A stretch of 64,000 nucleotides of DNA, from assembly GCA_001592145.1 (NCBI GenBank), contig BCWJ01000003.1:186001-250000 (forward strand), in the 5' to 3' direction. The DNA is from Xylanimicrobium pachnodae JCM 13526 = NBRC 107786. GTDB taxonomy: Bacteria > Actinomycetota > Actinomycetes > Actinomycetales > Cellulomonadaceae. Shown here one piece after another: positions 1 through 64,000 of the stretch. Position numbers and translations under genes: made by a program. The notes below the pieces were generated by a model, which did not search any database, was not told the DNA's origin, and saw only the letters and a list, made by a program, of their open reading frames with translations. Position 1 is the first letter of the stretch. Every line of letters begins with the position of its first letter.

Positions 1-3000
1 GTCGTCGGCGGCGTTCGCGATCCTGCGCACGCGGGCGGCGGCGCTCGGCGAGCCGACGCCGATGCTGGTGTCCGGGCCGGAACAGGACATGGTGCTGGCC
101 GAGCTGCTGGCGGGGCACGCCGACGGTGAGGGGGCGCCCCTGCCGCTGCCCGACGGGCTGCCCGAGGAGGCGCTGGGCCTGCGCGGGCTGCGCCAGGAGC
201 TGCGCGACCTGCTGATGCGCGCCGCGGAGCGCGGTCTGGAACCCGCGGACCTGGCGGACCTGGGGCGCGCGCATGGGCGGGCCGAATGGGTCATGGCGGC
301 GCAGCTCTATGAGGAGTACCGCGACGTCAACGCGCTCGGCACGGGTACCCCGGACTCGGGTGTGCGGTTCGACCCGGCCGTCGTGGTGGACGAGGCGGCG
401 CACTCCCTGACCGCCTGGGACGACGAGGTGGACGGGGCGCCCTGCCCAGCATGGGACCTCGTCGTCGTCGACGACTACCAGGAGGCGACCGTCGCGACCG
501 CGCGGCTGCTCCAGGCGCTGCACGGGGGCGGGGCGCGCCTGGTGCTGCTCGCCGACCCCGACTCCGCCGTGCAGGGTTTCCGCGGGGCGATGCCGGGCCT
601 CGTGGGGCGTGCCGCGGCGCCGCCCCGGTCGCCGGGGGCGTTCGGCGCGGAGGAGATCGTTCTCGCCACGGCGTGGCGGCAGACGGCCGAGCTGCGCGAC
701 GTCACCCGCACGGTGACCGCGCGCATCCCCACGGTGGGCGGGCCGCTGCAGCGCGGTGCCGCCGTGGCGACTCCAGCGGAGGGGGCCGCGGAGCCCGCCG
801 TGGCCGTCGCCGTGCTCGCCGGGCAGGCGCAGGAGGCCGCGTACATCGCCCGCGAGCTGCGGGCCGAGCATCTGCTGCGCGGCACCCCGTGGGAGCAGAT
901 GGTGGTCATCGCGCGCTCCGGGGACCGGTTGGGCGCCCTGCGCCGCGACCTGGTGGCCGCGTCCGTGCCGGTCGCCCTCCTGGGCTCCGACGTGCCGTTG
1001 CGTGACGAGCCCGCGGTCGCGCCGCTGCTCGCGGCGCTGCGGGTCAGCGCCGACGCCGCGTCGCCGTCCGCCGCCGACGACGACGCCTCGCCCGAACCCG
1101 GGACCGACGGGGGGACACCGTCGCACTATCCGCTGCTCGACGCCACCACGGCTGCGGCGCTGCTGACCTCCCCGATCGGTGGGCTGGACGCCGTCGCTCT
1201 GCGCCGTCTGCGGAGGGCGCTGCGTGCGGAGGAGCTGGCCGGAGGGGGCGGCCGATCCTCGGACGCCCTGCTGGTCGAGGCGCTTGGGGACGCGGCCCGC
1301 GCCACGACACTGCCGACGCCGGTGCGGCGCGCGCCGACCGCTGTCGCCCGGGTCCTCGCCGCCGGGCGGGCTGCGGCCCACGCGCCGGGGGCTACCGCGC
1401 AGACCGTGCTGTGGGCCGTCTGGGACGCGACCGGGCTGGCCACACGGTGGCGGGATGCGGCCCTCGCGGGCGGTCCGGCGGGGGTGCGCGCCGACCGCGA
1501 CCTCGACGCCGTCCTGGCCCTGTTCCGCGCGGCCGAGACGTACGTGGACCGGATGCCGGGGGCACCGGCGGCCGCGTTCGCCGACTACCTGGACTCGCAG
1601 GACCTCCCCGCTGACTCGCTGGCCGCTGCGGCGTCGGGGGCCGGGGCGGTCGAGGCGCTGACCCCGGCCGGCGCGGCGGGGCGGGAGTGGGAGTTCGCCG
1701 TCGTCGCGGGCGTGCAGGACGGCGTGTGGCCGGACCTGCGGCTGCGTGACTCGCTGCTCGGTTCGCAGGCCCTGGTCGAGCTGCTCGCGGGCCGGTCGCA
1801 GGACGCGCACGGGCTGGGGCCGCAGGCCCGTCAACAGGTGCTCGCCGACGAGCTGCGGGCGTTCGCGGTGGCCACGTCCCGGGCGCGACGTCGGCTCCTG
1901 GTCACGGCGGTCGAGGACGCCGAGGAGGCGCCCAGCGTGTTCTGTGACCTCGTGGTCCCGCCAGGTGACGGTGAGGGTCCAGACCCGCGCCGGGTCGCCG
2001 TCGCGCCGCCGCTCGACCTGCGCGGGATCGTCGCGACCGCTCGCGCGACCCTCGTGCGCGCGGTCACGGCCGCCGCGCCCGCGCCGGTTTCGACGGGCTC
2101 AACCATCGGTCGGGTGGTTGAGCCTGTCGAGACCCTGGAGCCCGAGACCCTGGAGCCCGTCGAGACCGCTGCGGCCGCCGCGCTGCTCGCCGAGCTCGCC
2201 GCCGTCGGGATCCCGGAGGCCGATCCCACCACCTGGTACGGCGTCGCCGGTGCGTCGAGCGACGCCGCGCTGTGGGACGCGGACGCCGTCGTCCCCGTCT
2301 CACCGTCCAAGGTGGAGACGGTGACCACGTGCGCGCTGCGCTGGGCGTTCGAGTCGGCGGGCGGCACGCGGGCGGACGACCAGAACCAGACGCTGGGCAC
2401 GCTGGTGCACGCCGTGGCCGAGGCTCTCCCGGCGGGTTCGCTGCACGAGCTCAAGGCGGAGCTGGACCGCCGCTGGCCGCAGCTCGCGCTCCCATCCGGG
2501 TGGCCGGCCCGGCAGCTGCGCCGGCGGGCGGAGCGGATGATCGAGCACCTCGCGGAGTACCTGGCCGACGCCGGGACGCCGCTCGCCGTGGAAGCCGCGT
2601 TCGACGTCGAGGTGGGGCGGGCGCGCCTGCGCGGGAAGGTGGACCGGGTCGAGGACGCGGGGGACGGGGCGGGCATCGTCGCGGACCTCAAGACGGGCCG
2701 TTCCGTGCCCACTGTCGCGAAGGCCACCGCCCACCCGCAGCTCGGGGCGTACCAGCTGGCCGTCGATGCGGGCGCGGTCGACGGCGTGACCCGCAGTGCG
2801 GGGGCCCGGCTCGTCTACGTGGGCACGGACAACAAGTCGCACGTGCAGCGCGCCCAACCTGCCCTGGACCGGGAACCGGACGGCACCACCTGGGCCGGCG
2901 CACTCGTCGAGGGCGCCGCGGACACCATGGCGGCCGCACGCTTCGCCGCGCACCGGAACGACCTGTGCTCGATGTGCCCGGTGCGGCGTTCGTGCCCGTT

Positions 3001-3031
3001 GCAGCCCGAGGGAAGGGACGTGGTCGCATGA
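1..3031 (+). CDS. adnA: AdnA-like helicase-nuclease subunit (5' partial)
   Basis: Probable AdnA subunit of the actinobacterial AdnAB motor-nuclease, which unwinds and resects double-strand DNA ends. The frame is open from base 2 and the Walker A region lies off the left edge. Visible superfamily 1 motifs are GPEQD (about 75), a divergent Walker B DDYQE (about 467-481), LLADPDSAVQGFRG (about 546) and ATSRARRRLLV (about 1870). The C-terminal RecB/Cas4-type nuclease shows ADLKTGR (about 2680) and a cysteine set fitting a 4Fe-4S staple: one Cys in TTCALRW (about 2330) and CSMCPVRRSC (about 2967-2996). The stop overlaps the adnB start as ATGA, so the two are translationally coupled. The degenerate Walker B fits AdnA, whose motor I recall as the weaker of the pair. 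A palindromic repeat is read through in the linker between motor and nuclease. Confidence 0.87.
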   Translation, partial: SSAAFAILRTRAAALGEPTPMLVSGPEQDMVLAELLAGHADGEGAPLPLPDGLPEEALGLRGLRQELRDLLMRAAERGLEPADLADLGRAHGRAEWVMAAQLYEEYRDVNALGTGTPDSGVRFDPAVVVDEAAHSLTAWDDEVDGAPCPAWDLVVVDDYQEATVATARLLQALHGGGARLVLLADPDSAVQGFRGAMPGLVGRAAAPPRSPGAFGAEEIVLATAWRQTAELRDVTRTVTARIPTVGGPLQRGAAVATPAEGAAEPAVAVAVLAGQAQEAAYIARELRAEHLLRGTPWEQMVVIARSGDRLGALRRDLVAASVPVALLGSDVPLRDEPAVAPLLAALRVSADAASPSAADDDASPEPGTDGGTPSHYPLLDATTAAALLTSPIGGLDAVALRRLRRALRAEELAGGGGRSSDALLVEALGDAARATTLPTPVRRAPTAVARVLAAGRAAAHAPGATAQTVLWAVWDATGLATRWRDAALAGGPAGVRADRDLDAVLALFRAAETYVDRMPGAPAAAFADYLDSQDLPADSLAAAASGAGAVEALTPAGAAGREWEFAVVAGVQDGVWPDLRLRDSLLGSQALVELLAGRSQDAHGLGPQARQQVLADELRAFAVATSRARRRLLVTAVEDAEEAPSVFCDLVVPPGDGEGPDPRRVAVAPPLDLRGIVATARATLVRAVTAAAPAPVSTGSTIGRVVEPVETLEPETLEPVETAAAAALLAELAAVGIPEADPTTWYGVAGASSDAALWDADAVVPVSPSKVETVTTCALRWAFESAGGTRADDQNQTLGTLVHAVAEALPAGSLHELKAELDRRWPQLALPSGWPARQLRRRAERMIEHLAEYLADAGTPLAVEAAFDVEVGRARLRGKVDRVEDAGDGAGIVADLKTGRSVPTVAKATAHPQLGAYQLAVDAGAVDGVTRSAGARLVYVGTDNKSHVQRAQPALDREPDGTTWAGALVEGAADTMAAARFAAHRNDLCSMCPVRRSCPLQPEGRDVVA
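2086..2134. repeat. REP-like palindromic element inside adnA
   Basis: Two 20-nt arms (2086-2105 and 2115-2134) are inverted copies with 18 of 20 positions complementary; the two differences allow G-U pairing. The core TTCGACGGGCTCAACCA matches the arms of the perfect inverted repeat at 63027-63104. The element is open in the adnA frame and adds a Val/Glu/Pro/Thr-rich stretch (around VVEPVET) to the linker before the nuclease domain. A shorter relic, CCTGTCGAGACCC, lies just after adnB near 6550. Confidence 0.75.
2129..2158 (+). repeat. 15-bp direct tandem duplication in adnA
   Basis: GAGACCCTGGAGCCC occurs twice in a row (2129-2143, 2144-2158), encoding ETLEP twice. It starts inside the right arm of the palindromic element, so it probably arose by slippage after that element was inserted. 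Confidence 0.8.
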
Positions 3032-6000
3032 CGGCCGACGACGAACAGCTCGGCTTCGACCTGACCGCCGCTGCCGAGCCGGACGACTGGGCGGCACTCG
3101 AAGCCCCCGTCGTGGAGCCCGACGACGCCGCGCGCGAACCGCTGCTGTCCGCCCGCGAGATCGCCCGGCTGCTGGGCCGCCACGAGCCGACCCCCGAGCA
3201 GGTGGCCGTCATCGAGGCGCCGCTGGAGCCGACCCTCGTCGTCGCGGGCGCGGGCTCGGGCAAGACGGAGACCATGGCCGCCCGGGTGGTGTGGCTCATC
3301 GCCAACGAGCTGGTGCGCCCCGAGCAGGTGCTGGGCCTGACGTTCACCCGCAAGGCGGCCGGCGAGCTGCAGGCCCGGGTGACCTCGCGGCTCGCCCAGC
3401 TCGCCCGCGCGCGCACCGGGCGCACGGTGAGCACCGCGGAGGTCGCGATCGACCTGCTGGCCAGGCCCACCATCGCCACCTACAACGCGTACGCGGGATC
3501 GCTCGTCACGGACCACGGCCTGCGGCTCGGTATCGAGCCCGGCTCGCGGCTGCTGGGCGAGGCGAACCAGTGGCAGCTCGCCAGCCAGCTGGTCGAGTCG
3601 TGGGACGGCGAGCTGGGCTCGGACCGGTCGGTCGCGGGTGTCGTCGGCGCCGTCATCGGGCTCTCGGGCGAGCTCGGGGAGCACCTCGTCGACGTCGACG
3701 ACGCGCGCGCGATGCTCGACGACATGCGTGAGCGCCTCGACGCTCTCCCGCTGGGCCCGCGCCAGCGCACCCGCGGGGTGGACAACGAGAAGCTGCTGCG
3801 CTCCCTCGCGGAACGGCGAGACCTGCTGGGCCTGGTCACCGAGTACCGCCGCCGCAAGCGTGCCGCCGGGTCGCTCGACTTCGGCGACCAGATCGCGTTT
3901 GCCGCGGACCTCGCCCGGGAGGTGCCGTACGTGGGCGCCGTCGAACGGGAACGGTTCCGCGTCGTCCTGCTCGACGAGTACCAGGACACGTCCTACGCGC
4001 AGGTCGAGCTGCTCGCCGGCCTGTTCGGGGGCGGGCACGCGGTCACCGCGGTGGGCGACCCGCACCAGTCCATCTACGGGTGGCGGGGCGCGTCGGCGTC
4101 GGGACTGTCGCGGTTCCCGGACCGGTTCCGCCGGGCCGACGGCGGTGAGGCCCCGGTGCGGTACCTCTCGACGTCGTGGCGCAACGACGCCGCGGTGCTG
4201 GCTGCGGCGAACATCGCGTCGGCGCCGCTGCGCGAGGGCCTGACCACGCACGTGCCGCCGCTCGACCTGCGCCCCGGCGCCGGGACGGGAGCCGTGACGG
4301 CGCACGTGGCCACCACGATCGAGGAGGAGGCCGAGGCGGTCGCGGAGTGGGTCGCGGCGCGGTGGCGGCCTGGGACGCACCCGGACGGCCGGGTCACCGC
4401 GGCGGTGCTGTGCCGGGCACGATCCCAGTTCGCGGCGGTCGAGGTCGCGTTGCGCCGCCGCGGTCTGCCCGTCGAGGTGGTGGGCCTGGGCGGCCTGCTG
4501 TCCACCCCCGAGGTGGTCGACGTCGTCGCCCTGCTCGAAGCGGTGCACGACCCGTCACGCGGCGACTCGCTGGTGCGCCTGCTCACCGGCCCGCGCGTCA
4601 ACCTGGGTGCGGGGGACCTGCACGCGCTCGGGTCGCGTGCGGCCGACCTGGCCCGGCTGGACGACCCGCGGCGCGCCGCCGCTCCTGCTTCCCCGACGGC
4701 TTCCCCTGGCGCGTCGCCGGACGCCGCCGCTGACGGCCGCGTGGCCCATGCCGACGGAGCGCATGAGGACCAGGCTGATGACGAGGTAGCCGTCATCGAG
4801 GGCGACGTCGTCGATCACCGTTCGCTCGTGGACGCCCTGGACGACCTGCCCGCCCCGGGGCGTGCCGCGCGGGACGGGCGCAGCCTCACACCCGCGGGGC
4901 ACGCGCGTCTCACCGCCCTGGCGGCCGTGCTCCGGAACCTGCGCGGGCTCACCTACCTGTCGTTGCCCGAGCTGGTGGTGCAGGCGGAACGTGCCCTCGG
5001 CCTCGACGTCGAGGTGGCCACGGCCGAGGCGATCGCGACGCTGGTCCCGGACGCGGGGGAGCGGGTCAGCCGTCGCGGGCGCGAACACCTGGACGCGTTC
5101 CGTGACGTGGCCGCCACGTTCGCCCAGTCGGCGGACGTCGCCACGCTGGGCGCCTTCCTGGCCTGGCTGGGGGTCGCCCAGACCCAGGAGCGGGGTCTCG
5201 ACCTGCCCGTTCGCGAACCGGACCCGGATGCCGTCCAGGTCATCACCGCGCACGCGGCCAAGGGCCTGGAATGGGACGTGGTCGCGGTGCCCGGCCTGGT
5301 GGACGGCATGTTCCCCACCGTGGCCGAGTCGGCGAGCGGACAGCGCGCGGTGAGTGGCTGGCTCACGGACGTCGCCGCCCTGCCGTACCCGCTGCGCGGC
5401 GACGCCGCCGACCTGCCCGCGTTCGCGTGGGAGACCGCGGCAGACCTCAAGGAGCTGAACGAGCGCCGCGACGAGTTCCGTGCCGCGTGCGGTGACCACC
5501 GGCTCGCCGAGGAACGCCGCCTGGCGTACGTCGCCTTCACCCGGGCACGCCACGAGCTCCTGCTCACCGCCCACTGGTGGGGGAGCCAGGCCAAGCCGCG
5601 CCGCGTCTCGCCGTTCCTCACCGAGCTCGCCGACGCCGGGCTGGTCTGCGCGCAGGGGTGGTCGCCCGCGCCCGACGGTGGGGCGTCGAACCCGCGCGAC
5701 GACGTCGAGGTCACTGCGACCTGGCCCGCCGCCGACGACGCCGACGCCGGTTCCCCGCGGGACATCCTGCGGGCCACGGCGGCGCTGGTCGACGACGCGC
5801 GTGCCGCGGGGGCCTCCGCGCCGGACGGCGTGCTGCGGGACGCCGCCGGGTATGACCTGGTCGAGCTCACCCGCACGCTGCTGGCCGAACGCGACCAGGC
5901 GTCGGGCCGTGAGATCCGCATGCCCGCGCACGTCTCCGCATCCGGCCTCGTGCGGCTGGCAGGTGACCGTGACGGCTTCGCACTCCAACTGCGCCGGCCC

Positions 6001-6516
6001 GTACCCGCCGAACCCACGGTCCATGCCCGCCGGGGCACCCGGTTCCACGAGTGGGTGGAACACCACTTCACCGCCGCCTCCCTGCTCGACGTCGAGGACC
6101 TCCCGGGAGCCGACGATGCCGACCTGCTCGGCGACGAGGACCTGGCCGCGCTCAAGGCGAGGTTCCAGACGAGCGAGTGGGCCGCCCGGACACCCATTGC
6201 CGTGGAACAGGACGTCGAGACGCCGTTGGCAGGCATCATGACCCGGTCCCGCATGGACGCCGTGTTCCCCGACCCGGACCACGGGGACGATGCCGTCGTG
6301 GTGGTGGACTGGAAGACGGGGCGCCCGCCCGCCGATGCCGCCGCCCGCGCGGCCCGGGAAGTCCAGCTCGCCGTGTACCGCCTGGCCTGGTCCCGCTGGA
6401 GCGGCCTCCCGCTCGACCGGGTCTCCGCCGCGTTCTACTACGTCGCTACCGGTGAGACGGTCCGTCCGGCTCAGCTCCTGGACGAGCCCGCCCTGGAGGC
6501 CCTGATCACCGGCTGA
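3028..6516 (+). CDS. adnB: AdnB-like UvrD helicase / RecB-type nuclease
   Basis: Partner subunit of AdnAB, 1162 aa, close to the roughly 1100 aa of mycobacterial AdnB. The start is the ATG that overlaps the adnA stop (ATGA). Motifs in order: Q motif PTPEQ (about 55), Walker A GAGSGKT (74-80), Walker B DEYQD (about 315), GDPHQSIYGWRG (about 342), HAAKGLEWD (about 740), AFTRARHELLL (about 836), and the nuclease signature VVVDWKTGRPP (about 1092) followed by QLAVYRLAW. All catalytic motor motifs are intact, so this should be the dominant ATPase, acting in end resection. A low-complexity Ala/Asp/Pro insert lies near residues 550-590. The next gene runs in the opposite direction, so the operon ends here. 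Confidence 0.9.
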   Translation: MTADDEQLGFDLTAAAEPDDWAALEAPVVEPDDAAREPLLSAREIARLLGRHEPTPEQVAVIEAPLEPTLVVAGAGSGKTETMAARVVWLIANELVRPEQVLGLTFTRKAAGELQARVTSRLAQLARARTGRTVSTAEVAIDLLARPTIATYNAYAGSLVTDHGLRLGIEPGSRLLGEANQWQLASQLVESWDGELGSDRSVAGVVGAVIGLSGELGEHLVDVDDARAMLDDMRERLDALPLGPRQRTRGVDNEKLLRSLAERRDLLGLVTEYRRRKRAAGSLDFGDQIAFAADLAREVPYVGAVERERFRVVLLDEYQDTSYAQVELLAGLFGGGHAVTAVGDPHQSIYGWRGASASGLSRFPDRFRRADGGEAPVRYLSTSWRNDAAVLAAANIASAPLREGLTTHVPPLDLRPGAGTGAVTAHVATTIEEEAEAVAEWVAARWRPGTHPDGRVTAAVLCRARSQFAAVEVALRRRGLPVEVVGLGGLLSTPEVVDVVALLEAVHDPSRGDSLVRLLTGPRVNLGAGDLHALGSRAADLARLDDPRRAAAPASPTASPGASPDAAADGRVAHADGAHEDQADDEVAVIEGDVVDHRSLVDALDDLPAPGRAARDGRSLTPAGHARLTALAAVLRNLRGLTYLSLPELVVQAERALGLDVEVATAEAIATLVPDAGERVSRRGREHLDAFRDVAATFAQSADVATLGAFLAWLGVAQTQERGLDLPVREPDPDAVQVITAHAAKGLEWDVVAVPGLVDGMFPTVAESASGQRAVSGWLTDVAALPYPLRGDAADLPAFAWETAADLKELNERRDEFRAACGDHRLAEERRLAYVAFTRARHELLLTAHWWGSQAKPRRVSPFLTELADAGLVCAQGWSPAPDGGASNPRDDVEVTATWPAADDADAGSPRDILRATAALVDDARAAGASAPDGVLRDAAGYDLVELTRTLLAERDQASGREIRMPAHVSASGLVRLAGDRDGFALQLRRPVPAEPTVHARRGTRFHEWVEHHFTAASLLDVEDLPGADDADLLGDEDLAALKARFQTSEWAARTPIAVEQDVETPLAGIMTRSRMDAVFPDPDHGDDAVVVVDWKTGRPPADAAARAAREVQLAVYRLAWSRWSGLPLDRVSAAFYYVATGETVRPAQLLDEPALEALITG

Positions 6517-6567
6517 CGGTCGGCTCGCTCGCCAACGCCCGGTGTCCGGCCTGTCGAGACCCCGCTT

Positions 6568-7122
6568 CTACAAGGCGCAGCCGTCGGTGCCGTTGAGGTC
6601 GTCGCAGACCAGGCGGGAGCGGGCCTCGGTGACCATGTAGGTCCCGACGTCGCTGGTGGTGGTGAGTTCGCCGGAGATGTCAGTCCATCGGGTGGTGCCG
6701 ACGATGCGGAACTGGCCGTGCCAGGTGGTCTCCATGGTCACGTGGACGTCGGTGCGGGCTTTGATGCCGCTCTCGATGCTGGTGTGGGCGGCCCGGCCGG
6801 CCCGGGTGTCGGGGTCACCGAGCCGGGTCCAGGCGTGGGCGACCCACCGTTCGTCGGGTAGGGGATCGCCGTCGATCCAGGGGCGGCCCGGGTCGGTGGT
6901 GGTCAGCGTGCCGCCTCCAGGGGAGAAGGGGTCGTCGAAGTCCCACGTGTACTGCGCGGCGAACGCTCGGATCTCGACGGGTACCTCCAGCAGGGTCGCT
7001 GTCTGGGTGACGATGTCGTCGGACGCATAGACGGGGTACCAGGCGTTGACGAGCAGCTTGGTGGGGTGACCGGTCTGCAACGTCGCGGTGGGTGCAGGCA
7101 CGTGCATGGACGTGAACGCCAC
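6568..7122 (-). CDS. C-terminal half of a broken PKD-like secreted protein
   Basis: 184 codons from an internal GTG, with no ribosome binding site ahead of it. The protein contains a PKD-like stretch (QYTWDFDD, then TLTTTDPG) and ends with a conserved-looking EARSRLV segment followed by two cysteines. The same frame is open upstream to 7251 and reads QLANLFVRRVQPDGTY and then SVGSCVAPADL, joining directly to the gene at 7252-7623 but for one TGA codon (7254-7252). From memory, actinobacterial relatives are single secreted proteins with a CPxG...R...DG...C..P.DL segment followed by this PKD-like region. I therefore read this as the distal part of a single disrupted gene rather than an independent gene. 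Confidence 0.55.
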   Translation of the reverse strand: MAFTSMHVPAPTATLQTGHPTKLLVNAWYPVYASDDIVTQTATLLEVPVEIRAFAAQYTWDFDDPFSPGGGTLTTTDPGRPWIDGDPLPDERWVAHAWTRLGDPDTRAGRAAHTSIESGIKARTDVHVTMETTWHGQFRIVGTTRWTDISGELTTTSDVGTYMVTEARSRLVCDDLNGTDGCAL

Positions 7123-7251
7123 CTGCGCCTGCGCGGAGAGGTCGGCCGGGGCGACGCACGATCCGACGGAGACGAACTGCGGCTCCGTGTACGTACCGTC
7201 GGGCTGGACGCGACGGACGAACAGGTTCGCTAACTGGTACGTGTCTGGTGG

Positions 7252-7623
7252 TCAGGTGACCGCGACGGCCGCGATGTCGACCATTCCGTCAGGGCAGGCG
7301 CCTTGTCCGTACGAGTCCTGAACAAGAAGGTACGGGGAGTCCTCGTCCAGGGGTTCGCAGTGCGGGAAGTCTCCTCGCACATAAATGTCCTGCGGTACGA
7401 CTTGCTTCGCCCTCCGCCCCTCGGGTGTCTGCTCAAACGCGGATCCGACAGCGTCAACGGTTACGGCCTTGCTCACATCGTCGAGATACTCGTTCAGGGA
7501 GACCGGCGGGCTGTCGGTCTCACGTGGCGGCTGACTGTCCGTTGGTTCGGGCGACGGCGATGGCGTGATGACGATGGATGTCAGCACCGCCACTGCGGTG
7601 AGTAGTTTCGTGGCACTGATCAT
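7252..7623 (-). CDS. N-terminal half of the PKD-like secreted protein, ends at in-frame TGA
   Basis: 123 codons. An N-terminal hydrophobic segment (KLLTAVAVLTSIVIT) looks like a signal peptide or anchor and is followed by a Pro/Ser/Thr-rich linker and an acidic domain with two cysteines (PHCEP and GACPDG). The ATG overlaps the stop of the upstream lipoprotein gene (ATGA at 7620-7623), so the two are coupled. The frame continues after the terminal TGA for another 227 codons of matching protein (6568-7251). This is therefore a full gene of about 351 codons interrupted by one stop. Recent inactivation, stop readthrough or a base-call error are all possible. Function unknown. Confidence 0.6.
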   Translation of the reverse strand: MISATKLLTAVAVLTSIVITPSPSPEPTDSQPPRETDSPPVSLNEYLDDVSKAVTVDAVGSAFEQTPEGRRAKQVVPQDIYVRGDFPHCEPLDEDSPYLLVQDSYGQGACPDGMVDIAAVAVT

Positions 7624-8207
7624 TGTGCTGGCTGTACGGCGACATTTACAACTTGCCAGCCATCATCGGAATGGATGATCTCGACTCGCAGTTTGTCCGT
7701 GCCTCCCTCCTCCTGGAGCACGGGATCGCCAGTGGATGATGTCACGATGGTCGGCTTCCGCGTGATGTCCACGTCGATCGGCCAGATGCCCGTAGTGTGA
7801 TCTTGTTCATAAGTGTGAGTAACTGTGGCCGCAGATACTCCGCCCTCAAAGGTGTAGCCATTGTCGGCAATGGTATTAGCCTGCTGGAGGCGCGCCGAAC
7901 AGAACGCACACGCCTCATGGGACATTGCCTCCCAGGGGCCAGTCTCATTGGTCATCTGCATATACGGCTCGTACATCAGGAAGTACGTCGCCGCAGCATC
8001 CGCGCCGGCCGGCCCGTCGTCGTCCATCGCGGCGGGCCGCGCGGGCGCCACGACGACGGCCTTCGGCGCGGGCGTCGGGCTGGCGGACTCGGTGGTCGGT
8101 GCCGGCGTGGGCGGGGGCGACGGCGCTTCGCTGGTGCACCCGGCGAGCAGGAGTGCGGCGAGCGCGGCTCCGCTCCAGGCGGTGAGGTTCCTGCGTGTGC
8201 GTGCCAT
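7620..8207 (-). CDS. DUF6318-type lipoprotein
   Basis: 195 aa. The chosen ATG at 8207 follows a GAGGG ribosome site; an open stretch upstream to 8246 looks non-coding. A basic N-terminus and the hydrophobic run AALAALLLAGC form a lipobox, so the mature protein should be lipid-anchored on the outer face of the membrane. A Pro/Thr/Ala spacer follows, then a domain with AATYFLMYEPYMQ and HEACAFCSARL that resembles the actinobacterial DUF6318 family (recalled). A CxxC-like cysteine pair is present but no catalytic motif. It overlaps the next gene by 4 nt; such lipoproteins are, in my recollection, often paired with PKD-like secreted proteins. Function unknown. Confidence 0.7.
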   Translation of the reverse strand: MARTRRNLTAWSGAALAALLLAGCTSEAPSPPPTPAPTTESASPTPAPKAVVVAPARPAAMDDDGPAGADAAATYFLMYEPYMQMTNETGPWEAMSHEACAFCSARLQQANTIADNGYTFEGGVSAATVTHTYEQDHTTGIWPIDVDITRKPTIVTSSTGDPVLQEEGGTDKLRVEIIHSDDGWQVVNVAVQPAQ

Positions 8208-8295
8208 TGAGGCCCTCGATGATTCGCTGGTCACGTCGGCGCACAAGATAGCGGGAACCGGACGAACACCGCAGAACCGTCTGTGGACGGCAGTC

Positions 8296-9213
8296 TCAGG
8301 AGTCTTCGCGGGTGGCTTCGTCGAGGTCGGCGAGCATGGCTTCGGCGTCGGTGACGACGTCGGGCAGGTTCTGCCGGACTCCGTGCAGGAGCCAGCGGGC
8401 CAGGGCGAGCTCGCCGATGAGGAGTGCCCGATCGGCGAGCCGGGGGTCGTGGAGCTCGGTGCGGCGGAGCTGGTACGCCTCCATGATGGAGTCGACGGCG
8501 TCGGGCGGGGCGGCGACGAGGAGCCAGGAGAGGTCGTCGGCGGGGTCGGCGACGCGGGCGTCGGACCAGCCGGTGATGGCGGCGACGCGGCCGCCGTCCA
8601 CGAGTACCTGGTCGGCGGCGAGGTCGCCGTGGACGACGACGGGCCGGAACCGCCACAGGGCGACGTCTTCGAGGGCGGTCTCCCAGCGGCGCAGGAGGGT
8701 GCTGGGTACCCGCCCGGTGGCGGCGGCCTCGTCGAGCTCGACGAGCCGGCGGGAGCGGTAGTCGTCGGCGGTGTAGGACGGCAGGCCGCAGGCTTCGACG
8801 ACGGTGGCGGGCAGCTCGTGGACGGCGGCGAGGGTGCGGCCCAGGTCGGCGGCGAGTCCGGGCCCGGGGCGCAGGGACTCGATGTCCAGGGGGGTGCCTT
8901 CGATGTGCTGGTGGACGACGGCGCGGCCGCCTTCGGGCAGCAGGGCGGACCCGGCGACGCGTGGGACGCGGAAGGGCAGCACGCCGGCCTCGTGGTAGAG
9001 GTGCAGGGACTCGAGCAGCTCGAGCTCGGCTTCGAGGGCGGCGCCCGCCATGGTGGTGCGCGGGGCGCGCACTTCCCACAGCTGGCCGTCGGCGGCGGTC
9101 ACCACGGCGACGTCGTAGTCCCCGGGCTGGTCGTCGCCGCGCACGGTGCGGGCGTCGAGGCCGGGGACGGCGGCGGTGGCGAGCGCCGCCAGGGCGAGTG
9201 GTGAGCGAGGCAC
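8296..9213 (-). CDS. APH-like phosphotransferase family protein
   Basis: 305 aa, GTG start. The protein has the aminoglycoside/macrolide kinase-like fold signatures: the catalytic-loop motif VVVHGDLAADQVLV (Brenner motif) and, downstream, AAITGWSDARVADP in place of the usual metal-binding DFG/D motif. An N-lobe nucleotide region is suggested by TTMAGAALEAELELLESL. The family phosphorylates small molecules or acts on metabolites, and the substrate cannot be told from sequence. It is divergent from nudC across 68 bp, and a TACGGT element six bases before the GTG supports a leaderless mRNA. In mycobacterial genomes a similar phosphotransferase gene lies near nudC/uvrD2 (recalled). Confidence 0.8.
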   Translation of the reverse strand: MPRSPLALAALATAAVPGLDARTVRGDDQPGDYDVAVVTAADGQLWEVRAPRTTMAGAALEAELELLESLHLYHEAGVLPFRVPRVAGSALLPEGGRAVVHQHIEGTPLDIESLRPGPGLAADLGRTLAAVHELPATVVEACGLPSYTADDYRSRRLVELDEAAATGRVPSTLLRRWETALEDVALWRFRPVVVHGDLAADQVLVDGGRVAAITGWSDARVADPADDLSWLLVAAPPDAVDSIMEAYQLRRTELHDPRLADRALLIGELALARWLLHGVRQNLPDVVTDAEAMLADLDEATREDS

Positions 9214-9219
9214 CCGCCC

Positions 9220-9275
9220 ACCGTATCGGGGGTGCGCCAGCGGTCCGCGCTTCGGGCTTGCGTGTCGGATACCGT
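9220..9275. promoter_or_regulatory. Divergent leaderless promoters of the phosphotransferase gene and nudC
   Basis: TACGGT on the minus strand (9225-9220) lies exactly six bases before the GTG at 9213. TACCGT on the plus strand (9270-9275) lies exactly six bases before the GTG at 9282. Neither start has a ribosome binding site, which fits transcription beginning at the start codon in both directions. Confidence 0.5.
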
Positions 9276-9281
9276 CGGTGC

Positions 9282-10367
9282 GTGCCTGCTCCGCGTTCGT
9301 GGCCCGACGTCGTCGCCCTGGATCTTCCGCTCGCTCGTGCGCGTCATGACCGCGCGGCTGCGCACCGGGACGACCGGGAGGTGATGGCGCGACTGCACGC
9401 GAGTGCCACCACGCGGGTGCTGCTGGTGCAGGGTGACCGTCTCGCCGTCGTCGGGGACGCGGAGGGTCATGGCTGGCGGTTGGCGTTCACCGCCCCGGCG
9501 GCCTTGCCGGCCCCGCAGGATCCGGCACCGACGCCGCCGCCGCGCGTCGATGCGGCGGACGACCCGGCCGACGTCGTGCGTGACGCCCCGGCGCAGGAGC
9601 CGCCGCCGTTGTGGCTGTACCTGGGTGAGCACGACGGCGTCTCGTACGCGGCGCTGGTGCTTGGCCCGGACGACGACGCGGCGGCGCTGGCCGCGGACCT
9701 GAGGCCGGTGAGCCCGGAGGTCACCGAGGCGACCCCGGGCTGGGAGGCGCTGCGCACCCTGGTGGCCCTCGACCCGTTGGAGCAGGGCCTGGCCACGCAG
9801 GCGGTCGCGCTCGCCAACTGGCACGCGGTGTACGCGTTCTGCCCGCGGTGCGGGGCGCCCACGCAGGTCCGTAAGGCGGGCTGGGTGCGCTGGTGTCCGG
9901 GTGAGGACCGTGAGCTGTACCCGCGCACGGACCCGGCCGTGATCATGGCGGTGGTCGATGACGACGACCGCCTGTTGCTGGGTCACGCGGCGCACTGGTC
10001 GCCGGGACGGTACTCGACGCTGGCCGGCTTCGTGGAGCCGGGGGAGGCGCTGGAGCAGGCGGTGCGGCGCGAGGTGGCGGAGGAGGTGGGGGTCACGGTC
10101 GCGGGCGCTGGAGCCGACGTCGTCTACCGCGGGTCGCAGGCGTGGCCGTTCCCGGCGTCGCTCATGCTGGGGTTCCGGGCGCGGGTGTCGGGCCGCGGGG
10201 AAGCGCCCGTGCCGGACGGTGCCGAGCTCACGGACGCGCGCTGGTTCACCCGGGACGAGCTGCTGGCGGCGGCGACGTCGGGCGACGTGATACTGCCCGC
10301 ACGCCTGTCGATCGCCCGCGCACTGATCGAGGAGTGGTACGGCGGCCCGCTGCCGGGCCGGTGGTGA
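9282..10367 (+). CDS. nudC: NAD(H) pyrophosphatase NudC
   Basis: 361 aa. NudC hydrolyses NADH/NAD to NMN(H) and AMP and can remove NAD caps from RNA. A zinc-ribbon begins FCPRCG (about 187) and ends with a Cys in RWC about 20 residues later; only three cysteines of the usual four are obvious. The Nudix box is complete: GFVEPGEALEQ...REVAEEVGV (about 249-271). The NudC-specific motif reads SQAWPFPAS (about 285), a variant of the usual SQPWPFPxS. GTG 9282 was chosen because of the leaderless -10-like TACCGT; a TTG at 9258 is an alternative. The position next to mycoredoxin and uvrD2 matches the mycobacterial order. Confidence 0.9.
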   Translation: MPAPRSWPDVVALDLPLARARHDRAAAHRDDREVMARLHASATTRVLLVQGDRLAVVGDAEGHGWRLAFTAPAALPAPQDPAPTPPPRVDAADDPADVVRDAPAQEPPPLWLYLGEHDGVSYAALVLGPDDDAAALAADLRPVSPEVTEATPGWEALRTLVALDPLEQGLATQAVALANWHAVYAFCPRCGAPTQVRKAGWVRWCPGEDRELYPRTDPAVIMAVVDDDDRLLLGHAAHWSPGRYSTLAGFVEPGEALEQAVRREVAEEVGVTVAGAGADVVYRGSQAWPFPASLMLGFRARVSGRGEAPVPDGAELTDARWFTRDELLAAATSGDVILPARLSIARALIEEWYGGPLPGRW

Positions 10368-10373
10368 CCGTCC

Positions 10374-10622
10374 TCAGACTCCCAGTGCGGCCTTGACGTC
10401 CTTGAGCGACGGGTTGGTGGCGGCCGTCCCGTCGGGGTAGACGACCGTGGGCACGGTGCGGTTGCCGCCGTTGACGCTCTCGACGAACGCCGCAGCCTCG
10501 GGCACCTGCTCGACGTCGACCTCGGTGAACGCGATGCCGGACGCGTTGAGCTGCGTCTTGAGCGTGCGGCAGTAGCCGCACCAGGTGGTCGTGTACATGG
10601 TGAGGGTGGTGGCGTCGGCCAT
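10374..10622 (-). CDS. mrx1: Mycoredoxin (glutaredoxin-like)
   Basis: 82 aa, the normal length for mycoredoxin-1. The active site is WCGYC (C15 and C18), and TVPTVVYPDG carries the cis-proline of thioredoxin folds. Mycoredoxins reduce mixed disulfides between proteins and mycothiol in the cytoplasm of actinobacteria, so the motif and the location beside uvrD2 both support the call. A strong ribosome site (GAGGAGG) precedes the ATG. The gene converges on nudC with 6 bp between them and diverges from uvrD2 across 209 bp that contain a 15-bp tandem repeat. Confidence 0.9.
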   Translation of the reverse strand: MADATTLTMYTTTWCGYCRTLKTQLNASGIAFTEVDVEQVPEAAAFVESVNGGNRTVPTVVYPDGTAATNPSLKDVKAALGV

Positions 10623-10710
10623 GAGGTGCCTCCTCGGTGTCGGGTTCGTCGTCGTGAACGCCGACGACGTCGCCCATCATCCCGGACGGACGGACCTGTC
10701 CGGATGCCGG

Positions 10711-10785
10711 GACGACGCCGCTGGGGACGACGCCGCTGGGGACGACGCCGCTGGGGACGACGCCGCTGGGGACGACGCCGCTGGG
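10711..10785. repeat. Five perfect copies of a 15-bp tandem repeat between mrx1 and uvrD2
   Basis: GACGACGCCGCTGGG is repeated five times without change, followed by a partial copy (GACGA). It sits in the divergent promoter region of mrx1 and uvrD2, about 46 bp before the uvrD2 start. The length is a multiple of three, but no convincing gene covers it. Copy number could vary by slippage and alter promoter spacing. Confidence 0.9.
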
Positions 10786-10831
10786 GACGAGGCGCGGTGG
10801 CTGTCACCGGCGGCTGCGAGAATCGCGGGCG

Positions 10832-12862
10832 ATGACCAGCACCACCGGAAGCCCCGACGCGATCCTCGACGCCCTCGACCCGGAGCAGCGCGAGGTCGCC
10901 ACTGCGCTGCACGGCCCCGTCGTCGTCCTGGCGGGCGCGGGAACGGGCAAGACGCGCGCGATCACGCACCGCATCGCCTACGGGGTCCGCTCGGGGGTGT
11001 ACAAGCCGGGGTCGGTGCTGGCGGTGACGTTCACGGCGCGGGCGGCGGGCGAGATGCGCACCCGGCTGCGCGAGCTCGGCGTGGCCGGGGTGCAGGCGCG
11101 CACGTTCCACGCGGCGGCGCTGCGGCAGCTCGGCTACTTCTGGCCGCGCGTGATCGGTGGCGCGCCCAGCCGCATCCTGGAGCACAAGGCGCCCCTGGTG
11201 GCGGAGGCGGCGCGGCTGGTGGGCGTGAGCGTGGACCGGATCGCGGTGCGTGACCTGGCCACGGAGATCGAGTGGGCCAAGGTGGGGCTGGTCGCGGCGG
11301 ACGACTACGAGCGCCGCGCCCTGTCGATCGGGCGCCCGGCCCCGAGCGGCTTCGACCACGCGCAGGTGGCGCGGCTGGCCACGGCGTACGAGGACGTCAA
11401 GACGGAGCGCGGGGTCATCGACTTCGAGGACGTGCTGCAGATCCTGGCGGGCATCCTCACGGAGCACCGTGCGATCGCGGAGGAGGTGCGGGCGCAGTAC
11501 CGGCACTTCGTGGTGGACGAGTACCAGGACGTCTCCCCGCTGCAGCAGATGCTGCTGGACCAGTGGCTGGGGGACCGCGCCGAGCTGTGCGTGGTGGGTG
11601 ATCCGTCGCAGACCATCTACTCGTTCACGGGCGCCACCCCGCGGTATCTGCTGGAGTTCCGGCGGCGGTTCCCCCGCGCGCACGAGGTGCGGTTGGTGCG
11701 CGACTACCGTTCCACCCCGCAGGTGGTGCACCTGGCCAACGACCTGCTGCGCCGGGGCCGGGTGCTGGGCGCGCTGGACCTGCGCTCGCAGCGCCCCGCC
11801 GGCCCGCCGGTCCGGTTCACGGAGTACGACGACGACGAGGCCGAGGCGACGGGGATCGCGGCGAAGGCGGCGCGACTCATCGCCACGGGCACGCGGCCCA
11901 GCCAGATCGCCGTGCTGTACCGCACCAACGCGCAGTCGGAGGCGTTCGAGTCCGCGCTGACGGATGCGGGGGTCGGCTACCAGGTGCGCGGCGGCGAGCG
12001 GTTCTTTCAGCGCACAGAGGTGCGCGAGGCGATCCGGCTGCTGCGCGGCGCCGCCCGCTCGGCCGACCCGGACCAGCCGATGCCGGAGGCGGTCCGTGAC
12101 GTGCTGACCTCCACGGGCTGGCAGGAGCGCCCGCCGGCCGCCCGGGGTGCCGCGCGGGAACGGTGGGACGCGATGCGCGCCCTGGTGGGACTGGCCGACG
12201 ACCTCGACCGGGTCGCCCGTGAGGCGGGGCGCACCGCCACGCTGGCCGACCTGGCCGCCGAGCTGGAGGAGCGTGCCGCGGCGCAGCACGCCCCGACGGT
12301 CGAAGGGGTCACGCTCGCGTCGTTGCACGCCGCGAAGGGCCTCGAGTGGGATGCGGTGTTCCTCGCGGGGATGAGCGAGGGTCTCATGCCCATCTCGCTG
12401 GCGGAGACCGACGACGCCGTGGCCGAGGAGCGGCGACTGCTCTACGTGGGGGTGACGCGTGCGCGTGAGCACCTGGACGTGTCCTACGCGCGGTCGCGTG
12501 CCCCCGGCGGCCGCGCGACCCGGCAGCGCACGCGCTTCCTGGACGGCTTGTGGCCTGCCGCGACGCCGGCCCGCCGGGGAGCCGGGTCACGGGAACGCTC
12601 ACGCCACCTGCTGGCCGGGGACGCCGACCCCGCGCTGCTCGAGGCGTTGCGCGAGTGGCGCCGCCTGACCGCCGCGGAGCTCGACAAGCCCGCCTACACG
12701 ATCCTCACCGACGCGGTGCTCACCGGTGTCGCGCGGACCCGGCCGACGAGCACCGTGGAGCTGGCCAGGATTCCCGGGATCGGGCCGGCCAAGATCAACC
12801 GGTTCGGCGCCGCGGTCCTGGCCGTGGTGGCCTCGCAGGCGGCGCCCCGTGACGCCCGATGA
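10832..12862 (+). CDS. uvrD2: UvrD2-type superfamily 1 DNA helicase with HRDC domain
   Basis: 676 aa. 3'-5' DNA helicase for repair and replication. Motifs: Walker A GAGTGKT (35-41), DEYQD (about 229), GDPSQTIYSFTGA (about 260), LHAAKGLEWDAV (about 500) and VGVTRAREHLDV (about 543). A C-terminal HRDC domain runs about 600-670 and contains ARIPGIGPAKINRFG. Mycobacterial UvrD2 has a tetracysteine zinc module just before HRDC. Here the matching stretch (about 565-600) has no cysteine, so the module is missing or replaced. GAGAAT eight bases before the ATG could be a -10 element, and there is no clear ribosome site. The neighbours mrx1, nudC and whiB7 match the M. tuberculosis order. Confidence 0.9.
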   Translation: MTSTTGSPDAILDALDPEQREVATALHGPVVVLAGAGTGKTRAITHRIAYGVRSGVYKPGSVLAVTFTARAAGEMRTRLRELGVAGVQARTFHAAALRQLGYFWPRVIGGAPSRILEHKAPLVAEAARLVGVSVDRIAVRDLATEIEWAKVGLVAADDYERRALSIGRPAPSGFDHAQVARLATAYEDVKTERGVIDFEDVLQILAGILTEHRAIAEEVRAQYRHFVVDEYQDVSPLQQMLLDQWLGDRAELCVVGDPSQTIYSFTGATPRYLLEFRRRFPRAHEVRLVRDYRSTPQVVHLANDLLRRGRVLGALDLRSQRPAGPPVRFTEYDDDEAEATGIAAKAARLIATGTRPSQIAVLYRTNAQSEAFESALTDAGVGYQVRGGERFFQRTEVREAIRLLRGAARSADPDQPMPEAVRDVLTSTGWQERPPAARGAARERWDAMRALVGLADDLDRVAREAGRTATLADLAAELEERAAAQHAPTVEGVTLASLHAAKGLEWDAVFLAGMSEGLMPISLAETDDAVAEERRLLYVGVTRAREHLDVSYARSRAPGGRATRQRTRFLDGLWPAATPARRGAGSRERSRHLLAGDADPALLEALREWRRLTAAELDKPAYTILTDAVLTGVARTRPTSTVELARIPGIGPAKINRFGAAVLAVVASQAAPRDAR

Positions 12863-12882
12863 GGCAGTTCGGGAACTCGTGG

Positions 12883-12920
12883 AAATAAAAGGTGGCGATC
12901 CTCGTCCGCACGGCTAGAGT
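12883..12920 (+). promoter_or_regulatory. Probable whiB7 promoter with AT-rich WhiB7/AT-hook box
   Basis: AAATAAAA (12883-12890), striking in this GC-rich DNA, is directly followed by a weak -35 region (GGTGGC or TGGCGA, 12891-12898) and, after a normal spacer, by the -10 hexamer TAGAGT (12915-12920). WhiB7-dependent promoters are known to carry an AT-rich element just upstream of the -35 that the AT-hook binds. This arrangement suggests autoregulation. Confidence 0.6.
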
Positions 12921-12990
12921 CGTGGGCGTCCCGTTGGAAATGACGTGTGCCGCAAGGTGGGCGTCCGAGTGCACGAGGGAGGTGGAAGCT

Positions 12991-13170
12991 GTGGGAACGA
13001 TCAATACGTCGAAGGCCGTCGTCACGTCCTGGCATGAGCTGGGCGCTGACGTGCCGTTCCGTCCGCGTATGGCGAAGCGAGCAGGGGATATCTCTGCGAT
13101 CAGCACGCAGGCGTGGTTCGGCGGCTACCGCCTCACCCACGACTCCGCCCCCGGGTTACCTCCGGCGTAG
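12991..13170 (+). CDS. whiB7 leader peptide (uORF, 59 aa)
   Basis: GTG start preceded by a strong ribosome site (GAGGGAGGTGG about 6 nt upstream), 59 codons, TAG stop at 13168-13170. The peptide has no homologue I recognise; it contains AWFGGYRLTHDSAPG and ends GLPPA. It lies in the long leader of whiB7, between the promoter and a rho-independent terminator. Its last codons overlap the antiterminator arm at 13141-13148. Leader peptides of this kind sense ribosome inhibition upstream of whiB7/wblC genes in mycobacteria and Streptomyces: stalling favours antitermination. Here that role is inferred from the layout; the sequence itself shows the reading frame, the ribosome site and the RNA arms. 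Confidence 0.65.
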   Translation: MGTINTSKAVVTSWHELGADVPFRPRMAKRAGDISAISTQAWFGGYRLTHDSAPGLPPA

Positions 13171-13223
13171 CTCACGCCGAAGCACCAGGCCGCGGAGTCC
13201 ACCCCAGGATCCGCGGCTTTTCT
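13141..13223 (+). terminator. whiB7 attenuator: antiterminator and terminator
   Basis: The terminator stem is GCCGCGGA (13189-13196) paired with TCCGCGGC (13210-13217), followed by TTTTCTGTCT. The alternative pairing is GACTCCGC (13141-13148) with GCGGAGTC (13192-13199); it takes five bases of the terminator's 5' arm, so the two structures exclude each other. The uORF stop (13168-13170) lies between the arms. A ribosome completing the uORF would cover the first arm and allow termination, whereas one stalled earlier would free it and allow read-through into whiB7. Confidence 0.75.
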
Positions 13224-13308
13224 GTCTCTCCCGCGAGACACCGCCCAGAAGACCGCCGGGTCCTGACAAGCCGAAGACGACTTTTCAGACATTCTGCCGG
13301 AGGACACC

Positions 13309-13680
13309 GTGCGACTCGCGCACCTGCTGGACGAGCGATACCTGGAGATGGCTCCGGGGAACGCTGCCTGGACGCCGCACCAACCCCTGCCCGCCGACGC
13401 CGCCCTCGACACCGCGTTCGCCGCCGTGCTGGACGGCGTCCTGCCCTGCCGCACCCACGACCCCGAGCTCTGGTTCGCGGAGCACAGCGCTCAGGTCGAG
13501 GAGGCCAAGGCCCTGTGCCGCACCTGCCCGCTCATGGCGGGCTGCCTCGCCGGCGCCCTCGAACGCGCCGAGCCCTGGGGCGTCTGGGGCGGCGAGGTGT
13601 TCGTCGACGGCGTCGTCGTCGCGCGCAAGCGCGGCCGTGGACGCCCGCGCAAGAACGAGGCGGCACCGACCGCTGCGTGA
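13309..13680 (+). CDS. whiB7: WhiB7-family transcriptional regulator with AT-hook
   Basis: 123 aa. Iron-sulfur regulator that activates intrinsic antibiotic-resistance genes together with the principal sigma factor. The four cluster cysteines are C47, C70, C73 and C79 (CRTCPLMAGC). The GVWGG turn is at 91-95, and a C-terminal AT-hook RGRGRPRK is at 108-115, the hallmark that separates WhiB7 from other WhiB proteins. The GTG start follows GGAGG. The position downstream of uvrD2 matches M. tuberculosis Rv3197A. Expression should be controlled by the AT-rich promoter and the attenuating leader described above. Confidence 0.92.
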   Translation: MRLAHLLDERYLEMAPGNAAWTPHQPLPADAALDTAFAAVLDGVLPCRTHDPELWFAEHSAQVEEAKALCRTCPLMAGCLAGALERAEPWGVWGGEVFVDGVVVARKRGRGRPRKNEAAPTAA

Positions 13681-13689
13681 CCCGCACGC

Positions 13690-13707
13690 GACCCGCACGT
13701 GCGGGTC
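13690..13707. repeat. 18-bp perfect palindrome between convergent whiB7 and thiF-like genes
   Basis: GACCCGCAC is followed directly by its reverse complement. It covers the whiB7 3' flank and the stop codon of the converging gene. There is no T-tract. It may act as a bidirectional transcription stop or an mRNA-end hairpin. Confidence 0.5.
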
Positions 13708-14761
13708 ACGCTCGGCCCAGGTCGACGCACCCGCACCGCGGGTGCGGCCGTAGCGGGACGACCTGGGGCAACGCCTGGGGGAGCGACACCTCGATCACCG
13801 CATCGGCTGCAGCGGGCCGCAACCCGTCGAGGTGCGCAAGCACCTGCGCCCCCACGACCGCCGCGGCGCTCGCCGTCAGCACCGTCTCGTGCGCCGCTTC
13901 CCGGTGCTGCCGCAGCTGGGCGGCCATCGCGGGCCACGCAGGGTCGTCGTCGGTGCGGCCCAGGTCCGCGCACCGCGCGCACGCACTACGTCCGGGCAGC
14001 ACGAACGGGCCCACCGCGATGTCCGCCTCGCGCACCGTGACCGGTACGTGCGGTACGGCCTCGCTCATGAGCCGCAGGTACTTCGTGGGGGCCGCCGCGT
14101 AGGTCTCCACGAGCACGACGACGTCAGGTGCACCGTCCGGCACGGTCCGGACATCGGGTGCGCAGCGGGCGAGCACGTCACGCAGCGCGTCGCGGCGCGG
14201 CCGCCCCACGTCGGCGGTCGTGTACGCACCGAACCCCGGGTCGGCGGTCTGGACGGGCGCCACGTCCGTGAGAATCAGGGTGCCCACTCCCGCCGTGGCC
14301 AGGTGCAACGCCGTCGCGGCGCCGATCCGGCCGAGCCCCGTCACCGCGACGCCGGCCCGCGCGCGCCGGGCAAGGGTCGTCCGGCCGGCACCGTCCGGTC
14401 GCAGCGCGCCCAGGCTGGGGGCGTCGGCCGCGCCGTCGCCTGCCGAGAGCACCCGGGCCGGTCCGGCGCCGCGTCCGGCGGGGTGGGGGACGGTCGCGTG
14501 AAGGAACCCGCCGGCGTGCAGGACGGCCAGGATCTGGTCACGGCGCTCTGCGGGGACGCCGATCCGGGCTGCCGCGGCGGCGGGGGTGGTATGCCGTCGT
14601 GCGGCGAGCTCGCGTACCCACGTGACCTCGGTGTCGTCGAGACCTGTGAGCCGCAGTGCCCAGCGTGCGTCGGTGCCGAGCTGCACCTCGCCGCGTCCGC
14701 GATCCAGCACGGGTGTTCCGGCCCGCAGGCGGAGCCGGTCGGTGTTCAGGTCGGTGATCAC
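13706..14761 (-). CDS. ThiF/HesA/MoeB-like adenylyltransferase-family protein
   Basis: 351 aa, GTG start. The central Rossmann segment VTGLGRIGAATALHLATAG (about 138-157) with the following ILTD is typical of E1-like enzymes that adenylate a carrier-protein C-terminus or bind leader peptides. ADVGRPRRDAL (about 182) corresponds to the conserved DVG.pK/R region. C-terminal cysteines (SACARCADLG and RCGCVDLG) could bind zinc. The N-terminal 110 residues are a winged-helix-like domain unlike MoeB. A protein of this kind sits near whiB7 in mycobacteria (recalled as Rv3196). No sulfur-carrier protein is adjacent, so the substrate is unknown. Confidence 0.7.
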   Translation of the reverse strand: MITDLNTDRLRLRAGTPVLDRGRGEVQLGTDARWALRLTGLDDTEVTWVRELAARRHTTPAAAAARIGVPAERRDQILAVLHAGGFLHATVPHPAGRGAGPARVLSAGDGAADAPSLGALRPDGAGRTTLARRARAGVAVTGLGRIGAATALHLATAGVGTLILTDVAPVQTADPGFGAYTTADVGRPRRDALRDVLARCAPDVRTVPDGAPDVVVLVETYAAAPTKYLRLMSEAVPHVPVTVREADIAVGPFVLPGRSACARCADLGRTDDDPAWPAMAAQLRQHREAAHETVLTASAAAVVGAQVLAHLDGLRPAAADAVIEVSLPQALPQVVPLRPHPRCGCVDLGRA

Positions 14762-14905
14762 GCGTGCAGCGTGCCAGCGTGGAGGGGACGACGACGGCGC
14801 TCATCCACAGGTGCGAGGCCGCCGCGGCGGCCATTTCGCGGCAGAAAGGGGCCAGATGGTGGCCGTGGTCACGCGATTGTCGCACGGGCTGTGTACGGTC
14901 AAGTC

Positions 14906-15445
14906 GTGGCCAAAGACGCGCCTCGGTCCGCCGTGACCGCCGTCGAGGTCCGGCGTAGCCGGCGTCGGACCTCCACGGTGAGCGCCTACCGTGAAGGCGG
15001 GACGACCGTCGTGTCCATCCCGGCCCGCTTCTCGCGGGCGCAGGAGCAGGAGTGGGTGGCGAAGATGCTCGCCCGCCTGGAGGACAAGGAGCGCCGCCGC
15101 CGCCCGTCCGACGACGAGCTGGCCGCGCGGTCCGCTGACCTGTCGGACCGCTACCTGGGTGGGCGTGCCCGCCCGTCGAGCGTGCGGTGGGCGAACAACC
15201 AGGAGCATCGCTGGGGCTCGTGCACCGTGACCGACGGGTCGATCCGCATCTCCACCCGGTTGCGTGGCATGCCGGAGTGGGTGCTCGACTACGTGCTGCT
15301 GCACGAGCTGGCGCACCTGCTGCACGCCGGGCACGGCCCCGAGTTCTGGGCGCTGCTCGAGGCATACCCGCGCACCGAGCGGGCGAAGGGCTTCCTGGAG
15401 GGAGTCACGTTCGCCGGTGAGTCACCGCAGGACGACGAGGACTGA
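14906..15445 (+). CDS. YgjP/WLM-like (DUF45) zinc metallopeptidase family protein
   Basis: 179 aa. Contains the zincin signature HELAHLLHAGHGPEFW (near residue 132), i.e. HExxH with a third zinc-ligand candidate six residues later, and WGSCTVTDGSIRIS upstream, a characteristic motif of the YgjP-like metallopeptidase family. No signal peptide, so it is cytoplasmic. The GTG at 14906 is chosen because TACGGT (14894-14899) lies exactly six bases upstream, the same leaderless spacing seen at other genes here; GTG 14891 is possible. Divergent from the ThiF-like gene. The substrate is unknown. Confidence 0.8.
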   Translation: MAKDAPRSAVTAVEVRRSRRRTSTVSAYREGGTTVVSIPARFSRAQEQEWVAKMLARLEDKERRRRPSDDELAARSADLSDRYLGGRARPSSVRWANNQEHRWGSCTVTDGSIRISTRLRGMPEWVLDYVLLHELAHLLHAGHGPEFWALLEAYPRTERAKGFLEGVTFAGESPQDDED

Positions 15446-15452
15446 CGCTTGT

Positions 15453-15504
15453 GGGTCCTGCGACTGCGCGCAGGATGACGATCGCGCGAAGCGTCGCAGG
15501 ACCC
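15453..15504. repeat. Inverted repeat between convergent genes
   Basis: GGGTCCTGCGAC (15453-15464) and its exact complement (15493-15504) flank a 28-nt loop that has a smaller CGCGC pairing of its own. It lies between the stop of the metallopeptidase gene and the stop of the converging DUF2342 gene. It may serve as a bidirectional terminator or be a dispersed palindromic repeat. Confidence 0.7.
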
Positions 15505-15525
15505 AGACCGACATCGGTGCGCCGA

Positions 15526-16962
15526 TCAGGCCTCGTCGTCCTTGAGGAAGTCCTCCAGGGCGGCGTCGAAGTCCGAGTCCGCGAGCTTCTGCGCCTCGCG
15601 GCGGGCCAGATACCCGGCGGGGTCGTCCAGGTCCGCGGGGCCGGGCAGCAGGTCCGGGTGATCCCAGACGGCGTCGCGCCCCTGAGAACCACCGGCCGTG
15701 TAGACGTGCGCGAAGAGGCGAGCCGCGTCCCGGGAGCGGCGGGGTCGCAGCTCCAGGCCCACGAGGGAGGCGAAGGTCTGCTCGGCCGGGCCGCCCGCGG
15801 CGCGTCGTCGGCGCAGCATCTCGCGCAGCGGGACCGCATGGGGCAGGTGGGGGAGGGTGGACTGCGCGGTCACCTCGTCCACCCAGCCCTCGACGAGGGC
15901 GAGCGCGGTCTCCAGTCGCAGCAGGGTGGCCTGCTGCTCGGGCGTGTTCAGCACGCCGAACACGCCGCTGCCGGCCATGGCGTGCCGCAGCGACTCGGGG
16001 TCGGACGCGTCGACGTCTCGTACGCGCTCCTCGAGGGAGTCCAGATCGATGGTGATGCCGCGCGCGTACTGGTCCACCAGCCCGAGCAGGTGTGGGCGCA
16101 CCCATGGGACGTGTGCGAACAGGCGGGCGTGGGCCGCCTCCCGCACGGCGACGAACAGCCGCACCTCGTCGAGCGGGGCGTCCAGGCCGTCCGCGAACTC
16201 GGCGACGTTGGTGGGGAGCAGGGCCGTTCCGGAGCCGGGCAGCAGGGGAAGCCCGAGGTCGGTGGCGCCGAACACCTCGCGGGAGAGCGTTCCGGCCGCC
16301 TGGCCCACCTGCATGCCGTAGGCGGCGGCGCCGAGGCGGCGCAGGATCTGGGACGGGTCCAGCCCGGCGAGCCCCAGCTTGTCGAGGGCGAGACCCTCGG
16401 GGGCACCCGGGATCTGCAGGCTCACGTCGACGCCGTCGGCCGCGTGCTCGCCCAGGATGGTGGCGAGGGCGTCCGACATGGACGAGGCGACGGGCGCCAC
16501 GAGCGCGTTCCAGGCGGGCAGGGTGGCCTCGACCCACTCGGAGCGGCTCCACGCGTGGGTGGTGCCGCCCGACGGCGGGAACGTGGTGGCCGCGTCGAGC
16601 CACAGCTCGGCCACCCGCATCGCGTCGGTCGCGGCCTTCGCCTGTGCGCCGGTCAGGGAGGGGTCGCCGTCTGCAGCCGCCACCTGCCGCGCGAGCTGGT
16701 GCGCGACGTCGGTGTTGACCGGCCCGGTGCCCGGCGTCGACAGCAGGCGCTGCACCTGGGCGAGCGCCGCCTCGAGCTGGTGCGCGTCGGGGAGCCCGCC
16801 CTGGCCCGCCAGCGCGGCCGGGTCGAGCCCCTGGGCGCGCATCTGGTCCAGCATCTCTTCCGCCCGGCCGGGGAAGAGCTGGTTCAGCAGGTCGCGGACC
16901 TGCTGCTCCGGGTCCGGCTGGTCGGGCGTCGCGTCGTCGGGGGCGGCGTCGTCTGGTGTCAT
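15526..16962 (-). CDS. DUF2342 zinc-dependent metalloprotease-like protein
   Basis: 478 aa, ATG start. Fits the actinobacterial DUF2342/Zincin_2 family (M. tuberculosis Rv3195 in the same neighbourhood, recalled). The core contains PTNVAEFADGLD and VREAAHARLFAHVPW, the family's zincin-like helix; the first His of a standard HExxH is replaced by Arg (REAAH), as is usual for the family as I recall. Further conserved-looking segments are LALVEGWVDEVT and the C-terminal FASLVGLELRPRRSRDAARLF. The protein appears cytoplasmic, with an acidic tail. Proteolysis has not been shown for this group to my knowledge. Confidence 0.82.
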   Translation of the reverse strand: MTPDDAAPDDATPDQPDPEQQVRDLLNQLFPGRAEEMLDQMRAQGLDPAALAGQGGLPDAHQLEAALAQVQRLLSTPGTGPVNTDVAHQLARQVAAADGDPSLTGAQAKAATDAMRVAELWLDAATTFPPSGGTTHAWSRSEWVEATLPAWNALVAPVASSMSDALATILGEHAADGVDVSLQIPGAPEGLALDKLGLAGLDPSQILRRLGAAAYGMQVGQAAGTLSREVFGATDLGLPLLPGSGTALLPTNVAEFADGLDAPLDEVRLFVAVREAAHARLFAHVPWVRPHLLGLVDQYARGITIDLDSLEERVRDVDASDPESLRHAMAGSGVFGVLNTPEQQATLLRLETALALVEGWVDEVTAQSTLPHLPHAVPLREMLRRRRAAGGPAEQTFASLVGLELRPRRSRDAARLFAHVYTAGGSQGRDAVWDHPDLLPGPADLDDPAGYLARREAQKLADSDFDAALEDFLKDDEA

Positions 16963-17148
16963 CGTGAGCACTCCTCGGGCTTTGCTCCACCGTAACCGTG
17001 GCGGCGTGCGGCGTGACGTGCGGGGTTGCGGCTTTCGCCCACAGCGCACCGGCGTGGCCCCGCATGCACGAGGCCGTGCTGGTGGTGCCGGGCGGTGCCG
17101 GGCACGCCCCGTTGGAGCGGCGGGCGGTTCAGCAGGGATGATGGGCCG

Positions 17149-18210
17149 GTGACGATCGACGTGCGCTCCCGGCTGCTGAGCGGCTCCCTGCTGGTCACGG
17201 CTGCCCTCGTGGCCGTGGCCCTGGTGCTCCCGACCGGGTTCGCGGTGCGCGGCCCCGGCCCTACCGAGGACACGCTGGGCGCGCAGGGCGACGTACCGCT
17301 GGTGGAGATCTCGGGCGCGCAGACATACCCGGCGTCGGGCAAGCTGCTGCTGACCACGGTGTCCGTCGGGGGCGGCCCGGTGAGCGACGTGTTCGCCCTG
17401 GACGTGCTGTACGCGTGGGCGTCGCCGTCGCGCGGCGTGCTGCCGGTCGAGGCGGTGTTCCCCGTGGGCATCACCCGGGAGCAGCAGCAGGAGCAGGGCC
17501 AGGCCCAGATGACCTCCTCGCAGGAGCAGGCGACGGCCGCGGCGCTGACCGAGCTGGGGTACAAGGTTCCTGCCACGCTGTCGGTGGCGGGGGTGCAGTC
17601 CGGATCGCCGTCGGAGGGAGTCGCGAAGGAGGGCGACGTGCTGCGCACGCTCGACGGCCGCGACCTGGTCTCGTACCGGGACCTGCTCGACGCTCTCAAG
17701 GCCGTCACGCCCGGCGACGACGTGGTGCTCGGCGTCGACCGCGACGGGGAGCGCCGCGACCTGACCATCCGCACGGGGGAGGGGCGCACCAACGACGGCG
17801 AACGGCGCGCCGCCCTGGGCGTGTTCGTCGCCTCCGAGTTCCACTTCCCGATCGACGTCTCCATCCGGATCGAGGACATCGGCGGGCCGAGTGCCGGCAT
17901 GATGTTCGCGCTCGCGATCATCGACCGCCTGACGCCGGACGACGAGCTGGACGGCGCGGTGGTCGCCGGTACGGGCACCATCGACGTCGACGGCACGGTG
18001 GGCCAGATCAGCGGCATCGAGCAGAAGATGCACGGTGCCGTGCGTGACGGTGCGACCTGGTTCCTGGCCCCCGAGAGCAACTGCGGCGACGTCGTCGGGA
18101 ACGTGCCCGACGGGCTGCGTGTGGTGAAGGTCTCCACGCTCGCGCAGGCGCGCGCGGCGATCACCGCGATCGGCGCGGGAACGGCGCAGGACCTGCCCAC
18201 CTGTTCGTGA
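17149..18210 (+). CDS. PDZ-Lon (YlbL-type) membrane-anchored protease
   Basis: 353 aa. One N-terminal transmembrane segment (about 8-30), a PDZ domain (about 140-215, with SPSEGVAKEGDVLRTLDG) and a C-terminal Lon-type Ser-Lys peptidase domain: catalytic Ser in GGPSAGMMFAL (about 247) and Lys in GIEQKMHGAV (about 290). It should act outside the membrane on misfolded or envelope proteins. GTG 17149 is chosen; the hexamer GATGAT six bases upstream fits leaderless transcription. It lies between DUF2342 (divergent) and UPF0182, the same order as Rv3194c/Rv3193c. Confidence 0.9.
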   Translation: MTIDVRSRLLSGSLLVTAALVAVALVLPTGFAVRGPGPTEDTLGAQGDVPLVEISGAQTYPASGKLLLTTVSVGGGPVSDVFALDVLYAWASPSRGVLPVEAVFPVGITREQQQEQGQAQMTSSQEQATAAALTELGYKVPATLSVAGVQSGSPSEGVAKEGDVLRTLDGRDLVSYRDLLDALKAVTPGDDVVLGVDRDGERRDLTIRTGEGRTNDGERRAALGVFVASEFHFPIDVSIRIEDIGGPSAGMMFALAIIDRLTPDDELDGAVVAGTGTIDVDGTVGQISGIEQKMHGAVRDGATWFLAPESNCGDVVGNVPDGLRVVKVSTLAQARAAITAIGAGTAQDLPTCS

Positions 18211-18339
18211 CCTGCGGCTCGCCGAGCGCCCTCCGTGCTACCGCGGAGGCCCATTCGATGGGAACCTGGGTCACGCAGGGTGTCGAGCCCTGCCGACCGC
18301 GCGCGCGGTGCGGTCGATCCCCGTCACAGCGAGGTACCC

Positions 18340-21300
18340 GTGTCGTTCGCAGCACCCCGTCGTAACGCCCCGCCGCCCGGGCGTCGCCGCCTGTCCCCCC
18401 TCGCGATCACGGCCATCGTGCTGGTCGTGGTGGTGGTCGCGGTGCTCCTGCTCGCGCAGTTCTGGACCGAGGTGATGTGGTTCCAGGCGATCGACTTCAG
18501 CCGGGTGGTCTGGACGGAGTGGCTCACTCGCGGCGCCCTGTTCGTGATCGGCTTCGTGCTCATGGCCGCGGCCGTCTGGATCTCGTTCCGGGTCGCGTAC
18601 CGGGCCCGGCCCGTGTACGCGCCGACGACGCCGGAGCAGGCGACGCTCGACCAGTACCGGGAGGCGGTGGAGCCGCTGCGACGCGTCGTCATGACCGCGG
18701 CGCCCGTCCTGGTCGGGTTCTTCGCCGGGGTGGCGGCCGCCGCGCAATGGCGTACCGCGCTGCTGGCGCTGAACTCGCAGCCGTTCGGCACCACCGACCC
18801 GCAGTTCCACCGGGACCTGAGCTTCTACGTCTTCACGCTGCCCATGCTCCGGTTCGCCCTGAGCCTGCTGATCGCCGTCGTCATCGTCTCCGGCATCGCC
18901 GCGCTGATCACGCACTACCTGTACGGCGGGCTCGTGGTCGGGGCCGTGCCCGAGGGCGGATCGCGCACCACGCGCGCCGCCCGCGTGCAGCTCGCGGTCA
19001 CCGGGGCCGCGCTCATGGTGCTCATCGCGGCGAACTACTGGTTCGACCGCTACACCATGCTCACTTCGGCGGGGGACAAGTTCGACGGCGCCTCCTACTC
19101 CGACGTGCACGCCGTCATCCCGTCCAAGGCGATCCTGGCGGGGGTCGCGATCCTGGTGGCGATCGCGTTCGTGATCGCTGCCGTGCGGGGCAACTGGCGC
19201 CTGCCCGCCATCGGTGCGGGACTCATGATCGTCTCCGCCATCGCCATCGGCGGCATCTACCCGTGGGTGGTGCAGCGCTTCCAGGTGCAGCCCAACGCGC
19301 AGGAGCTGGAGACCCCGTTCATCCAGCGCAACATCGACGCCACGCTCACCGCGTTCGGCCTGGACGACATCGACCGGCAGCAGTACGCCGCGAAGACGAC
19401 GGCGGAGGCGGGCGCGCTGCGCGCCGACGCCGAGACCGCGACGTCCATCCGCCTGCTCGACCCGCAGATCGTCAGCCCGTCGTTCCGCCAGCTCCAGCAG
19501 AACAAGCAGTTCTACGACTTCCAGGACCAGCTCGCCGTGGACCGGTACACGATCGGCGGCGAGTCCCGCGACACCGTCATCGCGGTGCGCGAGCTCAACC
19601 TGGGCGGCCTGGGCGCCAACCAGCGCAACTGGGTCAACGACCACACGGTGTTCACGCACGGCTACGGCGTCGTCGCCGCGTTCGGCAACCAGGTGGGTGC
19701 CGACGGCCGGCCCGCGTTCTTCGAGGGCGGCATCCCCACCTCCGGTGAGCTCACCGACGCCCAGCACTACGAGCCGCGCATCTACTTCAGCCCCAAGACC
19801 ACCACGTTCTCCATCGTGGGCGCCCCGGAGGGCACGACGCCGTGGGAGCTGGACTACCAGGCCGACGACGACGACGGAGGTGCGCAGGTCAAGTCCACGT
19901 TCCCGACCCAGGAGGTCTCCGCCGGTCCGTCGATCGGGTCGGCGTGGGCCAAGCTGCTGTACGCGATCAAGTTCGGCTCCCAGGAGATCCTGTTCTCCGA
20001 CCGTGTCACCAGCGAGTCGCAGATCCTGTACGACCGGGCCCCGCAGGACCGCGTCGCCAAGGTGGCGCCCTGGCTCACGCTCGACAACCGCGTCTACCCC
20101 GCCGTCGTCGACGGGCGCGTCAAGTGGATCGTCGACGGCTACACGACGTCGGACGCCTACCCGTACTCGACGTCGACGCCGATGAGCGAGACGATCACCG
20201 ACTCCCTCACCCTGGCGCAGAACCAGGCCGCGGTGCCCGTCGTACCCCAGTCCGTCAACTACATCCGCAACTCCGTCAAGGCCACCGTCGATGCCTTCAC
20301 CGGCGAGGTGACCCTGTACGCGTGGGAGCCCGACGACCCGATCCTCAAGGCGTGGGAGTCCGTGTTCCCCGACGCCGTGCAGCCCATGTCCGAGATCTCC
20401 GGCGATCTCATGAGCCACCTGCGCTACCCCGAGGACATGTTCAAGGTGCAGCGCGCGCTGCTGCAGCGCTACCACGTGACCGACCCGGCCCAGTTCTTCA
20501 CCGGCCAGGACGAGTGGCGGAGCCCGGCCGACCCGGTCAACCCGCAGACCGCGACCGGCGCTCACCAGCTCCAGCCGCCCTATTACCTGACCCTCCAGAT
20601 GCCCGGTCAGGAGGCGCCCTCGTTCTCGCTCACCTCGCTGTTCGTGCCCGGCGGCACCAGCGACCGCGAGATCCTCACCGGATTCCTGGGTGTCGACGCC
20701 GAGGCGGGCTCGCAGGCCGGAGTGCGCTCCGCGGACTACGGCAAGCTCCGGCTGCTGTCCATGCCGCGCGACAACACCGTTCCCGGACCGGGCCAGGTAC
20801 AGAACAACTTCAACTCCAACACCGAGTTCGCCACCCAGCTCAACGTGCTCCAGCTCGGTGACTCCACCGTGCTGCGCGGCAACCAGCTCACCCTGCCGGT
20901 GGGCGGCGGCCTGCTGTACGTGCAGCCCGTGTACGTCCAGTCCAAGGCGGGCACCCAGTTCCCGCTGCTGCGCAAGGTGCTCGTCTCCTTCGGTAACGAG
21001 ATTGGGTTCGCCGACACGCTCGACCAAGCCCTCGACCAGGTGTTCCAGGGCGACTCCGGCGTGACGACGGACGAGGGCGGCGCCGGAGCCGACGAGCCGA
21101 CGCCGACACCCACGCCGACGCCGACACCTACCGACGAGCCGACCCCGACACCCACCCCGACAGCACCTGCCAGCGGGGACGCGCGCGCCGACCTCAACCA
21201 GGCGCTCCAGGACGCCAGCCAGGCCATGAAGGACGGGCAGGCGGCCCTCCAGGACGGTGACTTCGCGGCCTACGGGGAAGCCCAGCAGCGGCTCCAGGCA

Positions 21301-21345
21301 GCGCTGGAACGGGCGGTCGCCGCCGACGCCTCGCTGGGCGACTGA
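18340..21345 (+). CDS. UPF0182 family large membrane protein
   Basis: 1001 aa, within the usual range. The GTG is preceded by AGCGAGG. The N-terminal third carries about seven transmembrane segments (first about 19-40). A large extracytoplasmic region follows, with family-typical sequence such as YFSPKTTTFSIVG and YVQPVYVQSK. After about residue 900 comes an acidic Thr-Pro repeat linker (PTPTPT), then a helical tail (about 950-1001) resembling a small coiled coil. UPF0182 is universal in actinobacteria but has no established function. Codon use matches the neighbours. A strong terminator follows. Confidence 0.92.
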   Translation: MSFAAPRRNAPPPGRRRLSPLAITAIVLVVVVVAVLLLAQFWTEVMWFQAIDFSRVVWTEWLTRGALFVIGFVLMAAAVWISFRVAYRARPVYAPTTPEQATLDQYREAVEPLRRVVMTAAPVLVGFFAGVAAAAQWRTALLALNSQPFGTTDPQFHRDLSFYVFTLPMLRFALSLLIAVVIVSGIAALITHYLYGGLVVGAVPEGGSRTTRAARVQLAVTGAALMVLIAANYWFDRYTMLTSAGDKFDGASYSDVHAVIPSKAILAGVAILVAIAFVIAAVRGNWRLPAIGAGLMIVSAIAIGGIYPWVVQRFQVQPNAQELETPFIQRNIDATLTAFGLDDIDRQQYAAKTTAEAGALRADAETATSIRLLDPQIVSPSFRQLQQNKQFYDFQDQLAVDRYTIGGESRDTVIAVRELNLGGLGANQRNWVNDHTVFTHGYGVVAAFGNQVGADGRPAFFEGGIPTSGELTDAQHYEPRIYFSPKTTTFSIVGAPEGTTPWELDYQADDDDGGAQVKSTFPTQEVSAGPSIGSAWAKLLYAIKFGSQEILFSDRVTSESQILYDRAPQDRVAKVAPWLTLDNRVYPAVVDGRVKWIVDGYTTSDAYPYSTSTPMSETITDSLTLAQNQAAVPVVPQSVNYIRNSVKATVDAFTGEVTLYAWEPDDPILKAWESVFPDAVQPMSEISGDLMSHLRYPEDMFKVQRALLQRYHVTDPAQFFTGQDEWRSPADPVNPQTATGAHQLQPPYYLTLQMPGQEAPSFSLTSLFVPGGTSDREILTGFLGVDAEAGSQAGVRSADYGKLRLLSMPRDNTVPGPGQVQNNFNSNTEFATQLNVLQLGDSTVLRGNQLTLPVGGGLLYVQPVYVQSKAGTQFPLLRKVLVSFGNEIGFADTLDQALDQVFQGDSGVTTDEGGAGADEPTPTPTPTPTPTDEPTPTPTPTAPASGDARADLNQALQDASQAMKDGQAALQDGDFAAYGEAQQRLQAALERAVAADASLGD

Positions 21346-21369
21346 GCTCTCTCGCCTGGCGCGGAACCA

Positions 21370-21409
21370 CCGGCTCTCGGGAGCGGATTTGGCCCCTCCC
21401 GAGAGTCGG
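21370..21409 (+). terminator. Terminator-like hairpin after UPF0182 gene
   Basis: The arm CCGGCTCTCGGGAG (21370-21383) pairs with 21396-21409 over 14 positions with one G-U pair and a 12-nt loop. There is only a weak T-rich tail, as is common in GC-rich actinobacteria. The start of the tRNA promoter lies in its loop. Confidence 0.65.
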
Positions 21410-21417
21410 GGTAATGT
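21389..21417 (+). promoter_or_regulatory. Probable promoter of tRNA-fMet
   Basis: TTGGCC (21389-21394), 17 bp, then TAATGT (21412-21417), ending 12 bases before the mature tRNA 5' end. Confidence 0.55.
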
Positions 21418-21429
21418 TCTGTTCACCGA

Positions 21430-21506
21430 CGCGGGGTGGAGCAGCTCGGTAGCTCGCTGGGCTCATAACCCAGAGGTCGCAGGTTCAAATCCTGTCCCCG
21501 CTACCA
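21430..21506 (+). tRNA. Initiator tRNA-fMet (CAT)
   Basis: 77 nt with encoded CCA. The anticodon CAT is at 21464-21466. Two initiator hallmarks are visible: position 1 (C) does not pair with position 72 (T), and the anticodon stem has three consecutive G-C pairs (GGG and CCC flanking the loop). T-arm GGTTCAAAT and D-arm AGCAGCTCGGTAGCT are normal. No repeated 3' tRNA fragment was noticed downstream, so there is no sign of an integrated element using this site. Confidence 0.96.
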
Positions 21507-21509
21507 CAG

Positions 21510-21552
21510 AAAGGCCCTCTGACCAGGCATCACGCTTGGACAGGGGGCCTTT
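21510..21552 (+). terminator. Rho-independent terminator after tRNA-fMet
   Basis: AAAGGCCCTCTG (21510-21521) pairs with 21541-21552 (one G-U wobble), ending in TTT. It starts four bases after the tRNA CCA. Confidence 0.8.
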
Positions 21553-21706
21553 CGCCATGCGTCGGCGGGCCGGGCTCCGGGCTCTCGCCCCATGGACGGT
21601 CTGAGTCTGCGTGCCACCTGTGATCCGCGGGCTTCCCGAGGGATGTGGAGGTGACGGCGAGATCAGGGATGCGGGGTGAGGGGCCATCGAAGCCGAGTTC
21701 CGGGCC

Positions 21707-22267
21707 GTGTTCCGAGATCTGGCACCCGGCCTGCGTGCGTGGGCTGCCCGGACGGTGGGCGACGATCTCGCGGACGACGTCGTCTCGGAGACGTTCCTGG
21801 TGGTGTGGCGCCGGTGGGATGACGTGCCGGTCGATCCGTCTGCCCGTCGTGGCTGGGTCTACGTGGTGGCCCGGCACAAGGCCATGCACGCGCGGACGGA
21901 TGCGGCGCGCGTCGCGGATGCCCGGACCCGGCTGGTCGCGGCGCATCGCGGCCAGCACGAGGTGGTCGACACGGCCGAGATCGTGGCGGAGTCGGATGCT
22001 GCCGCCTGGGCGTTGAGCGCGTTGTCGCCGCGGGATCGTGAGGTCCTGCTCCTGGTGGGCGTCGAGGGCTTCTCGCCGGCCGCGGCCGCGGAGGTGCTGG
22101 GGTGCTCCGTGAGTGCGATGACGACGCGCCTGTCGAGGGCGCGCCAGCGCCTGGAGGATGCGCTCGGGGCCACATCGCAGGTGCCGGGTGCGCGGCTGCC
22201 GGTCGCGCAGGTGCCCCTTGCGCGGGAGCCGGGGACACAGGTGTCGGGGGAGAGGTGCGAGCGATGA
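21707..22267 (+). CDS. ECF-type sigma factor
   Basis: 186 aa from the GTG. Region 2 is seen in DDLADDVVSETFLVVWRRW and VVARHKAMHAR, region 4 in LSALSPRDREVLLLVGVEGFS followed by a helix-turn-helix ending MTTRLSRARQRLEDAL (about residues 105-150). The GTG has no ribosome site, and sigma-like sequence continues upstream in frame as IEAEFRAV, beginning at an ATC codon five bases after GTGAGGGG, with a TGA above it. Either the true start is this GTG, or initiation is at a non-standard ATC, or the 5' end is altered. The stop overlaps the next start (ATGA), pairing it with a membrane protein that could be its regulator. Confidence 0.8.
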   Translation: MFRDLAPGLRAWAARTVGDDLADDVVSETFLVVWRRWDDVPVDPSARRGWVYVVARHKAMHARTDAARVADARTRLVAAHRGQHEVVDTAEIVAESDAAAWALSALSPRDREVLLLVGVEGFSPAAAAEVLGCSVSAMTTRLSRARQRLEDALGATSQVPGARLPVAQVPLAREPGTQVSGERCER

Positions 22268-23433
22268 ACCGTTCCGACGACGACGCCCAGGCGCTGCGGG
22301 CGATGGCGAGCGAGCTGGGGCTGCGACGGACGCCGCCGCCTGCGGAGCCGGCCACCGATGATGTCGACGAGGCGTGGGTCGAGGGGATGCTCGACGCGGT
22401 GGTCCGTCGCGCACGGGGCGTCGCACCCCGCGACGACGCCGAGGACGTCGGCGATGGTGGTGCTCTCGTCTCCCCGCACCAGGGCACGGTCTTGCCGCGG
22501 GTCGGGACGCCCCGACGGTCGCCGGTTCGCCGGGGCTGGTTCGCGCTGGCGGCCGGTGTGGCGTTGCTGCTGGGCGTCGGTGGCTCGATCGTCGTGCATC
22601 CGCAGGAGGCGGTCGCGGCGCCGCCGCTGCTCTCGTTCTCGGCGGTGGCTCCGGGTAGCCCTACCCCGACCAGCGGGACGCCGGCCCGCGCCGAGCTGCT
22701 GGCTCTCGCGGACGTGGCCGGCCGGCAGCCTGCCGCGCCGCGCAGCCCGCTCGCGACGGTGCAGCACGTGTCCACGCAGCAGTGGCGGTTGGAGGTGACG
22801 CACGGCGCGGACGACGTGGAGGCGATCACGGTGCGTCCCACGGCTGACGACTCGTGGCTGGGGCCTGACGGAGACCTGCGGTTGCGTGAGGTCGCCACCG
22901 CGCCCGAGTTCTCCCCGACCGGTGAGCTGGTCGGGCGGAGCACGCCGGGGGACCTGCTGCGCAACGAGACGGTGCGTGCCGGGGAGCGGGGTGCCGCGTG
23001 GCCGTCCACGCTGCCGCGGGACCCGGGTGCGCTCTTCGAACGCCTCGTCGCGGCGAGCCAGGCCTCGAGCGTGGTGGACCCGACGCCGCCGACGAGCGTC
23101 CTGCTCGCGGAGATCGAGGCGCTGTTCGGGCGGTGGGTCGTGCCACCGGACCTGACGAGCTCGTTGTGGGTGGCGTTGGCGGACCGCCCGGACGTGCGCT
23201 CCCTGGGGCAGGTGACGGACCGGGCGGGCCGGGCCGGGCAGGGGTTCTCGCACTGGAACGCCCAGGACAAGACCTTGGAGGTCGTGATCATCGACCCGGT
23301 CACGGGCTCCCTGCTGGCCACCGAGGGGATGTACTTCCCGCCGCAGGGCGCGGATGAGCCGGCTGACGGAGCGAAGCCGGTGGTCTCGTCGTTCACCACC
23401 TACCTCTCGGTGCAGTGGGTGCCCGCACCGTAG
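22264..23433 (+). CDS. Single-pass membrane protein paired with ECF sigma (CU044_5270-like)
   Basis: 389 aa. A cytoplasmic N-terminus of about 92 residues, one transmembrane segment (GWFALAAGVALLLGVGGSIVV, about 93-113) and a large extracytoplasmic domain resemble the CU044_5270 family that accompanies ECF sigma factors in actinobacteria (recalled). No zinc anti-sigma HxxxCxxC motif is present. Its ATG overlaps the sigma stop, so the two are made together. Role as an anti-sigma or signal sensor is inferred from position and topology only. Confidence 0.65.
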   Translation: MNRSDDDAQALRAMASELGLRRTPPPAEPATDDVDEAWVEGMLDAVVRRARGVAPRDDAEDVGDGGALVSPHQGTVLPRVGTPRRSPVRRGWFALAAGVALLLGVGGSIVVHPQEAVAAPPLLSFSAVAPGSPTPTSGTPARAELLALADVAGRQPAAPRSPLATVQHVSTQQWRLEVTHGADDVEAITVRPTADDSWLGPDGDLRLREVATAPEFSPTGELVGRSTPGDLLRNETVRAGERGAAWPSTLPRDPGALFERLVAASQASSVVDPTPPTSVLLAEIEALFGRWVVPPDLTSSLWVALADRPDVRSLGQVTDRAGRAGQGFSHWNAQDKTLEVVIIDPVTGSLLATEGMYFPPQGADEPADGAKPVVSSFTTYLSVQWVPAP

Positions 23434-23516
23434 AACGCGTGTGATCCCGGGCGGGTTGCCGGGAGGTAGGGGTGAACGGTGCCCGCCGCGGGTGCCCCGC
23501 ACCCTCCGGAGGCCGC

Positions 23517-24458
23517 ATGATCACCCGACGCTCCCCACGCCTGCTCACCCTGGTCCTCCTGACCGCGGCCGCCGCAGGGTGCAGTACCGCGGGTGCGGCA
23601 TCACCAGGGCCGACGACGCTCGAACTGCGTGAGTCGGCGTTGATCAGTGGCGCGTACGCCAACCCGCTCGACCCGATCATGTTCCCGGACGAGGCCGAGC
23701 AGGCGGCCATCACCGCGGCGCGGGAGGCGGTGGTCAGCGCGTGCATGCAGGCTCGCGGCTTCACCTACGTGCCGGGGGAGGCGTTCGGGAAGAGGCGGGG
23801 TGCGCAGGACGCGCAGTACACGTACTCGGTCACCGATCCGGCTGTGGCCGCGGTGTACGGGTTCCACCCCGAGAGCTGGGTCAAGGAGGTCAAGGAGCGC
23901 GCGTCGTCGAACCCGGATGATGCGCCCGGGCGAGAGGTTGCAGGGTACGAGGATGCGCTGTTCGGCCAGGCGGACGCCGCGTCGGTCACCGACGACGACG
24001 GGGTGATCATCGCGACCTACGACCCGAAGTCGTGCGCGGGTCAGGCGAAGGACCAGGTGACCCCTGAGTGGGCGAAGCAGGAGAGGATCGCCGACATCGG
24101 CGCGGACATCCTGCTCGACGTCTCCGACCTGGTGGTCACGAACGACGAGTTCGTCCACGCGGCCTCCGCGTGGAGCGCGTGCATGGCGGACCAGGGTTAC
24201 GACTACGCGACCCCGATGGACGCCAACAACGACGAGGCGTTCGCGACGGACCTGCCCACTGCCGCCGAGATTCCCGTGGCGATCGCGTCCGCCGAGTGCC
24301 AGCACAGCTCCGGGCTGCTGCGGACGTGGTCGAGAGTGCGGGCACAGCTCACCCAGCGCAAGCTCGACGAACACCCCGGTCTGGTCGCGCAGTGGCTCGA
24401 GCTCCAGCGCACGGCTGCCACCACGGCCGCCGCCACCACGACGGACTCGGGGCACTGA
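23517..24458 (+). CDS. Lipoprotein of the ABC/ECF cluster
   Basis: 313 aa. The ATG at 23517 follows CCGGAGG. The signal LVLLTAAAAGC is a clear lipobox, so the mature protein is lipid-anchored outside. The body is mostly helical and acidic with Cys pairs (SACMQARGFTY, KSCAGQ, SACMADQGYDY, AECQHS), and two segments of the form ACM.xxGxxY look like an internal repeat. No catalytic motif. It lies 3 bp before the adaptor gene, so it is probably an exported partner of the transporter. Function unknown. Confidence 0.75.
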   Translation: MITRRSPRLLTLVLLTAAAAGCSTAGAASPGPTTLELRESALISGAYANPLDPIMFPDEAEQAAITAAREAVVSACMQARGFTYVPGEAFGKRRGAQDAQYTYSVTDPAVAAVYGFHPESWVKEVKERASSNPDDAPGREVAGYEDALFGQADAASVTDDDGVIIATYDPKSCAGQAKDQVTPEWAKQERIADIGADILLDVSDLVVTNDEFVHAASAWSACMADQGYDYATPMDANNDEAFATDLPTAAEIPVAIASAECQHSSGLLRTWSRVRAQLTQRKLDEHPGLVAQWLELQRTAATTAAATTTDSGH

Positions 24459-24461
24459 CTC

Positions 24462-25611
24462 GTGCCGCGTCGTCGCCCCTTCATCGTCGTGACCGCCGGA
24501 GTGATCGCCCTGCTCGGCGTCGGCGCGGCCGGAGGGTTCCTGCTCCACTCACCGGACGAACGCATCACCCACGAACCGGTGGTCGTGCCCGTCACGGCCC
24601 CGATCGAGAGCCGGACCCTGACCGCACAGGTCACCGGGGTGGGGGTGTTCGAGGCGGCAGGGACGATACCCGTCACGGTCGCCGCCCCGAACGGCATGAG
24701 CGGCGTCGTCACCGCCGCCCCGCGTTCCGTCGGGGAGACGGTGCCCTGGTGCGGGCAGGCCGTCGAGGTCTCCGGGCGCCCCGTGTTCGTCCTGCACGGC
24801 ACCGTCCCGGCGTACCGGGACCTGACCGAAGGGGACTCCGGGGCCGACGTGCGCCAACTGCAGACGGCGCTGAAGGAGTGCGGGTACCGGGTCACGGTCG
24901 ACGGCGTCTTCGGTCCCGGCACCGCCGCTGCGATCACCAAGCTCTACCAGGTCTCCGGGCACACAGCAGTCACCGACCCGGCGGCGGCCCTGGCCGCCGG
25001 GGAACCGGCCGGGCGGTCGTCGAGTCCGGCATCCGCGGTCGTCGTGTCGCGCGGGGAGGTCGTGTTCGTCCCTGCACCGCCTCGGATCACGAACGTCCTG
25101 CCCGTCGGGTCCTACGTCACGGCCGACCCGGTCGTGGAGCTTGCGCTGGCGGGGGACGTGTTCACGCTGCACCTGACGGCAGAGCAGAAGGCGGCCGTCA
25201 CGGCGGGGCAGCGGGTCACGATCACCCGCGACGGCTGGACGGCGACGGTCATCCTGCCCGACCTGCCCGTGGTTCCCGAGTACGACGACTCCGGGGCGCC
25301 GTCATTCCCGGTGCACGTCCCGCTCCCGGACTTATCCCCGGCGGGTTCGAACGGCCAGCAAGGGCAGTTCACGATCACGACCGGCTCCGACCAGGCATAC
25401 CCCACCGTCGTCCCTGTCTCCGCGATCCACGAGGACCCGTCCGGGCAGCCTTACGTGCTGCTCGCACCCGCCGCGCACGCCACCGGCACGGGTGGTCCGA
25501 CGTCGACGCTCGGCACCCGGGTGCCCGTCCGCGTCCTGGAGTCCGTCCAGGGCTACGTCGCGATCGAGTCCGACGACGACGCCCTTCACCCCGGAGACGA
25601 GGTCGTCATCG

Positions 25612-25622
<11 letters not shown>
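24462..25622 (+). CDS. Periplasmic adaptor-like protein with peptidoglycan-binding domain
   Basis: 386 aa, GTG start 3 bp after the lipoprotein stop. One N-terminal transmembrane segment (about 7-28). The segments flanking the insert (ESRTLTAQVTGVGVFE; PPRITNVLPVGSYVTADPVV; ALHPGDEVVIG) resemble the barrel/lipoyl parts of RND/MacA adaptors. A PG_binding_1 domain is inserted at about 119-165 (EGDSGADVRQLQTALKECGY, DGVFGPGTAAAI). Such adaptors couple ABC transporters of the MacB type in Gram-positive bacteria. The last 11 bases overlap the ATPase gene. It probably links the transporter to the cell wall. Confidence 0.8.
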
Positions 25623-26306
<684 letters not shown>

Positions 26307-26310
<4 letters not shown>

Positions 26311-27515
26311 CCGCCCGGCGCCCGAACCACTCAGCCGACTGGCGGCTGATCGCCTTCCACGCCGGCATCTCCACGACCAGGCGCCCCGGGCGGGCCGTCG
26401 CCACGGTCATCGGCGTGGCCCTGGGGGTCGCCGTCTTCCTGGTCACGACGGGCTGGTCCCAGACGGTCGGCTCCCAGATCAACCAGACCTTCGACGAGCT
26501 CGCCGCCACCGAGCTCACCGTGCGGGACACCATGGCGGACACCGCGACGGACGCGGCCATGCCCGCCGACACCCCCGAGCTGCTCGGGCGCCTGGACGGG
26601 GTTGTCACCGGGGGCAGGATCTGGGAAGGCGGCACCCGGCCGATCAGGACCTCGGCCGCCGCCGATCCCGCCGACGTCCCCGTGCTCGTCGCCGACCCCG
26701 AGGCGCTGCGCGCCGCACGCGCCACCCTGGCCGCGGGCCGCCTGCTCGACGACTTCCCCCGCGATCTCGCCCAGCCGGTCGCCGTCGTCGGCCCCGCCGC
26801 CGCGCACACCCTGGGCCTTGGCGAGGCCAGCATCGGTGCCACCCTCACGTTCACCGACACCGGGACCCGGGCCACCATCACCGGCATCCTCGCCAGCGCC
26901 GGCACCGCCCCCGAACTCGACCGAGCCGTCATCGTCCTGCCCGACGCACCCGTCGACACGACCGGGGGACCGATACCCCCACGACACATGACCGCCGTCA
27001 TCCGGGTCGTGCTCGGCACCGCGGCCCAGGTCGCGAACGCCGTCCCCCTGCTGCTGCGCCCCGACGCCCCCGGCCGGCTCGGCGTCCTCGTCCCCCCGGA
27101 ACCCGCCGCCCTGCGCGGCAGCGTCCAGGGCACCCTCGACACCCTCGCCCTCGGCACCGCCGCGCTCGCCCTGCTGATCGGCGGCATCGGGATCATGAAC
27201 TCCATGCTGAACGCCGTCAACCAACGTGCCGGGGAGATCGGCCTACGCCGCTCCATGGGAGCCGCACGCCGCCACATCGTCGCCCAGTTCCTCCTCGAAG
27301 GCGCCATCCTCGGGACCCTCGGGGCCCTGATCGGCGCCGTCTCCGGGGAGGCCGTGCTCATCGGCCTGGCGTGGGCCAACGGCTGGGCCCCGGTCCTGGC
27401 CCGCGCCCTCCTCGCCGCCGCCCCGGCGGCAGGGCTGCTGGTCGGCGTGCTCGCGGCGCTCTACCCTGCCGCGCGCGCGGCGGCCATCAGCCCCGCCGTC
27501 TCGCTGCGCTCCTGA
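26307..27515 (+). CDS. ABC transporter permease (MacB/FtsX type)
   Basis: 402 aa, ATG overlapping the ATPase stop (ATGA). Four transmembrane segments in the MacB pattern: one N-terminal (about 30-50), then a large extracytoplasmic MacB core domain, then three near the C-terminus (about 278-300, 330-350, 365-390). The sequence GGIGIMNSMLNAVNQRAGEIGLRRSMGA is the conserved FtsX/MacB cytoplasmic coupling region. With the adaptor and ATPase it forms a mechanotransmission-type exporter; cargo unknown, with the upstream lipoprotein a candidate partner. Confidence 0.9.
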
Positions 27516-27535
27516 TCACGTGGCGCCGGGAGGCG

Positions 27536-27901
27536 CTAGAGGTTCTCGCGGACGTACGAGCTCAGGTCTGACAGGGGCTTGTACGCCGGCGACGACCACG
27601 GCGAGATCGGGATGAACGCGAGGACCGTCGAGCGTGTGCGCGTGTACCGGCCGACCGTGAACCGGACTGTGGTCGTGCCGTCGTCGGTCTGGCCGAGGGT
27701 GACGGTGAACGAGCCGAAGGAGATCCGCGCGAAGTTGCGGAGGTTCCCGTCGATGCGCGCCTCGTTCGTGCGGGTGAGAACAACCTTCCCGCCGCGGGCG
27801 ACGGTGGCGGCGTCGTCGACGATGCCGGCTACCTCGTCCGGGGTCCGCTGCGTCGTGGCCGTGAACGCGAGCGCCTGCATCTTGTCGTCGATGGCGGCCA
27901 T
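27536..27901 (-). CDS. Small conserved-looking hypothetical protein
   Basis: 121 aa, cytoplasmic by composition. Alternating hydrophobic strands (KVVLTRTNEARIDG, FTVTLGQTDDGTTTVRFTVGRYTRTRST) suggest a beta-rich fold like small proteins that accompany membrane proteins in actinobacteria. It begins one base after the stop of the two-helix membrane protein upstream (27903-28151), so the two form a unit. No motif identifies a function. Confidence 0.6.
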   Translation of the reverse strand: MAAIDDKMQALAFTATTQRTPDEVAGIVDDAATVARGGKVVLTRTNEARIDGNLRNFARISFGSFTVTLGQTDDGTTTVRFTVGRYTRTRSTVLAFIPISPWSSPAYKPLSDLSSYVRENL

Positions 27902-27902
27902 G

Positions 27903-28151
27903 TCAGTGCTCCCGGCCTGCTGCGTTGCGCGCGTCGATGGCGGCCATGGCGATGTTCCGCTTGGCTTCCTGGTGCATCTTCTGTCCCAGTCCGAGCAGGC
28001 CTGCGCCGATGAGGAGGAGCGCGATGACGCCGACGGCTTCCGACGGGCGGAAGCCGATGACGACGCCCCAGATCAGGCCGATCGCGGTGGGGACGGCGCC
28101 GACGGCGATCATGAGCTGACCGGGTCTGGTCGAGGTGAGGTGAGCGAACAC
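27903..28151 (-). CDS. Small two-helix membrane protein
   Basis: 82 aa from the GTG at 28151, which follows a GGAAGG ribosome site; open frame upstream of that is not credible coding. Two transmembrane segments (about 12-30 and 35-52) separated by a short GFRPSEA turn, then a charged helix (KMHQEAKRNIAMAAIDARN). Paired with the next gene with a one-base gap. No function can be assigned. Confidence 0.6.
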   Translation of the reverse strand: MFAHLTSTRPGQLMIAVGAVPTAIGLIWGVVIGFRPSEAVGVIALLLIGAGLLGLGQKMHQEAKRNIAMAAIDARNAAGREH

Positions 28152-28171
28152 GGTGGGAGACCTTCCTGTCT

Positions 28172-28186
28172 GGGTGGTACCCACCC
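28172..28186. promoter_or_regulatory. Palindrome in the divergent region 28152-28437
   Basis: GGGTGG-TAC-CCACCC lies 21 bp upstream of the small membrane protein gene. The rest of the 286-bp divergent region holds several CGGA/TCCG-rich stretches and no gene that I can support. Confidence 0.35.
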
Positions 28187-28437
28187 GGGTCGGATGGGTA
28201 CACCGCCCCACGGCAGGGGCGGCGGGACGGTGCGCGCCCATCGTTGCGAGCATGGACGCTCCTGGGAGCCCCCTCGCGTGTTCGGAGCTTCCGTTCGGAC
28301 TCCGGAGAGGCTCCGGACGAAGATCGCCCGAGGTTTCGCCCGTACCGAGCAGGTGTTCGCCGGGGAGCGCTGCAAGGCTTGGTGCAGCCGGCCCGGGTGC
28401 CCCCGCGCTGGCTTCGACGTCTTCATGGAGGGTCTGG

Positions 28438-29265
28438 ATGGCGCTGGACGAGGACGCGGTGGCGCACTTCGCGGTGCTGCTTCGTGAGTTGCGGCGGTCG
28501 GCCGGCGACCCGACGCTCGACGCGCTGGCCCGCCGCACCGGCATCTCGAAGTCGGTGCTCTCGGACGCGTTCGCCGGCAAGAGGCTGCCGACCGAGAGAA
28601 CCGTCGTGGGGGTCGTCTCCGAGCTCGGCGGCGACACCGACGCGTTCCTCCGGCGGCGCTCGGCGCTCGGAGGATTGGGGGTGACGCCCGCACCCCTCTC
28701 TTCGGTGCCGAGTCCTCTCGTTGCGCCGGTGTCGAGCCCTCGTGCACGGTTCACGCGTGCGGCGTTGGTGCTGGCCACGGGGACAGGCGTCGCCGGGCTT
28801 CTGGTCGGGGGTGTGGGCGTTGCGCTGATCCACCCGTGGGCGTCTGCGACCCCGGTGGCGTCCTTGCCCTCCCCGTCCGTGTCGCCGGCTTCGGGTGCGC
28901 GCGTCGTCGTGACATCGGGCCAGGACCCGGCGCAGACGACGTGCGTCGACGACGCGGCCGTCGCGGCGGCGGAGGACCGTCCGGGCGATACACGGTTGGA
29001 GATCGTGTGGTCGGATGCCTGCCAGGCGGCGTGGGCACGCATCAGCCGGTACGACGGGAAGGCGGCGGAGAACACGGTCTCGGCGAGCATCTTCCGGCAG
29101 GTTGCACCATCCGGGCCGGACCGCCAGGACACGACCGAGCCCGGTGTGCAGGGTGCCTACACGACCCTGCTGGTGCGCCCGACGCCCGATACGAGGATCT
29201 GCGCGACCGGCGAGGTCACACTTGACGGGAACCACGTCGACCTCGGTGCGCCCATCTGTCTGTGA
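28438..29265 (+). CDS. Membrane-tethered HTH (XRE-like) protein with DUF2690 domain
   Basis: 275 aa. The ATG follows GGAGGGTCTGG. The N-terminal helix-turn-helix (about 8-60: LDALARRTGISKSVLSDAFAG) resembles XRE regulators. One transmembrane segment lies at about 105-128, and outside is a DUF2690-like domain with conserved-looking DDAAVAAAEDR and EIVWSDACQAAWARI and cysteines at CVDDA, DACQ, ICAT and PICL. The layout suggests a sensor that binds DNA inside and a ligand or wall component outside. The downstream lipoprotein gene is a possible target or partner; this is inference. Confidence 0.7.
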   Translation: MALDEDAVAHFAVLLRELRRSAGDPTLDALARRTGISKSVLSDAFAGKRLPTERTVVGVVSELGGDTDAFLRRRSALGGLGVTPAPLSSVPSPLVAPVSSPRARFTRAALVLATGTGVAGLLVGGVGVALIHPWASATPVASLPSPSVSPASGARVVVTSGQDPAQTTCVDDAAVAAAEDRPGDTRLEIVWSDACQAAWARISRYDGKAAENTVSASIFRQVAPSGPDRQDTTEPGVQGAYTTLLVRPTPDTRICATGEVTLDGNHVDLGAPICL

Positions 29266-29333
29266 CGGCGTCGGCGGCCCGCCTGGCCTCGGTGAGGATC
29301 GGGGGATCCGAACGATCTGCGGGGAGGCGCCGT

Positions 29334-29353
29334 TCCGGATCCGTCCGGATCCG
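29334..29353. promoter_or_regulatory. Tandem TCCGGATCCG repeat upstream of the lipoprotein gene
   Basis: Two adjacent copies of TCCGGATCCG (29334-29343, 29344-29353), each containing the palindrome CGGATCCG, followed by GATCGGAA. The site is 85 bp before the lipoprotein start and could be an operator, possibly for the HTH protein encoded just upstream. Confidence 0.35.
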
Positions 29354-29437
29354 ATCGGAAGTTCCGAACCCCGCGTGTCCCCCGCGCTGACGCAGGGCCC
29401 TCCAGGATGAGGGCACCTGCCGGCGGAAGGACCCCGC

Positions 29438-31336
29438 ATGTCACGCACCCACGTGCTCCCCACCCTGCTGTGCGTCGCACTCGTCGCCGCCCTGACCGCG
29501 GGGTGCGGCAACGACCGCACCCCGGAGGCGTTCTGCGGTGCGCTCGACGACGGCGTCGCAGCGATGGCGAGGAACGGCGACGTGGCCGACGACTCGGCGG
29601 GCGGTCAGCTCGGCCTCGCGCTGCAGAACGTGGGCGAGTACACGCGCATGCTCGACAAGCTCGCCGAGCACGCCCCCGAGGAGATCGCGACCGACATGCA
29701 GAACGCCGACGACGCCTGGAGGAAGCAGGCGGACACGATCGAGGACGCCGCCAGCAACCCGCTCGGCGCCCTCGCCGGCGCACTGACGGACGGCCTGCTG
29801 AACTCCGCGTCGTACCAGGCTGTCGACACGTACGCGCAGGCGCACTGTGGAACGACCGTCTTCGGCGTGACCGCACTGAACCCGAACGCCGGCCAGGACT
29901 CGACCGCGGCGACGGCGGACCCGGGCTGCCCCGCCCTCGACGCGGCGTTCGGCCTGGACGCGTCCGGAACGATCGCCGACTTCGAGGCAGCGCTCAGCCC
30001 CGGTGCGGAGTCACCGGCCGTGGGTCCGGCCATCACGGCGTTGACCGAGCAGATCGACGTGCTGCAGACCCCGCCCTGGTCCGTCGCCGAGGCGCTCTCC
30101 CGGCTGACGTTCACCACCGGCGGAGCGGGCGCCCTCGACCAGGTCGGCACAGCCCTGGGCGCCTGTGAGCTGGGCACCGACGTCCTGAACGACATCGCCC
30201 CGAAGCGGACGACGCCCACGTCGCACGAGATCGACGACGTCACGGCCTCATGGGTGTGGGGCCAGTGCGAGTACCTGGGACTGACGTCCGAGCCGGAGGC
30301 CGTCTACCTCTGCCAGGACAGCATCGCGTGGCTCAACCTCGACACCGGCGACGTGATCCGCCAACAGCCGGGCGAGCTCACCTCCAGCGACGACGACGTC
30401 AGGCCCGGCGGCATCCACCTCGTCGGCCGCGCAGTGGGCTGGGAAGTGGAGACCACGATCCCTGCACAGGGCCTGACCGAGGAACGCTGGAGCGTCGACG
30501 TCCACCTCGTGAACCCCGACGGGACCGGCACCACGACCTCGATCATCAAGGACGCCACCGCCGCCCAGAAGGTCACCACGATGGGTGACCCGACCTTCGG
30601 CACGCCGTACGGGTACGGCGTGCCCGGGCTCCTGACGAGGCAGGAGTGGAACGCCAACGACGGTGGTGCCCCGACGGGGCCGTACAGTCTCGTCGCCCCC
30701 GACGGAACGGTCCGTTGGACGGTCGAGGACCTGCCCCACGAGGGGAACAACTCTCAGACCTTCCCCGGCAACCCCGCGGTGGTGGACAACGGGTCGGTGT
30801 TCCTCGACGCGCAGACGGGCGCCCTCCTGCCGATCGGTATCGTCCTCGCGACCGATGTGTGCAGGGCGCGGTCTCTCGCCCTGACCGAGGCGACGAGCGG
30901 CGGCATGGACGTGCTCGTCACCACCGGCCCGGGCCAGGTCACGACGACGACGCCGACCGCGAGGACCGTGGGCGACGCCTTCATCACCACCGCCGGGTAC
31001 CTCACGTGGCAGGGCGGGAACCTCGTCGCCCTGGCACCCGACGGGACGCAGCTGTGGACGCTGGCGTCAACCATCGTCTCGGGCGTCGAAGGCGCGTGGG
31101 GCAGGTGGGTCGTCGTCGCGAACGCGTCGGGGCAGCGAGTGATCGTCGACGCGGCGACCGGCAAGGAGGCCGCCCCCGACGATCCGGACGTCACCGCGCT
31201 GCTCAGGGATACCGATGCGGCAACCTCGTCCATGGGTGGCCTCACGGGCATCGGCCAGGACGCCCGGGGGCGCACGTGGCTCGCCGCGAACAACAACCTC
31301 TACGCCGTCCCGACGGCTGGGCTGTGCGGGGAGTGA
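29438..31336 (+). CDS. Lipoprotein with beta-propeller-like C-terminal part
   Basis: 632 aa. The signal [11 protein letters not shown] gives a lipobox. An N-terminal helical domain with paired cysteines (FCGALDD, AHCGTT) covers roughly 25-140. The second half has repeated strands resembling PQQ/WD-type blades ([46 protein letters not shown]). Surface location is expected. No enzyme motif. It may sense or bind envelope material together with the DUF2690 regulator upstream, but this rests on proximity only. A hairpin follows the stop. Confidence 0.7.
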
Positions 31337-31350
31337 GGGCTGCGGCCGGG

Positions 31351-31371
31351 CTGCCCGGACACGCCGGGCAG
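31351..31371 (+). terminator. Hairpin after lipoprotein gene
   Basis: CTGCCCGG (31351-31358), a five-base loop, then CCGGGCAG (31364-31371), 15 bp after the stop codon. No T-tract. Confidence 0.5.
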
Positions 31372-31640
31372 GTATCACCAGGGGAGGGGGCGGCCCCCGG
31401 CCGTGCCCGGACCGTGACGACGTAGTTGTCAGCGTCGCCGACACTGCACGTGCGCAGGAAGGTGCTGACGTCATGGGGGCGCCCGGGACACGTGTTCGGC
31501 CGGAACGCCGCCGTGCCGAGTCAGCGGCGCGTTGTCGTGTCGGCGTCTCACAGCGGGGCGTCGGCGCCGGTGAGGGATTGTTGACCTGCGCGACATCGAG
31601 GACATCCCGCCGGGAAACGTGCGGTGCGCAGCATGCTCGG
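31372..31640 (+). promoter_or_regulatory. Leader/promoter region of the nitrate reductase gene
   Basis: 269 bp without a supportable gene. It contains a GGGGGC/GCCCCC self-complementary stretch near 31390 and a TTGACC hexamer near 31580 as a possible -35. I looked for a GlnR-type box and did not see a good one. Confidence 0.3.
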
Positions 31641-34600
31641 ATGAGCCTCCCTCTCCCTGCCCCGTCGGGTGCCGCCCGCACGGTGCGGTCGTCGTGCTCG
31701 TACTGCGGCGTCGGCTGCGGCGTCGTGCTGGAGATCGAGACGGACCCGGACACGGGGCGGCGCCGGGTCGCGAAGGTGACCGGCGACAAGGAGCACCCGG
31801 CCAACAGGGGACGCCTGTGCACCAAGGGTGCGACGAGCGCGGACCTCATGGCGGCGGGCGGCCGCCTGGAGCGGGCGCTGGTACGCGCGGAGCGCGGGGC
31901 GCCGCTCGAACCCCGCGCGACGGCGGCAGCGATCGCCGAGACCGGGACGCGGCTGCGGGCGATCGTCGACGAGCACGGGCCCGACGCCGTGGCGTTGTAC
32001 GTGTCGGGGCAGATGTCGCTGGAGGCGCAGTACCTGGCGAACAAGCTCGTCAAGGGGTTCATCGGCTCCCACCAGATCGAGTCGAACTCACGCCTGTGCA
32101 TGGCCAGCGCGGGCACCGGGTACAAGCTCTCCCTCGGGGCCGACGGGCCGCCGGGCTCGTACCAGGACTTCGACCACGCCGACGTGTTCCTGGTCAGCGG
32201 CGCCAACATGGCCGACTGCCACCCGATCCTGTTCCTGCGCATGATGGAGCGCGTCAAGGCGGGGGCGAAGCTCATCGTCGTCGACCCGCGACGCACCGCG
32301 ACCGCCGACAAGGCGGACCTGTTCCTCCAGGTGAAGCCCGGCACGGACCTGGTCCTGCTCAACGGGCTGCTGCACCTGATCGTGGAGAACGGGCACACCG
32401 ACCCGGAGTTCATCGCGGAGCACACCGAGGGGTGGGAGCACATGCCCGCCCTGCTGGCCGACTACCCGCCCGCCACGGTGGCCGAGCTCACCGGCGTCGC
32501 CGAGGCCGACCTGCGGCAGGCGGCCCGGTGGATCGGGGAGGCCGGGGAGTGGACGTCGTGCTGGACCATGGGCCTCAACCAGTCCACGCACGGCACCTGG
32601 AACACGAACGCGCTGATCAATCTGCACCTGGCCACCGGGGCGATCTGCCGCCCGGGCAGTGGGCCGTTCTCCCTGACCGGGCAGCCCAACGCCATGGGCG
32701 GCCGCGAGATGGGGTACATGGGCCCCGGCCTGCCCGGGCAACGCAGCGTGACCGACGCCGCCGACCGCCGGTTCGTGGAGACGGCGTGGGGCGTGCCCGA
32801 GGGAACCATCAGCACGCGGGTGAGCACCGGGACGATCGACCTGTTCGCGCGGATGGCGGACGGCGGTATCAAGGCGTGCTGGATCATCGGCACCAACCCG
32901 GTCGCCTCCGTCGCCGGGCGCGCCACCGTCATCGGAGGGCTGGAACGCGCCGAGCTCGTCGTCGTGCAGGACGTGTTCGCGGACACCGAGACCACCGCCT
33001 ACGCCGACGTGGTGCTGCCCGCCACCCTGTGGGCCGAGTCGACGTACACCGCCGTGAACTCCGAACGGAACGTCACCCTGCTCCAGCAGGCCGCCGACCC
33101 CGTCGGCGAGTCCCTGCCCGACTGGCGCATCATCGCCGACGTCGCGTGCGCCATGGGGTACGCGGAGGCGTTCACGTACGACGACGCCGAGGACGTGTTC
33201 GCCGAGCTGACCCGGTTCGCGAACCCCCGCACCGGGTACGACCTGCGCGGCATCACCTACGACCGGCTGCGCCGCACTCCCGTGCAGTGGCCCAGCCCGG
33301 TGCAGTGGCCCAGCCCGCCGGCCGACGCCGGGCCCGTCGGCAAGGATGACGACGACGGCCGCAACCCCATCCGCTACCTCAACGACGGGGCGTACGGGCC
33401 GGTGGTCGAACGGGCCGACGGCACCCGGCCCCGCCTCGTGTTCCCCACGGCCTCCGGGCGGGCCGTGTTCCACCCCCGCCCGCACGTGGACCCGCGCGAG
33501 CTGCCCGACGACGACTACCCGTTCGTGCTCAACACCGGCCGCGTGCAGCACCAGTGGCACACCCTGACCAAGACCGGCAAGGTCGCCGCGCTCACCAGGC
33601 TGGGCCCCGGCCCGTTCGTCGAGATCCACCCCGACGACGCCGCCCGGCTGGACGTGCGCGACGGGGACTCGCTGGAGATCGCCTCCCGCCGCGGCAGGGC
33701 CGTGCTGCCCGCGACCGTGAGCGACCGCGTCCAGGTGGGGAACCTGTTCGCCCCGTTCCACTGGAACGACATGTTCGGCGAGTACCTGGCCGTCAACGCC
33801 GTCACCTCCGACGCCGTGGACCCGCTGTCCTTCCAACCCGAGTTCAAGGTCACCGCCGTCGCCGTGACCAAGGTCGCCGCGGCATCCGCCGCCCCGGCCG
33901 CTCCCGTCGCCGCACGGCCCGGGGCGCTCGCGGCCGCCGTCGGCAGCGCGCTGGGCGCCCCCGTCGTCGGGCCCCCGGAGCTGACCACGACCCAGCGCCG
34001 GTACCTCGACGGCCTGCTGTGGGCGCTGGACCGCCGGTCCGGTGGCGGAGCGCCCACGCTCCCCGCCACCGCCCCGTTCGACGGCGACACCCGCGCCTGG
34101 CTGGACGGGATGCTCGCGGGCCTCGCCGCGCCGGGCGGAGGCACGGCGGACGCGGGCACGGCGGACGCGGGCACGGCGGACGCGGGCACGGCGGACGCGG
34201 GCACGGCGGAGACGGGGACCGGCGGTGCGGTGGAGGCACCTGGCCCCCGCGCCGTCGTGCTGTGGGCGTCGCAGACGGGCAACGCCGAGGAGCACGCCGT
34301 GGCGTGCTGGGAGCGGCTGCGGGCCGCGGGCTGCGCCGCCGACCTGGTGGGGATGGGCGAGTTCGACGTCGCCGCGCTGCCGGCTGCGGGCACGGTGCTG
34401 CTGGTCAGCAGCACCTTCGGCGACGGCGACTCGCCCGACAACGGCGAGGCGTTCTGGGCGGCGCTCGCTGCGTCCGGCGCGCCCCGGCTCGACGGCGTGC
34501 AGTTCGCGGTGCTGGCCCTCGGTGACCCGTCCTACGCCGACTTCTGCGGTCACGGGCGCCGCCTCGACGCCCGGATGGAAGAACTGGGCGCGCGACGCCT

Positions 34601-35936
34601 CGTGGACCGCGCGGACTGCGATCCCGACGACGGCGGCCCCGGCGCCGGAGGGTCCGCGGACGCCTGGCTCGCCGCGGTGGTCGCGGCGCTGGCACCGGGC
34701 ACTGCACCCGCCGCTGCACCCGGAGCCCCGGCCGGTGCCGGGTCGCAGGTGGCAGCGGCCACACACCGGGACCCGGTGACGGTGACGCCGGCCGCCCCCG
34801 TCGACGCGGCGTCGAGCGCGGAGCCGACGCGGGCCGACCCGCTGGTCACGCGCGTCGTCGTGAACCACGAGCTCGGTGCGGCCGGCTCGACCAAGGAGGT
34901 GCGCCGGATCGGCTTCGAGACGGACGAGTCCCTGACGTACCGCGCCGGGGACGCGCTGAGCGTGCGGCCCGTCAACTCCCCGCACGCGGTGGACGCCTGG
35001 CTCACCGCCACGGGGCTGGACGGCGACGCGGTGGTGGCCCTGGACGGCGTCGGCGACCTGGCGCTGCGAGACGCTGCGACGCACCACCTGGAGGTCGTGA
35101 ACGTCGGCACCGGGCTGCTGCGGTTCGTCAACGAGCGTGCCGGGGACCGGGACCTCGCGACCTTGCTGCGCCCCGGCAACACGACCAACCTGCGCCGGTG
35201 GCTGTGGGGCCGCCAGACGGTGGACGTGCTGGCCGAGTATCCCGTGGCGGCGTCGGCGCAGGAATGGCTGGGGGCGCTCGCCAGGCTGCAGCCGCGCCAG
35301 TACTCGATCTCCTCGAGCCCGCTGGCGCACCCCGACCAGGTGCAGCTCACGGTGTCCGCCGTACGGTTCGAGTTCGCCGGCGGGGCGCGACACGGCGTGT
35401 GCTCCACGTTCCTCGCCGACCGCAGCGCGACCGCGGACGTGCCCGTGCACGTGCAGCCCACCAAGCACTTCCGCCCGCCGGCCGACCCAGGGGCGCGGAT
35501 GATCATGGTGGGCCCCGGCACGGGCGTCGCCCCGTTCCGCGGGTTCCTCCAGGAGCGCCGAGCACTGGGTCACACGGGGAAGAACTGGCTGTTCTTCGGC
35601 GAGCGCAACGCGGCCACCGACTTCTACTACGGCGACGAGCTCCGGGCGTGGCACGGCGACGGCCTGCTCACCCATCTCTCACTCGCGTTCTCGCGTGACC
35701 AGCGCCAGAAGGTGTACGTCCAGCACCTGATGCGCGAGCACGGCTCCCGGCTCTGGGCGTGGCTGGAGGAGGGTGCCCACCTGTACGTGTGCGGCGACGC
35801 CCGGCGCATGGCCGCCGACGTGGACCGCGCGGTGCACGACGTCGTCAGGCGGCACGGGGGGCTGGCCGAGGACGAGGCCACCGCGTACGTCCGGGACCTC
35901 GCCCGGACCAAGCGCTACGTCCGCGACGTCTACTGA
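31641..35936 (+). CDS. Nitrate reductase fused to CysJ-like flavoprotein
   Basis: 1431 aa. The ATG at 31641 was chosen because the 4Fe-4S motif begins at residue 19. Part 1 (about 15-740) is a molybdopterin nitrate reductase of the NasA/NarB type: cluster cysteines C19, C22, C26 and C60; a candidate Mo-ligand Cys in NSRLCMAS; molybdopterin-binding segments [12 protein letters not shown] and [12 protein letters not shown] repeat-rich linker (about 740-870) follows. Part 2 is a flavodoxin domain (about 871-1010: [21 protein letters not shown]), an FAD domain (RQYSISSSP, about 1219) and an NADP-binding domain ([12 protein letters not shown], about 1289). Electrons would pass NADPH-FAD-FMN-FeS-Mo in one chain to reduce nitrate to nitrite in assimilation. 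The architecture is known in actinobacteria. No nitrite reductase or nitrate transporter is adjacent. Confidence 0.92.
34140..34214 (+). repeat. 15-bp tandem repeat encoding the fusion linker
   Basis: GGCACGGCGGACGCG occurs four times exactly, plus a variant copy, encoding GTADA repeats between the nitrate reductase and flavodoxin domains. A second 15-bp duplication (PVQWPS twice) is near 33282-33318 in the same gene. Confidence 0.9.
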
Positions 35937-35942
35937 GATGCG

Positions 35943-36095
35943 ATGCGACCGGTGGCCGACGGCACCAGAAAGGGCATGCGCGCCTTCGCCTCGGTCTCGC
36001 CCGCGGGGCAGGAGTTCATCGTCTGGCCCGACGCCGAGTGGAACGAGGACGGGTTGTTGACCGCGCTTCGTGAGGTGTGGCACCCGCGAGGGTGA
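35943..36095 (+). CDS. Possible small ORF after the nitrate reductase gene
   Basis: 50 codons, ATG to TGA, 6 bp after the upstream stop. The peptide (starts MRPVADGTRKG, ends LREVWHPRG) has balanced composition with EFIVWPDAEWNEDG, and codon third positions are GC-rich as in real genes here. No ribosome site, no recognised family. Could be a real co-transcribed small protein or chance. Confidence 0.35.
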   Translation: MRPVADGTRKGMRAFASVSPAGQEFIVWPDAEWNEDGLLTALREVWHPRG

Positions 36096-36154
36096 CGTCT
36101 CGTCGCAGGGCCATCCGCGAAGGGTGGCCGGCCCCGCACCCAAGGCGCGCTGCG

Positions 36155-36355
36155 TCACTCGTGTCGCAGCAGGTCTCCGGGTTGGCAGTCCAGTGCGCGG
36201 CACAGAGCATCGAGGGTGGTGAAGCGCACGGCCTTGGCGCGCCCGTTCTTGAGCACGGCCAGGTTGGCGGGGGTGATGCCCACCCGCTTGGCGAGTTCCC
36301 CGACGGACATCTTGCGGCGGGCCAGCATGACGTCGATGTCGATGAAGATCGCCAT
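36155..36355 (-). CDS. Small XRE-family transcriptional regulator
   Basis: 66 aa, nearly all a helix-turn-helix: MLARRKMSVGELAKRVGIT, then NLAVLKNGRAKAVRFTTLDALCRALDCQPGDLL. This is the standard small Cro/CI-like regulator that follows DUF2975 genes (YozG type). The ATG shares a base with the stop of the DUF2975 gene (TGATG), so it is translationally coupled. It likely binds the palindrome in front of the pair at 36882-36905 to control its own operon; inferred. Confidence 0.88.
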   Translation of the reverse strand: MAIFIDIDVMLARRKMSVGELAKRVGITPANLAVLKNGRAKAVRFTTLDALCRALDCQPGDLLRHE

Positions 36356-36852
36356 CAGATAACCTCGTCGAGCTCGGCGTGCAGCGTGCGGGCCTCGGTC
36401 TGGCTCGTGATCGCCTTGACCAGCAGCAGCCGGAGTACGAACAGCAGCAGGGCCAGGCCCGCGCCCATGGCCGCGCACACGCACAGGAAGAGCATGACGC
36501 CCGGCTGGCCGGCGCCCGCGACGACGAGCCAGACGTTCAACGCGATGGCCAGCAGCGCGGCGACGATGCCCGTGCCGATCATGGTGTCCACCCACCGGAA
36601 CGCCTCCCGTGAGAAGACGGCGTCGCGGCTCACCAGGGTCAGCAGCCGCCAGAGACACACGGCCACCACCTGTACCGGCACCAGCCCGAGGATGGACATG
36701 ACGAGCACGGGGGAGCGCAGGTGGGCCAGCTCGGGTGCTGATCGCGCCATGACGTGGGCCTCGTCCGGCAGGAGCACCGTCTGTACGAACACCACGGCGA
36801 GGAAGCCGAGTGTGAGCAGGACCTTGAGCACGGCCACGGACTTGCGTCCCAT
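36355..36852 (-). CDS. DUF2975 membrane protein
   Basis: 165 aa, ATG after CTGGAGG. Four hydrophobic segments (about 8-26, 47-68, 88-112, 120-145) match the DUF2975 family, which is regularly encoded directly ahead of a small XRE regulator. A short charged tail (TSQTEARTLHAELDEVI) is cytoplasmic. No biochemical role is known for the family; the operon structure suggests a membrane component of a small self-regulated unit. Confidence 0.85.
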   Translation of the reverse strand: MGRKSVAVLKVLLTLGFLAVVFVQTVLLPDEAHVMARSAPELAHLRSPVLVMSILGLVPVQVVAVCLWRLLTLVSRDAVFSREAFRWVDTMIGTGIVAALLAIALNVWLVVAGAGQPGVMLFLCVCAAMGAGLALLLFVLRLLLVKAITSQTEARTLHAELDEVI

Positions 36853-36881
36853 CGCGCGCCTCCAGTTCGAGTTGCGATCGA

Positions 36882-36918
36882 GCAACGATAGAAATCTATC
36901 GTTGCACGATCGATCGTG
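36882..36918. promoter_or_regulatory. Two adjacent palindromes, probable operator of the DUF2975-XRE operon
   Basis: A perfect 24-bp inverted repeat (36882-36905; arm GCAACGATAGA, two-base centre) is followed with one base shared by a second perfect palindrome, CACGATCGATCGTG (36905-36918). They lie 30-66 bp upstream of the DUF2975 start and are AT-richer than the surroundings. Confidence 0.7.
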
Positions 36919-36950
36919 ATCACGCCACCCATCGCCTCTTAGGGCGTGGC

Positions 36951-37140
36951 ATGGCACCTTGTGTCCAGGAAGTGGTCGTCGACTGGGAAGATCCCGACGG
37001 GCTCGCCGAGTTCTGGGCGCAGGTCATGGACACCCGCTGGGGGCTGGTGTCGGAGATCTGGGCCGTGGCCGACGCGGGGCCGCTGTTTCTCGACTTCCAA
37101 AAGGTGCCCGGGCCGGTGCCGGTGGCGCCCCGGTCCGCGG
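36951..37140 (+). pseudogene. Truncated VOC/glyoxalase-like gene remnant
   Basis: ATG, then about 63 codons resembling the N-terminus of glyoxalase-like VOC proteins: VQEVVVDWEDPDGLAEFWAQ and PLFLDFQKVPGPVP. In relatives such a start is followed by a K/N-rich motif and HLDL, then a second half. Here the similarity stops at the 3' end of the converging AraC-type gene, and the frame continues only as antisense of that gene. Likely a remnant cut by rearrangement. No ribosome site is visible. Confidence 0.6.
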
Positions 37141-38181
37141 TCAGGCATCCGCAGTGCGGGCGTCCGCAGTGCGGGCGTCCGCGGCGTACGCGTCCCGGTA
37201 GGCCCGCAGGCTCATCCCGGTCGCAGCGCGCACGCAACGGCGCATGGTCTCCGTGGAACCGAAGCCCGCGCGTGCGCAGAGTGCGGCGACGGGCACGTCC
37301 CGGTACTGGGGGTTGCGCACCATGGCCAGCAGGGTGTCCACGCGACTGTCGGTGATCCGGCGGCTCACGCTCGTGGTGCCGGCGAAGGCGCGTTGCAGCG
37401 TCCGGGTGGAGACCCCGAGCGCCCGGGCGATCGTGTCGGACGTCAGGTCGGGGTCGCGGTGGTGCGTGCGGATGTAGAGCATCGCCGTCTGGGCGATCGA
37501 CGGCTCCGGTGTCTCGGCAGTCAGCGGAGGGGGCGCGGAGGCCACCAGGGCGCACACCAGCGCCTCGACGGTGCGCCGTGAGAGTGCCCGGTCCGACCAC
37601 TGCAGGTGGTTGGCGTCGGCGTCCAGCAGTGTGACGATGAAGGAGGCGGCCGCCTGCAGCGTCGTGGTCCCCGACGGCCAGAGGGCCGGACCCGCCGATC
37701 GGAGCAGGGGCGCCAGCCGGGTGTCGTTGGCGTCGACGTCCACCTGGAGGCACAGGGAGTTCCGGGTGGCCGTGTACGAGCTGGGTTGGTCACCGGGGAT
37801 GATCGCTCCTGACCCTGCGATCATCGTGGTGCGCGTGCCGGCCAGGTCGAGCAGCACGGAGCCCTCGCGCACGAACAGCAGCCGGGATACGGGGTGGCTG
37901 TGCTGGAAGTGGTCTCCGGACGTCGATCGCGTGTGCGGGGTGAACCGGGCCGAGCTCAGGCCGATCGGCCCGAACCGCGCGGCGAGCAGCCGGCACTGGA
38001 AAGCGGCGGCGTCATGGCCCCCGGCGGCGGTGGCGCCGAACGCGACCAGGCCCTGCTGGCCGGCAAGGTTCCGCTGGTGCCGACTGCCGTCCCGTGCCGG
38101 GGTGCCATAGATCGACGGACACGACATCCGGATGCTCTCGGCGTCGCGTGCGGCCGCCGGATCTGCCTCGCCGCCGTACAT
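37141..38181 (-). CDS. AraC-family transcriptional regulator
   Basis: 346 aa. N-terminal sensing domain of the AraC_binding_2 kind (about 60-190, with HFQHSHPVSRLLFVREGSV). The C-terminal AraC DNA-binding domain (about 232-325) has two helix-turn-helix units: TIARALGVSTRTLQRAF and VAALCARAGFGSTETMRRCVRAATG. The last residues are DARTADARTADA from a 15-bp duplication at the very 3' end, where the gene abuts the VOC remnant, so the original C-terminus may have been altered. A 12-bp direct repeat about 100-130 bp upstream is a candidate binding site. Effector unknown. Confidence 0.85.
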   Translation of the reverse strand: MYGGEADPAAARDAESIRMSCPSIYGTPARDGSRHQRNLAGQQGLVAFGATAAGGHDAAAFQCRLLAARFGPIGLSSARFTPHTRSTSGDHFQHSHPVSRLLFVREGSVLLDLAGTRTTMIAGSGAIIPGDQPSSYTATRNSLCLQVDVDANDTRLAPLLRSAGPALWPSGTTTLQAAASFIVTLLDADANHLQWSDRALSRRTVEALVCALVASAPPPLTAETPEPSIAQTAMLYIRTHHRDPDLTSDTIARALGVSTRTLQRAFAGTTSVSRRITDSRVDTLLAMVRNPQYRDVPVAALCARAGFGSTETMRRCVRAATGMSLRAYRDAYAADARTADARTADA

Positions 38182-38283
38182 TCCTCACCGTCCTTCCGTG
38201 GGTGGCACAGACGCCGAGAATGCGCGCTGCTCAAGCACGGCTGATGGTGCGTGAACACTAGCGGGCGTTTCTGGGTGATCGGA

Positions 38284-38309
38284 GAAGAATGTTCGCCGAA
38301 GAATGTTCG
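38284..38309. promoter_or_regulatory. 12-bp direct repeats upstream of the AraC-type gene
   Basis: GAAGAATGTTCG occurs twice (38284-38295 and 38298-38309), with a 14-bp period. On the minus strand they lie just upstream of a plausible promoter (TCCGAT, 17 bp, then TAGTGT near 38257). Direct repeats next to the -35 are typical of AraC-type binding, so autoregulation is likely. Confidence 0.5.
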
Positions 38310-38315
38310 GTCTGC

Positions 38316-38957
38316 CTATCGTTCGCAATTGTTCGTTGCGATTCCATGCCCGGGCTCCGGAGGCGCGACGTATGAGACGACCCGGGTCCGCGCGGGGCGG
38401 AGCAGGTCCCAGGCCAGGTACGCGGCCACCACCCCGGCCACCGCCACCACCGCGGTGCCCGGGTGCTCCCGGAACCACTGGCGGAACCAGCCCAGCCGTG
38501 GCACGGCGTACAGGAACCGGCCGCGCACCTGCAGCGGGGACACGGCGTCGTCGGCGGAGTCGTTGGCGTCACCCTGCGTGATCAGGCGACACTCCGACCC
38601 GTCCGCGGCCGCGCCGACAGACCTGCCGACCACCCGGTGCGTGACGAGCCCCGGGTCATCGGGGCTTGCGAGGTAGGTGATGATGTCGCCGACGCCGATG
38701 TCGGAGCACACCGTGTCCGGGGTCACCCCGGTGACGACGATGACGTCACCGGCGTCGAACGTGGGCTCCATGGACCCCGAGAGCACCGTCAGGGTCGTGC
38801 CGCCCAAGGCGAGGGGGATGACGAACAGCGCGCACGTGGCGGTGACCAGCACGCTGGTCACCACCACGGAGAGCGCCGAACCGGCGAGGTGCCAGGGCGA
38901 GTCGAACGGGCGGGAGCGCGGGAGTACGCGCACGGGCCGTGTCCGGACCGTCCTCAC
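38316..38957 (-). CDS. SipW/archaeal-type signal peptidase I
   Basis: 213 aa, GTG overlapping the upstream stop (GTGA). Transmembrane segment at about 27-52, then the catalytic Ser in LSGSMEPTF (S62) and a His in LVTHRVVG (H107) in place of the bacterial Lys, plus ITQGDAND with a conserved Asp (about 130). Ser-His identity and length define the SipW/ER-type S26B group. A second transmembrane segment is near 168-188. It should cleave the substrate encoded directly upstream, as SipW does for TasA in Bacillus. Confidence 0.88.
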   Translation of the reverse strand: MRTVRTRPVRVLPRSRPFDSPWHLAGSALSVVVTSVLVTATCALFVIPLALGGTTLTVLSGSMEPTFDAGDVIVVTGVTPDTVCSDIGVGDIITYLASPDDPGLVTHRVVGRSVGAAADGSECRLITQGDANDSADDAVSPLQVRGRFLYAVPRLGWFRQWFREHPGTAVVAVAGVVAAYLAWDLLRPARTRVVSYVAPPEPGHGIATNNCER

Positions 38958-39763
38958 GCGAAGTTGGGGCCCGTGCGCACCTGCTGGAGCGTGAGGCCGA
39001 TGGTGTTCAGCGTGCTGGTCGACAAGGCACCGGCGCGGCTCTCGTCGTCGAAGCCGTCGCCCGCCTCGGCGCTGAAGGTGCCGTACACGACGAACGTGAC
39101 GCGGGCGCGGGTCTCGCCCGGGCCGAACCGGTCCAGGGCGATGACGGTCCCCGGGACCTGGTCGCTGCCGATCGGGAGCGTGACGTCGGGCGTCGCGTCG
39201 GGCTTGCCGAACCCCTGCCCGGCCTCGGACGCGGCCAGGCGAAGCATCGTGACGCCGGCCTCGGCCGGGACGGCCGACTCCCTGACCACCAGGTTCCCGT
39301 CGAGGTACAGCTCGTACGTCCAGGTCAGCCACCTGTTGTCGGTGCTCGTGAGCGACTCCATGCCGTGGGCGGACAGGTCGGCCACCAGGTTGTCGCCGGC
39401 GAGGGTCACCAGGGCGGAGAACGAGCCCGCCACCCGGTCTCCCGGGACCATGCGCCACGTGTCCGTGCTGTTGATGAGGTGACCCTTGAGCGGTGTGCCG
39501 AGGATCGGCCAGGAGCCGGAGTCGAGGCGGTCGCTCGACACGTCGTAGAACTGCACCCTCGGTGACGGGTCGGTCAGGTTCAGGTCGCCTGCGGTCACGG
39601 TGCCTGCGGAGATGTGGGCGTTCGCCGACCACAGGGCGAACGTCGAGCCGCCCATGACGGTGGCGCACAGCGCGGCACCGCACACGATCCACAGGAGGCC
39701 GCGGCGGCGCCTGCGCTCCTCCGTGACGATGATGACCGGTGCGGTGGTGGATGACGTGTTCAT
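38954..39763 (-). CDS. SipW-dependent secreted protein (TasA/CalY-like signal)
   Basis: 269 aa, ATG after GAAGGAAGC. A basic N-terminus and the long hydrophobic segment GLLWIVCGAALCATVMGGST are followed by FALWSANAHISAGTVTAGDL, the signature of signal peptides processed by SipW-type peptidases, as in TasA, camelysin and related fibre proteins. The mature part is beta-rich (WLTWTYELYLDGNLVV, ARVTFVVYGTF). The gene overlaps the peptidase gene by 4 nt. The product may form surface fibres or be a secreted enzyme-like protein; the sequence does not decide. Confidence 0.8.
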   Translation of the reverse strand: MNTSSTTAPVIIVTEERRRRRGLLWIVCGAALCATVMGGSTFALWSANAHISAGTVTAGDLNLTDPSPRVQFYDVSSDRLDSGSWPILGTPLKGHLINSTDTWRMVPGDRVAGSFSALVTLAGDNLVADLSAHGMESLTSTDNRWLTWTYELYLDGNLVVRESAVPAEAGVTMLRLAASEAGQGFGKPDATPDVTLPIGSDQVPGTVIALDRFGPGETRARVTFVVYGTFSAEAGDGFDDESRAGALSTSTLNTIGLTLQQVRTGPNFA

Positions 39764-40111
39764 GCTTCCTTCGTTCTGGTCCGGTCGCGCCCAGCGGGAC
39801 GCGACGCCTCCGGCTCGCTGTGCCCGCAGCGCGGCGTGGTCCATCGTCGGTCGCGGGCCGCGACCGCAGGGGCCCGTGACGCCGGCTGTGGATCGGCGAC
39901 CGGCGCCGTGAGCAACGCGGCGGCGGTGCAGGATCCCTGGCAGGCGGGGCAGGGCGCCCCGGCGGTGGGGCCGTTCGCCCGGCCGGAGGATGGCGCCGGT
40001 TGTGGGTTGTGCGCATTCGTGGGCGCCCGGCCTCGCCGACCCGCTCCCGACGTGCCCGCGCCGACGTGCCTGCGCCGATACTGGAGTGAGGTGAACGCCA
40101 GGGAGGGCGCG
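39764..40111. other. Divergent intergenic region
   Basis: 348 bp between the SipW-substrate gene (minus) and the metal exporter gene (plus). Both starts have their own ribosome sites at the edges. I see no credible gene, terminator or strong palindrome; the central part is only GC-rich sequence with accidental open frames. Confidence 0.5.
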
Positions 40112-41035
40112 ATGGGCCACGATCACGACCACGCTGGGCAGGCGCACCTCGGCGCCCATCGCGGACGGCTCGCGATCGCGTTCGCCATCACCGTCACGGT
40201 CCTGGTGGCCGAGGTGGTCGGGGCGCTCCTCACCGGCTCGCTGGCGCTGCTCGTCGACGCCGCGCACATGCTCGTCGATGCGGGCGGCCTGGCCCTGGCC
40301 CTGTTCGCGGCGCACCTGTCCCTGCGCCCGCCGACGCCGCAGCGCACCTGGGGGTACCGCCGGGCGGAGGTGCTGGCGGCGTTCGGCCAGTCCGCGGTGC
40401 TCCTCGCCGTCGGCGTCTACGTGCTCGTCGAGGGCGTCCAGCGGCTGTGGTCACCGCCGGACATCCCTTCGCGGGAACTGGTGGTGTTCGGCGTCGTCGG
40501 CCTCGTGGCGAACATCGCGGCGCTGCTGGTCCTGGCCACCGGCAGGTCGGCCAACCTCAGCATGCGCGCCGCGTTCCTGGAGGTCGCGAACGACGCCCTG
40601 GGCTCCGTCGCCGTCATCGTCGCCGCCGTCGTCATCGCGACCACCGGCTGGCAGCGGGCCGACTCGGTCGCGGGCCTGCTCATCGGGGCTCTGATCCTGC
40701 CGCGCGCGGCCCGGCTGCTGCGCGAGACCACGTCCGTGCTGCTGGAGTCCACGCCGCCGGGGCTCGACCTCGACGCCGTGCGCGCCCATCTGCTGGAGGT
40801 CGAGCACGTGCGCGAGGTGCACGACGTGCACGCCTCGCTCATCGCCACCGGGCTGCCCGTCCTGTCCGCCCACGTCGTCGTCGAGTCGCGCTGCTTCACG
40901 GACGGGCACGCCGGGCGGATCCTGGACCAGCTTCAGGAATGTGTGGCCACCCACTTCGACGTCGCCGTGGAGCACTCGACGTTTCAGGTCGAACCCGTGG
41001 AGCACCCCGGTCACGAGCACCCGGTCCACGCGTGA
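40112..41035 (+). CDS. Cation diffusion facilitator metal exporter (CzcD/ZitB type)
   Basis: 307 aa. The ATG follows GGGAGGG. Histidine-rich ends (MGHDHDHAGQAHLGAH and EHPGHEHPVHA) flank six transmembrane segments (about 18-200) and a cytoplasmic domain (about 210-290). The TM2 metal site is DAAHMLVDAGGL (HxxxD). The TM5 site reads EVANDALGS, where the usual His is Asn, which may shift metal preference; I recall this variant in other actinobacterial members. Role: proton-coupled efflux of Zn/Co-like cations. No regulator is adjacent. Confidence 0.9.
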   Translation: MGHDHDHAGQAHLGAHRGRLAIAFAITVTVLVAEVVGALLTGSLALLVDAAHMLVDAGGLALALFAAHLSLRPPTPQRTWGYRRAEVLAAFGQSAVLLAVGVYVLVEGVQRLWSPPDIPSRELVVFGVVGLVANIAALLVLATGRSANLSMRAAFLEVANDALGSVAVIVAAVVIATTGWQRADSVAGLLIGALILPRAARLLRETTSVLLESTPPGLDLDAVRAHLLEVEHVREVHDVHASLIATGLPVLSAHVVVESRCFTDGHAGRILDQLQECVATHFDVAVEHSTFQVEPVEHPGHEHPVHA

Positions 41036-41105
41036 CGACCGGGGCTCGTGCACCAGCGCGACGCCCGGACGGACGGGCACGGGCGAGGCCGCTAGCGTCC
41101 GTCGC

Positions 41106-41630
41106 ATGAACGTTGCGTCCCGCGCCTCCGTGCGAACCATGACCACTGCGGCAGCGCTGGCCGCCCTGCTCGTCCTGGCGGGATGCTCGGGCGGCACGGG
41201 CGCCGACGCGGCCCCGCCGGCGTCCGCGCCCGTGGCGACCACCCCGCCGGCCGCCTCTGCGAGCCCGGCCGACCCCGCGAAGGAACCCGAGGCGGGAGCA
41301 CCGATCGACCTGGTGGGCGACTGGAAGCAGACGAACTCGGAGGCGGACGACGCGTGGCAGGCAGCGACCATCACCGACTCCGGCATCGAGGTCTACTGGG
41401 TGACCGACAACGGCGACACGAGGTCGCTGTACTGGGCGGGCACGTTCGCGGTGCCGCAGGACGCCGGTGACTCGTTCACCGTGACGTCCGAGAACGACCA
41501 CGAGAAGACCGATGCAGCCATGCTCGCCTCGTCGGACGACACGAAGGTCTTCTCCTTCCGGGACGGCGAGCTGTCCTACGAGGTGTCCGCGCTGGGTACC
41601 ACGACGACGGTGCGGATCGCCCGGCAGTAA
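41106..41630 (+). CDS. Small lipoprotein
   Basis: 174 aa. ATG seven bases after TAGCGT, so probably leaderless. The signal ALAALLVLAGC is a lipobox, followed by an Ala/Pro spacer. The mature domain (LVGDWKQTNSEADDAWQAATI, then EVYWVTDNGDTRSLYWAGTF and ending ALGTTTTVRIARQ) is a beta-rich lipocalin-like or META-like fold by pattern. I recall similar hypothetical lipoproteins in actinobacteria but no known function. Upstream is the metal exporter, on the same strand with a 70-bp gap. Confidence 0.75.
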   Translation: MNVASRASVRTMTTAAALAALLVLAGCSGGTGADAAPPASAPVATTPPAASASPADPAKEPEAGAPIDLVGDWKQTNSEADDAWQAATITDSGIEVYWVTDNGDTRSLYWAGTFAVPQDAGDSFTVTSENDHEKTDAAMLASSDDTKVFSFRDGELSYEVSALGTTTTVRIARQ

Positions 41631-41690
41631 TCGCGCCACCTTCCCCCGGTGCGGTCATGACGGGCGGCCGCGGTGCGCGATCATGGACGG

Positions 41691-42128
41691 GTGACCGATC
41701 CGTGCGTGCCCGTGTACTACTACTCGTCGGCGTCGGGGATGGTGCGCCAGTTCTGCGAGCGGCTTTGCGAGGGCACGCCCCGGCAGGCGTTCGACCTGAG
41801 CGTGCGCGAGGTCCGCAAGTCCGTGCCCGAGGGGCGCTGGGTGCTGGTCACGCCGTCGTACAAGACCGGGAACCCGGGTAACGACACCATCCCAGAGGCG
41901 GTGCGCCGGTTCCTGCGCGACCCCGTCACCCGCCGTCGCATGGTGGGGGTCATGGGCTCGGGCAACCGGAACTTCGGCGCCCACTACCAGGCTGCGTCCC
42001 GGCAGATCTCCGCCATCTCCGGGCGGCCGCTGCTGTTCGAGTTCGAGCTCCAGGGCACGGCGTGGGACATCGCGGACGCGCGGGCGATCCTGGAACGGTT
42101 GGATGCCGAGGTCGCCGCGCACGCCTGA
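41691..42128 (+). CDS. NrdI-like flavodoxin-fold protein (orphan)
   Basis: 145 aa. Matches the NrdI pattern: VYYYSSASGMVRQFCERL (FMN phosphate loop region), RWVLVTPSYKTG, VRRFLRDPVTRRRMVGVMGSGNRNFG and LLFEFELQGTAWDI. NrdI flavoproteins supply oxidant for building the manganese cofactor of class Ib ribonucleotide reductase. No nrdH, nrdE or nrdF is adjacent, so this copy is orphan and could be divergent in function. GTG 41691 follows GATCAT with a six-base gap, the local leaderless pattern; GTG 41673 is possible. Confidence 0.75.
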   Translation: MTDPCVPVYYYSSASGMVRQFCERLCEGTPRQAFDLSVREVRKSVPEGRWVLVTPSYKTGNPGNDTIPEAVRRFLRDPVTRRRMVGVMGSGNRNFGAHYQAASRQISAISGRPLLFEFELQGTAWDIADARAILERLDAEVAAHA

Positions 42129-42194
42129 CGTACCGGTGCGCGTTCGACGCCGAATGCCGTGACTGCCTGGGAGGCGCCCGCCTACTCTGACGAG

Positions 42195-42530
42195 ATGACC
42201 GACATCACCGCGCAGCCCAACATCGCCCTCGAGATCGGCTCCAAGGTTCGGGCCGGTGTCTCCGTCACCTACGGCGAGCCCATCGACCTGGACGGCGCGC
42301 GGATCGTGCCCGTCGCGGCCGCCTGGTACGGGTTCGGCGGCGGCGGCGACTCCGACGCGAACGGTGGCGGCGGTGGCGGGTCCGCCTCGCTGCCGCTCGG
42401 CGCCTACGTGACCCGCGGCGGCGACGTGCGGTTCGAGCCGAACCTCACTGTGCTCGCCGCGCTCGCCGTCCCCGTCACCTGCGTGATCGGGCGCGTGGTC
42501 GTCAAGGCGCTCGCGGCATGCCGCCGGTAG
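42195..42530 (+). CDS. GerW/YtfJ-like protein
   Basis: 111 aa. The segment VSVTYGEPIDLDGARIVPVAAAWYGFGGGG, then a Gly-rich run and PLGAYVTRGGDVRFEP follow the GerW (YtfJ) family pattern; the C-terminus has a hydrophobic segment (TVLAALAVPVTCVIG) that may be membrane-associated. In non-sporulating actinobacteria the role of these proteins is unknown. The ATG is exactly six bases after TACTCT, with TGACTG 17 bp further upstream: a good leaderless promoter. Confidence 0.75.
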   Translation: MTDITAQPNIALEIGSKVRAGVSVTYGEPIDLDGARIVPVAAAWYGFGGGGDSDANGGGGGGSASLPLGAYVTRGGDVRFEPNLTVLAALAVPVTCVIGRVVVKALAACRR

Positions 42531-42545
42531 CGTTCCCCGGGCACC

Positions 42546-42890
42546 ATGGTCTTCGAGCCGGTCCCGCACTGCGGGTGCGACGCCTGTGACGAGACTGCGG
42601 CTGACGGTGTGCAGCAGCTGGTGGAGCTCGTGGCGGGAGTGGTGACCGGAGGGCTGACCGAGTGGGCCCGGCGTCCGCCACCCGCCGTGCAGGACCTGCT
42701 CGGCCGTCACGGGCCTTCGGCCCCGGGCTTCGGCTTCCTGCTGGAGGCGGAGGACGGGTGGCGGTCGGGGTCGGCCGAACCGCACCTCCTGAGTGCCGAC
42801 GCCACCCGGGAGGTGTTGGCGCGGCTGCCCGCCGGCTGCTGGCAGCCCTGGCCGGTGCGTGACGCGGGTGGGCGCTCTACTCCGCGATGA
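42546..42890 (+). CDS. DUF6226-like C-terminal fragment
   Basis: 114 codons. VPHCGCDACDETAAD is characteristic of the middle of DUF6226-type proteins as I recall them; these normally have about 90 more residues before it and end with a G.W.PWP segment, present here as CWQPWPV. The N-terminal half seems missing, and the ATG lies 15 bp after the GerW-like stop without a clear ribosome site, so this may be a decayed gene. Its 3' end overlaps the converging lutC gene by 14 bp. Confidence 0.5.
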   Translation: MVFEPVPHCGCDACDETAADGVQQLVELVAGVVTGGLTEWARRPPPAVQDLLGRHGPSAPGFGFLLEAEDGWRSGSAEPHLLSADATREVLARLPAGCWQPWPVRDAGGRSTPR

Positions 42891-43545
42891 CGACGTGGAG
42901 CGTGCGCGGGCCGTGCACGCCCTCGACGCGGTCCAGCTCGATGTCGCTCGTGGCGCTCGGGCCGGAGACCCACGTCTGTGGGCGCTCCGCGTGCGCGGCG
43001 AGCAGGCGCACCGCCTCCGGGACGCTCTGCACCACCTGGTCGGCACGCACCACGCACACGTGTACGTCCGGCAGCAGGGTGATGGCGCGCCGGCCCTGGT
43101 CGGACTCGCCGTCGAGCACGATCGTGCCCGTGTCCGCGATGGCCACGCGGGCGGCGGTGATCACGGCGGCCACACGGTCGAGCGTGGCGTTGTCGAGCGG
43201 GGCCGTGCGCGAGTCGCGCAGCACCGTCATGCCGACGGCGTCCCCGTCGATCTCCCGGAGCCACGCCGGGTCGAGGCCGTCCGGGGCCACGACCTGACCG
43301 GCCAGCGGGGCGAGCACCTCCGCGATCGCGTCCGGCACCTGCGTGGCGGGCACGCGCAGGACGTGCGCCTGGTAGTCGATCAGGCGGTCGGTCAGCAGGT
43401 CCAGCGCCCCGCCCGAGCCGGGGGCATGCTCGCCCGCGGTGCGGTACTCCCGCGGGACGACGACGCCGGGCGGCATTCTCGATTGACCGGGATCGTCCAG
43501 GGCGGCGCGGATCCGGGCCATCACGTCGTCACGGGCGGCGGTCAC
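42877..43545 (-). CDS. lutC: LutC-like LUD-domain protein
   Basis: 222 aa, GTG overlapping the lutB stop (GTGA). LUD domain with ADTGTIVLDGESDQGRRAITLLPDVHVCVV and SGPSATSDIELDRVEGVHGPRTLHVVI, the standard LutC/YkgG ending. Third component of the LutABC L-lactate oxidation complex (lactate to pyruvate in the cytoplasm). It is the last gene of the lutA-lutB-lutC order. No lactate permease is visible. Confidence 0.92.
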   Translation of the reverse strand: MTAARDDVMARIRAALDDPGQSRMPPGVVVPREYRTAGEHAPGSGGALDLLTDRLIDYQAHVLRVPATQVPDAIAEVLAPLAGQVVAPDGLDPAWLREIDGDAVGMTVLRDSRTAPLDNATLDRVAAVITAARVAIADTGTIVLDGESDQGRRAITLLPDVHVCVVRADQVVQSVPEAVRLLAAHAERPQTWVSGPSATSDIELDRVEGVHGPRTLHVVIAE

Positions 43546-45125
43546 CGTGCCTCCTCGCCATCGTCGTGCCCGTCGTCGGGCCCAAAGTCGTCGGGCCCAG
43601 CGTCGTTGCGGGTGGCGAACCACTGCCGGAACGACTGCCGGGCCGGGACGGGCAGGTCCCGGGAACCGGTCCACAGGGACCCGGGGAACGGCAGGTGGCG
43701 CACCACGCCGTCGGCACCGCCGAGGGCGTGGGTGACCCCGGCGAGGCGTTCGGCGCGAGCGAAGCGGCCCCCGTCGGACATGGCCCAGGACGCGACCTTC
43801 ATGGCGGCGGCCAGGGGGTCGGCGCGGCGGCCGCGGTCGGCGTCGACCTCGCGGGCGCGCAGGTCCACCAGGATGGACGGGATGTCGATCTTAACGGGGC
43901 ACACCTCGTAGCAGGCGCCGCACAGCGTGGACGCGAAGGGCAGCGACGCGTTGGGGTCGTGGTGGCCGGCGCCCGCGGTGCCCCGTCCGCCGGTCGGCCC
44001 GGTGAGCTGCGGGGTGAGGATCGCGCCGATCGGCCCCGGGTACACGGAACCGTAGGCGTGTCCGCCCACGCGCTCGTAGACGGGGCACACGTTGAGGCAG
44101 GCCGAGCAGCGGATGCAGTGCAGCGCGGAGCGGCCGACCTTGTCGGCGAGCACCTGCGTGCGGCCGTTGTCGAGCAGCACCAGGTGGAACTCCTGCGGCC
44201 CGTCGCCCGGCGTCACGCCCGTCCACAGCGAGGTGTAGGGGTTCATGCGCTCGCCGGTCGAGGAGCGCGGCAGGAGCTGGAGGAACACCTCCAGGTCCTC
44301 GAACCGCGGGACCAGCTTCTCGATGCCCATCACCGTGACGAGGGTCTGCGGCAGCGTCAGGCACATGCGCCCGTTGCCCTCCGACTCGACCACGCCGATG
44401 GTGCCCGTGTCCGCCGCGGCGAAGTTGGCGCCGCTGATCGCGACCTGGGCGGTGAGGAACTTGCGGCGCAGGTGCGCGCGCGCCGCCGCGGCGAGCTCGC
44501 GGGGAGCGTCCGTGAGGTCGGGCGGCGCGTCGGCCATGCGGGCCAGGAAGATGTCGCGCACCTCGGTGCGGTTGCGGTGGATGGCGGGCACCAGGAAGTG
44601 CGAGGGCATGTCGTCCGAGAGCTGCACGATGAGTTCGGCCAGGTCCGTCTCGATGGCCGCCACGCCGCGTTCGGCGAGCGCCTCGTTCAGGCCGATCTCC
44701 TGGGTGGCCATCGACTTGACCTTGACCACCTCGTCGACGCCGTGGGCGGCCACGATGTCGCCGACGATCCGGTTGGCCTCCGCGGCGTCGCGCGCCCAGT
44801 GGACCACGCCGCCGCGCGCGGTCACGTTCTCCTCGAGCCGCTCCAGGAGCTCCGGCAGCTCGGCGAGCACGCGCTGCTTGACCGCGGAACCCGTGTCGCG
44901 CAACGCCTCCCAGTCGGGCACCTCGTCCACCACGCGGGCGCGCTTGTCCCGGATCGTCGTGGTGGCGCGGGCCAGGTTGCGGCGCAGCTGGCCGTTGCCC
45001 AGCGCCTGCCGGGCGGCCGCGGGGAACGGCTCGCCCCAGCGCAGCGGTTCGCGCGGGTGGGGCAGGGGGCCGAATGGCTCGTCGTCGGCCCGACGGGTGC
45101 GGGGCAGGCCCAGGAAGGTGGTCAT
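43542..45125 (-). CDS. lutB: LutB iron-sulfur subunit
   Basis: 527 aa, ATG overlapping the lutA stop (ATGA). N-terminal LUD domain (about 70-300, with ITGTIG-like ADTGTIGVVESEGNGRM) and a two-cluster ferredoxin-like region: CIRCSACLNVCP (about 342) and STLCGACYEVCP (about 398), giving eight cluster cysteines. Transfers electrons in LutABC lactate oxidation. The C-terminal tail is acidic and low-complexity (DDFGPDDGHDDGEE). Confidence 0.94.
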   Translation of the reverse strand: MTTFLGLPRTRRADDEPFGPLPHPREPLRWGEPFPAAARQALGNGQLRRNLARATTTIRDKRARVVDEVPDWEALRDTGSAVKQRVLAELPELLERLEENVTARGGVVHWARDAAEANRIVGDIVAAHGVDEVVKVKSMATQEIGLNEALAERGVAAIETDLAELIVQLSDDMPSHFLVPAIHRNRTEVRDIFLARMADAPPDLTDAPRELAAAARAHLRRKFLTAQVAISGANFAAADTGTIGVVESEGNGRMCLTLPQTLVTVMGIEKLVPRFEDLEVFLQLLPRSSTGERMNPYTSLWTGVTPGDGPQEFHLVLLDNGRTQVLADKVGRSALHCIRCSACLNVCPVYERVGGHAYGSVYPGPIGAILTPQLTGPTGGRGTAGAGHHDPNASLPFASTLCGACYEVCPVKIDIPSILVDLRAREVDADRGRRADPLAAAMKVASWAMSDGGRFARAERLAGVTHALGGADGVVRHLPFPGSLWTGSRDLPVPARQSFRQWFATRNDAGPDDFGPDDGHDDGEEAR

Positions 45126-45928
45126 GCGCGCGCCGCCCGGGTCAGCGAGCCGGTGAACGTGTGGTCGGGCAGCGGCGTCGGCGTCTCGCGGGTCGAGGCG
45201 AGGATCTCGGCCAGGTGCAGCACGCCCACCCCGGAGCGCTGCCGGGACAGCCCGCCGCCGATGTGCATGAGGCAGGACATGTCGCCGGCCGTGACGACGT
45301 CGGCCGCCGTCGACCGGACGGCCGCCGTCTTGTCCGCGAGCATCGCCTGGGAGACCGCCGCGTTCTTCAGGGCGAACGTGCCCCCGAACCCGCAGCACGA
45401 ATCGGCCTGCGGCAGGTCCACCAGGTCGATCCCGTCGACGGCGCGCAGCAGCCGCAGCGGCTTGTCGCCCACGTGGATCATCCGCAGCGAGTGGCAGGTG
45501 GGGTGGTAGGTGACGCGGTGCGGGAACCAGGCGCCGACGTCGGTCACGCCCAGCACGTCCACCAGCAGCTCCGAGAGCTCGTAGGTGTGCGCGGCCACGG
45601 CCTCCGCGGTCGCCGCCAGGTCGTCCAGCCCGGCGCGGCGGCACACGTCGGCCTGCTGGTGGCGGACCGACCCGGTGCAGGAACCCGACGGCATCACCAC
45701 CGCGTCCCACTCGCCGTCGGCGACCGGTGCGAAGGTGCGCACGTGGTTGCGGATCACCGGCACCGCCTCGTCGAAGTACCCGGAGTTGACGTGCATCTGC
45801 CCGCAGCACGCCTGCCCCTGCGGGAAGACCACCTCGTGGCCCAGCCGCTCCAGCAGCCGGACCACCGCCCGCGGTGCGCCGGGGAACAGGGTGTCGGCGA
45901 TGCAGGTGGCGGCCAGCGCGATGCGCAT
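45122..45928 (-). CDS. lutA: LutA heterodisulfide-reductase-like subunit
   Basis: 268 aa; the ATG at 45928 starts MRIALAATCIAD, the usual N-terminus. Two cysteine-rich CCG domains: QACCGQMHVNSG and DSCCGFGGTF, with partner cysteines in SGSCTG and YHPTCHSL. First gene of the lut operon, 93 bp after an AraC-type regulator gene on the same strand, which probably controls it. Confidence 0.94.
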   Translation of the reverse strand: MRIALAATCIADTLFPGAPRAVVRLLERLGHEVVFPQGQACCGQMHVNSGYFDEAVPVIRNHVRTFAPVADGEWDAVVMPSGSCTGSVRHQQADVCRRAGLDDLAATAEAVAAHTYELSELLVDVLGVTDVGAWFPHRVTYHPTCHSLRMIHVGDKPLRLLRAVDGIDLVDLPQADSCCGFGGTFALKNAAVSQAMLADKTAAVRSTAADVVTAGDMSCLMHIGGGLSRQRSGVGVLHLAEILASTRETPTPLPDHTFTGSLTRAARA

Positions 45929-46021
45929 GAGTGGGACCCTTCCGGGATGGCGATGCCGAGTCGTTGCGAGCATAGCCACGCCCGCGACCCCGCGGCGACG
46001 AGGAACAGTAGTGGTCGGACC

Positions 46022-46915
46022 TCAGCCCCGGAGTGCGGTGGCCCGCAGGTCCTCCGGCGCCAGGCCGGTCACCTCCTGGACGGTGCGGTTCATCGCCAGC
46101 GGGTTCGGGAAGCCGGACAGCGTGGCGATGTCGTCCAACGACGCCGTGGCGAGGCTGGCGTCGCGCAGGCGGCGCACCGCGGCCTGCGCGCGCACCGCGC
46201 GGATGTGCTGGGTCAGGCCCCGTTCGCCCTCGAAGAGGCGCTGCAGCGCCCGCAGCGAGATGCCCAGGTGTGCCGCGACGACGTCGGGGTCCAGGTCGGG
46301 GTCGGCGTAGTGCGTCGAGACGAACCGGAGTGCCGCGTGGCGCTGGCGGCGCCGGTCCCAGCCCTTGCGGGCGCCGAGCGCGATCACGGTGGCGGCGTCC
46401 GGGATGAGGGACTCCAGCATGGCGGAGATCTCCTGGCGCACCGCGATGGAGTGGGGCACGTCGTCCTGGAACAGGTCGAACAGCAGGGCGCCGATGGCAC
46501 TGGGCACCGCGGCGTCGGCCCGGGCGACGACGAACGGCATGGACGGGGGCACCAGGGTCAGCCCCACGACGGTGTCCGGGATGCTGCACAGCACCACACG
46601 CGTCCCGGTGGCCAGGGCAAGGTCCATGCGGGTGGCCCCGAGCAGGATCGCGCTGTCCCGGCGGTGCAGCGTGGCCGAGAGGTCCGGGTGGCGGAGCTTG
46701 ACCTCCCCGGCGATCACCACCAGCAGGTTGGCCGCGGGCGTGTTGAGCATCGCGCGCAGCTCCGCGGCACGCCCACGCGCGTCCTGCTCGACGCAGGCGA
46801 CGGCGAACTCGCCGAACCGCGCGGCCTTGGCGTGGCCGTCGGCGCTGTCGGCCGCTGCCGGTCGCGCGGCTCCGGTGGGGTCGGGGCGACGGGTGTTGGT
46901 GGCGTAGGTCCTCAC
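46022..46915 (-). CDS. AraC-family regulator upstream of lutABC
   Basis: 297 aa from the GTG at 46915, which has GGAGGG six bases upstream; an ATG at 46930 is the alternative. C-terminal AraC domain (about 200-295): VVAAHLGISLRALQRLFEGERG and SLDDIATLSGFPNPLAMNRTVQEVTG. The N-terminal region resembles AraC_binding_2-type sensing domains. Location directly before lutA on the same strand suggests control of lactate use, unlike the GntR/FadR-type LutR regulators known in Bacillus. The regulatory link is inferred. Confidence 0.85.
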   Translation of the reverse strand: MRTYATNTRRPDPTGAARPAAADSADGHAKAARFGEFAVACVEQDARGRAAELRAMLNTPAANLLVVIAGEVKLRHPDLSATLHRRDSAILLGATRMDLALATGTRVVLCSIPDTVVGLTLVPPSMPFVVARADAAVPSAIGALLFDLFQDDVPHSIAVRQEISAMLESLIPDAATVIALGARKGWDRRRQRHAALRFVSTHYADPDLDPDVVAAHLGISLRALQRLFEGERGLTQHIRAVRAQAAVRRLRDASLATASLDDIATLSGFPNPLAMNRTVQEVTGLAPEDLRATALRG

Positions 46916-47073
46916 GTGGTCCCTCCACATCCCAGATGCTTGCCCGGCGAAACTACGCACGGCTGACGACACGGCGCTCAGCGTTGGCCGCCGCGTGACG
47001 GGTCGTGGCGCGCCTGCACGTCCGGATGGCGCTCAGCGATCGGTATGCGGGCCGGAGGGGGCCCGTGCGCGGG

Positions 47074-48882
47074 CTACGGCGTGGGGGTGCCCGGTGCGCC
47101 GTCCGTGCCCGCGTCGGCGTCCGCGGACGGTTCGGGATCGGCGTCGGGCGGGGGACCGCACGAGGTGCCGTGGTCCGCCCGGTACGTCCAGGTGTGGGCC
47201 TCGTCGATCACCAGCGTGCTGCCGCGGAACACGCGGCGCGTGTTGGTGATCGTGAACCCGTCCGGCCCGGCAGGTCGTGGCCGGCAGCCCGGCGCCGTCG
47301 AGTGGTTCGTGACGGCGGGCACCACGTTCTGGCGCGCGCCCTGCGTGGTCTCGACCCGGAAGTGCTCGGTGCTCCACACCTGGACGGTGAGCTCGTTGCC
47401 CGAGACGAACGCGTGCAGCACGGCGCCGTACGGGGTGTTGTTGCGCAGCCGCAGGTCGATCGACCCGACGGCGATCGTCGCCTCGCGGCCGGCCGGGTAG
47501 CGCGGGATCCACATCGAGTGCGGGCGGTGCTCCACGATCTCGAACCCGGCGAAGAACCCCGCGTTGAACACGTTCGTCGCGAGCTGGGACAGGCCACCGC
47601 CCACGCCCGGTACCAGCTGCCCTCCCACGATGACGGGGGCGTTGCCGAACCCGGCAGCCGTCGTGATCGGGCCGAGCGTGTCCAGCAGCGAGAACGTCTC
47701 GCCCGGGCGGACGAGCGTGCCCGAGATGCGCTGCGCGCCGAGCCTGATGTTGTCGGTGCGCACCCGGTCGTTCGTCAGGCTCGTGGTGAAGTGGGCGACG
47801 TTCTCCTGCACGCCCAGGGCCGCCAGGTCCTCCGCGCTCACGGCGGGCGCCTGCTCGATGACGTCCACCTGCGCGGTGCGGTCCGTGCCGAGCGCGGCCG
47901 CCTCGATCGTCGCGGCGAGCGCGGCTGCGTCGATCGTGGTGCCGGGCGTGCCGCCCGCGATCCGCGGCCGCCCTCCCGCGATCTCGAACCGCGCGTCCAC
48001 CGGTGAGGTCAGCGGGTCCTGCAGGCGGCCGACGACGGCGGGCAGCAGCACCTCCGCGTCGAACCGGGGGACCAGCGCGCCCTCGGCGTGCTCGAACGTG
48101 ACCGCGTCGGCGAGCGCCACCCCCGGTAGCTCGGCCTGCTGGCCCGCCACCGTGACGACCACTGGCTCGCCCACGATCTGGCGGGCGACCGCGGACGCGG
48201 CGTCCGTGGCCTCCTGGGTGACGGCCGGGGCGACGTCGTCGTGCGGGACCGCGATGCCGTCGCCCGGGGTGAGCCAGCCGGACTCGACGCTCGCGGCGAT
48301 CGCCGCGGCGTCCACCTGTGATCCGTACGCGGCGGGGGTGGTCACGACGTCCCCGTCCGCGAACGTGACGGTCCCGTCGACCGGTTCCCGGGTGAGCTCT
48401 CCGGCCAGCCGGCTGGCGGCGTCGTCGAGCACGTCCCGGTCGATGACGACGTCGGGGGCCACGTCGCTGCCGCCGCGCACGTGCGCCCACAGGCGGGCCG
48501 GGTGCAGCGTGAACCGGGTCAGGGTGTCCACGGTCGTGGCGGCGTCGACCGCCAGCCCGGCCTCCGCCGGGACCATGGTCGCCTGCGCCGCGTGCGTGGT
48601 CACGGCGACGGGGAGGCGGGACAGGTCGGTCAGGCGGGCGTCGAGGGTGGCGACGGCGTCGGGGGCGGGCAGGCCGCCGACGTCGATGCCGGCCACCGTG
48701 GTTCCGCGGGCGACCTGGCCGGACGCGTGCCACTGCGCCAGCGCATAGGCGCCGCCGAGCACGACGACGCCGACCGCGGCTCCGAGCAGGACCCGGCGGC
48801 GGGTGGGCAGACGCCGGGGCTGCGCGGGGTGGTCCTGCGCGGGGTGGTCCTGCGCGGGGTGGTCCTGCGCGGGGTGGTCCAA
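47074..48882 (-). CDS. VanW-family protein with peptidoglycan-binding-like domains
   Basis: 602 aa. TTG start (48882). The N-terminus has four DHPAQ repeats, then one transmembrane segment (about 31-50), two PG_binding_4-like regions (about 60-330) and a VanW domain (about 390-520: SLLDTLGPIT, GGGLSQLATNVFNAGFFAG, IPRYPAGREATI). The tail is Pro/Asp-rich. The VanW domain is linked to cell-wall processing but has no defined activity. The protein is anchored in the membrane with its bulk outside. No strong ribosome site is present at the TTG. Confidence 0.88.
   Translation of the reverse strand: MDHPAQDHPAQDHPAQDHPAQPRRLPTRRRVLLGAAVGVVVLGGAYALAQWHASGQVARGTTVAGIDVGGLPAPDAVATLDARLTDLSRLPVAVTTHAAQATMVPAEAGLAVDAATTVDTLTRFTLHPARLWAHVRGGSDVAPDVVIDRDVLDDAASRLAGELTREPVDGTVTFADGDVVTTPAAYGSQVDAAAIAASVESGWLTPGDGIAVPHDDVAPAVTQEATDAASAVARQIVGEPVVVTVAGQQAELPGVALADAVTFEHAEGALVPRFDAEVLLPAVVGRLQDPLTSPVDARFEIAGGRPRIAGGTPGTTIDAAALAATIEAAALGTDRTAQVDVIEQAPAVSAEDLAALGVQENVAHFTTSLTNDRVRTDNIRLGAQRISGTLVRPGETFSLLDTLGPITTAAGFGNAPVIVGGQLVPGVGGGLSQLATNVFNAGFFAGFEIVEHRPHSMWIPRYPAGREATIAVGSIDLRLRNNTPYGAVLHAFVSGNELTVQVWSTEHFRVETTQGARQNVVPAVTNHSTAPGCRPRPAGPDGFTITNTRRVFRGSTLVIDEAHTWTYRADHGTSCGPPPDADPEPSADADAGTDGAPGTPTP
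48820..48879 (-). repeat. 15-bp tandem repeat at the VanW gene 5' end
   Basis: CTGCGCGGGGTGGTC is repeated four times without change on the plus strand. On the minus strand it encodes the DHPAQ repeats that open the VanW-family protein. Confidence 0.92.
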
Positions 48883-49053
48883 GGGGGCACGCTCCGTCCG
48901 AGCACGGGTGGAGTGGCCGCCGCGGCAGCCGACAGGGGAGCCCGGGGCGCCGGGCGCCCGGTCAGCCTAGGCAGCCCCGTGGCGCCAGTTCCCGGTGGGG
49001 CGCGCAGCCGATCGTGCCGCGGCGCGCAGGGTTGCGTCCGGCGGTGCTCCGCG

Positions 49054-49572
49054 TCAGGTGTGGACGTGTCCGTGCGTGCCCGTGATCGCGGCGATGTCCG
49101 CCTCCGCCTGGCCGATGAGCGCGTCCGCCAGGCGGCGCAGCGCCCGTCCGGCGGCGATCTCGTCGCCGATGACGGCGGCGGCGACGTCGGCCGGGTCCTT
49201 CTGGGCGTGCCCCACGGTCCGCAGGCTGCCGACGTCGCCTGCCACGAGCGTGGCCTCCGCCGTCGTGCTGGGGCCCGCCTCGAGCATCGACACCTGGACG
49301 GTCCAGGTCCGGTGACGGACCTGGGGCGACGGACGCCCGGCGTCGTGAGTGCCGCCGCCGGCACCCTCGTCGGCACCTCTACCGGCCGTGTCGTGCTCGA
49401 CGATGCAGTCCCCGCCGGGGAAGACGAGGGCTTCCTCCTCCGCGTCCGCCCAGCGCACCCGGTAGGGCGGGCCGCCGTCCGCACCCTTGACGGCGGTGAT
49501 CTCTCCGCGCCGCACGGCACCGTCCACCCGTCCGGACGCCCGCACGATCCTGTCTCCGACGTTGGCCCTCAT
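49054..49572 (-). CDS. DUF1918-DUF1876 two-domain protein
   Basis: 172 aa, ATG after GAGGAG. Residues 1-60 follow the DUF1918 pattern (MRANVGDRIVRASG, GEITAVKGADGGPPYRVRW, EEALVFPGGD), and residues about 85-160 the DUF1876 pattern (RTWTVQVSMLEAGPSTTAEATL, ADVAAAVIGDEIAAGRALRRL). Both are small actinobacterial domains often encoded separately and linked in my recollection to stress-response regulons; here they are fused. Nucleic-acid binding has been suggested for these folds but is not evident from sequence. Confidence 0.82.
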   Translation of the reverse strand: MRANVGDRIVRASGRVDGAVRRGEITAVKGADGGPPYRVRWADAEEEALVFPGGDCIVEHDTAGRGADEGAGGGTHDAGRPSPQVRHRTWTVQVSMLEAGPSTTAEATLVAGDVGSLRTVGHAQKDPADVAAAVIGDEIAAGRALRRLADALIGQAEADIAAITGTHGHVHT

Positions 49573-49643
49573 GGCACTCCTCCTCGTCGTCGAGTGGTGC
49601 CTTCCATGATGCGCCCCGAACCTGGGGGCGCCCCGGGGTGGAC

Positions 49644-50294
49644 TCAGTTGATCAGGCTGAAGCCGTACTTGAAGATGATGATCGCGATCGTGGCGATGAG
49701 CCAGGTGGCGAGCAGGATGCCCAGGCCGCCGCTGCGCACCACGGACATGGCGACGCGCTGCACACGGGGCGGCCAGCGCAGGTTGTCGTCCAGGATGTTG
49801 AGGTGCAGCATCGAGAAGAACACCACGGTGGTGGCGAGCTGCACGGTCAGGCAGTACACGCACAGGGCGCCGATGACGAAGACCGACTCGACGAACAGCC
49901 AGTACGCGAACACGAACCCGAACAGGTAGACGGTCTGCGCGGCGATCATGAACCAGCGCGGGAACCGGAGCCCGGCCAGGCCGAGCACGGCGACCGTGAT
50001 GACCACGGACTCGGCGGCGATGCCCAGGAACGCGTTGGGGAATCCGAACAGTGACGCCTGCCAGGACGTGCCGACCGTGGCGCAGGAGACCACCGGGCTG
50101 AAGTCACAGGCCAGGTTGGCGTTCGGGTTGGCGGCCAGCGTCACGGCGTCGATGGAGAGCACGAACGCCGCGTACAGGGAGATGAGCGCGCCCACCAGCA
50201 TCTCGGAGAACAGCCACTTGCGGGAGTGGAAGAACCCGGTGGGGCGGTCACTGACGGCGTCCGCTTCGACGTCCACGAGGTGCGCATCGGTCAC
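49644..50294 (-). CDS. Vitamin K epoxide reductase family protein
   Basis: 216 aa. Integral membrane oxidoreductase that regenerates disulfides for secreted-protein folding with menaquinone in actinobacteria. The loop cysteines are in NLACDFSPVVSCATVG, and the redox-active CxxC is GALCVYCLTVQ, in a five-helix membrane layout. GTG 50294 is preceded at exactly six bases by TACTGT (leaderless pattern), favouring it over GTG 50303. No DsbA-like partner is adjacent. Confidence 0.92.
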   Translation of the reverse strand: MTDAHLVDVEADAVSDRPTGFFHSRKWLFSEMLVGALISLYAAFVLSIDAVTLAANPNANLACDFSPVVSCATVGTSWQASLFGFPNAFLGIAAESVVITVAVLGLAGLRFPRWFMIAAQTVYLFGFVFAYWLFVESVFVIGALCVYCLTVQLATTVVFFSMLHLNILDDNLRWPPRVQRVAMSVVRSGGLGILLATWLIATIAIIIFKYGFSLIN

Positions 50295-50328
50295 GGGGGC
50301 CACAGTAGCGCCCGTGCAGGCGAGGCCG

Positions 50329-50727
50329 TCAGAGGCCGGGCGCCTCGGGGAGGTCGTACACGTCCTTGACCACCAGCACGGGAACGGGGGCGTCGAGCAG
50401 CACGCGTTGTGTGGTGGTCCCCATGACGAACGAGCCCTGGCTGGAGCGCTTGTGCGCGCCGAGCACCACGAGGGCTGCCTCGGAGTCGTCCGCCGCGTCG
50501 AGGATCGCGTCGCTCGGTTCCTCGGTGGCGGCGCGGAACGTGACAGCCGGGTACGCGAGGCCGGGCGGCAGCGCGGCAAGTTCGCGCTCGAGACCGTCGG
50601 GCACGACGGTGCCCGGGTTGAGGACGAGCACCGAGAGGCTGAGTCGTCGCCGTGCCGCCTCGGCGATGGCCGCGCGCAGGGCGGCGATGCCATGGGGGGA
50701 GTCGTTGCAGGCCACGAGCACGGTCAT
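50329..50727 (-). CDS. Universal stress protein (UspA-type)
   Basis: 132 aa, a single Usp domain. VLVACNDSPHGIAALRAAI at the N-terminus and VLGAHKRSSQGSFVMGTTTQRVL form the nucleotide-binding pattern of ATP-binding Usp proteins. The ATG overlaps the stop of the IclR regulator gene (ATGA), so the two are co-translated; this would tie the stress protein to carbon-source regulation. Confidence 0.9.
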   Translation of the reverse strand: MTVLVACNDSPHGIAALRAAIAEAARRRLSLSVLVLNPGTVVPDGLERELAALPPGLAYPAVTFRAATEEPSDAILDAADDSEAALVVLGAHKRSSQGSFVMGTTTQRVLLDAPVPVLVVKDVYDLPEAPGL

Positions 50728-51560
50728 GAGGTCACCTTCTCACGCGGTGCGGTACCGCGCGGTGCGGTGACCATGCTGTGCGGTGCGGCGACCACGCTGC
50801 GCGGTGCGGCGACGGTCAGGCCGGCCGGGAGCAGCGTGGGCAGGGTGTGCCGCAGCGCGTCGAGGCGATGGTCGCGGTCGGCGCCCGTGAGGCGTTCGGC
50901 CGGTGCGGTGATGCTGACGGCGGCCACGGGACGCCCGGCCCGCAGCAGCGCCACCGCGACGCAGCCGATGCCCGGCTCGTTCTCCTGGTCCTCCTCGCCG
51001 TAGCCGCGCTGCCCGGCTGCGTCGATGGCGCGCCGCAGGGTGCCCGGGTCCGTGTCGTCCCCGGCCAGGCGCGTCAGCGCGGCGTCGTCGAACGGAGCGC
51101 CGGCGGCCTCCGTCGCGGCGAGCCAGGCACGGCCCAGCGCCGTCGTCGCGGCCGGACGGTGCCGCCCGACGGCGGACCACACGCGCACGGCCCGCTGCGG
51201 TTCCACCTTGTCGAGGTAGACGATCTGCCGGCCGGCCAGCGCACCCAGGTGCACGAGCTCGTCGACCTGGGCGCAGAGCGCTTCCAGGGCGGGGTGCAGC
51301 AGGGCGGGCAGGTTCTCCTCGCGCAGGTACGTGGTGGCGAGCACCAGGGCGGCGGCCCCCAGCCGGTAGGCGCCGTCGGGCGTCTGCTCGGCGTATCCGC
51401 GGTACCGCAGCGCGGCGAGCGTGCGGTGCAGCGTGGCCTTGTTGACGCCGACGCCGGACGCGAGGTCCGCGAGCGGTGCGCCGCGGGCGCCGGCGCGGGC
51501 GAGTGCGTCGAGCGCCAGGAGAGCTTTGTCGACGGCGCCGATCGGGCTCGGGTCGGACAC
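50724..51560 (-). CDS. IclR-family regulator, probable KDG/uronate repressor
   Basis: 278 aa from the GTG at 51560 (ribosome site GGAAGGAG). N-terminal winged helix (about 6-65: LADLASGVGVNKATLHRTLAAL) and C-terminal effector domain (about 80-250: LVHLGALAGRQIVYLDKVE, GCVAVALLRAGRPVAAVSI). It is divergent from the KDPG aldolase and KDG kinase genes, the usual position for a KdgR-type IclR protein sensing KDG. The C-terminus consists of an imperfect 8-residue repeat rich in V, A, P. A candidate operator lies in the divergent gap. Confidence 0.88.
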   Translation of the reverse strand: MSDPSPIGAVDKALLALDALARAGARGAPLADLASGVGVNKATLHRTLAALRYRGYAEQTPDGAYRLGAAALVLATTYLREENLPALLHPALEALCAQVDELVHLGALAGRQIVYLDKVEPQRAVRVWSAVGRHRPAATTALGRAWLAATEAAGAPFDDAALTRLAGDDTDPGTLRRAIDAAGQRGYGEEDQENEPGIGCVAVALLRAGRPVAAVSITAPAERLTGADRDHRLDALRHTLPTLLPAGLTVAAPRSVVAAPHSMVTAPRGTAPREKVTS

Positions 51561-51606
51561 GGGGGACGGCTCCTTCCGGTAGCGTACGTTCCGCACCATA
51601 CAACGA

Positions 51607-51627
51607 GCGTTTGCCATCGCGAAACGC
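51607..51627. promoter_or_regulatory. Candidate IclR/KdgR operator
   Basis: GCGTTT (51607-51612) and AAACGC (51622-51627) form an inverted repeat with a nine-base centre, between the divergent iclR-type and KDPG aldolase genes. Confidence 0.4.
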
Positions 51628-51685
51628 AGGGCGTGTTTGTCGCCCCGCGCCCCGGCACCCGCCCCCACCCGACAAAGGAGCACCG

Positions 51686-52309
51686 ATGGTCCTCGACCGG
51701 ATCGCCGCCGCCCGCATCGTCCCCGTCGTCGTCGTCGATGGCGCGCACGAGGGCGCCCGCCTCGCCGACGCCCTCGTGGCCGGCGGACTGCCCATCGCCG
51801 AGATCACGCTGCGCCTGCCGCACGCGCTGGACGCGATCCGCGCCGTGGCCGCCGAGCAGCCCGACGTGCTCGTCGGGGCCGGCACCGTCACCTCCGCCGC
51901 GCAGGTCGACCAGGCCGTCGAGGCCGGAGCGTCGTTCCTCGTCTCGCCCGGCACGTTCGAACCCGTGATCCGCCGCGCCCAGGAGCTGGGCGTGCCGATC
52001 CTGCCCGGCGTCGCCACCGCCTCCGACGTCATGCGCGCGCTCGACCTGGGGCTCGACGTCGTCAAGCTGTTCCCGGCCTCCGTCGTGGGCGGGCCCGCCG
52101 CGATCAAGGCGCTGTCCGCACCGTTCCCCGGCCTGCGGTTCATGCCCACGGGCGGCGTCAACGCCGGCAACCTGCACGACTACCTGGGCCTGCCCGCCGT
52201 CATCGCCGCCGGCGGCTCGTGGATGGTCGAGCGCACCCTGGTCACCTCGGGCGACTGGGCCGAGATCACCCGCCGCACGGCCGAAGCCGTCGCGCTCGCC
52301 GCCCGCTGA
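51686..52309 (+). CDS. eda: 2-dehydro-3-deoxyphosphogluconate aldolase
   Basis: 207 aa, ATG after AAAGGAG. Class I aldolase of the KDPG/KHG family: cleaves KDPG to pyruvate and glyceraldehyde 3-phosphate. Catalytic elements: Glu in AEITLRLPHA (about 39), GAGTVTSAAQ, and the Schiff-base Lys in DVVKLFPAS (about 126), with the phosphate loop PTGGVNAGN. It is followed 27 bp later by the KDG kinase gene, so the two form the last steps of uronate breakdown. Confidence 0.94.
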   Translation: MVLDRIAAARIVPVVVVDGAHEGARLADALVAGGLPIAEITLRLPHALDAIRAVAAEQPDVLVGAGTVTSAAQVDQAVEAGASFLVSPGTFEPVIRRAQELGVPILPGVATASDVMRALDLGLDVVKLFPASVVGGPAAIKALSAPFPGLRFMPTGGVNAGNLHDYLGLPAVIAAGGSWMVERTLVTSGDWAEITRRTAEAVALAAR

Positions 52310-52336
52310 CCGCCCCGAACCCCCGGAGAACCCCTC

Positions 52337-53440
52337 ATGAGCACGTCCATCACCACGCGCCCCGCCGCCGAGTGCCGCTACGACATCGTCTCCCTCGGTG
52401 AGGTCATGCTGCGCCTCGACCCGGGCGACCGCCGCATCCGCACCACCCGCACCTTCGACGTGTGGGAGGGCGGCGGCGAGTACAACGTGGCCCGCGGCCT
52501 GCGCCGGGCGTTCGGGCAGCGCGCCGCCGTCGTCACGGCGCTCGCGGACAACGAGGTGGGCCGCCTGGTCGAGGACTTCATCCTCACCGGCGGCGTCGAC
52601 ACGCAGTACATCCAGTGGAAGGACTACGACGGCATCGGGCGCACCACGCGCAACGGCCTCAACTTCACCGAGCGCGGGTTCGGCGTGCGCGGCGCCGTCG
52701 GGCTCTCCGACCGCGGCAACACCGCCGTCTCGCAGATGAGGCCGGGCGAGTTCGACTGGGACGCCCTGTTCGCCCAGGGGGTGCGCTGGTTCCACACCGG
52801 CGGCATCTTCGCCGCACTGTCCGAGTCGACCGCCGACGTCGCGCAGGAGGCCATGGCGGCCGCGAAGAAGCACGGCACGGTCGTGTCCTACGACCTCAAC
52901 TACCGCCCCTCCCTGTGGAAGGGCATCGGTGGCGAGACCCGCGCGCAGGAGGTCAACCAGCGGCTCGCCTCGCTCGTCGACGTCATGATCGGCAACGAGG
53001 AGGACTTCACCGCCTCGCTCGGCTTCGAGGTCGAGGGCGTCGACGAGAACCTCACCGACCTGGACACCACGGCGTTCCGCGCCATGATCGAGCAGGCGTC
53101 GTCGGCGTACCCGAACTTCCAGGCCATCGGCACCACGCTGCGCGGGGTCAGGACGGCCACCGTGAACGACTGGGGCGCCATCGCGTGGTCGCGCGCCGAG
53201 GGGTTCGCCGAGGCGACCCACCGCCCGGCCATGGAGATCTACGACCGCGTGGGCGGTGGTGACTCGTTCGCCTCCGGCCTGGCCTACGGGCTCATGGAGC
53301 TGGACACTCTGCAGCAGGCCGTGGAGTACGGCGCGGCGCACGCCGCCATCGCCATGACGACGCCGGGGGACACCACCACGGCGACGCTCGCCGAGGTGGC
53401 CAAGCTCGCGGGCGGGGGCAGCGCGCGCGTCCAGCGCTGA
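52337..53440 (+). CDS. kdgK: PfkB-family 2-keto-3-deoxygluconate kinase
   Basis: 367 aa. Ribokinase-fold sugar kinase: N-terminal DIVSLGEVMLRLDPGD and GGGEYNVARGLRRAFG (sugar lid/binding), C-terminal YDRVGGGDSFASGLAYG with the catalytic Asp. The gene follows eda, and the GEVMLR...GGGEYNVA pattern is that of KdgK rather than fructokinase. Product KDPG is the substrate of the adjacent aldolase. A very strong hairpin follows the stop. Confidence 0.9.
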   Translation: MSTSITTRPAAECRYDIVSLGEVMLRLDPGDRRIRTTRTFDVWEGGGEYNVARGLRRAFGQRAAVVTALADNEVGRLVEDFILTGGVDTQYIQWKDYDGIGRTTRNGLNFTERGFGVRGAVGLSDRGNTAVSQMRPGEFDWDALFAQGVRWFHTGGIFAALSESTADVAQEAMAAAKKHGTVVSYDLNYRPSLWKGIGGETRAQEVNQRLASLVDVMIGNEEDFTASLGFEVEGVDENLTDLDTTAFRAMIEQASSAYPNFQAIGTTLRGVRTATVNDWGAIAWSRAEGFAEATHRPAMEIYDRVGGGDSFASGLAYGLMELDTLQQAVEYGAAHAAIAMTTPGDTTTATLAEVAKLAGGGSARVQR

Positions 53441-53465
53441 CGCGGTCCGCCCGTTGAGACACCTG

Positions 53466-53503
53466 CGGTAGACCCGCCCGGGACCGCCCGGGCGGGTCTA
53501 CCG
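53466..53503 (+). terminator. Strong terminator hairpin after kdgK
   Basis: A perfect 17-bp stem (53466-53482 with 53487-53503; arm begins CGGTAGACCCGCCC) closes a four-base loop (ACCG). It is 26 bp after the kdgK stop and directly ahead of the TPP riboswitch, isolating the two operons. Confidence 0.9.
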
Positions 53504-53513
53504 TTGCCGCACA

Positions 53514-53596
53514 CGTGACACGGGGTGCCCTGACCTCTCAGGGCTGAGATCACACCCGTCGAACCTGATCTAGTTAGCACTAGCGAAGGAATGTTG
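53514..53596 (+). ncRNA. TPP riboswitch (thi box)
   Basis: Conserved blocks in the right order: GGGGTGC (53522-53528), CTGAGA (53544-53549), ACCCGTCGAACCTGATCT (about 53554-53571) and GCGAAGG (53583-53589). It ends at the thiM ribosome site, so thiamine pyrophosphate binding probably blocks translation initiation of thiM; no separate terminator lies between them. Confidence 0.96.
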
Positions 53597-53599
53597 CGC

Positions 53600-54433
53600 A
53601 TGATGCGGACACCTGTCCTTGCCCTGGAACGCAGCGGGGAGCTGCTCGACCGGCTCCGGGTGGAACGCCCGCTGGTCCAGTGCCTGACCAACACGGTCAC
53701 CACCAACTTCGTGGCCAACGTGCTGCTCGCCACGGGTGCCAGCCCGGCCATGGTGGACATCCCCGTCGAGGCGTCGGCGATGGCGCGGTCGGCGGGAGCG
53801 GTGCTGGTCAACCTGGGTACGCCGCGCGCCGAGCAGCGTGACGCCATGGCGGAGGCGGCCGCCGCCGCGTACGACGCCGGGACTCCCTGGGTGCTCGACC
53901 CGGTCGGGGTCGGCGCCCTGCCCGTACGCACCACGCTGGCAGAACGGCTGCTGGGCCTGCGGCCGTCCGTGATCCGCGGCAACGCGTCGGAGATCCGGGC
54001 GCTCGCCGGGCACGGGGCGGGCGCGCAGGGCGTCGACGCGCAGCACGGGGTCGACGAGGCGCGTGAGGCGGCGACGGCGCTCGCCCTCACCACGGGTGCG
54101 GTCGTGGCGGTCTCCGGACCGGTCGACCTGATCACCGACGGGTCCGCGTGCGTGCGGGTGGCGAACGGCAGCCCGCTGTTCGCCGCGGTCACGGGCGCCG
54201 GCTGCGCACTCGGCGGCGTGGTCGCGGCGTTCCTCGCCGTCGGCGACGACGTGTTGACCGCCACCACCGCGGCCTGCCTGGTCTACGCCGTCGCCGGGGA
54301 GGTCGCGGGCGACGCGGCGGGTCAGGCACCGCCCGGGGTGGCCCCCGGACCGGGGTCGTTCGCCGTGCGGCTGCTCGACGCGCTGGCCGCGATCGACGCC
54401 GCACAGCTCGAGGCGCGCGCGAGGGTCTCATGA
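53600..54433 (+). CDS. thiM: Hydroxyethylthiazole kinase
   Basis: 277 aa. Salvage kinase for the thiazole part of thiamine. Motifs: VQCLTNTVTTNFVANVLLATGASPAM, LDPVGVGALPVRT, VIRGNASEI and the catalytic AVTGAGCALGGV. Start at 53600 gives a nine-base gap from the AAGGA in the riboswitch; ATG 53591 is too close and ATG 53603 is also possible. Under control of the TPP riboswitch and overlapping thiE. Confidence 0.93.
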   Translation: MMRTPVLALERSGELLDRLRVERPLVQCLTNTVTTNFVANVLLATGASPAMVDIPVEASAMARSAGAVLVNLGTPRAEQRDAMAEAAAAAYDAGTPWVLDPVGVGALPVRTTLAERLLGLRPSVIRGNASEIRALAGHGAGAQGVDAQHGVDEAREAATALALTTGAVVAVSGPVDLITDGSACVRVANGSPLFAAVTGAGCALGGVVAAFLAVGDDVLTATTAACLVYAVAGEVAGDAAGQAPPGVAPGPGSFAVRLLDALAAIDAAQLEARARVS

Positions 54434-55098
54434 CTCCCGCGGGCCCGGCGGTCGACCTGTCCTGCTACCTGGTCACGGACTCCGCGCAGCTCACCGCCGC
54501 CGGGCACGACCCGGTGAGCGCGGTCACCCAGGCCGTGGCCGGCGGGGTGACGGCGGTCCAGGTGCGCGACAAGCAGGCCGACGCGCGTGACGTGCTGGCG
54601 TTCGTCGAGGCGTTGTCCGGGCGCCTCCCGCAGCGCACGGCGCTCTTCGTCAACGACCGGATCGACGTGTTCCTCGCGGCTCGCGCGCGGGGATCCCGCG
54701 TGACAGGCGTGCACATCGGGCAGCGTGACCTGCCCCCCGAAGCGGTCCGGGCGCTCGTGGGTCCCGATGCCGTGATCGGGCTGTCGGTGAGCGACCGTGC
54801 AGGCCTGCTCGCCGCGCAGCACAGCACGGCCCGGGTCGGGTACGTGGGCATCGGCGCCGTCCATGCCACCGGGTCCAAGGTGGACGCGCCCGCCCCGATC
54901 GGGGTGGCCGCCGCCGGCGAGCTCGCGCGGACCTCCCGCCTGCCCGCTGTCGCGATCGGCGGGATCCGGCCCAAGGACGTGGGCCCGCTGCGGCAGGGCG
55001 GGCTGGCGGGTGTCGCCGTGGTCTCCTGGATCTGCCAGGCGAGCGACCCCTTCGCGGCTGCCGCGCAGCTCTCGCAGCGCTGGACGGAGTCGGCATGA
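54430..55098 (+). CDS. thiE: Thiamine phosphate synthase
   Basis: 222 aa, ATGA overlap with thiM. Joins HMP-PP and thiazole phosphate. Motifs: VQVRDKQADARDVL, LFVNDRIDVFLAARARG, GVHIGQRDLP, IGLSVSDRAG, GIGAVHATGSK and VAIGGIRPKDVG. The thiazole-phosphate loop reads GAVHATGSKVDAP, compared with the usual FxTxTK. The stop overlaps the next start by 4 nt. Confidence 0.93.
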   Translation: MTPAGPAVDLSCYLVTDSAQLTAAGHDPVSAVTQAVAGGVTAVQVRDKQADARDVLAFVEALSGRLPQRTALFVNDRIDVFLAARARGSRVTGVHIGQRDLPPEAVRALVGPDAVIGLSVSDRAGLLAAQHSTARVGYVGIGAVHATGSKVDAPAPIGVAAAGELARTSRLPAVAIGGIRPKDVGPLRQGGLAGVAVVSWICQASDPFAAAAQLSQRWTESA

Positions 55099-56624
55099 GC
55101 GCGGTCAGCAGCTCCGTGATGCCCGGCACCGGCGCGCACCAGGTGCCGCGCGTGCTGAGCGTCCCGCGCGTGCTGAGCATCGCCGGCACCGACCCGACCG
55201 GTGGGGCCGGGATCCAGGCGGACCTCAAGGCCATCGCCGCCAACGGCGGCTACGGCATGGCCGTGGTCACCGCGCTCGTCGCCCAGAACACCCGGGGCGT
55301 GCGGGACATCCACACCCCGCCCCCCGAGTTCCTGGCCGCGCAGCTCGACGCCGTGAGCGACGACGTCGAGATCGACGCCGTGAAGATCGGCATGCTCTTC
55401 GACGCACCGCACATCGCGGTCGTCGCCGACTGGCTCGCCGCGACCCGGCCGCCGTACGTGGTGCTCGACCCCGTGATGGTGGCCACCAGCGGGGACCGGC
55501 TCCTGGACCCGGCCGCCCAGGACGCCCTGCGCGCGCTCGTGCGCCACGTCGACCTGGTCACGCCCAACCTGCCCGAGCTCGCCGTCCTGGTGGGGGAGCC
55601 GGTCGCGCCCACCTGGCCCGACGCGCTGCGGCAGGCGGCCGACCTCTCGACGGCGCACGACGTGGCGGTGCTGGTCAAGGGCGGCCACCTGGACGGCCCC
55701 GACTCGCCCGACGCCCTGGTGCACACGTCCCGGGGCGTGCTGGTGGAGCTCGTCGCACCGCGGGTGGCCACCCGCAACGTGCACGGCACGGGCTGCTCGC
55801 TCTCGGCCGCGGTCGCCGCGCTGCGCCCCCAGGCGGACGGCTGGGAACCGGCGGTGCGCCGCGCGAAGGCGTGGCTGACCGAGTCCATCGCCGCGGCCGA
55901 CGACCTGCAGGTGGGCCGGGGCAGCGGGCCGGTCTCCCACTTCGCCGGGCTGTGGCGCCGCGGCCAGGCCGTGCCGCCCACGCCCGACGACGTCGCCGCG
56001 CGGTGGTGGCAGGAGGTCGCCGACGTGCGGTCCGGCATCGACGACCTGGCGTTCATCCGCGGGCTCGTGGACGGCACGCTCGACGAGGCGGCGTTCGCCT
56101 GGTACATCGCCCAGGACGCGCTCTACCTGCGGGACTACTCGCGCGTCCTCGCCACCGCGAGCGCCCTGGCCCCCACCCCGGCAGAGCAGCAGTTCTGGTC
56201 GCGCGGCGCGAACAGCGCGATCGCCACGGAGCTCGGGCTGCACGCGGGCTTCCTGCCGCCCGGCGCGGTGTTCGACGCCCACCCGGGCCCGGCCACCACC
56301 GGATACCTCAACCACCTGCTCGCCACCGCGGCGCGTGGTTCCTACTACGAGCTCGTGGCGGCGCTCCTGCCGTGCTTCTGGATCTACGCCGATCTCGGCT
56401 CGCGCCTGGTGCACCATGCCACTCCCGGCCACCCGTATGCGGCGTGGCTGAGCACGTACGGCGACGAGGCGTTCGCGGAGTCGAACCGGCAGGCGATCGG
56501 CATCGTCACCGCGCGCGCCGCGGGTGCTGACGTCGCGGCGCGGGAGCGGATGCGGGCGGCGTTCGTCGCCTCGGCCCGCCATGAGCTGGCGTTCTTCGCG
56601 GCACCGCTCGAACGCGGGGTGTGA
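55095..56624 (+). CDS. thiD: Bifunctional HMP(-P) kinase ThiD / TenA
   Basis: 509 aa. Residues about 20-275 are ThiD: VLSIAGTDPTGGAGIQADLKA, VLDPVMVATSGDRLL, VLVKGGH and the catalytic RNVHGTGCSLSAAVA (about 227-240). Residues about 295-505 are TenA/TenI-type thiaminase II: FAWYIAQDALYLRDYSR, HPGPATTGYLNHL and the catalytic Cys in LLPCFWIYADLG. The fusion salvages pyrimidine from thiamine breakdown products and phosphorylates it. The N-terminus has an 18-bp duplication (VPRVLS twice), so the real start could be slightly later. Confidence 0.94.
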   Translation: MSAVSSSVMPGTGAHQVPRVLSVPRVLSIAGTDPTGGAGIQADLKAIAANGGYGMAVVTALVAQNTRGVRDIHTPPPEFLAAQLDAVSDDVEIDAVKIGMLFDAPHIAVVADWLAATRPPYVVLDPVMVATSGDRLLDPAAQDALRALVRHVDLVTPNLPELAVLVGEPVAPTWPDALRQAADLSTAHDVAVLVKGGHLDGPDSPDALVHTSRGVLVELVAPRVATRNVHGTGCSLSAAVAALRPQADGWEPAVRRAKAWLTESIAAADDLQVGRGSGPVSHFAGLWRRGQAVPPTPDDVAARWWQEVADVRSGIDDLAFIRGLVDGTLDEAAFAWYIAQDALYLRDYSRVLATASALAPTPAEQQFWSRGANSAIATELGLHAGFLPPGAVFDAHPGPATTGYLNHLLATAARGSYYELVAALLPCFWIYADLGSRLVHHATPGHPYAAWLSTYGDEAFAESNRQAIGIVTARAAGADVAARERMRAAFVASARHELAFFAAPLERGV

Positions 56625-56647
56625 CCGGGCGCCGGTAGGGTCGGCGG

Positions 56648-57622
56648 GTGCGGGCACTGGTCAAGGCGTGGGTCGATCCGTTCGTCGTGGTGCTCGTCGT
56701 GGTGCTCGTGTTCGGGCTGCTGGTCCCGCTCGGCCCGGGGGTGCGCCACGTGCTCGGCGACGCGTCGACCGTCGCCGTGGTGCTGCTGTTCCTGCTGTAC
56801 GGGGCGCGCTTGCCCACGCGGGACGTGGTCGAGGGGTTGCGTCACTGGCGGCTCCAGTCCGCGATCTTCGCGGCGACGTTCGTGCTGTTCCCGGTGCTGG
56901 GCCTGCTGGCGCGCCCGCTCGCGGAGCCGTGGCTGGGTGAGGGACTGGCGCTCGGCCTGCTGTACGTGTGCCTGCTCCCGTCCACCGTCCAGTCATCGGT
57001 GGCCATGGTGTCGATCGCGCGCGGCAACGTGGCCGGGGCGATCTGCGGGGCGACGGTGTCCAACCTGCTCGGCATGCTGATCACGCCCGTCCTGGTGCTG
57101 TGGCTCATGGCCGATGTGGGGGCGGCGGGTGCCACCTCCGCCGGGCTCGGGCGGTTCGGGAACGTGCTGGCCACCCTGCTCCTGCCGTTCGTCGTCGGGC
57201 AGGTGGCGCAGCGCTGGGTGGGCCACTGGGTGCGTGCGCACCGGCCGGTGACCCTCGCGGTGGACCGCGGCACGATCCTGCTCGTGGTGCTGAGCGCGGT
57301 GTCCGGGGCGACCGCGCGGCGCACCTGGGACGGGCTGACCGCGTGGACCGTGATCGCGCTGATCGGAGCGTGTGCTGCCGTGCTGGCCGTCGTGCTGGCC
57401 GTGACGTGGTGGGGCGGACGGGCGGCCGGGCTCAGCGTGGAGGACCGCATCGCGCTGCTGCACTGCGGGTCCACCAAGTCGCTCGCCACCGGGCTGCCCA
57501 TGGCCGGGGTGCTGCTGCCCGCGGCCGTGCTCGGCACCGTGGTGGTGCCCGTCGTGGTGTTCCACCAGCTCGAGCTCATGGTGTGCTCGTTGCTGGCGCG
57601 TCGCCAGGCGTTGCGGGGCTGA
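56648..57622 (+). CDS. Bile acid:Na+ symporter-family transporter
   Basis: 324 aa with about nine to ten transmembrane segments. LLFLLYGARLPTRDV and the discontinuous-helix signature VAGAICGATVSNLLGMLITPVLVL, plus LHCGSTKSLATGLPMAGVL, match the SBF-like family (YfeH/ASBT group). Substrate unknown: placed after a thiamine operon it could import a thiamine precursor, but it has its own leaderless promoter (TAGGGT six bases before the GTG) and may instead serve the uronide genes downstream. Confidence 0.85.
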   Translation: MRALVKAWVDPFVVVLVVVLVFGLLVPLGPGVRHVLGDASTVAVVLLFLLYGARLPTRDVVEGLRHWRLQSAIFAATFVLFPVLGLLARPLAEPWLGEGLALGLLYVCLLPSTVQSSVAMVSIARGNVAGAICGATVSNLLGMLITPVLVLWLMADVGAAGATSAGLGRFGNVLATLLLPFVVGQVAQRWVGHWVRAHRPVTLAVDRGTILLVVLSAVSGATARRTWDGLTAWTVIALIGACAAVLAVVLAVTWWGGRAAGLSVEDRIALLHCGSTKSLATGLPMAGVLLPAAVLGTVVVPVVVFHQLELMVCSLLARRQALRG

Positions 57623-57751
57623 TCCGCGCACCATCGGCCACCACGGCACAGGACCGATCAGGATGAACCGGTAGTGCGTTGACGCAGGTCACCGCGGCCC
57701 GGTTTGCTCCCGGGACGACGCCGATCGCCGCGGTGCCGGGAGGGATGTGCG

Positions 57752-59731
57752 ATGTCAGAGCCGGAGCCGAACCCGGTCACGGGGTGGGACCGGGCCCGCT
57801 GGTCCGCGCTCGCCGACGCGATGCTGGCGGCCGTGCGCCCGTACGCCTCACCGGGTCGTGCCCGCATCACGCTGCCGGGCGTCGAGGGCGGGTACGGCCG
57901 GGCGGTCGACGGGCTGGAGGGCTTCGCCCGCACGTTCCTGGCCGCGGGGTTCCGCATCGCGGGGGAGGGCGGCGCGGGTCTCGACGAGCTGGCGCAGTGG
58001 TACGCCGAGGGCATCGCCTCGGGCGTCGACCCGGCGTCACCGGAACGCTGGGTGCGGCTCTCCGAGCACAGCCAGGCCAAGGTCGAGGCCGCGTCGATCG
58101 CGCTCGTGCTGGACCTGACCCGCCCGTGGATCTGGGAGCGGCTGTCGGCGCGCACGCAGGAGCAGACGGTCACGTACCTGGCCGAGGCCGTGGGCGACCA
58201 CACGTATCCCCGCAACAACTGGTGCTGGTTCCGGCTCGTGGTGCAGACGTTCCTGCGGTCCGTGGGCGGCCCGTTCTCGCTCGAGGACATGGAGGCGGAC
58301 CTCGCCGCGCACGACTCCTACTCCCGGGCGCACGGGTGGTACTCCGACGGCGACGAGCGGTCGTTCGACCACTACGCCGGCTGGGCGCTGCACCTGTACC
58401 CCACGCTGTGGGGGCGCATGCGCGGCGCGGAGCACCTGGCCGCCCCGCGCGCCGCGGCGGACAGGGAGCGTCTGGACCGGTACCTGATGGACTACCTGCT
58501 GCTGATCGGCGCGGACGGCGCACCGCTGGTCCAGGGCCGGAGCCTCACCTACCGGTTTGCGGCGGCGGCGCCGTTGTGGGTGGGCGCGCTGGCCGGCGTG
58601 CCGTCCGTGGATCCGGGGCTGCTGCGCCGGGCGGCGTCGGGCATGGTCGGCTACTTCGGGGCGCACCACGTCCCGGACGAGCGCGGCCTGCTGACCCCGG
58701 GCTGGCACCGGCAGTGGCTGCCCATGCTGCAGTCCTACTCCGGCCCGTGCTCGCCCTACTGGGCCAGCAAGGGCCTGCTCGGCCTGGCGCTGCCGGCCGA
58801 CCACCCCGCGTGGACCTCGCCCGAGCGGCCGCTGCCCGTCGAGTGCGGCGACGTCGTCGCGGCCGTCGCCGCGCCGGGCTGGCTGGTCTCCGGCACGCGG
58901 GCCGACGGCGTCGTGCGCGTCTACAACCACGGCACCGACCACGCCCGCCCGGGTGACCGCAGCGGCGACTCGCCCCTGTACGCGCGGCTCGGGTACTCGA
59001 CCGCCACGTGGCCGTGGGTGGACGAGGCGAGCTGGCGCCACCCCACCGACCAGTCCGTCGCGCTCGTGGACCGCGCCGAGCGGGTCAGCCACCGCGCCGG
59101 GTGGGCTCCGGCCGCGCCCGCCGTCGTGGACGGCGTGGGGGTCGCGGGGTCGTGCGTGGACGCCCACTGGATCGACATGCCGGTACGCCAGACGCTGCAC
59201 GGGTCCGGGTGGAGCGGCCGGGCCGATCCGGCGGGCCGCATCGACGTCGTCTCGCTGGTGCGTGGCCCCTGGGAGGTGCGGCTGGTCACCGTGGTGTCCC
59301 TGGCCGACGGCGTCCCGGCGGAGGACCTCACCCTGCGCGTGACCGGCTGGCCCACCGTGGCGGGCGACGGGCTCGACTCGCGGATCGAGGCCGTGCTCGG
59401 CTCGGGCGTCGCCGATCGCCTGCACCGCGAGCAGGTCAGCCCGCTCGGCCCGGGCGCGACCGTGCCCCGGCTGCAGTTTCCCGTCCAGGTGGGCGAGACC
59501 GTCGCCGCCCTGGTCACCCTGGCCCGTACGGCCGTCCCCGCCGGGCCCGCCCGCGTCGTCGTCGGCGCGTCCACCGTGTCGTCGTCGGCCGTCCCGTCGT
59601 TCGCCCTGTCGTCGTTCGCCCTGTCGTCGTCGTCCGACGACGTCGCCGTCGTCGTCTGGCCCGACGGCGTACGGACGCGGACGCCGCTGCCCCGAGTCTC
59701 CCCACCGCCGCCGGAAGCGAGCCACCCATGA
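57752..59731 (+). CDS. DUF2264 protein, probable uronide-processing glycosidase
   Basis: 659 aa; the ATG follows GGGAGGG. The N-terminal 400 residues have the (alpha/alpha)-type helical pattern of DUF2264, with YPRNNWCWFRLVVQTFLRS and SYSGPCSPYWASKGLL; the C-terminal part is a beta-sandwich-like region. I recall DUF2264 being placed in a CAZy family (GH154), which I cannot verify here. Overlap (ATGA) with a GH88-type gene supports a role in breaking down uronic-acid oligosaccharides. No signal peptide, so it acts on imported oligomers. A 15-bp duplication encodes FALSS repeats near its end. Confidence 0.85.
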   Translation: MSEPEPNPVTGWDRARWSALADAMLAAVRPYASPGRARITLPGVEGGYGRAVDGLEGFARTFLAAGFRIAGEGGAGLDELAQWYAEGIASGVDPASPERWVRLSEHSQAKVEAASIALVLDLTRPWIWERLSARTQEQTVTYLAEAVGDHTYPRNNWCWFRLVVQTFLRSVGGPFSLEDMEADLAAHDSYSRAHGWYSDGDERSFDHYAGWALHLYPTLWGRMRGAEHLAAPRAAADRERLDRYLMDYLLLIGADGAPLVQGRSLTYRFAAAAPLWVGALAGVPSVDPGLLRRAASGMVGYFGAHHVPDERGLLTPGWHRQWLPMLQSYSGPCSPYWASKGLLGLALPADHPAWTSPERPLPVECGDVVAAVAAPGWLVSGTRADGVVRVYNHGTDHARPGDRSGDSPLYARLGYSTATWPWVDEASWRHPTDQSVALVDRAERVSHRAGWAPAAPAVVDGVGVAGSCVDAHWIDMPVRQTLHGSGWSGRADPAGRIDVVSLVRGPWEVRLVTVVSLADGVPAEDLTLRVTGWPTVAGDGLDSRIEAVLGSGVADRLHREQVSPLGPGATVPRLQFPVQVGETVAALVTLARTAVPAGPARVVVGASTVSSSAVPSFALSSFALSSSSDDVAVVVWPDGVRTRTPLPRVSPPPPEASHP

Positions 59732-60882
59732 CGGAAGTCCTGCAGACCGCCCTCACGAACGCCGTCGAGCAGACGCGGACCAACATCCCCGCGTTCGCCC
59801 AGCACTATCCGGACGACTGCACGGTGCGGGGCCGGTACGCGCCGCGCGCGCCCCGGGGCTCGTTCCCCGCGGGCGCGAACCAGGGCTGGACCACCGGCTT
59901 CGTGCCCGGCTGCCAGTGGCTCGCCTACGAGGTCACGGGTGACGACGAGTTCCGGGTCGCGGCCAGTGCGCACGCCGCGGACTTCGCGCGCCGCGTGCAC
60001 GACGGCGAGGACCTCGACACGCACGACCTGGGGTTCCTGTACACGCTCGCCTGCGTCGCCCCGTGGCGGCTGCTCGGTGCCGAGGCGGACCGGGACGCGG
60101 CCCTGGCTGCCGCGGACGCGCTGATGCTCCGCTTCCTGGAGCCCGCCGGCATCATCCAGGCGTGGGGCGCCCTGACCGACCCGGAGCAGCGCGGGCGCAC
60201 CATCATCGACTCCCTGATGAACCTGCCGCTGCTCACCTGGGCGACCGATGTCACCGGTGAGGTGCGCTACGCCGCTGCGGCCGCGCGCCACGCCCGCCGG
60301 CTCGCCGCGCACATCGTGCGCCCGGACGGCACCACCTTCCACACCTACACCTGGGACGCCGTCACCGGCGAGCCCGTGTGCGGCACCACCGCGCAGGGCG
60401 CGGCGGACGACTCGTGCTGGGCGCGCGGCCAGGCGTGGGGCATCTACGGCTTCTCCCTCGCGTTCGACGCCACGGGCGACCCGGCCCTGCTGGCCGCCGC
60501 CCGGAGCTGCGCCGAGTACTTCCTGGCTCGTCTGCCCGCCGACGGCGTCGTGTTCTGGGACCTGGTCTTCAGCGACGGCGACGACGAACCACGGGACGCG
60601 TCCGCGGCCTCCATCGCCGCGTGCGGCCTGCACGAGCTGTCCCGCCACGAGACCGACCCGGCCCGGGCTGCCCGCTACGCCGCCGCCGGGCAGCGGATGA
60701 CGCAGGACGCCGTCGCCTACTCACCCGCCGCGCAAGGCGTGGACTCCGACGCGCTCCAGCTCCACTCCGTGTACTCCAGGCCGGCAGGCGAGGGCGTCGA
60801 CGAAGGGTGCCTGTGGGGCGACTACTTCTACCTCGAAGCCCTCGTGCGTCACACCCGGCCCGACTGGCGGCGGTACTGGTGA
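59728..60882 (+). CDS. GH88-type unsaturated glucuronyl hydrolase
   Basis: 384 aa. Removes the unsaturated uronic acid left by polysaccharide lyases from oligosaccharide ends, giving 5-keto-4-deoxyuronate. The two key Asp positions are seen in THDLGFLYTLA (about D100) and IIDSLMNLPLLTWA (about D160); the helical-barrel signature continues with CWARGQAWGIYGFSLAF and GCLWGDYFYLEAL. Cytoplasmic (no signal peptide). Coupled by 4-nt overlaps to DUF2264 and to the dehydrogenase gene downstream. Confidence 0.92.
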   Translation: MTEVLQTALTNAVEQTRTNIPAFAQHYPDDCTVRGRYAPRAPRGSFPAGANQGWTTGFVPGCQWLAYEVTGDDEFRVAASAHAADFARRVHDGEDLDTHDLGFLYTLACVAPWRLLGAEADRDAALAAADALMLRFLEPAGIIQAWGALTDPEQRGRTIIDSLMNLPLLTWATDVTGEVRYAAAAARHARRLAAHIVRPDGTTFHTYTWDAVTGEPVCGTTAQGAADDSCWARGQAWGIYGFSLAFDATGDPALLAAARSCAEYFLARLPADGVVFWDLVFSDGDDEPRDASAASIAACGLHELSRHETDPARAARYAAAGQRMTQDAVAYSPAAQGVDSDALQLHSVYSRPAGEGVDEGCLWGDYFYLEALVRHTRPDWRRYW

Positions 60883-61670
60883 GCCCGGCTCCGGCGGATC
60901 CGGCCACGATCCTCGACGCGTTCCGCCTGGACGGGCAGGTCGCCCTCGTCACGGGCGGCGGACGCGGGCTCGGCCAGGGTGCCGCGCTCGCGCTCGCCCA
61001 GGCCGGGGCGGACGTCGCCGTGCTGGGCTCGTGCCGCGCCGACCGGACCGCCGCCCTGGTGCGGGCCCTGGGGCGGCGTGCCCACGTCATCGAGCAGGAC
61101 CTCGTCGCGGCGAGCCCGGCCGCGCTCGCCGCATCGGTCGACGGCGTGGTGGCCGCGCTGGGCCGGATCGACGTCCTGGTCAACAACGCCGGCATCATCC
61201 GCCGTGCGCCGCTGCTGGAGCACCCCGCGCAGGACTGGGACGACGTGCTGGCGATCAACCTGGACGCCGTCTTCCACCTCTCGCAGGCGGCAGCCCGTCA
61301 CTTCGCCGCGCAGGGATCGGGCCGGATCATCAACGTCGCGTCGATGCTGTCCTTCCAGGGCGGCGTCCTGGTGCCCGGGTATGCCGCGTCCAAGCACGCC
61401 GTGGCCGGGCTCACCAAGGCGTTCGCGAACGAGCTCGCCGCCCGGGGCGTGACCGTGAACGCCATCGCCCCGGGGTACATGGCGACGGACAACACCGCGC
61501 CGCTGCGTGCCGACCCGGCGCGGGCCGACGCGATCCTCGACCGCATCCCCGCCGCCCGCTGGGGCACCCCGGCCGACCTGATGGGTGCCTTCGTGTTCCT
61601 GGCCTCGGCGGCGTCCGCCTATGTCACCGGGGCGATCATCCCCGTCGACGGCGGCTGGCTGGTCCGCTGA
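60879..61670 (+). CDS. kduD: KduD-like 2-dehydro-3-deoxygluconate 5-dehydrogenase (SDR)
   Basis: 263 aa, GTG overlapping the GH88 stop (GTGA). Classical short-chain dehydrogenase: cofactor motif VTGGGRGLGQGAALAL, NNAG in VLVNNAGIIRRA, catalytic Ser in NVASMLSFQGG and YAASK. NAGI-I-RRAP and SMLSFQGG are typical of KduD. It reduces 3-deoxy-D-glycero-2,5-hexodiulosonate to KDG, the substrate of the kinase encoded at 52.3 kb. Confidence 0.92.
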   Translation: MSPAPADPATILDAFRLDGQVALVTGGGRGLGQGAALALAQAGADVAVLGSCRADRTAALVRALGRRAHVIEQDLVAASPAALAASVDGVVAALGRIDVLVNNAGIIRRAPLLEHPAQDWDDVLAINLDAVFHLSQAAARHFAAQGSGRIINVASMLSFQGGVLVPGYAASKHAVAGLTKAFANELAARGVTVNAIAPGYMATDNTAPLRADPARADAILDRIPAARWGTPADLMGAFVFLASAASAYVTGAIIPVDGGWLVR

Positions 61671-61697
61671 CGTCCCGTCACCCGCAAGGAGAGAACG

Positions 61698-62516
61698 ATG
61701 TTCCAGCGTCACGCCACCCACCCGTCGCAGGTGCCCCAGATGCGGGCGGCAGACCTGCGCGCGCACTACCTCGTGCCGGACGTGTTCGCGCCCGGGCGGA
61801 TCACGCTGACCTACACGCATCACGACCGCATCGTGCTGGGCGGTGCCGCGCCCACCGACCGGCCGCTGCCGCTGACGACCCCGGAGGCGTTGCGCGCCGA
61901 GTTCTTCCTCGAGCACCGCGAGCTGGGCGTGGTCAACGTCGGTGCGAGCGGCGTCATCACCGCGGGCGGCGAACGCTACGAGCTGCCCCGTGGCGCCTGC
62001 CTCTACCTGGGCCGCGGCGTGCGCGACGTGGTGTTCGACGGCGCGGGCGCGCAGTTCTACCTGTTCTCCGCCCCCGCGCACACGGCGTACCCGGCCGCGC
62101 TCACGCTCCCGGGCCAGGGCAACCGCCTCGAGCTCGGCGACCAGCTCACCTCGAACCGCCGCACGCTGCACCAGTACATCCACGCCGGCGGGGTGCGCTC
62201 GTGCCAGGTGGTCATGGGGGTCACCGAGCTGCACCCCGGCTCGATGTGGAACACGATGCCCGCCCACACCCACGACCGGCGCACCGAGTGCTACCTGTAC
62301 TTCGACGTGCCCGACGATGCGCGGGTCATCCACCTGTGCGGGGAGCCCGCCGAGACCCGCCACCTCGTGGTGGCCGACCGGCAGGCCGTCATCTCACCGT
62401 CGTGGTCCGTGCACTCCGGCGTCGGGACCGCGTCCTACTCGTTCGTGTGGGCGATGGCGGGGGAGAACCAGGAGTTCACCGACATGGACCCCGTGCCGCC
62501 CACGGCGCTGCGTTGA
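61698..62516 (+). CDS. kduI: 5-keto-4-deoxyuronate isomerase
   Basis: 272 aa, ATG after AAGGAGAG. Cupin-fold zinc isomerase. Zinc ligands by pattern: two His and Glu in PAHTHDRRTE (about H191, H193, E198) and a His in SVHSGVG (about 237). Converts the GH88 product for KduD. It is the last gene of the DUF2264-GH88-kduD-kduI operon (27-bp gap to kduD). Confidence 0.95.
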   Translation: MFQRHATHPSQVPQMRAADLRAHYLVPDVFAPGRITLTYTHHDRIVLGGAAPTDRPLPLTTPEALRAEFFLEHRELGVVNVGASGVITAGGERYELPRGACLYLGRGVRDVVFDGAGAQFYLFSAPAHTAYPAALTLPGQGNRLELGDQLTSNRRTLHQYIHAGGVRSCQVVMGVTELHPGSMWNTMPAHTHDRRTECYLYFDVPDDARVIHLCGEPAETRHLVVADRQAVISPSWSVHSGVGTASYSFVWAMAGENQEFTDMDPVPPTALR

Positions 62517-62550
62517 CGTGCCGCCGGCGGCGGCGTGCTGACGGGCCGCC

Positions 62551-62994
62551 TCAGCCGCGGGCGAGCTGCTCGCGCACCTGCCGCTTGGCGCGGGTCAGCA
62601 TGCCGGTCATGCCGCTCAGGCGCAGCGGGCTCACGGCCCGGTTGAGGCCGATCATCATGGCGAAGTCGTCGGGCACGTCGAGCACCTCCTGCGCGCTCAG
62701 GCCCGTGAGCCCCTGGGCGAGGATCGACGCGAAGCCGCGCGTCGTGGGCGCCTCGGCGGGGGCGGTCGCGTAGAAGTGCACGCCGTCCGCCTCGATCTCC
62801 GCGAACGCCCGCACCGGGGACTGGCACTCCTCGACCTTCTCCAGCAGTCCGGGGGCGACGGCGTAGCGCTCCGGGACGTCGGGCAGCTCGTTGGCGAACT
62901 CCAGCAGGAGCTGCAACCGCTCGCGCTCACCGAGCTCGAGGAAGCTCTCGCGGATCTCGGTCAGGACGGCGGGCAGCGGGGCGGTGTCGCTCAT
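62551..62994 (-). CDS. sufE: SufE-family cysteine desulfurase partner
   Basis: 147 aa. Accepts sulfur from SufS for Fe-S cluster assembly. The catalytic Cys is in VEECQSPVRAF (about 57); FASILAQGLTGLSAQEVLDVPDDF and the C-terminal RLSGMTGMLTRAKRQV complete the family pattern. CAGAAT six bases before the ATG gives the leaderless pattern. It lies 122 bp downstream of a rhodanese gene on the same strand, with a long inverted repeat between them. Confidence 0.94.
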   Translation of the reverse strand: MSDTAPLPAVLTEIRESFLELGERERLQLLLEFANELPDVPERYAVAPGLLEKVEECQSPVRAFAEIEADGVHFYATAPAEAPTTRGFASILAQGLTGLSAQEVLDVPDDFAMMIGLNRAVSPLRLSGMTGMLTRAKRQVREQLARG

Positions 62995-63026
62995 GGGTCC
63001 ATTCTGGCGTGAGTCGGGGGAATGGT

Positions 63027-63104
63027 TTCGACAGGCTCAACCACCGGTCGTTGAGCTCGACCGTCGGTGGCCGAGCGCAACGACCGGTGGTTGAGCCTGT
63101 CGAA
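63027..63104. repeat. Perfect 27-bp inverted repeat (REP-like) between rhodanese gene and sufE
   Basis: 63027-63053 and 63078-63104 are exact reverse complements around a 24-nt loop; the arm starts TTCGACAGGCTCAACCA. The same core is in the element inside adnA (2086-2134). It would form a very stable hairpin in the rhodanese-sufE transcript. Confidence 0.9.
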
Positions 63105-63116
63105 GCCCCGGTGGGC

Positions 63117-64000
63117 TCAGGCCGCGTACTCGCCCGGCTCGGCGCCCGCGACGATCGGGACGCGCACGGCGTTGCCCCACTCGGTCCACGAGCCGTCGTA
63201 GTTGCGCACCTTCTCCAGGCCCAGCAGGAAGTGCAGGGCGAACCAGGTGTGCGAGGAGCGCTCGCCGATGCGGCAGTAGGTGACGACCTCGTCGTCGGTG
63301 GTGATGCCGAGCCCGCCGGCCTGGTAGATGGCCTCCAGCTCGGCGCGGGTCTTGTACGTGCCGTCCTCGGCCACGGCGGTGGCCCACGGGACGGACCGGG
63401 CGGTGGGGATGTGGCCGCCGCGCAGCACGCCCTCCTCCGGGTAGTCCGGGATGTGCAGGCGCTCGCCGGTGTACTCGGGGGTGGAGCGGATGTCGACGAT
63501 CGGGCCCTTGCCCAGGTGGTCGAGCACGTCCTCCTTGAAGGCGCGGAACGTGACGTCGTCGCGCTCGACGGTGGGGTAGTCGGCGGGGGCGGGCTCGGGC
63601 ACCTCGGTGGTCAGCTCGCGGCCCTCGGCCACCCACAGGTTGCGGCCGCCGTCGAGCAGGCGCACGTCCTGGTGGCCGAACAGGGTGAACACCCAGGCGC
63701 TGTACGCGGCCCACCAGTTGTTCTTGTCGCCGTAGATCACGATGGTGGTGTCGCGGCCGATGCCCTTGGAGCCGAGCAGCTCGGCGAAGCCGGCGCCGTC
63801 CAGGTAGTCGCGCTCGACGGGCTGGAGCAGGTCGGTGTGCCAGTCGATCTTGACGGCACCGGGGATGTGGCCGGTCTCGTAGAGCAGCACGTCCTCGTCC
63901 GACTCGACGACCACCAGGTCGGAGGTGCCGACGGCGCCGGCGGCGAGCTGTTCGGCGAGCCACGCCGTGGTGACGAGACGGTCGGGGTGGGCGTACTCCG
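63117..64000 (-). CDS. Rhodanese-type sulfurtransferase (5' partial)
   Basis: Two-domain thiosulfate/3-mercaptopyruvate sulfurtransferase, cut by the right edge; the frame is open to the last base and begins before the visible residues ([15 protein letters not shown]). The inactive N-terminal domain has [15 protein letters not shown] and [18 protein letters not shown], and the active C-terminal domain has [17 protein letters not shown] with the catalytic Cys, as in CysA/SseA of mycobacteria. Pairing with sufE matches the mycobacterial sseA-sufE order (recalled) and suggests a sulfur-transfer unit. Confidence 0.93.

Follow-up and report, generated by a model that had tools for sequence, protein, structure and literature searches.

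The leader of the WhiB family gene at positions 13309–13680 of the DNA studied here, a 64,000-nucleotide stretch from Xylanimicrobium pachnodae (hereafter, the window), is probably a cis-acting attenuator of whiB7 that combines an RNA polymerase pause element with an Arg-X-Arg (RxR) arrest site for certain macrolides and ketolides. Judging from its sequence, the leader is a member of the known whiB7/wblC kind of uORF attenuators. In actinobacteria, intrinsic resistance to many drugs that target the ribosome is under the control of whiB7; according to a 2025 paper, whether drugs stall ribosomes within the whiB7 uORF has yet to be examined (PMC12121999). By naming exact codons and an exact polymerase position, the present analysis makes sensing by the leader directly testable. 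The features of the locus are as follows:

10832–12862, + strand: UvrD-type helicase with an HRDC domain (Pfam PF00580, PF13361, PF00570), directly upstream of the whiB7 leader
12882–12920, + strand: likely whiB7 promoter, with the A-rich box GAAATAAAA (12882–12890), TGGCGA and TAGAGT
12977–12985, + strand: ribosome-binding site of the uORF, GGGAGGTGG
12991–13170, + strand: uORF of 59 codons with a GTG start and a TAG stop (13168–13170)
13060–13068, + strand: Arg24-Pro25-Arg26 (CGT CCG CGT), an R-X-R enriched across uORFs, proposed macrolide-arrest site
13080–13099, + strand: pause-like element AGCAGGGGATATCTCTGCGA, with G-11 and G-10 at 13085 and 13086, the RNA 3′ end (−1) at T13095 and +1 at G13096
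13141–13148, + strand: antiterminator 5′ arm GACTCCGC, inside the uORF, in the codons of D-S-A
13163–13179, + strand: stop-codon hairpin, CGGCGT (13163–13168) with ACGCCG (13174–13179), nested inside the antiterminator
13187–13221, + strand: intrinsic terminator, stem core GCCGCGGA (13189–13196) with TCCGCGGC (13210–13217), then TTTT (13218–13221)
13192–13199, + strand: antiterminator 3′ arm GCGGAGTC, shared with the terminator 5′ arm
13309–13680, + strand: whiB7, WhiB family (PF02467, E = 2.9e-16), with a C-terminal AT-hook RGRGRPRK recognized by eye

Architecture of the leader and its conservation

The succession of likely promoter, uORF, antiterminator arm, stop hairpin, arm-sharing terminator and whiB7 is supported by the sequence of the window and by comparison with relatives. 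The first-pass annotation had described a GTG uORF with a strong ribosome site, the terminator stem followed by TTTT and an alternative 8-bp pairing between 13141–13148 and 13192–13199; reading and translating the DNA reproduced all three exactly, including the 59 residues of the leader peptide, and both folds are more stable than expected by chance. The folding energies are −22.5 kcal/mol for the terminator (z = −4.8; none of 200 shuffles was as good) and, in RNA from 13141 to 13205, −32.2 kcal/mol for the antiterminator (z = −4.0; 1 of 200 shuffles was as good). The stop-codon hairpin (−9.8 kcal/mol, z = −3.3), the RxR site, the pause-like motif and the promoter were absent from that annotation. 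When the fold is extended to the T run, the terminator is preferred (−36.4 kcal/mol), so that the antiterminator must win by folding first and the order of folding would be decisive. No Rfam family matched the whiB7 leader at gathering scores.

We collected 318 whiB7 loci from named records and from genomes of the family, order and class of the window, which yielded 292 distinct leaders after 26 duplicates were set aside. By fixed rules, we required of each leader a hairpin followed by a T-rich tail and, ending before this hairpin, a uORF that has a good ribosome site; the uORF rule considered the ribosome site, length and hairpin only and made no use of the peptide sequence. A uORF and a terminator-like hairpin precede whiB7 in 232 of the 292 distinct leaders, the remainder failing by the hairpin rule (40) or the uORF rule (20). 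The layout is thus kept in relatives, and the proposal of a ribosome-controlled attenuator of the whiB7 type is supported, with the downstream WhiB gene, uORF, terminator and antiterminator all found. Together with 8 uORFs from another terminator scan, the 232 leaders provided a set of 240 uORFs, of which 101 or 146 are non-redundant at two cut-offs.

The placement of the first antiterminator arm in the last codons of the uORF is corroborated by comparison between lineages. Among 217 of the 232 leaders (128 non-redundant), the uORF tail contains at least six contiguous bases complementary to its own terminator arm in 56 of the 128 (44%), as against 4% when arms were swapped between leader types and 8% with codon-shuffled tails. 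The match to the own arm is found in 71% of 51 leaders of the GGAGTCC type, 43% of 7 GGACCCC, 50% of 6 GGCACCC, 50% of 4 GGAGCCC and 67% of 3 GGACTCC leaders, and in none of the GGACCCG (n = 4) and GGAATCC (n = 2) leaders. Across the 56 matching leaders, each of the three codon phases is used to read the arm (43, 10 and 3 leaders). These results support an alternative pairing that co-varies between lineages, with arm and terminator changing together. Leaders of the GGAACCC type (n = 40), to which the Streptomyces-like leaders belong, match their own arm in only 15% of cases and the GGACTCC arm in 28%. The Streptomyces-like uORFs (L216–L243 and L303) are about 100–120 codons long and have a nearly fixed end, ...MWAFRGPEPWSDPA; their alternative pairing is probably different, because the RNA of this uORF end is similar to the terminator 5′ arm itself and not to the complement of that arm.

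Compensatory changes in the stems had also been anticipated, and here the outcome is mixed: the matching of arms between lineages bears this out, and covariation within an alignment is thin. The alignment comprised 68 of 70 selected leaders (L050 and L308 were left out), mostly from the taxonomic order to which the window belongs and restricted to five arm types, GGAGTCC or near variants. In the antiterminator, 88.6% of the cells are paired, versus 30–49% in slid versions, and 5 cells show changes on both sides, a number reached in none of 500 shuffles. Other measures are modest, with 24 of 500 shuffles for paired cells and 77 of 500 for pairs with double changes, and a slide by +3 columns gives 13 double-change cells, more than the 5 in the true register. 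The thinness of this signal is attributable to the near invariance of the terminator and antiterminator arms in the aligned set. The terminator is paired in 92.8% of the cells, with 6 of 13 pairs never varying and one inner pair open in 41 of the 68 leaders. In two loci, L107 and L210, the terminator stems are altered on both sides (AACCGCGA/TCGCGGTT and GCCGTGGACCCC/GGGGTCCACGGC).

An Arg-X-Arg signal and a pause-like element in the uORF

In the leader peptide, the stretch AWFGGYRLTHDSAPG had been singled out as a possible sensing sequence. Its DSAP part does not stand as such: the C-terminal DSAP is the antiterminator arm read as codons, because other lineages read the arm in other frames. 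The remaining part, W-x-x-G-x-R-L (13114–13134, just 5′ of the antiterminator arm), may matter locally. It is found in 5 of the 7 members of the window genus (among them L087–L090) and in none of the other 233 uORFs, and its occurrence in close kin may reflect shared ancestry or a local role. The peptide feature that is widely conserved by sequence comparison is Arg-X-Arg, which lies upstream of the singled-out stretch (PFRPR in the window).

Of the first 73 non-redundant uORFs, 63 contained RxR, versus 26.5 ± 3.8 in residue shuffles, none of 2000 of which reached this number, and pairs of arginines separated by 0 or 2–7 residues stayed at z values from −2.1 to 2.3. Class-wide, 78 of 101 non-redundant uORFs contain RxR, compared with 33.9 ± 4.5 after shuffling (0 of 1000). 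When all residue pairs were scanned at eight spacings over whole uORFs, W-x-x-P ranked first (z = 11.5), an excess that we ascribe to the RNA arms in the terminal part of the uORF, and RxR second (z = 9.7); without the last 20 residues, RxR was the strongest pair (58 versus 22.2, z = 8.5; 99 uORFs). No excess was found in control protein segments (59 versus 67; 161 segments from 22 long ORFs of the window) or in uORFs read in frame +1 (z = 1.4). In frame +2, z rose to 6.0, but there nearly all spacings were raised, and RxR was also elevated in two antisense frames (z = 6.7 and 4.3). At the nucleotide level, CG dinucleotides in the coding phase of the uORF body are found 6 nt apart 92 times, as opposed to 22, 31 and 25 times at 3, 9 and 12 nt, and the other two phases have no such peak (200 among 175–190 and 368 among 346–357).

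The residue between the arginines varies widely, and 18 combinations of Arg codons were encountered. Occurrences of RxR with an AGA or AGG codon number 10 versus 6.3 expected over whole uORFs and 2 versus 2.6 in the uORF body, where they are too rare to test. A bias is seen at the third position in the two Arg codons as well as in the codon of X (p = 3e-3, 5e-4 and 7e-5). Lysine in place of arginine fits the published +X+ rule (PMC8298421), yet Lys-containing +X+ is depleted (12 versus 25.4 expected in the uORF body; 9 versus 14.0 without the first codons). Generic positive charge was rejected as the conserved feature, since only Arg-X-Arg is enriched.

RxR occurs in 187 of the 240 uORFs, including 63 of 65 from other genera of the window family and 6 of 7 from the window genus. 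The 11 named Mycobacterium uORFs contain neither RxR nor the pause-like element described below; 10 of them have K-H-R (loci among L057–L084), and those inspected are Ala-rich. Overall, the RxR signal is statistically strong across the compared uORFs, and that it marks a macrolide arrest site is likely, though not proven. As to the suggestion that the sensing sequence might be a different solution from those described, a wholly new sensor is not what the data point to, because Arg-X-Arg matches the described macrolide arrest motif and, if drug-sensing, would be a known stalling signal in a new place.

A second recurrent feature, read as QGTGLS or QGRALP, is present in 40 of the 146 uORFs and is conserved as nucleotides. 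Of these 40 uORFs, 34 use GGG for the glycine, 35 have T as the last base of the fourth codon, and all 39 that were scored have G as the last base of the fifth; these synonymous sites are nearly fixed relative to codon usage (p = 2e-25, 6e-35 and 4e-13). Given this fixation and the off-frame occurrences, we rejected a peptide arrest motif. The nucleotide motif, CAGGGGA-N4-T[CG]TG-YCC, is found in all three frames. A weight matrix was scanned in all frames with the 98th percentile of a codon-shuffled null as the threshold; a first pass gave 75 matches, 20 of them off frame, and the refined matrix matched 90 of the 146 uORFs (59, 19 and 12 in the three frames), 90 again with a fresh null and 84 in a leave-one-out procedure. 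By comparison, matches were recorded in 2 of 128 equal-length upstream segments, in 3 and 5 of 303 window segments on the two strands, and in 11 of 146 antisense uORFs against a nominal 2%.

The median distance of the element from the uORF start is 102 nt, and that to the end of the stop codon is 111 nt (91 uORFs, the window included). In the window itself it is weak, with a matrix score of 5.5 as compared to 5.4 and 7.5 for the 95th and 98th percentiles of the null. The sites of L088 and L089 are, as in the window, 91 nt from the end of the stop codon and score 13.3 and 7.2. Within the window genus, the 98% threshold is passed by 4 and the 95% threshold by 6 of the 7 members, L095 being the one without an element. 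At the 98% threshold, 153 of the 240 uORFs carry it; in one family, which we guess to be Streptomycetaceae, it is present in 29 of 29 uORFs and RxR in 19 of 29. Relative to the element, with the last 12 residues excluded, RxR lies upstream in 31, downstream in 39 (2 have both) and is lacking in 23 of 91 uORFs; with RxR on either side, the two parts have no single fixed order.

The conserved G, G, T, Y and G of the motif fall at positions −11, −10, −3, −1 and +1 of the elemental pause signal, to which G-11 and T-3 also belong. The consensus of this signal is G-10, Y-1 and G+1 (PMC12288461), bases that are present in 86, 89 and 88 of the 90 matrix matches, respectively. We therefore regard an RNA polymerase pause signal as a plausible, if unproven, identity of the motif on the strength of its sequence. 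It is unlikely that the motif instead binds some other protein or, as an internal Shine-Dalgarno-like site, slows the ribosome. Such a reading accords with a linear motif that is free of internal pairing (a hairpin within it was rejected, as pairing covariation is absent), with the potential of AGGGG to pair with the anti-Shine-Dalgarno, and with the rarity of the exact pattern, which has 7 sites in 61 family genomes, 4 of them in whiB7 leaders (a reversed-pattern control gave 1), and is absent from G000, whose copy is degenerate. A ribosome site, however, leaves T-3, Y-1, G+1 and the downstream CC unexplained, whereas G-11, G-10, T-3, Y-1 and G+1 match the pause consensus at the right spacing, a fit that by our own estimate would arise by luck about once in 30.

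Proposed mechanism and its alternatives

In the mechanism that we propose, RNA polymerase would pause at the CAGGGGA-N4-TSTG element, some 105 nt into the uORF, and the first ribosome would thereby load and catch up with it. An unimpeded ribosome would reach the stop codon, sweep the antiterminator arm away and unfold the stop hairpin; with the arm out of reach, the terminator would form and whiB7 would be off. Under a drug or starvation, a slowed ribosome would stay upstream of 13141, and the free arm would capture the 5′ arm of the terminator ahead of synthesis of the 3′ arm, resulting in transcription of whiB7. The Arg-X-Arg codons, which in the window precede the arm by 73 nt, would serve as a dedicated arrest site for certain macrolides and ketolides: drug-bound ribosomes would halt on RxR or earlier, in a manner similar to Bacillus tlrB, and other drugs as well as starvation would act wherever the ribosome halts in the long uORF. 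Evidence to the contrary comes from the lack of enrichment of Lys-containing +X+, from the fact that ErmDL can do without RLR when the drug is erythromycin, and from the 11 Mycobacterium uORFs that have neither signal. Toeprints appear 15–16 nt downstream of the start of the P-site codon (PMC6851288). With Pro25 in its P site, an arrested ribosome would reach to about 13079 and leave the arm at 13141 free, and a polymerase paused at RNA end 13095 would sit directly ahead of that ribosome. It is also possible, although we hold this more tentatively and would not call it probable, that outside Mycobacterium the whiB7 uORF of Actinomycetes is a purpose-built drug sensor, in which arrest of macrolide- or ketolide-bound ribosomes at R-X-R is coupled to an any-frame pause signal that synchronizes the polymerase with the arrested ribosome; a master regulator of intrinsic resistance would then have arrived independently at the three-part logic of tlrB.

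A simpler switch, responding only to how fast the ribosome traverses a long uORF of indifferent sequence, with RxR a by-product and the nucleotide motif serving another purpose, seems to us rather improbable. The layout and the matching of the antiterminator would be enough for a switch of this kind, and a review gives antibiotics and amino-acid starvation as inducers of whiB7/wblC (PMC11550727); moreover, the uORF peptides diverge strongly within the window genus, Mycobacterium uORFs do without both signals and Lys-containing +X+ is not enriched. Against this, the RxR excess is specific to spacing and coding frame and absent from control proteins, and the nucleotide motif is conserved at synonymous sites. 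A second, translational layer, in which the uORF end (CCTCCGGC) would mask the whiB7 Shine-Dalgarno (GCCGGAGG), is very improbable and was rejected, since the perfect 8-bp complement of the window, reminiscent of a layer of this type in Bacillus tlrB (PMC6851288), is not conserved: the mean longest match is 4.91 in own versus 4.77 in swapped pairs (141 leaders), matches of at least 7 nt amount to 7.1% versus 4.5%, and genus relatives have 5–6 nt.

Pairing of the 5′ leader with the antiterminator arm, for which the window has a perfect 10-nt match, was likewise rejected, on duplex energies in 27 family members, the window included, that are only slightly below those of swapped pairs and no better than those of shuffled 5′ leaders (−43.8 versus −42.7 ± 0.4 for swapped and −43.0 ± 0.7 for shuffled leaders). 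In the window, shuffles reach 10 nt in 25 of 2000 cases, and the match overlaps the −10 box.

The attenuator with a pause element and an RxR arrest site, which we favour, can be set beside several described systems. A uORF-mediated transcription attenuator of whiB7/wblC in Mycobacterium and Streptomyces has reportedly been described by Lee, Lee and Roe in 2022 and by Burian and Thompson in 2018. The window leader shares with it the uORF, the intrinsic terminator, the alternative antiterminator, whiB7 downstream and a promoter that is likely of the autoregulatory type; what differs here is that the arm has been traced through frame changes and that RxR and the pause-like element are added. We found no mention of RxR or of a polymerase pause in a whiB7/wblC uORF in those parts of the literature that were accessible, and Lee 2022 and Poulton 2024 could contain part of it. 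The absence of both signals from Mycobacterium suggests why mycobacterial work would not have shown either part. More generally, whiB7 leader peptides would look unrelated in part because their conserved end is an RNA arm and one recurrent motif of their middle part (QGTGLS, QGRALP) is a nucleotide signal.

Another parallel is with the Bacillus subtilis tlrB (yxjB) leader, in which an RXR arrest motif in the leader peptide, RNA polymerase pausing in the leader and transcription attenuation have been combined experimentally, with RYR required for induction by tylosin and no stalling there by erythromycin (PMC6851288). The tlrB peptide has 9 residues with RYR at its end, unlike the 59-codon uORF with its internal RxR; its pause is T-rich, NusG-dependent and located after the peptide, whereas the pause-like site of the window is inside the uORF; and it includes Shine-Dalgarno masking, which is unsupported here (PMC6851288). 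ErmDL, a +X+ arrest peptide for macrolides and ketolides, also carries R-X-R, and the ribosome arrests on it with the second Arg codon occupying the A site; its RLR is essential for telithromycin and dispensable for erythromycin (PMC8298421). It is, however, a short peptide controlling ermD, with arrest established by toeprinting (PMC8298421), whereas arrest at the motif of the window is proposed from sequence. The vmlR leader of B. subtilis similarly has a drug-sensing uORF, an antiterminator and terminator and RNA polymerase pausing, but differs in its very short uORF, sensing of the lincosamide/pleuromutilin type, NusG TTNTTT pause motif and anti-antiterminator (PMC9226507).

Promoter and genomic neighbourhood

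The likely promoter, read from the sequence, consists of a −35-like TGGCGA (12893–12898) and a −10 box TAGAGT (12915–12920), placing the probable transcription start near 12927. A promoter-like pattern with the same layout precedes the uORF in 106 of the 232 leaders, as compared to 4 of 2320 sequences with shuffled bases. The reported binding site of WblC is GAAAWY, situated 3 nt ahead of −35 boxes (PMC7157823), and the counterpart of this box in the window is GAAATA. A stretch like CTCGGAGAGTCCCTGA is conserved 3′ of the −10 box in L087–L090, L095 and L006 and is degenerate in the window (12915–12960).

Protein families were assigned to chosen proteins with Pfam and NCBIfam. The product of the gene at 13309–13680 is homologous to WhiB proteins of many named actinobacteria, and the NCBIfam scan assigned no family name to it; we take the gene to be whiB7 from general features of that gene. 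The helicase upstream is presumably uvrD2, the usual neighbour of whiB7. On the other side, a ThiF-like protein is encoded convergently to whiB7 (13706–14761, − strand), and its match to a TOMM leader-peptide-binding family (32.5 bits) falls just below the NCBIfam cut-off of 36.9. By eye, a frame similar to the ThiF-like one ends beside whiB7 in L092, L099, L101, L102 and L106. Farther downstream, the window contains a TPP riboswitch (53511–53608, + strand; 67.4 bits, above the Rfam gathering score).
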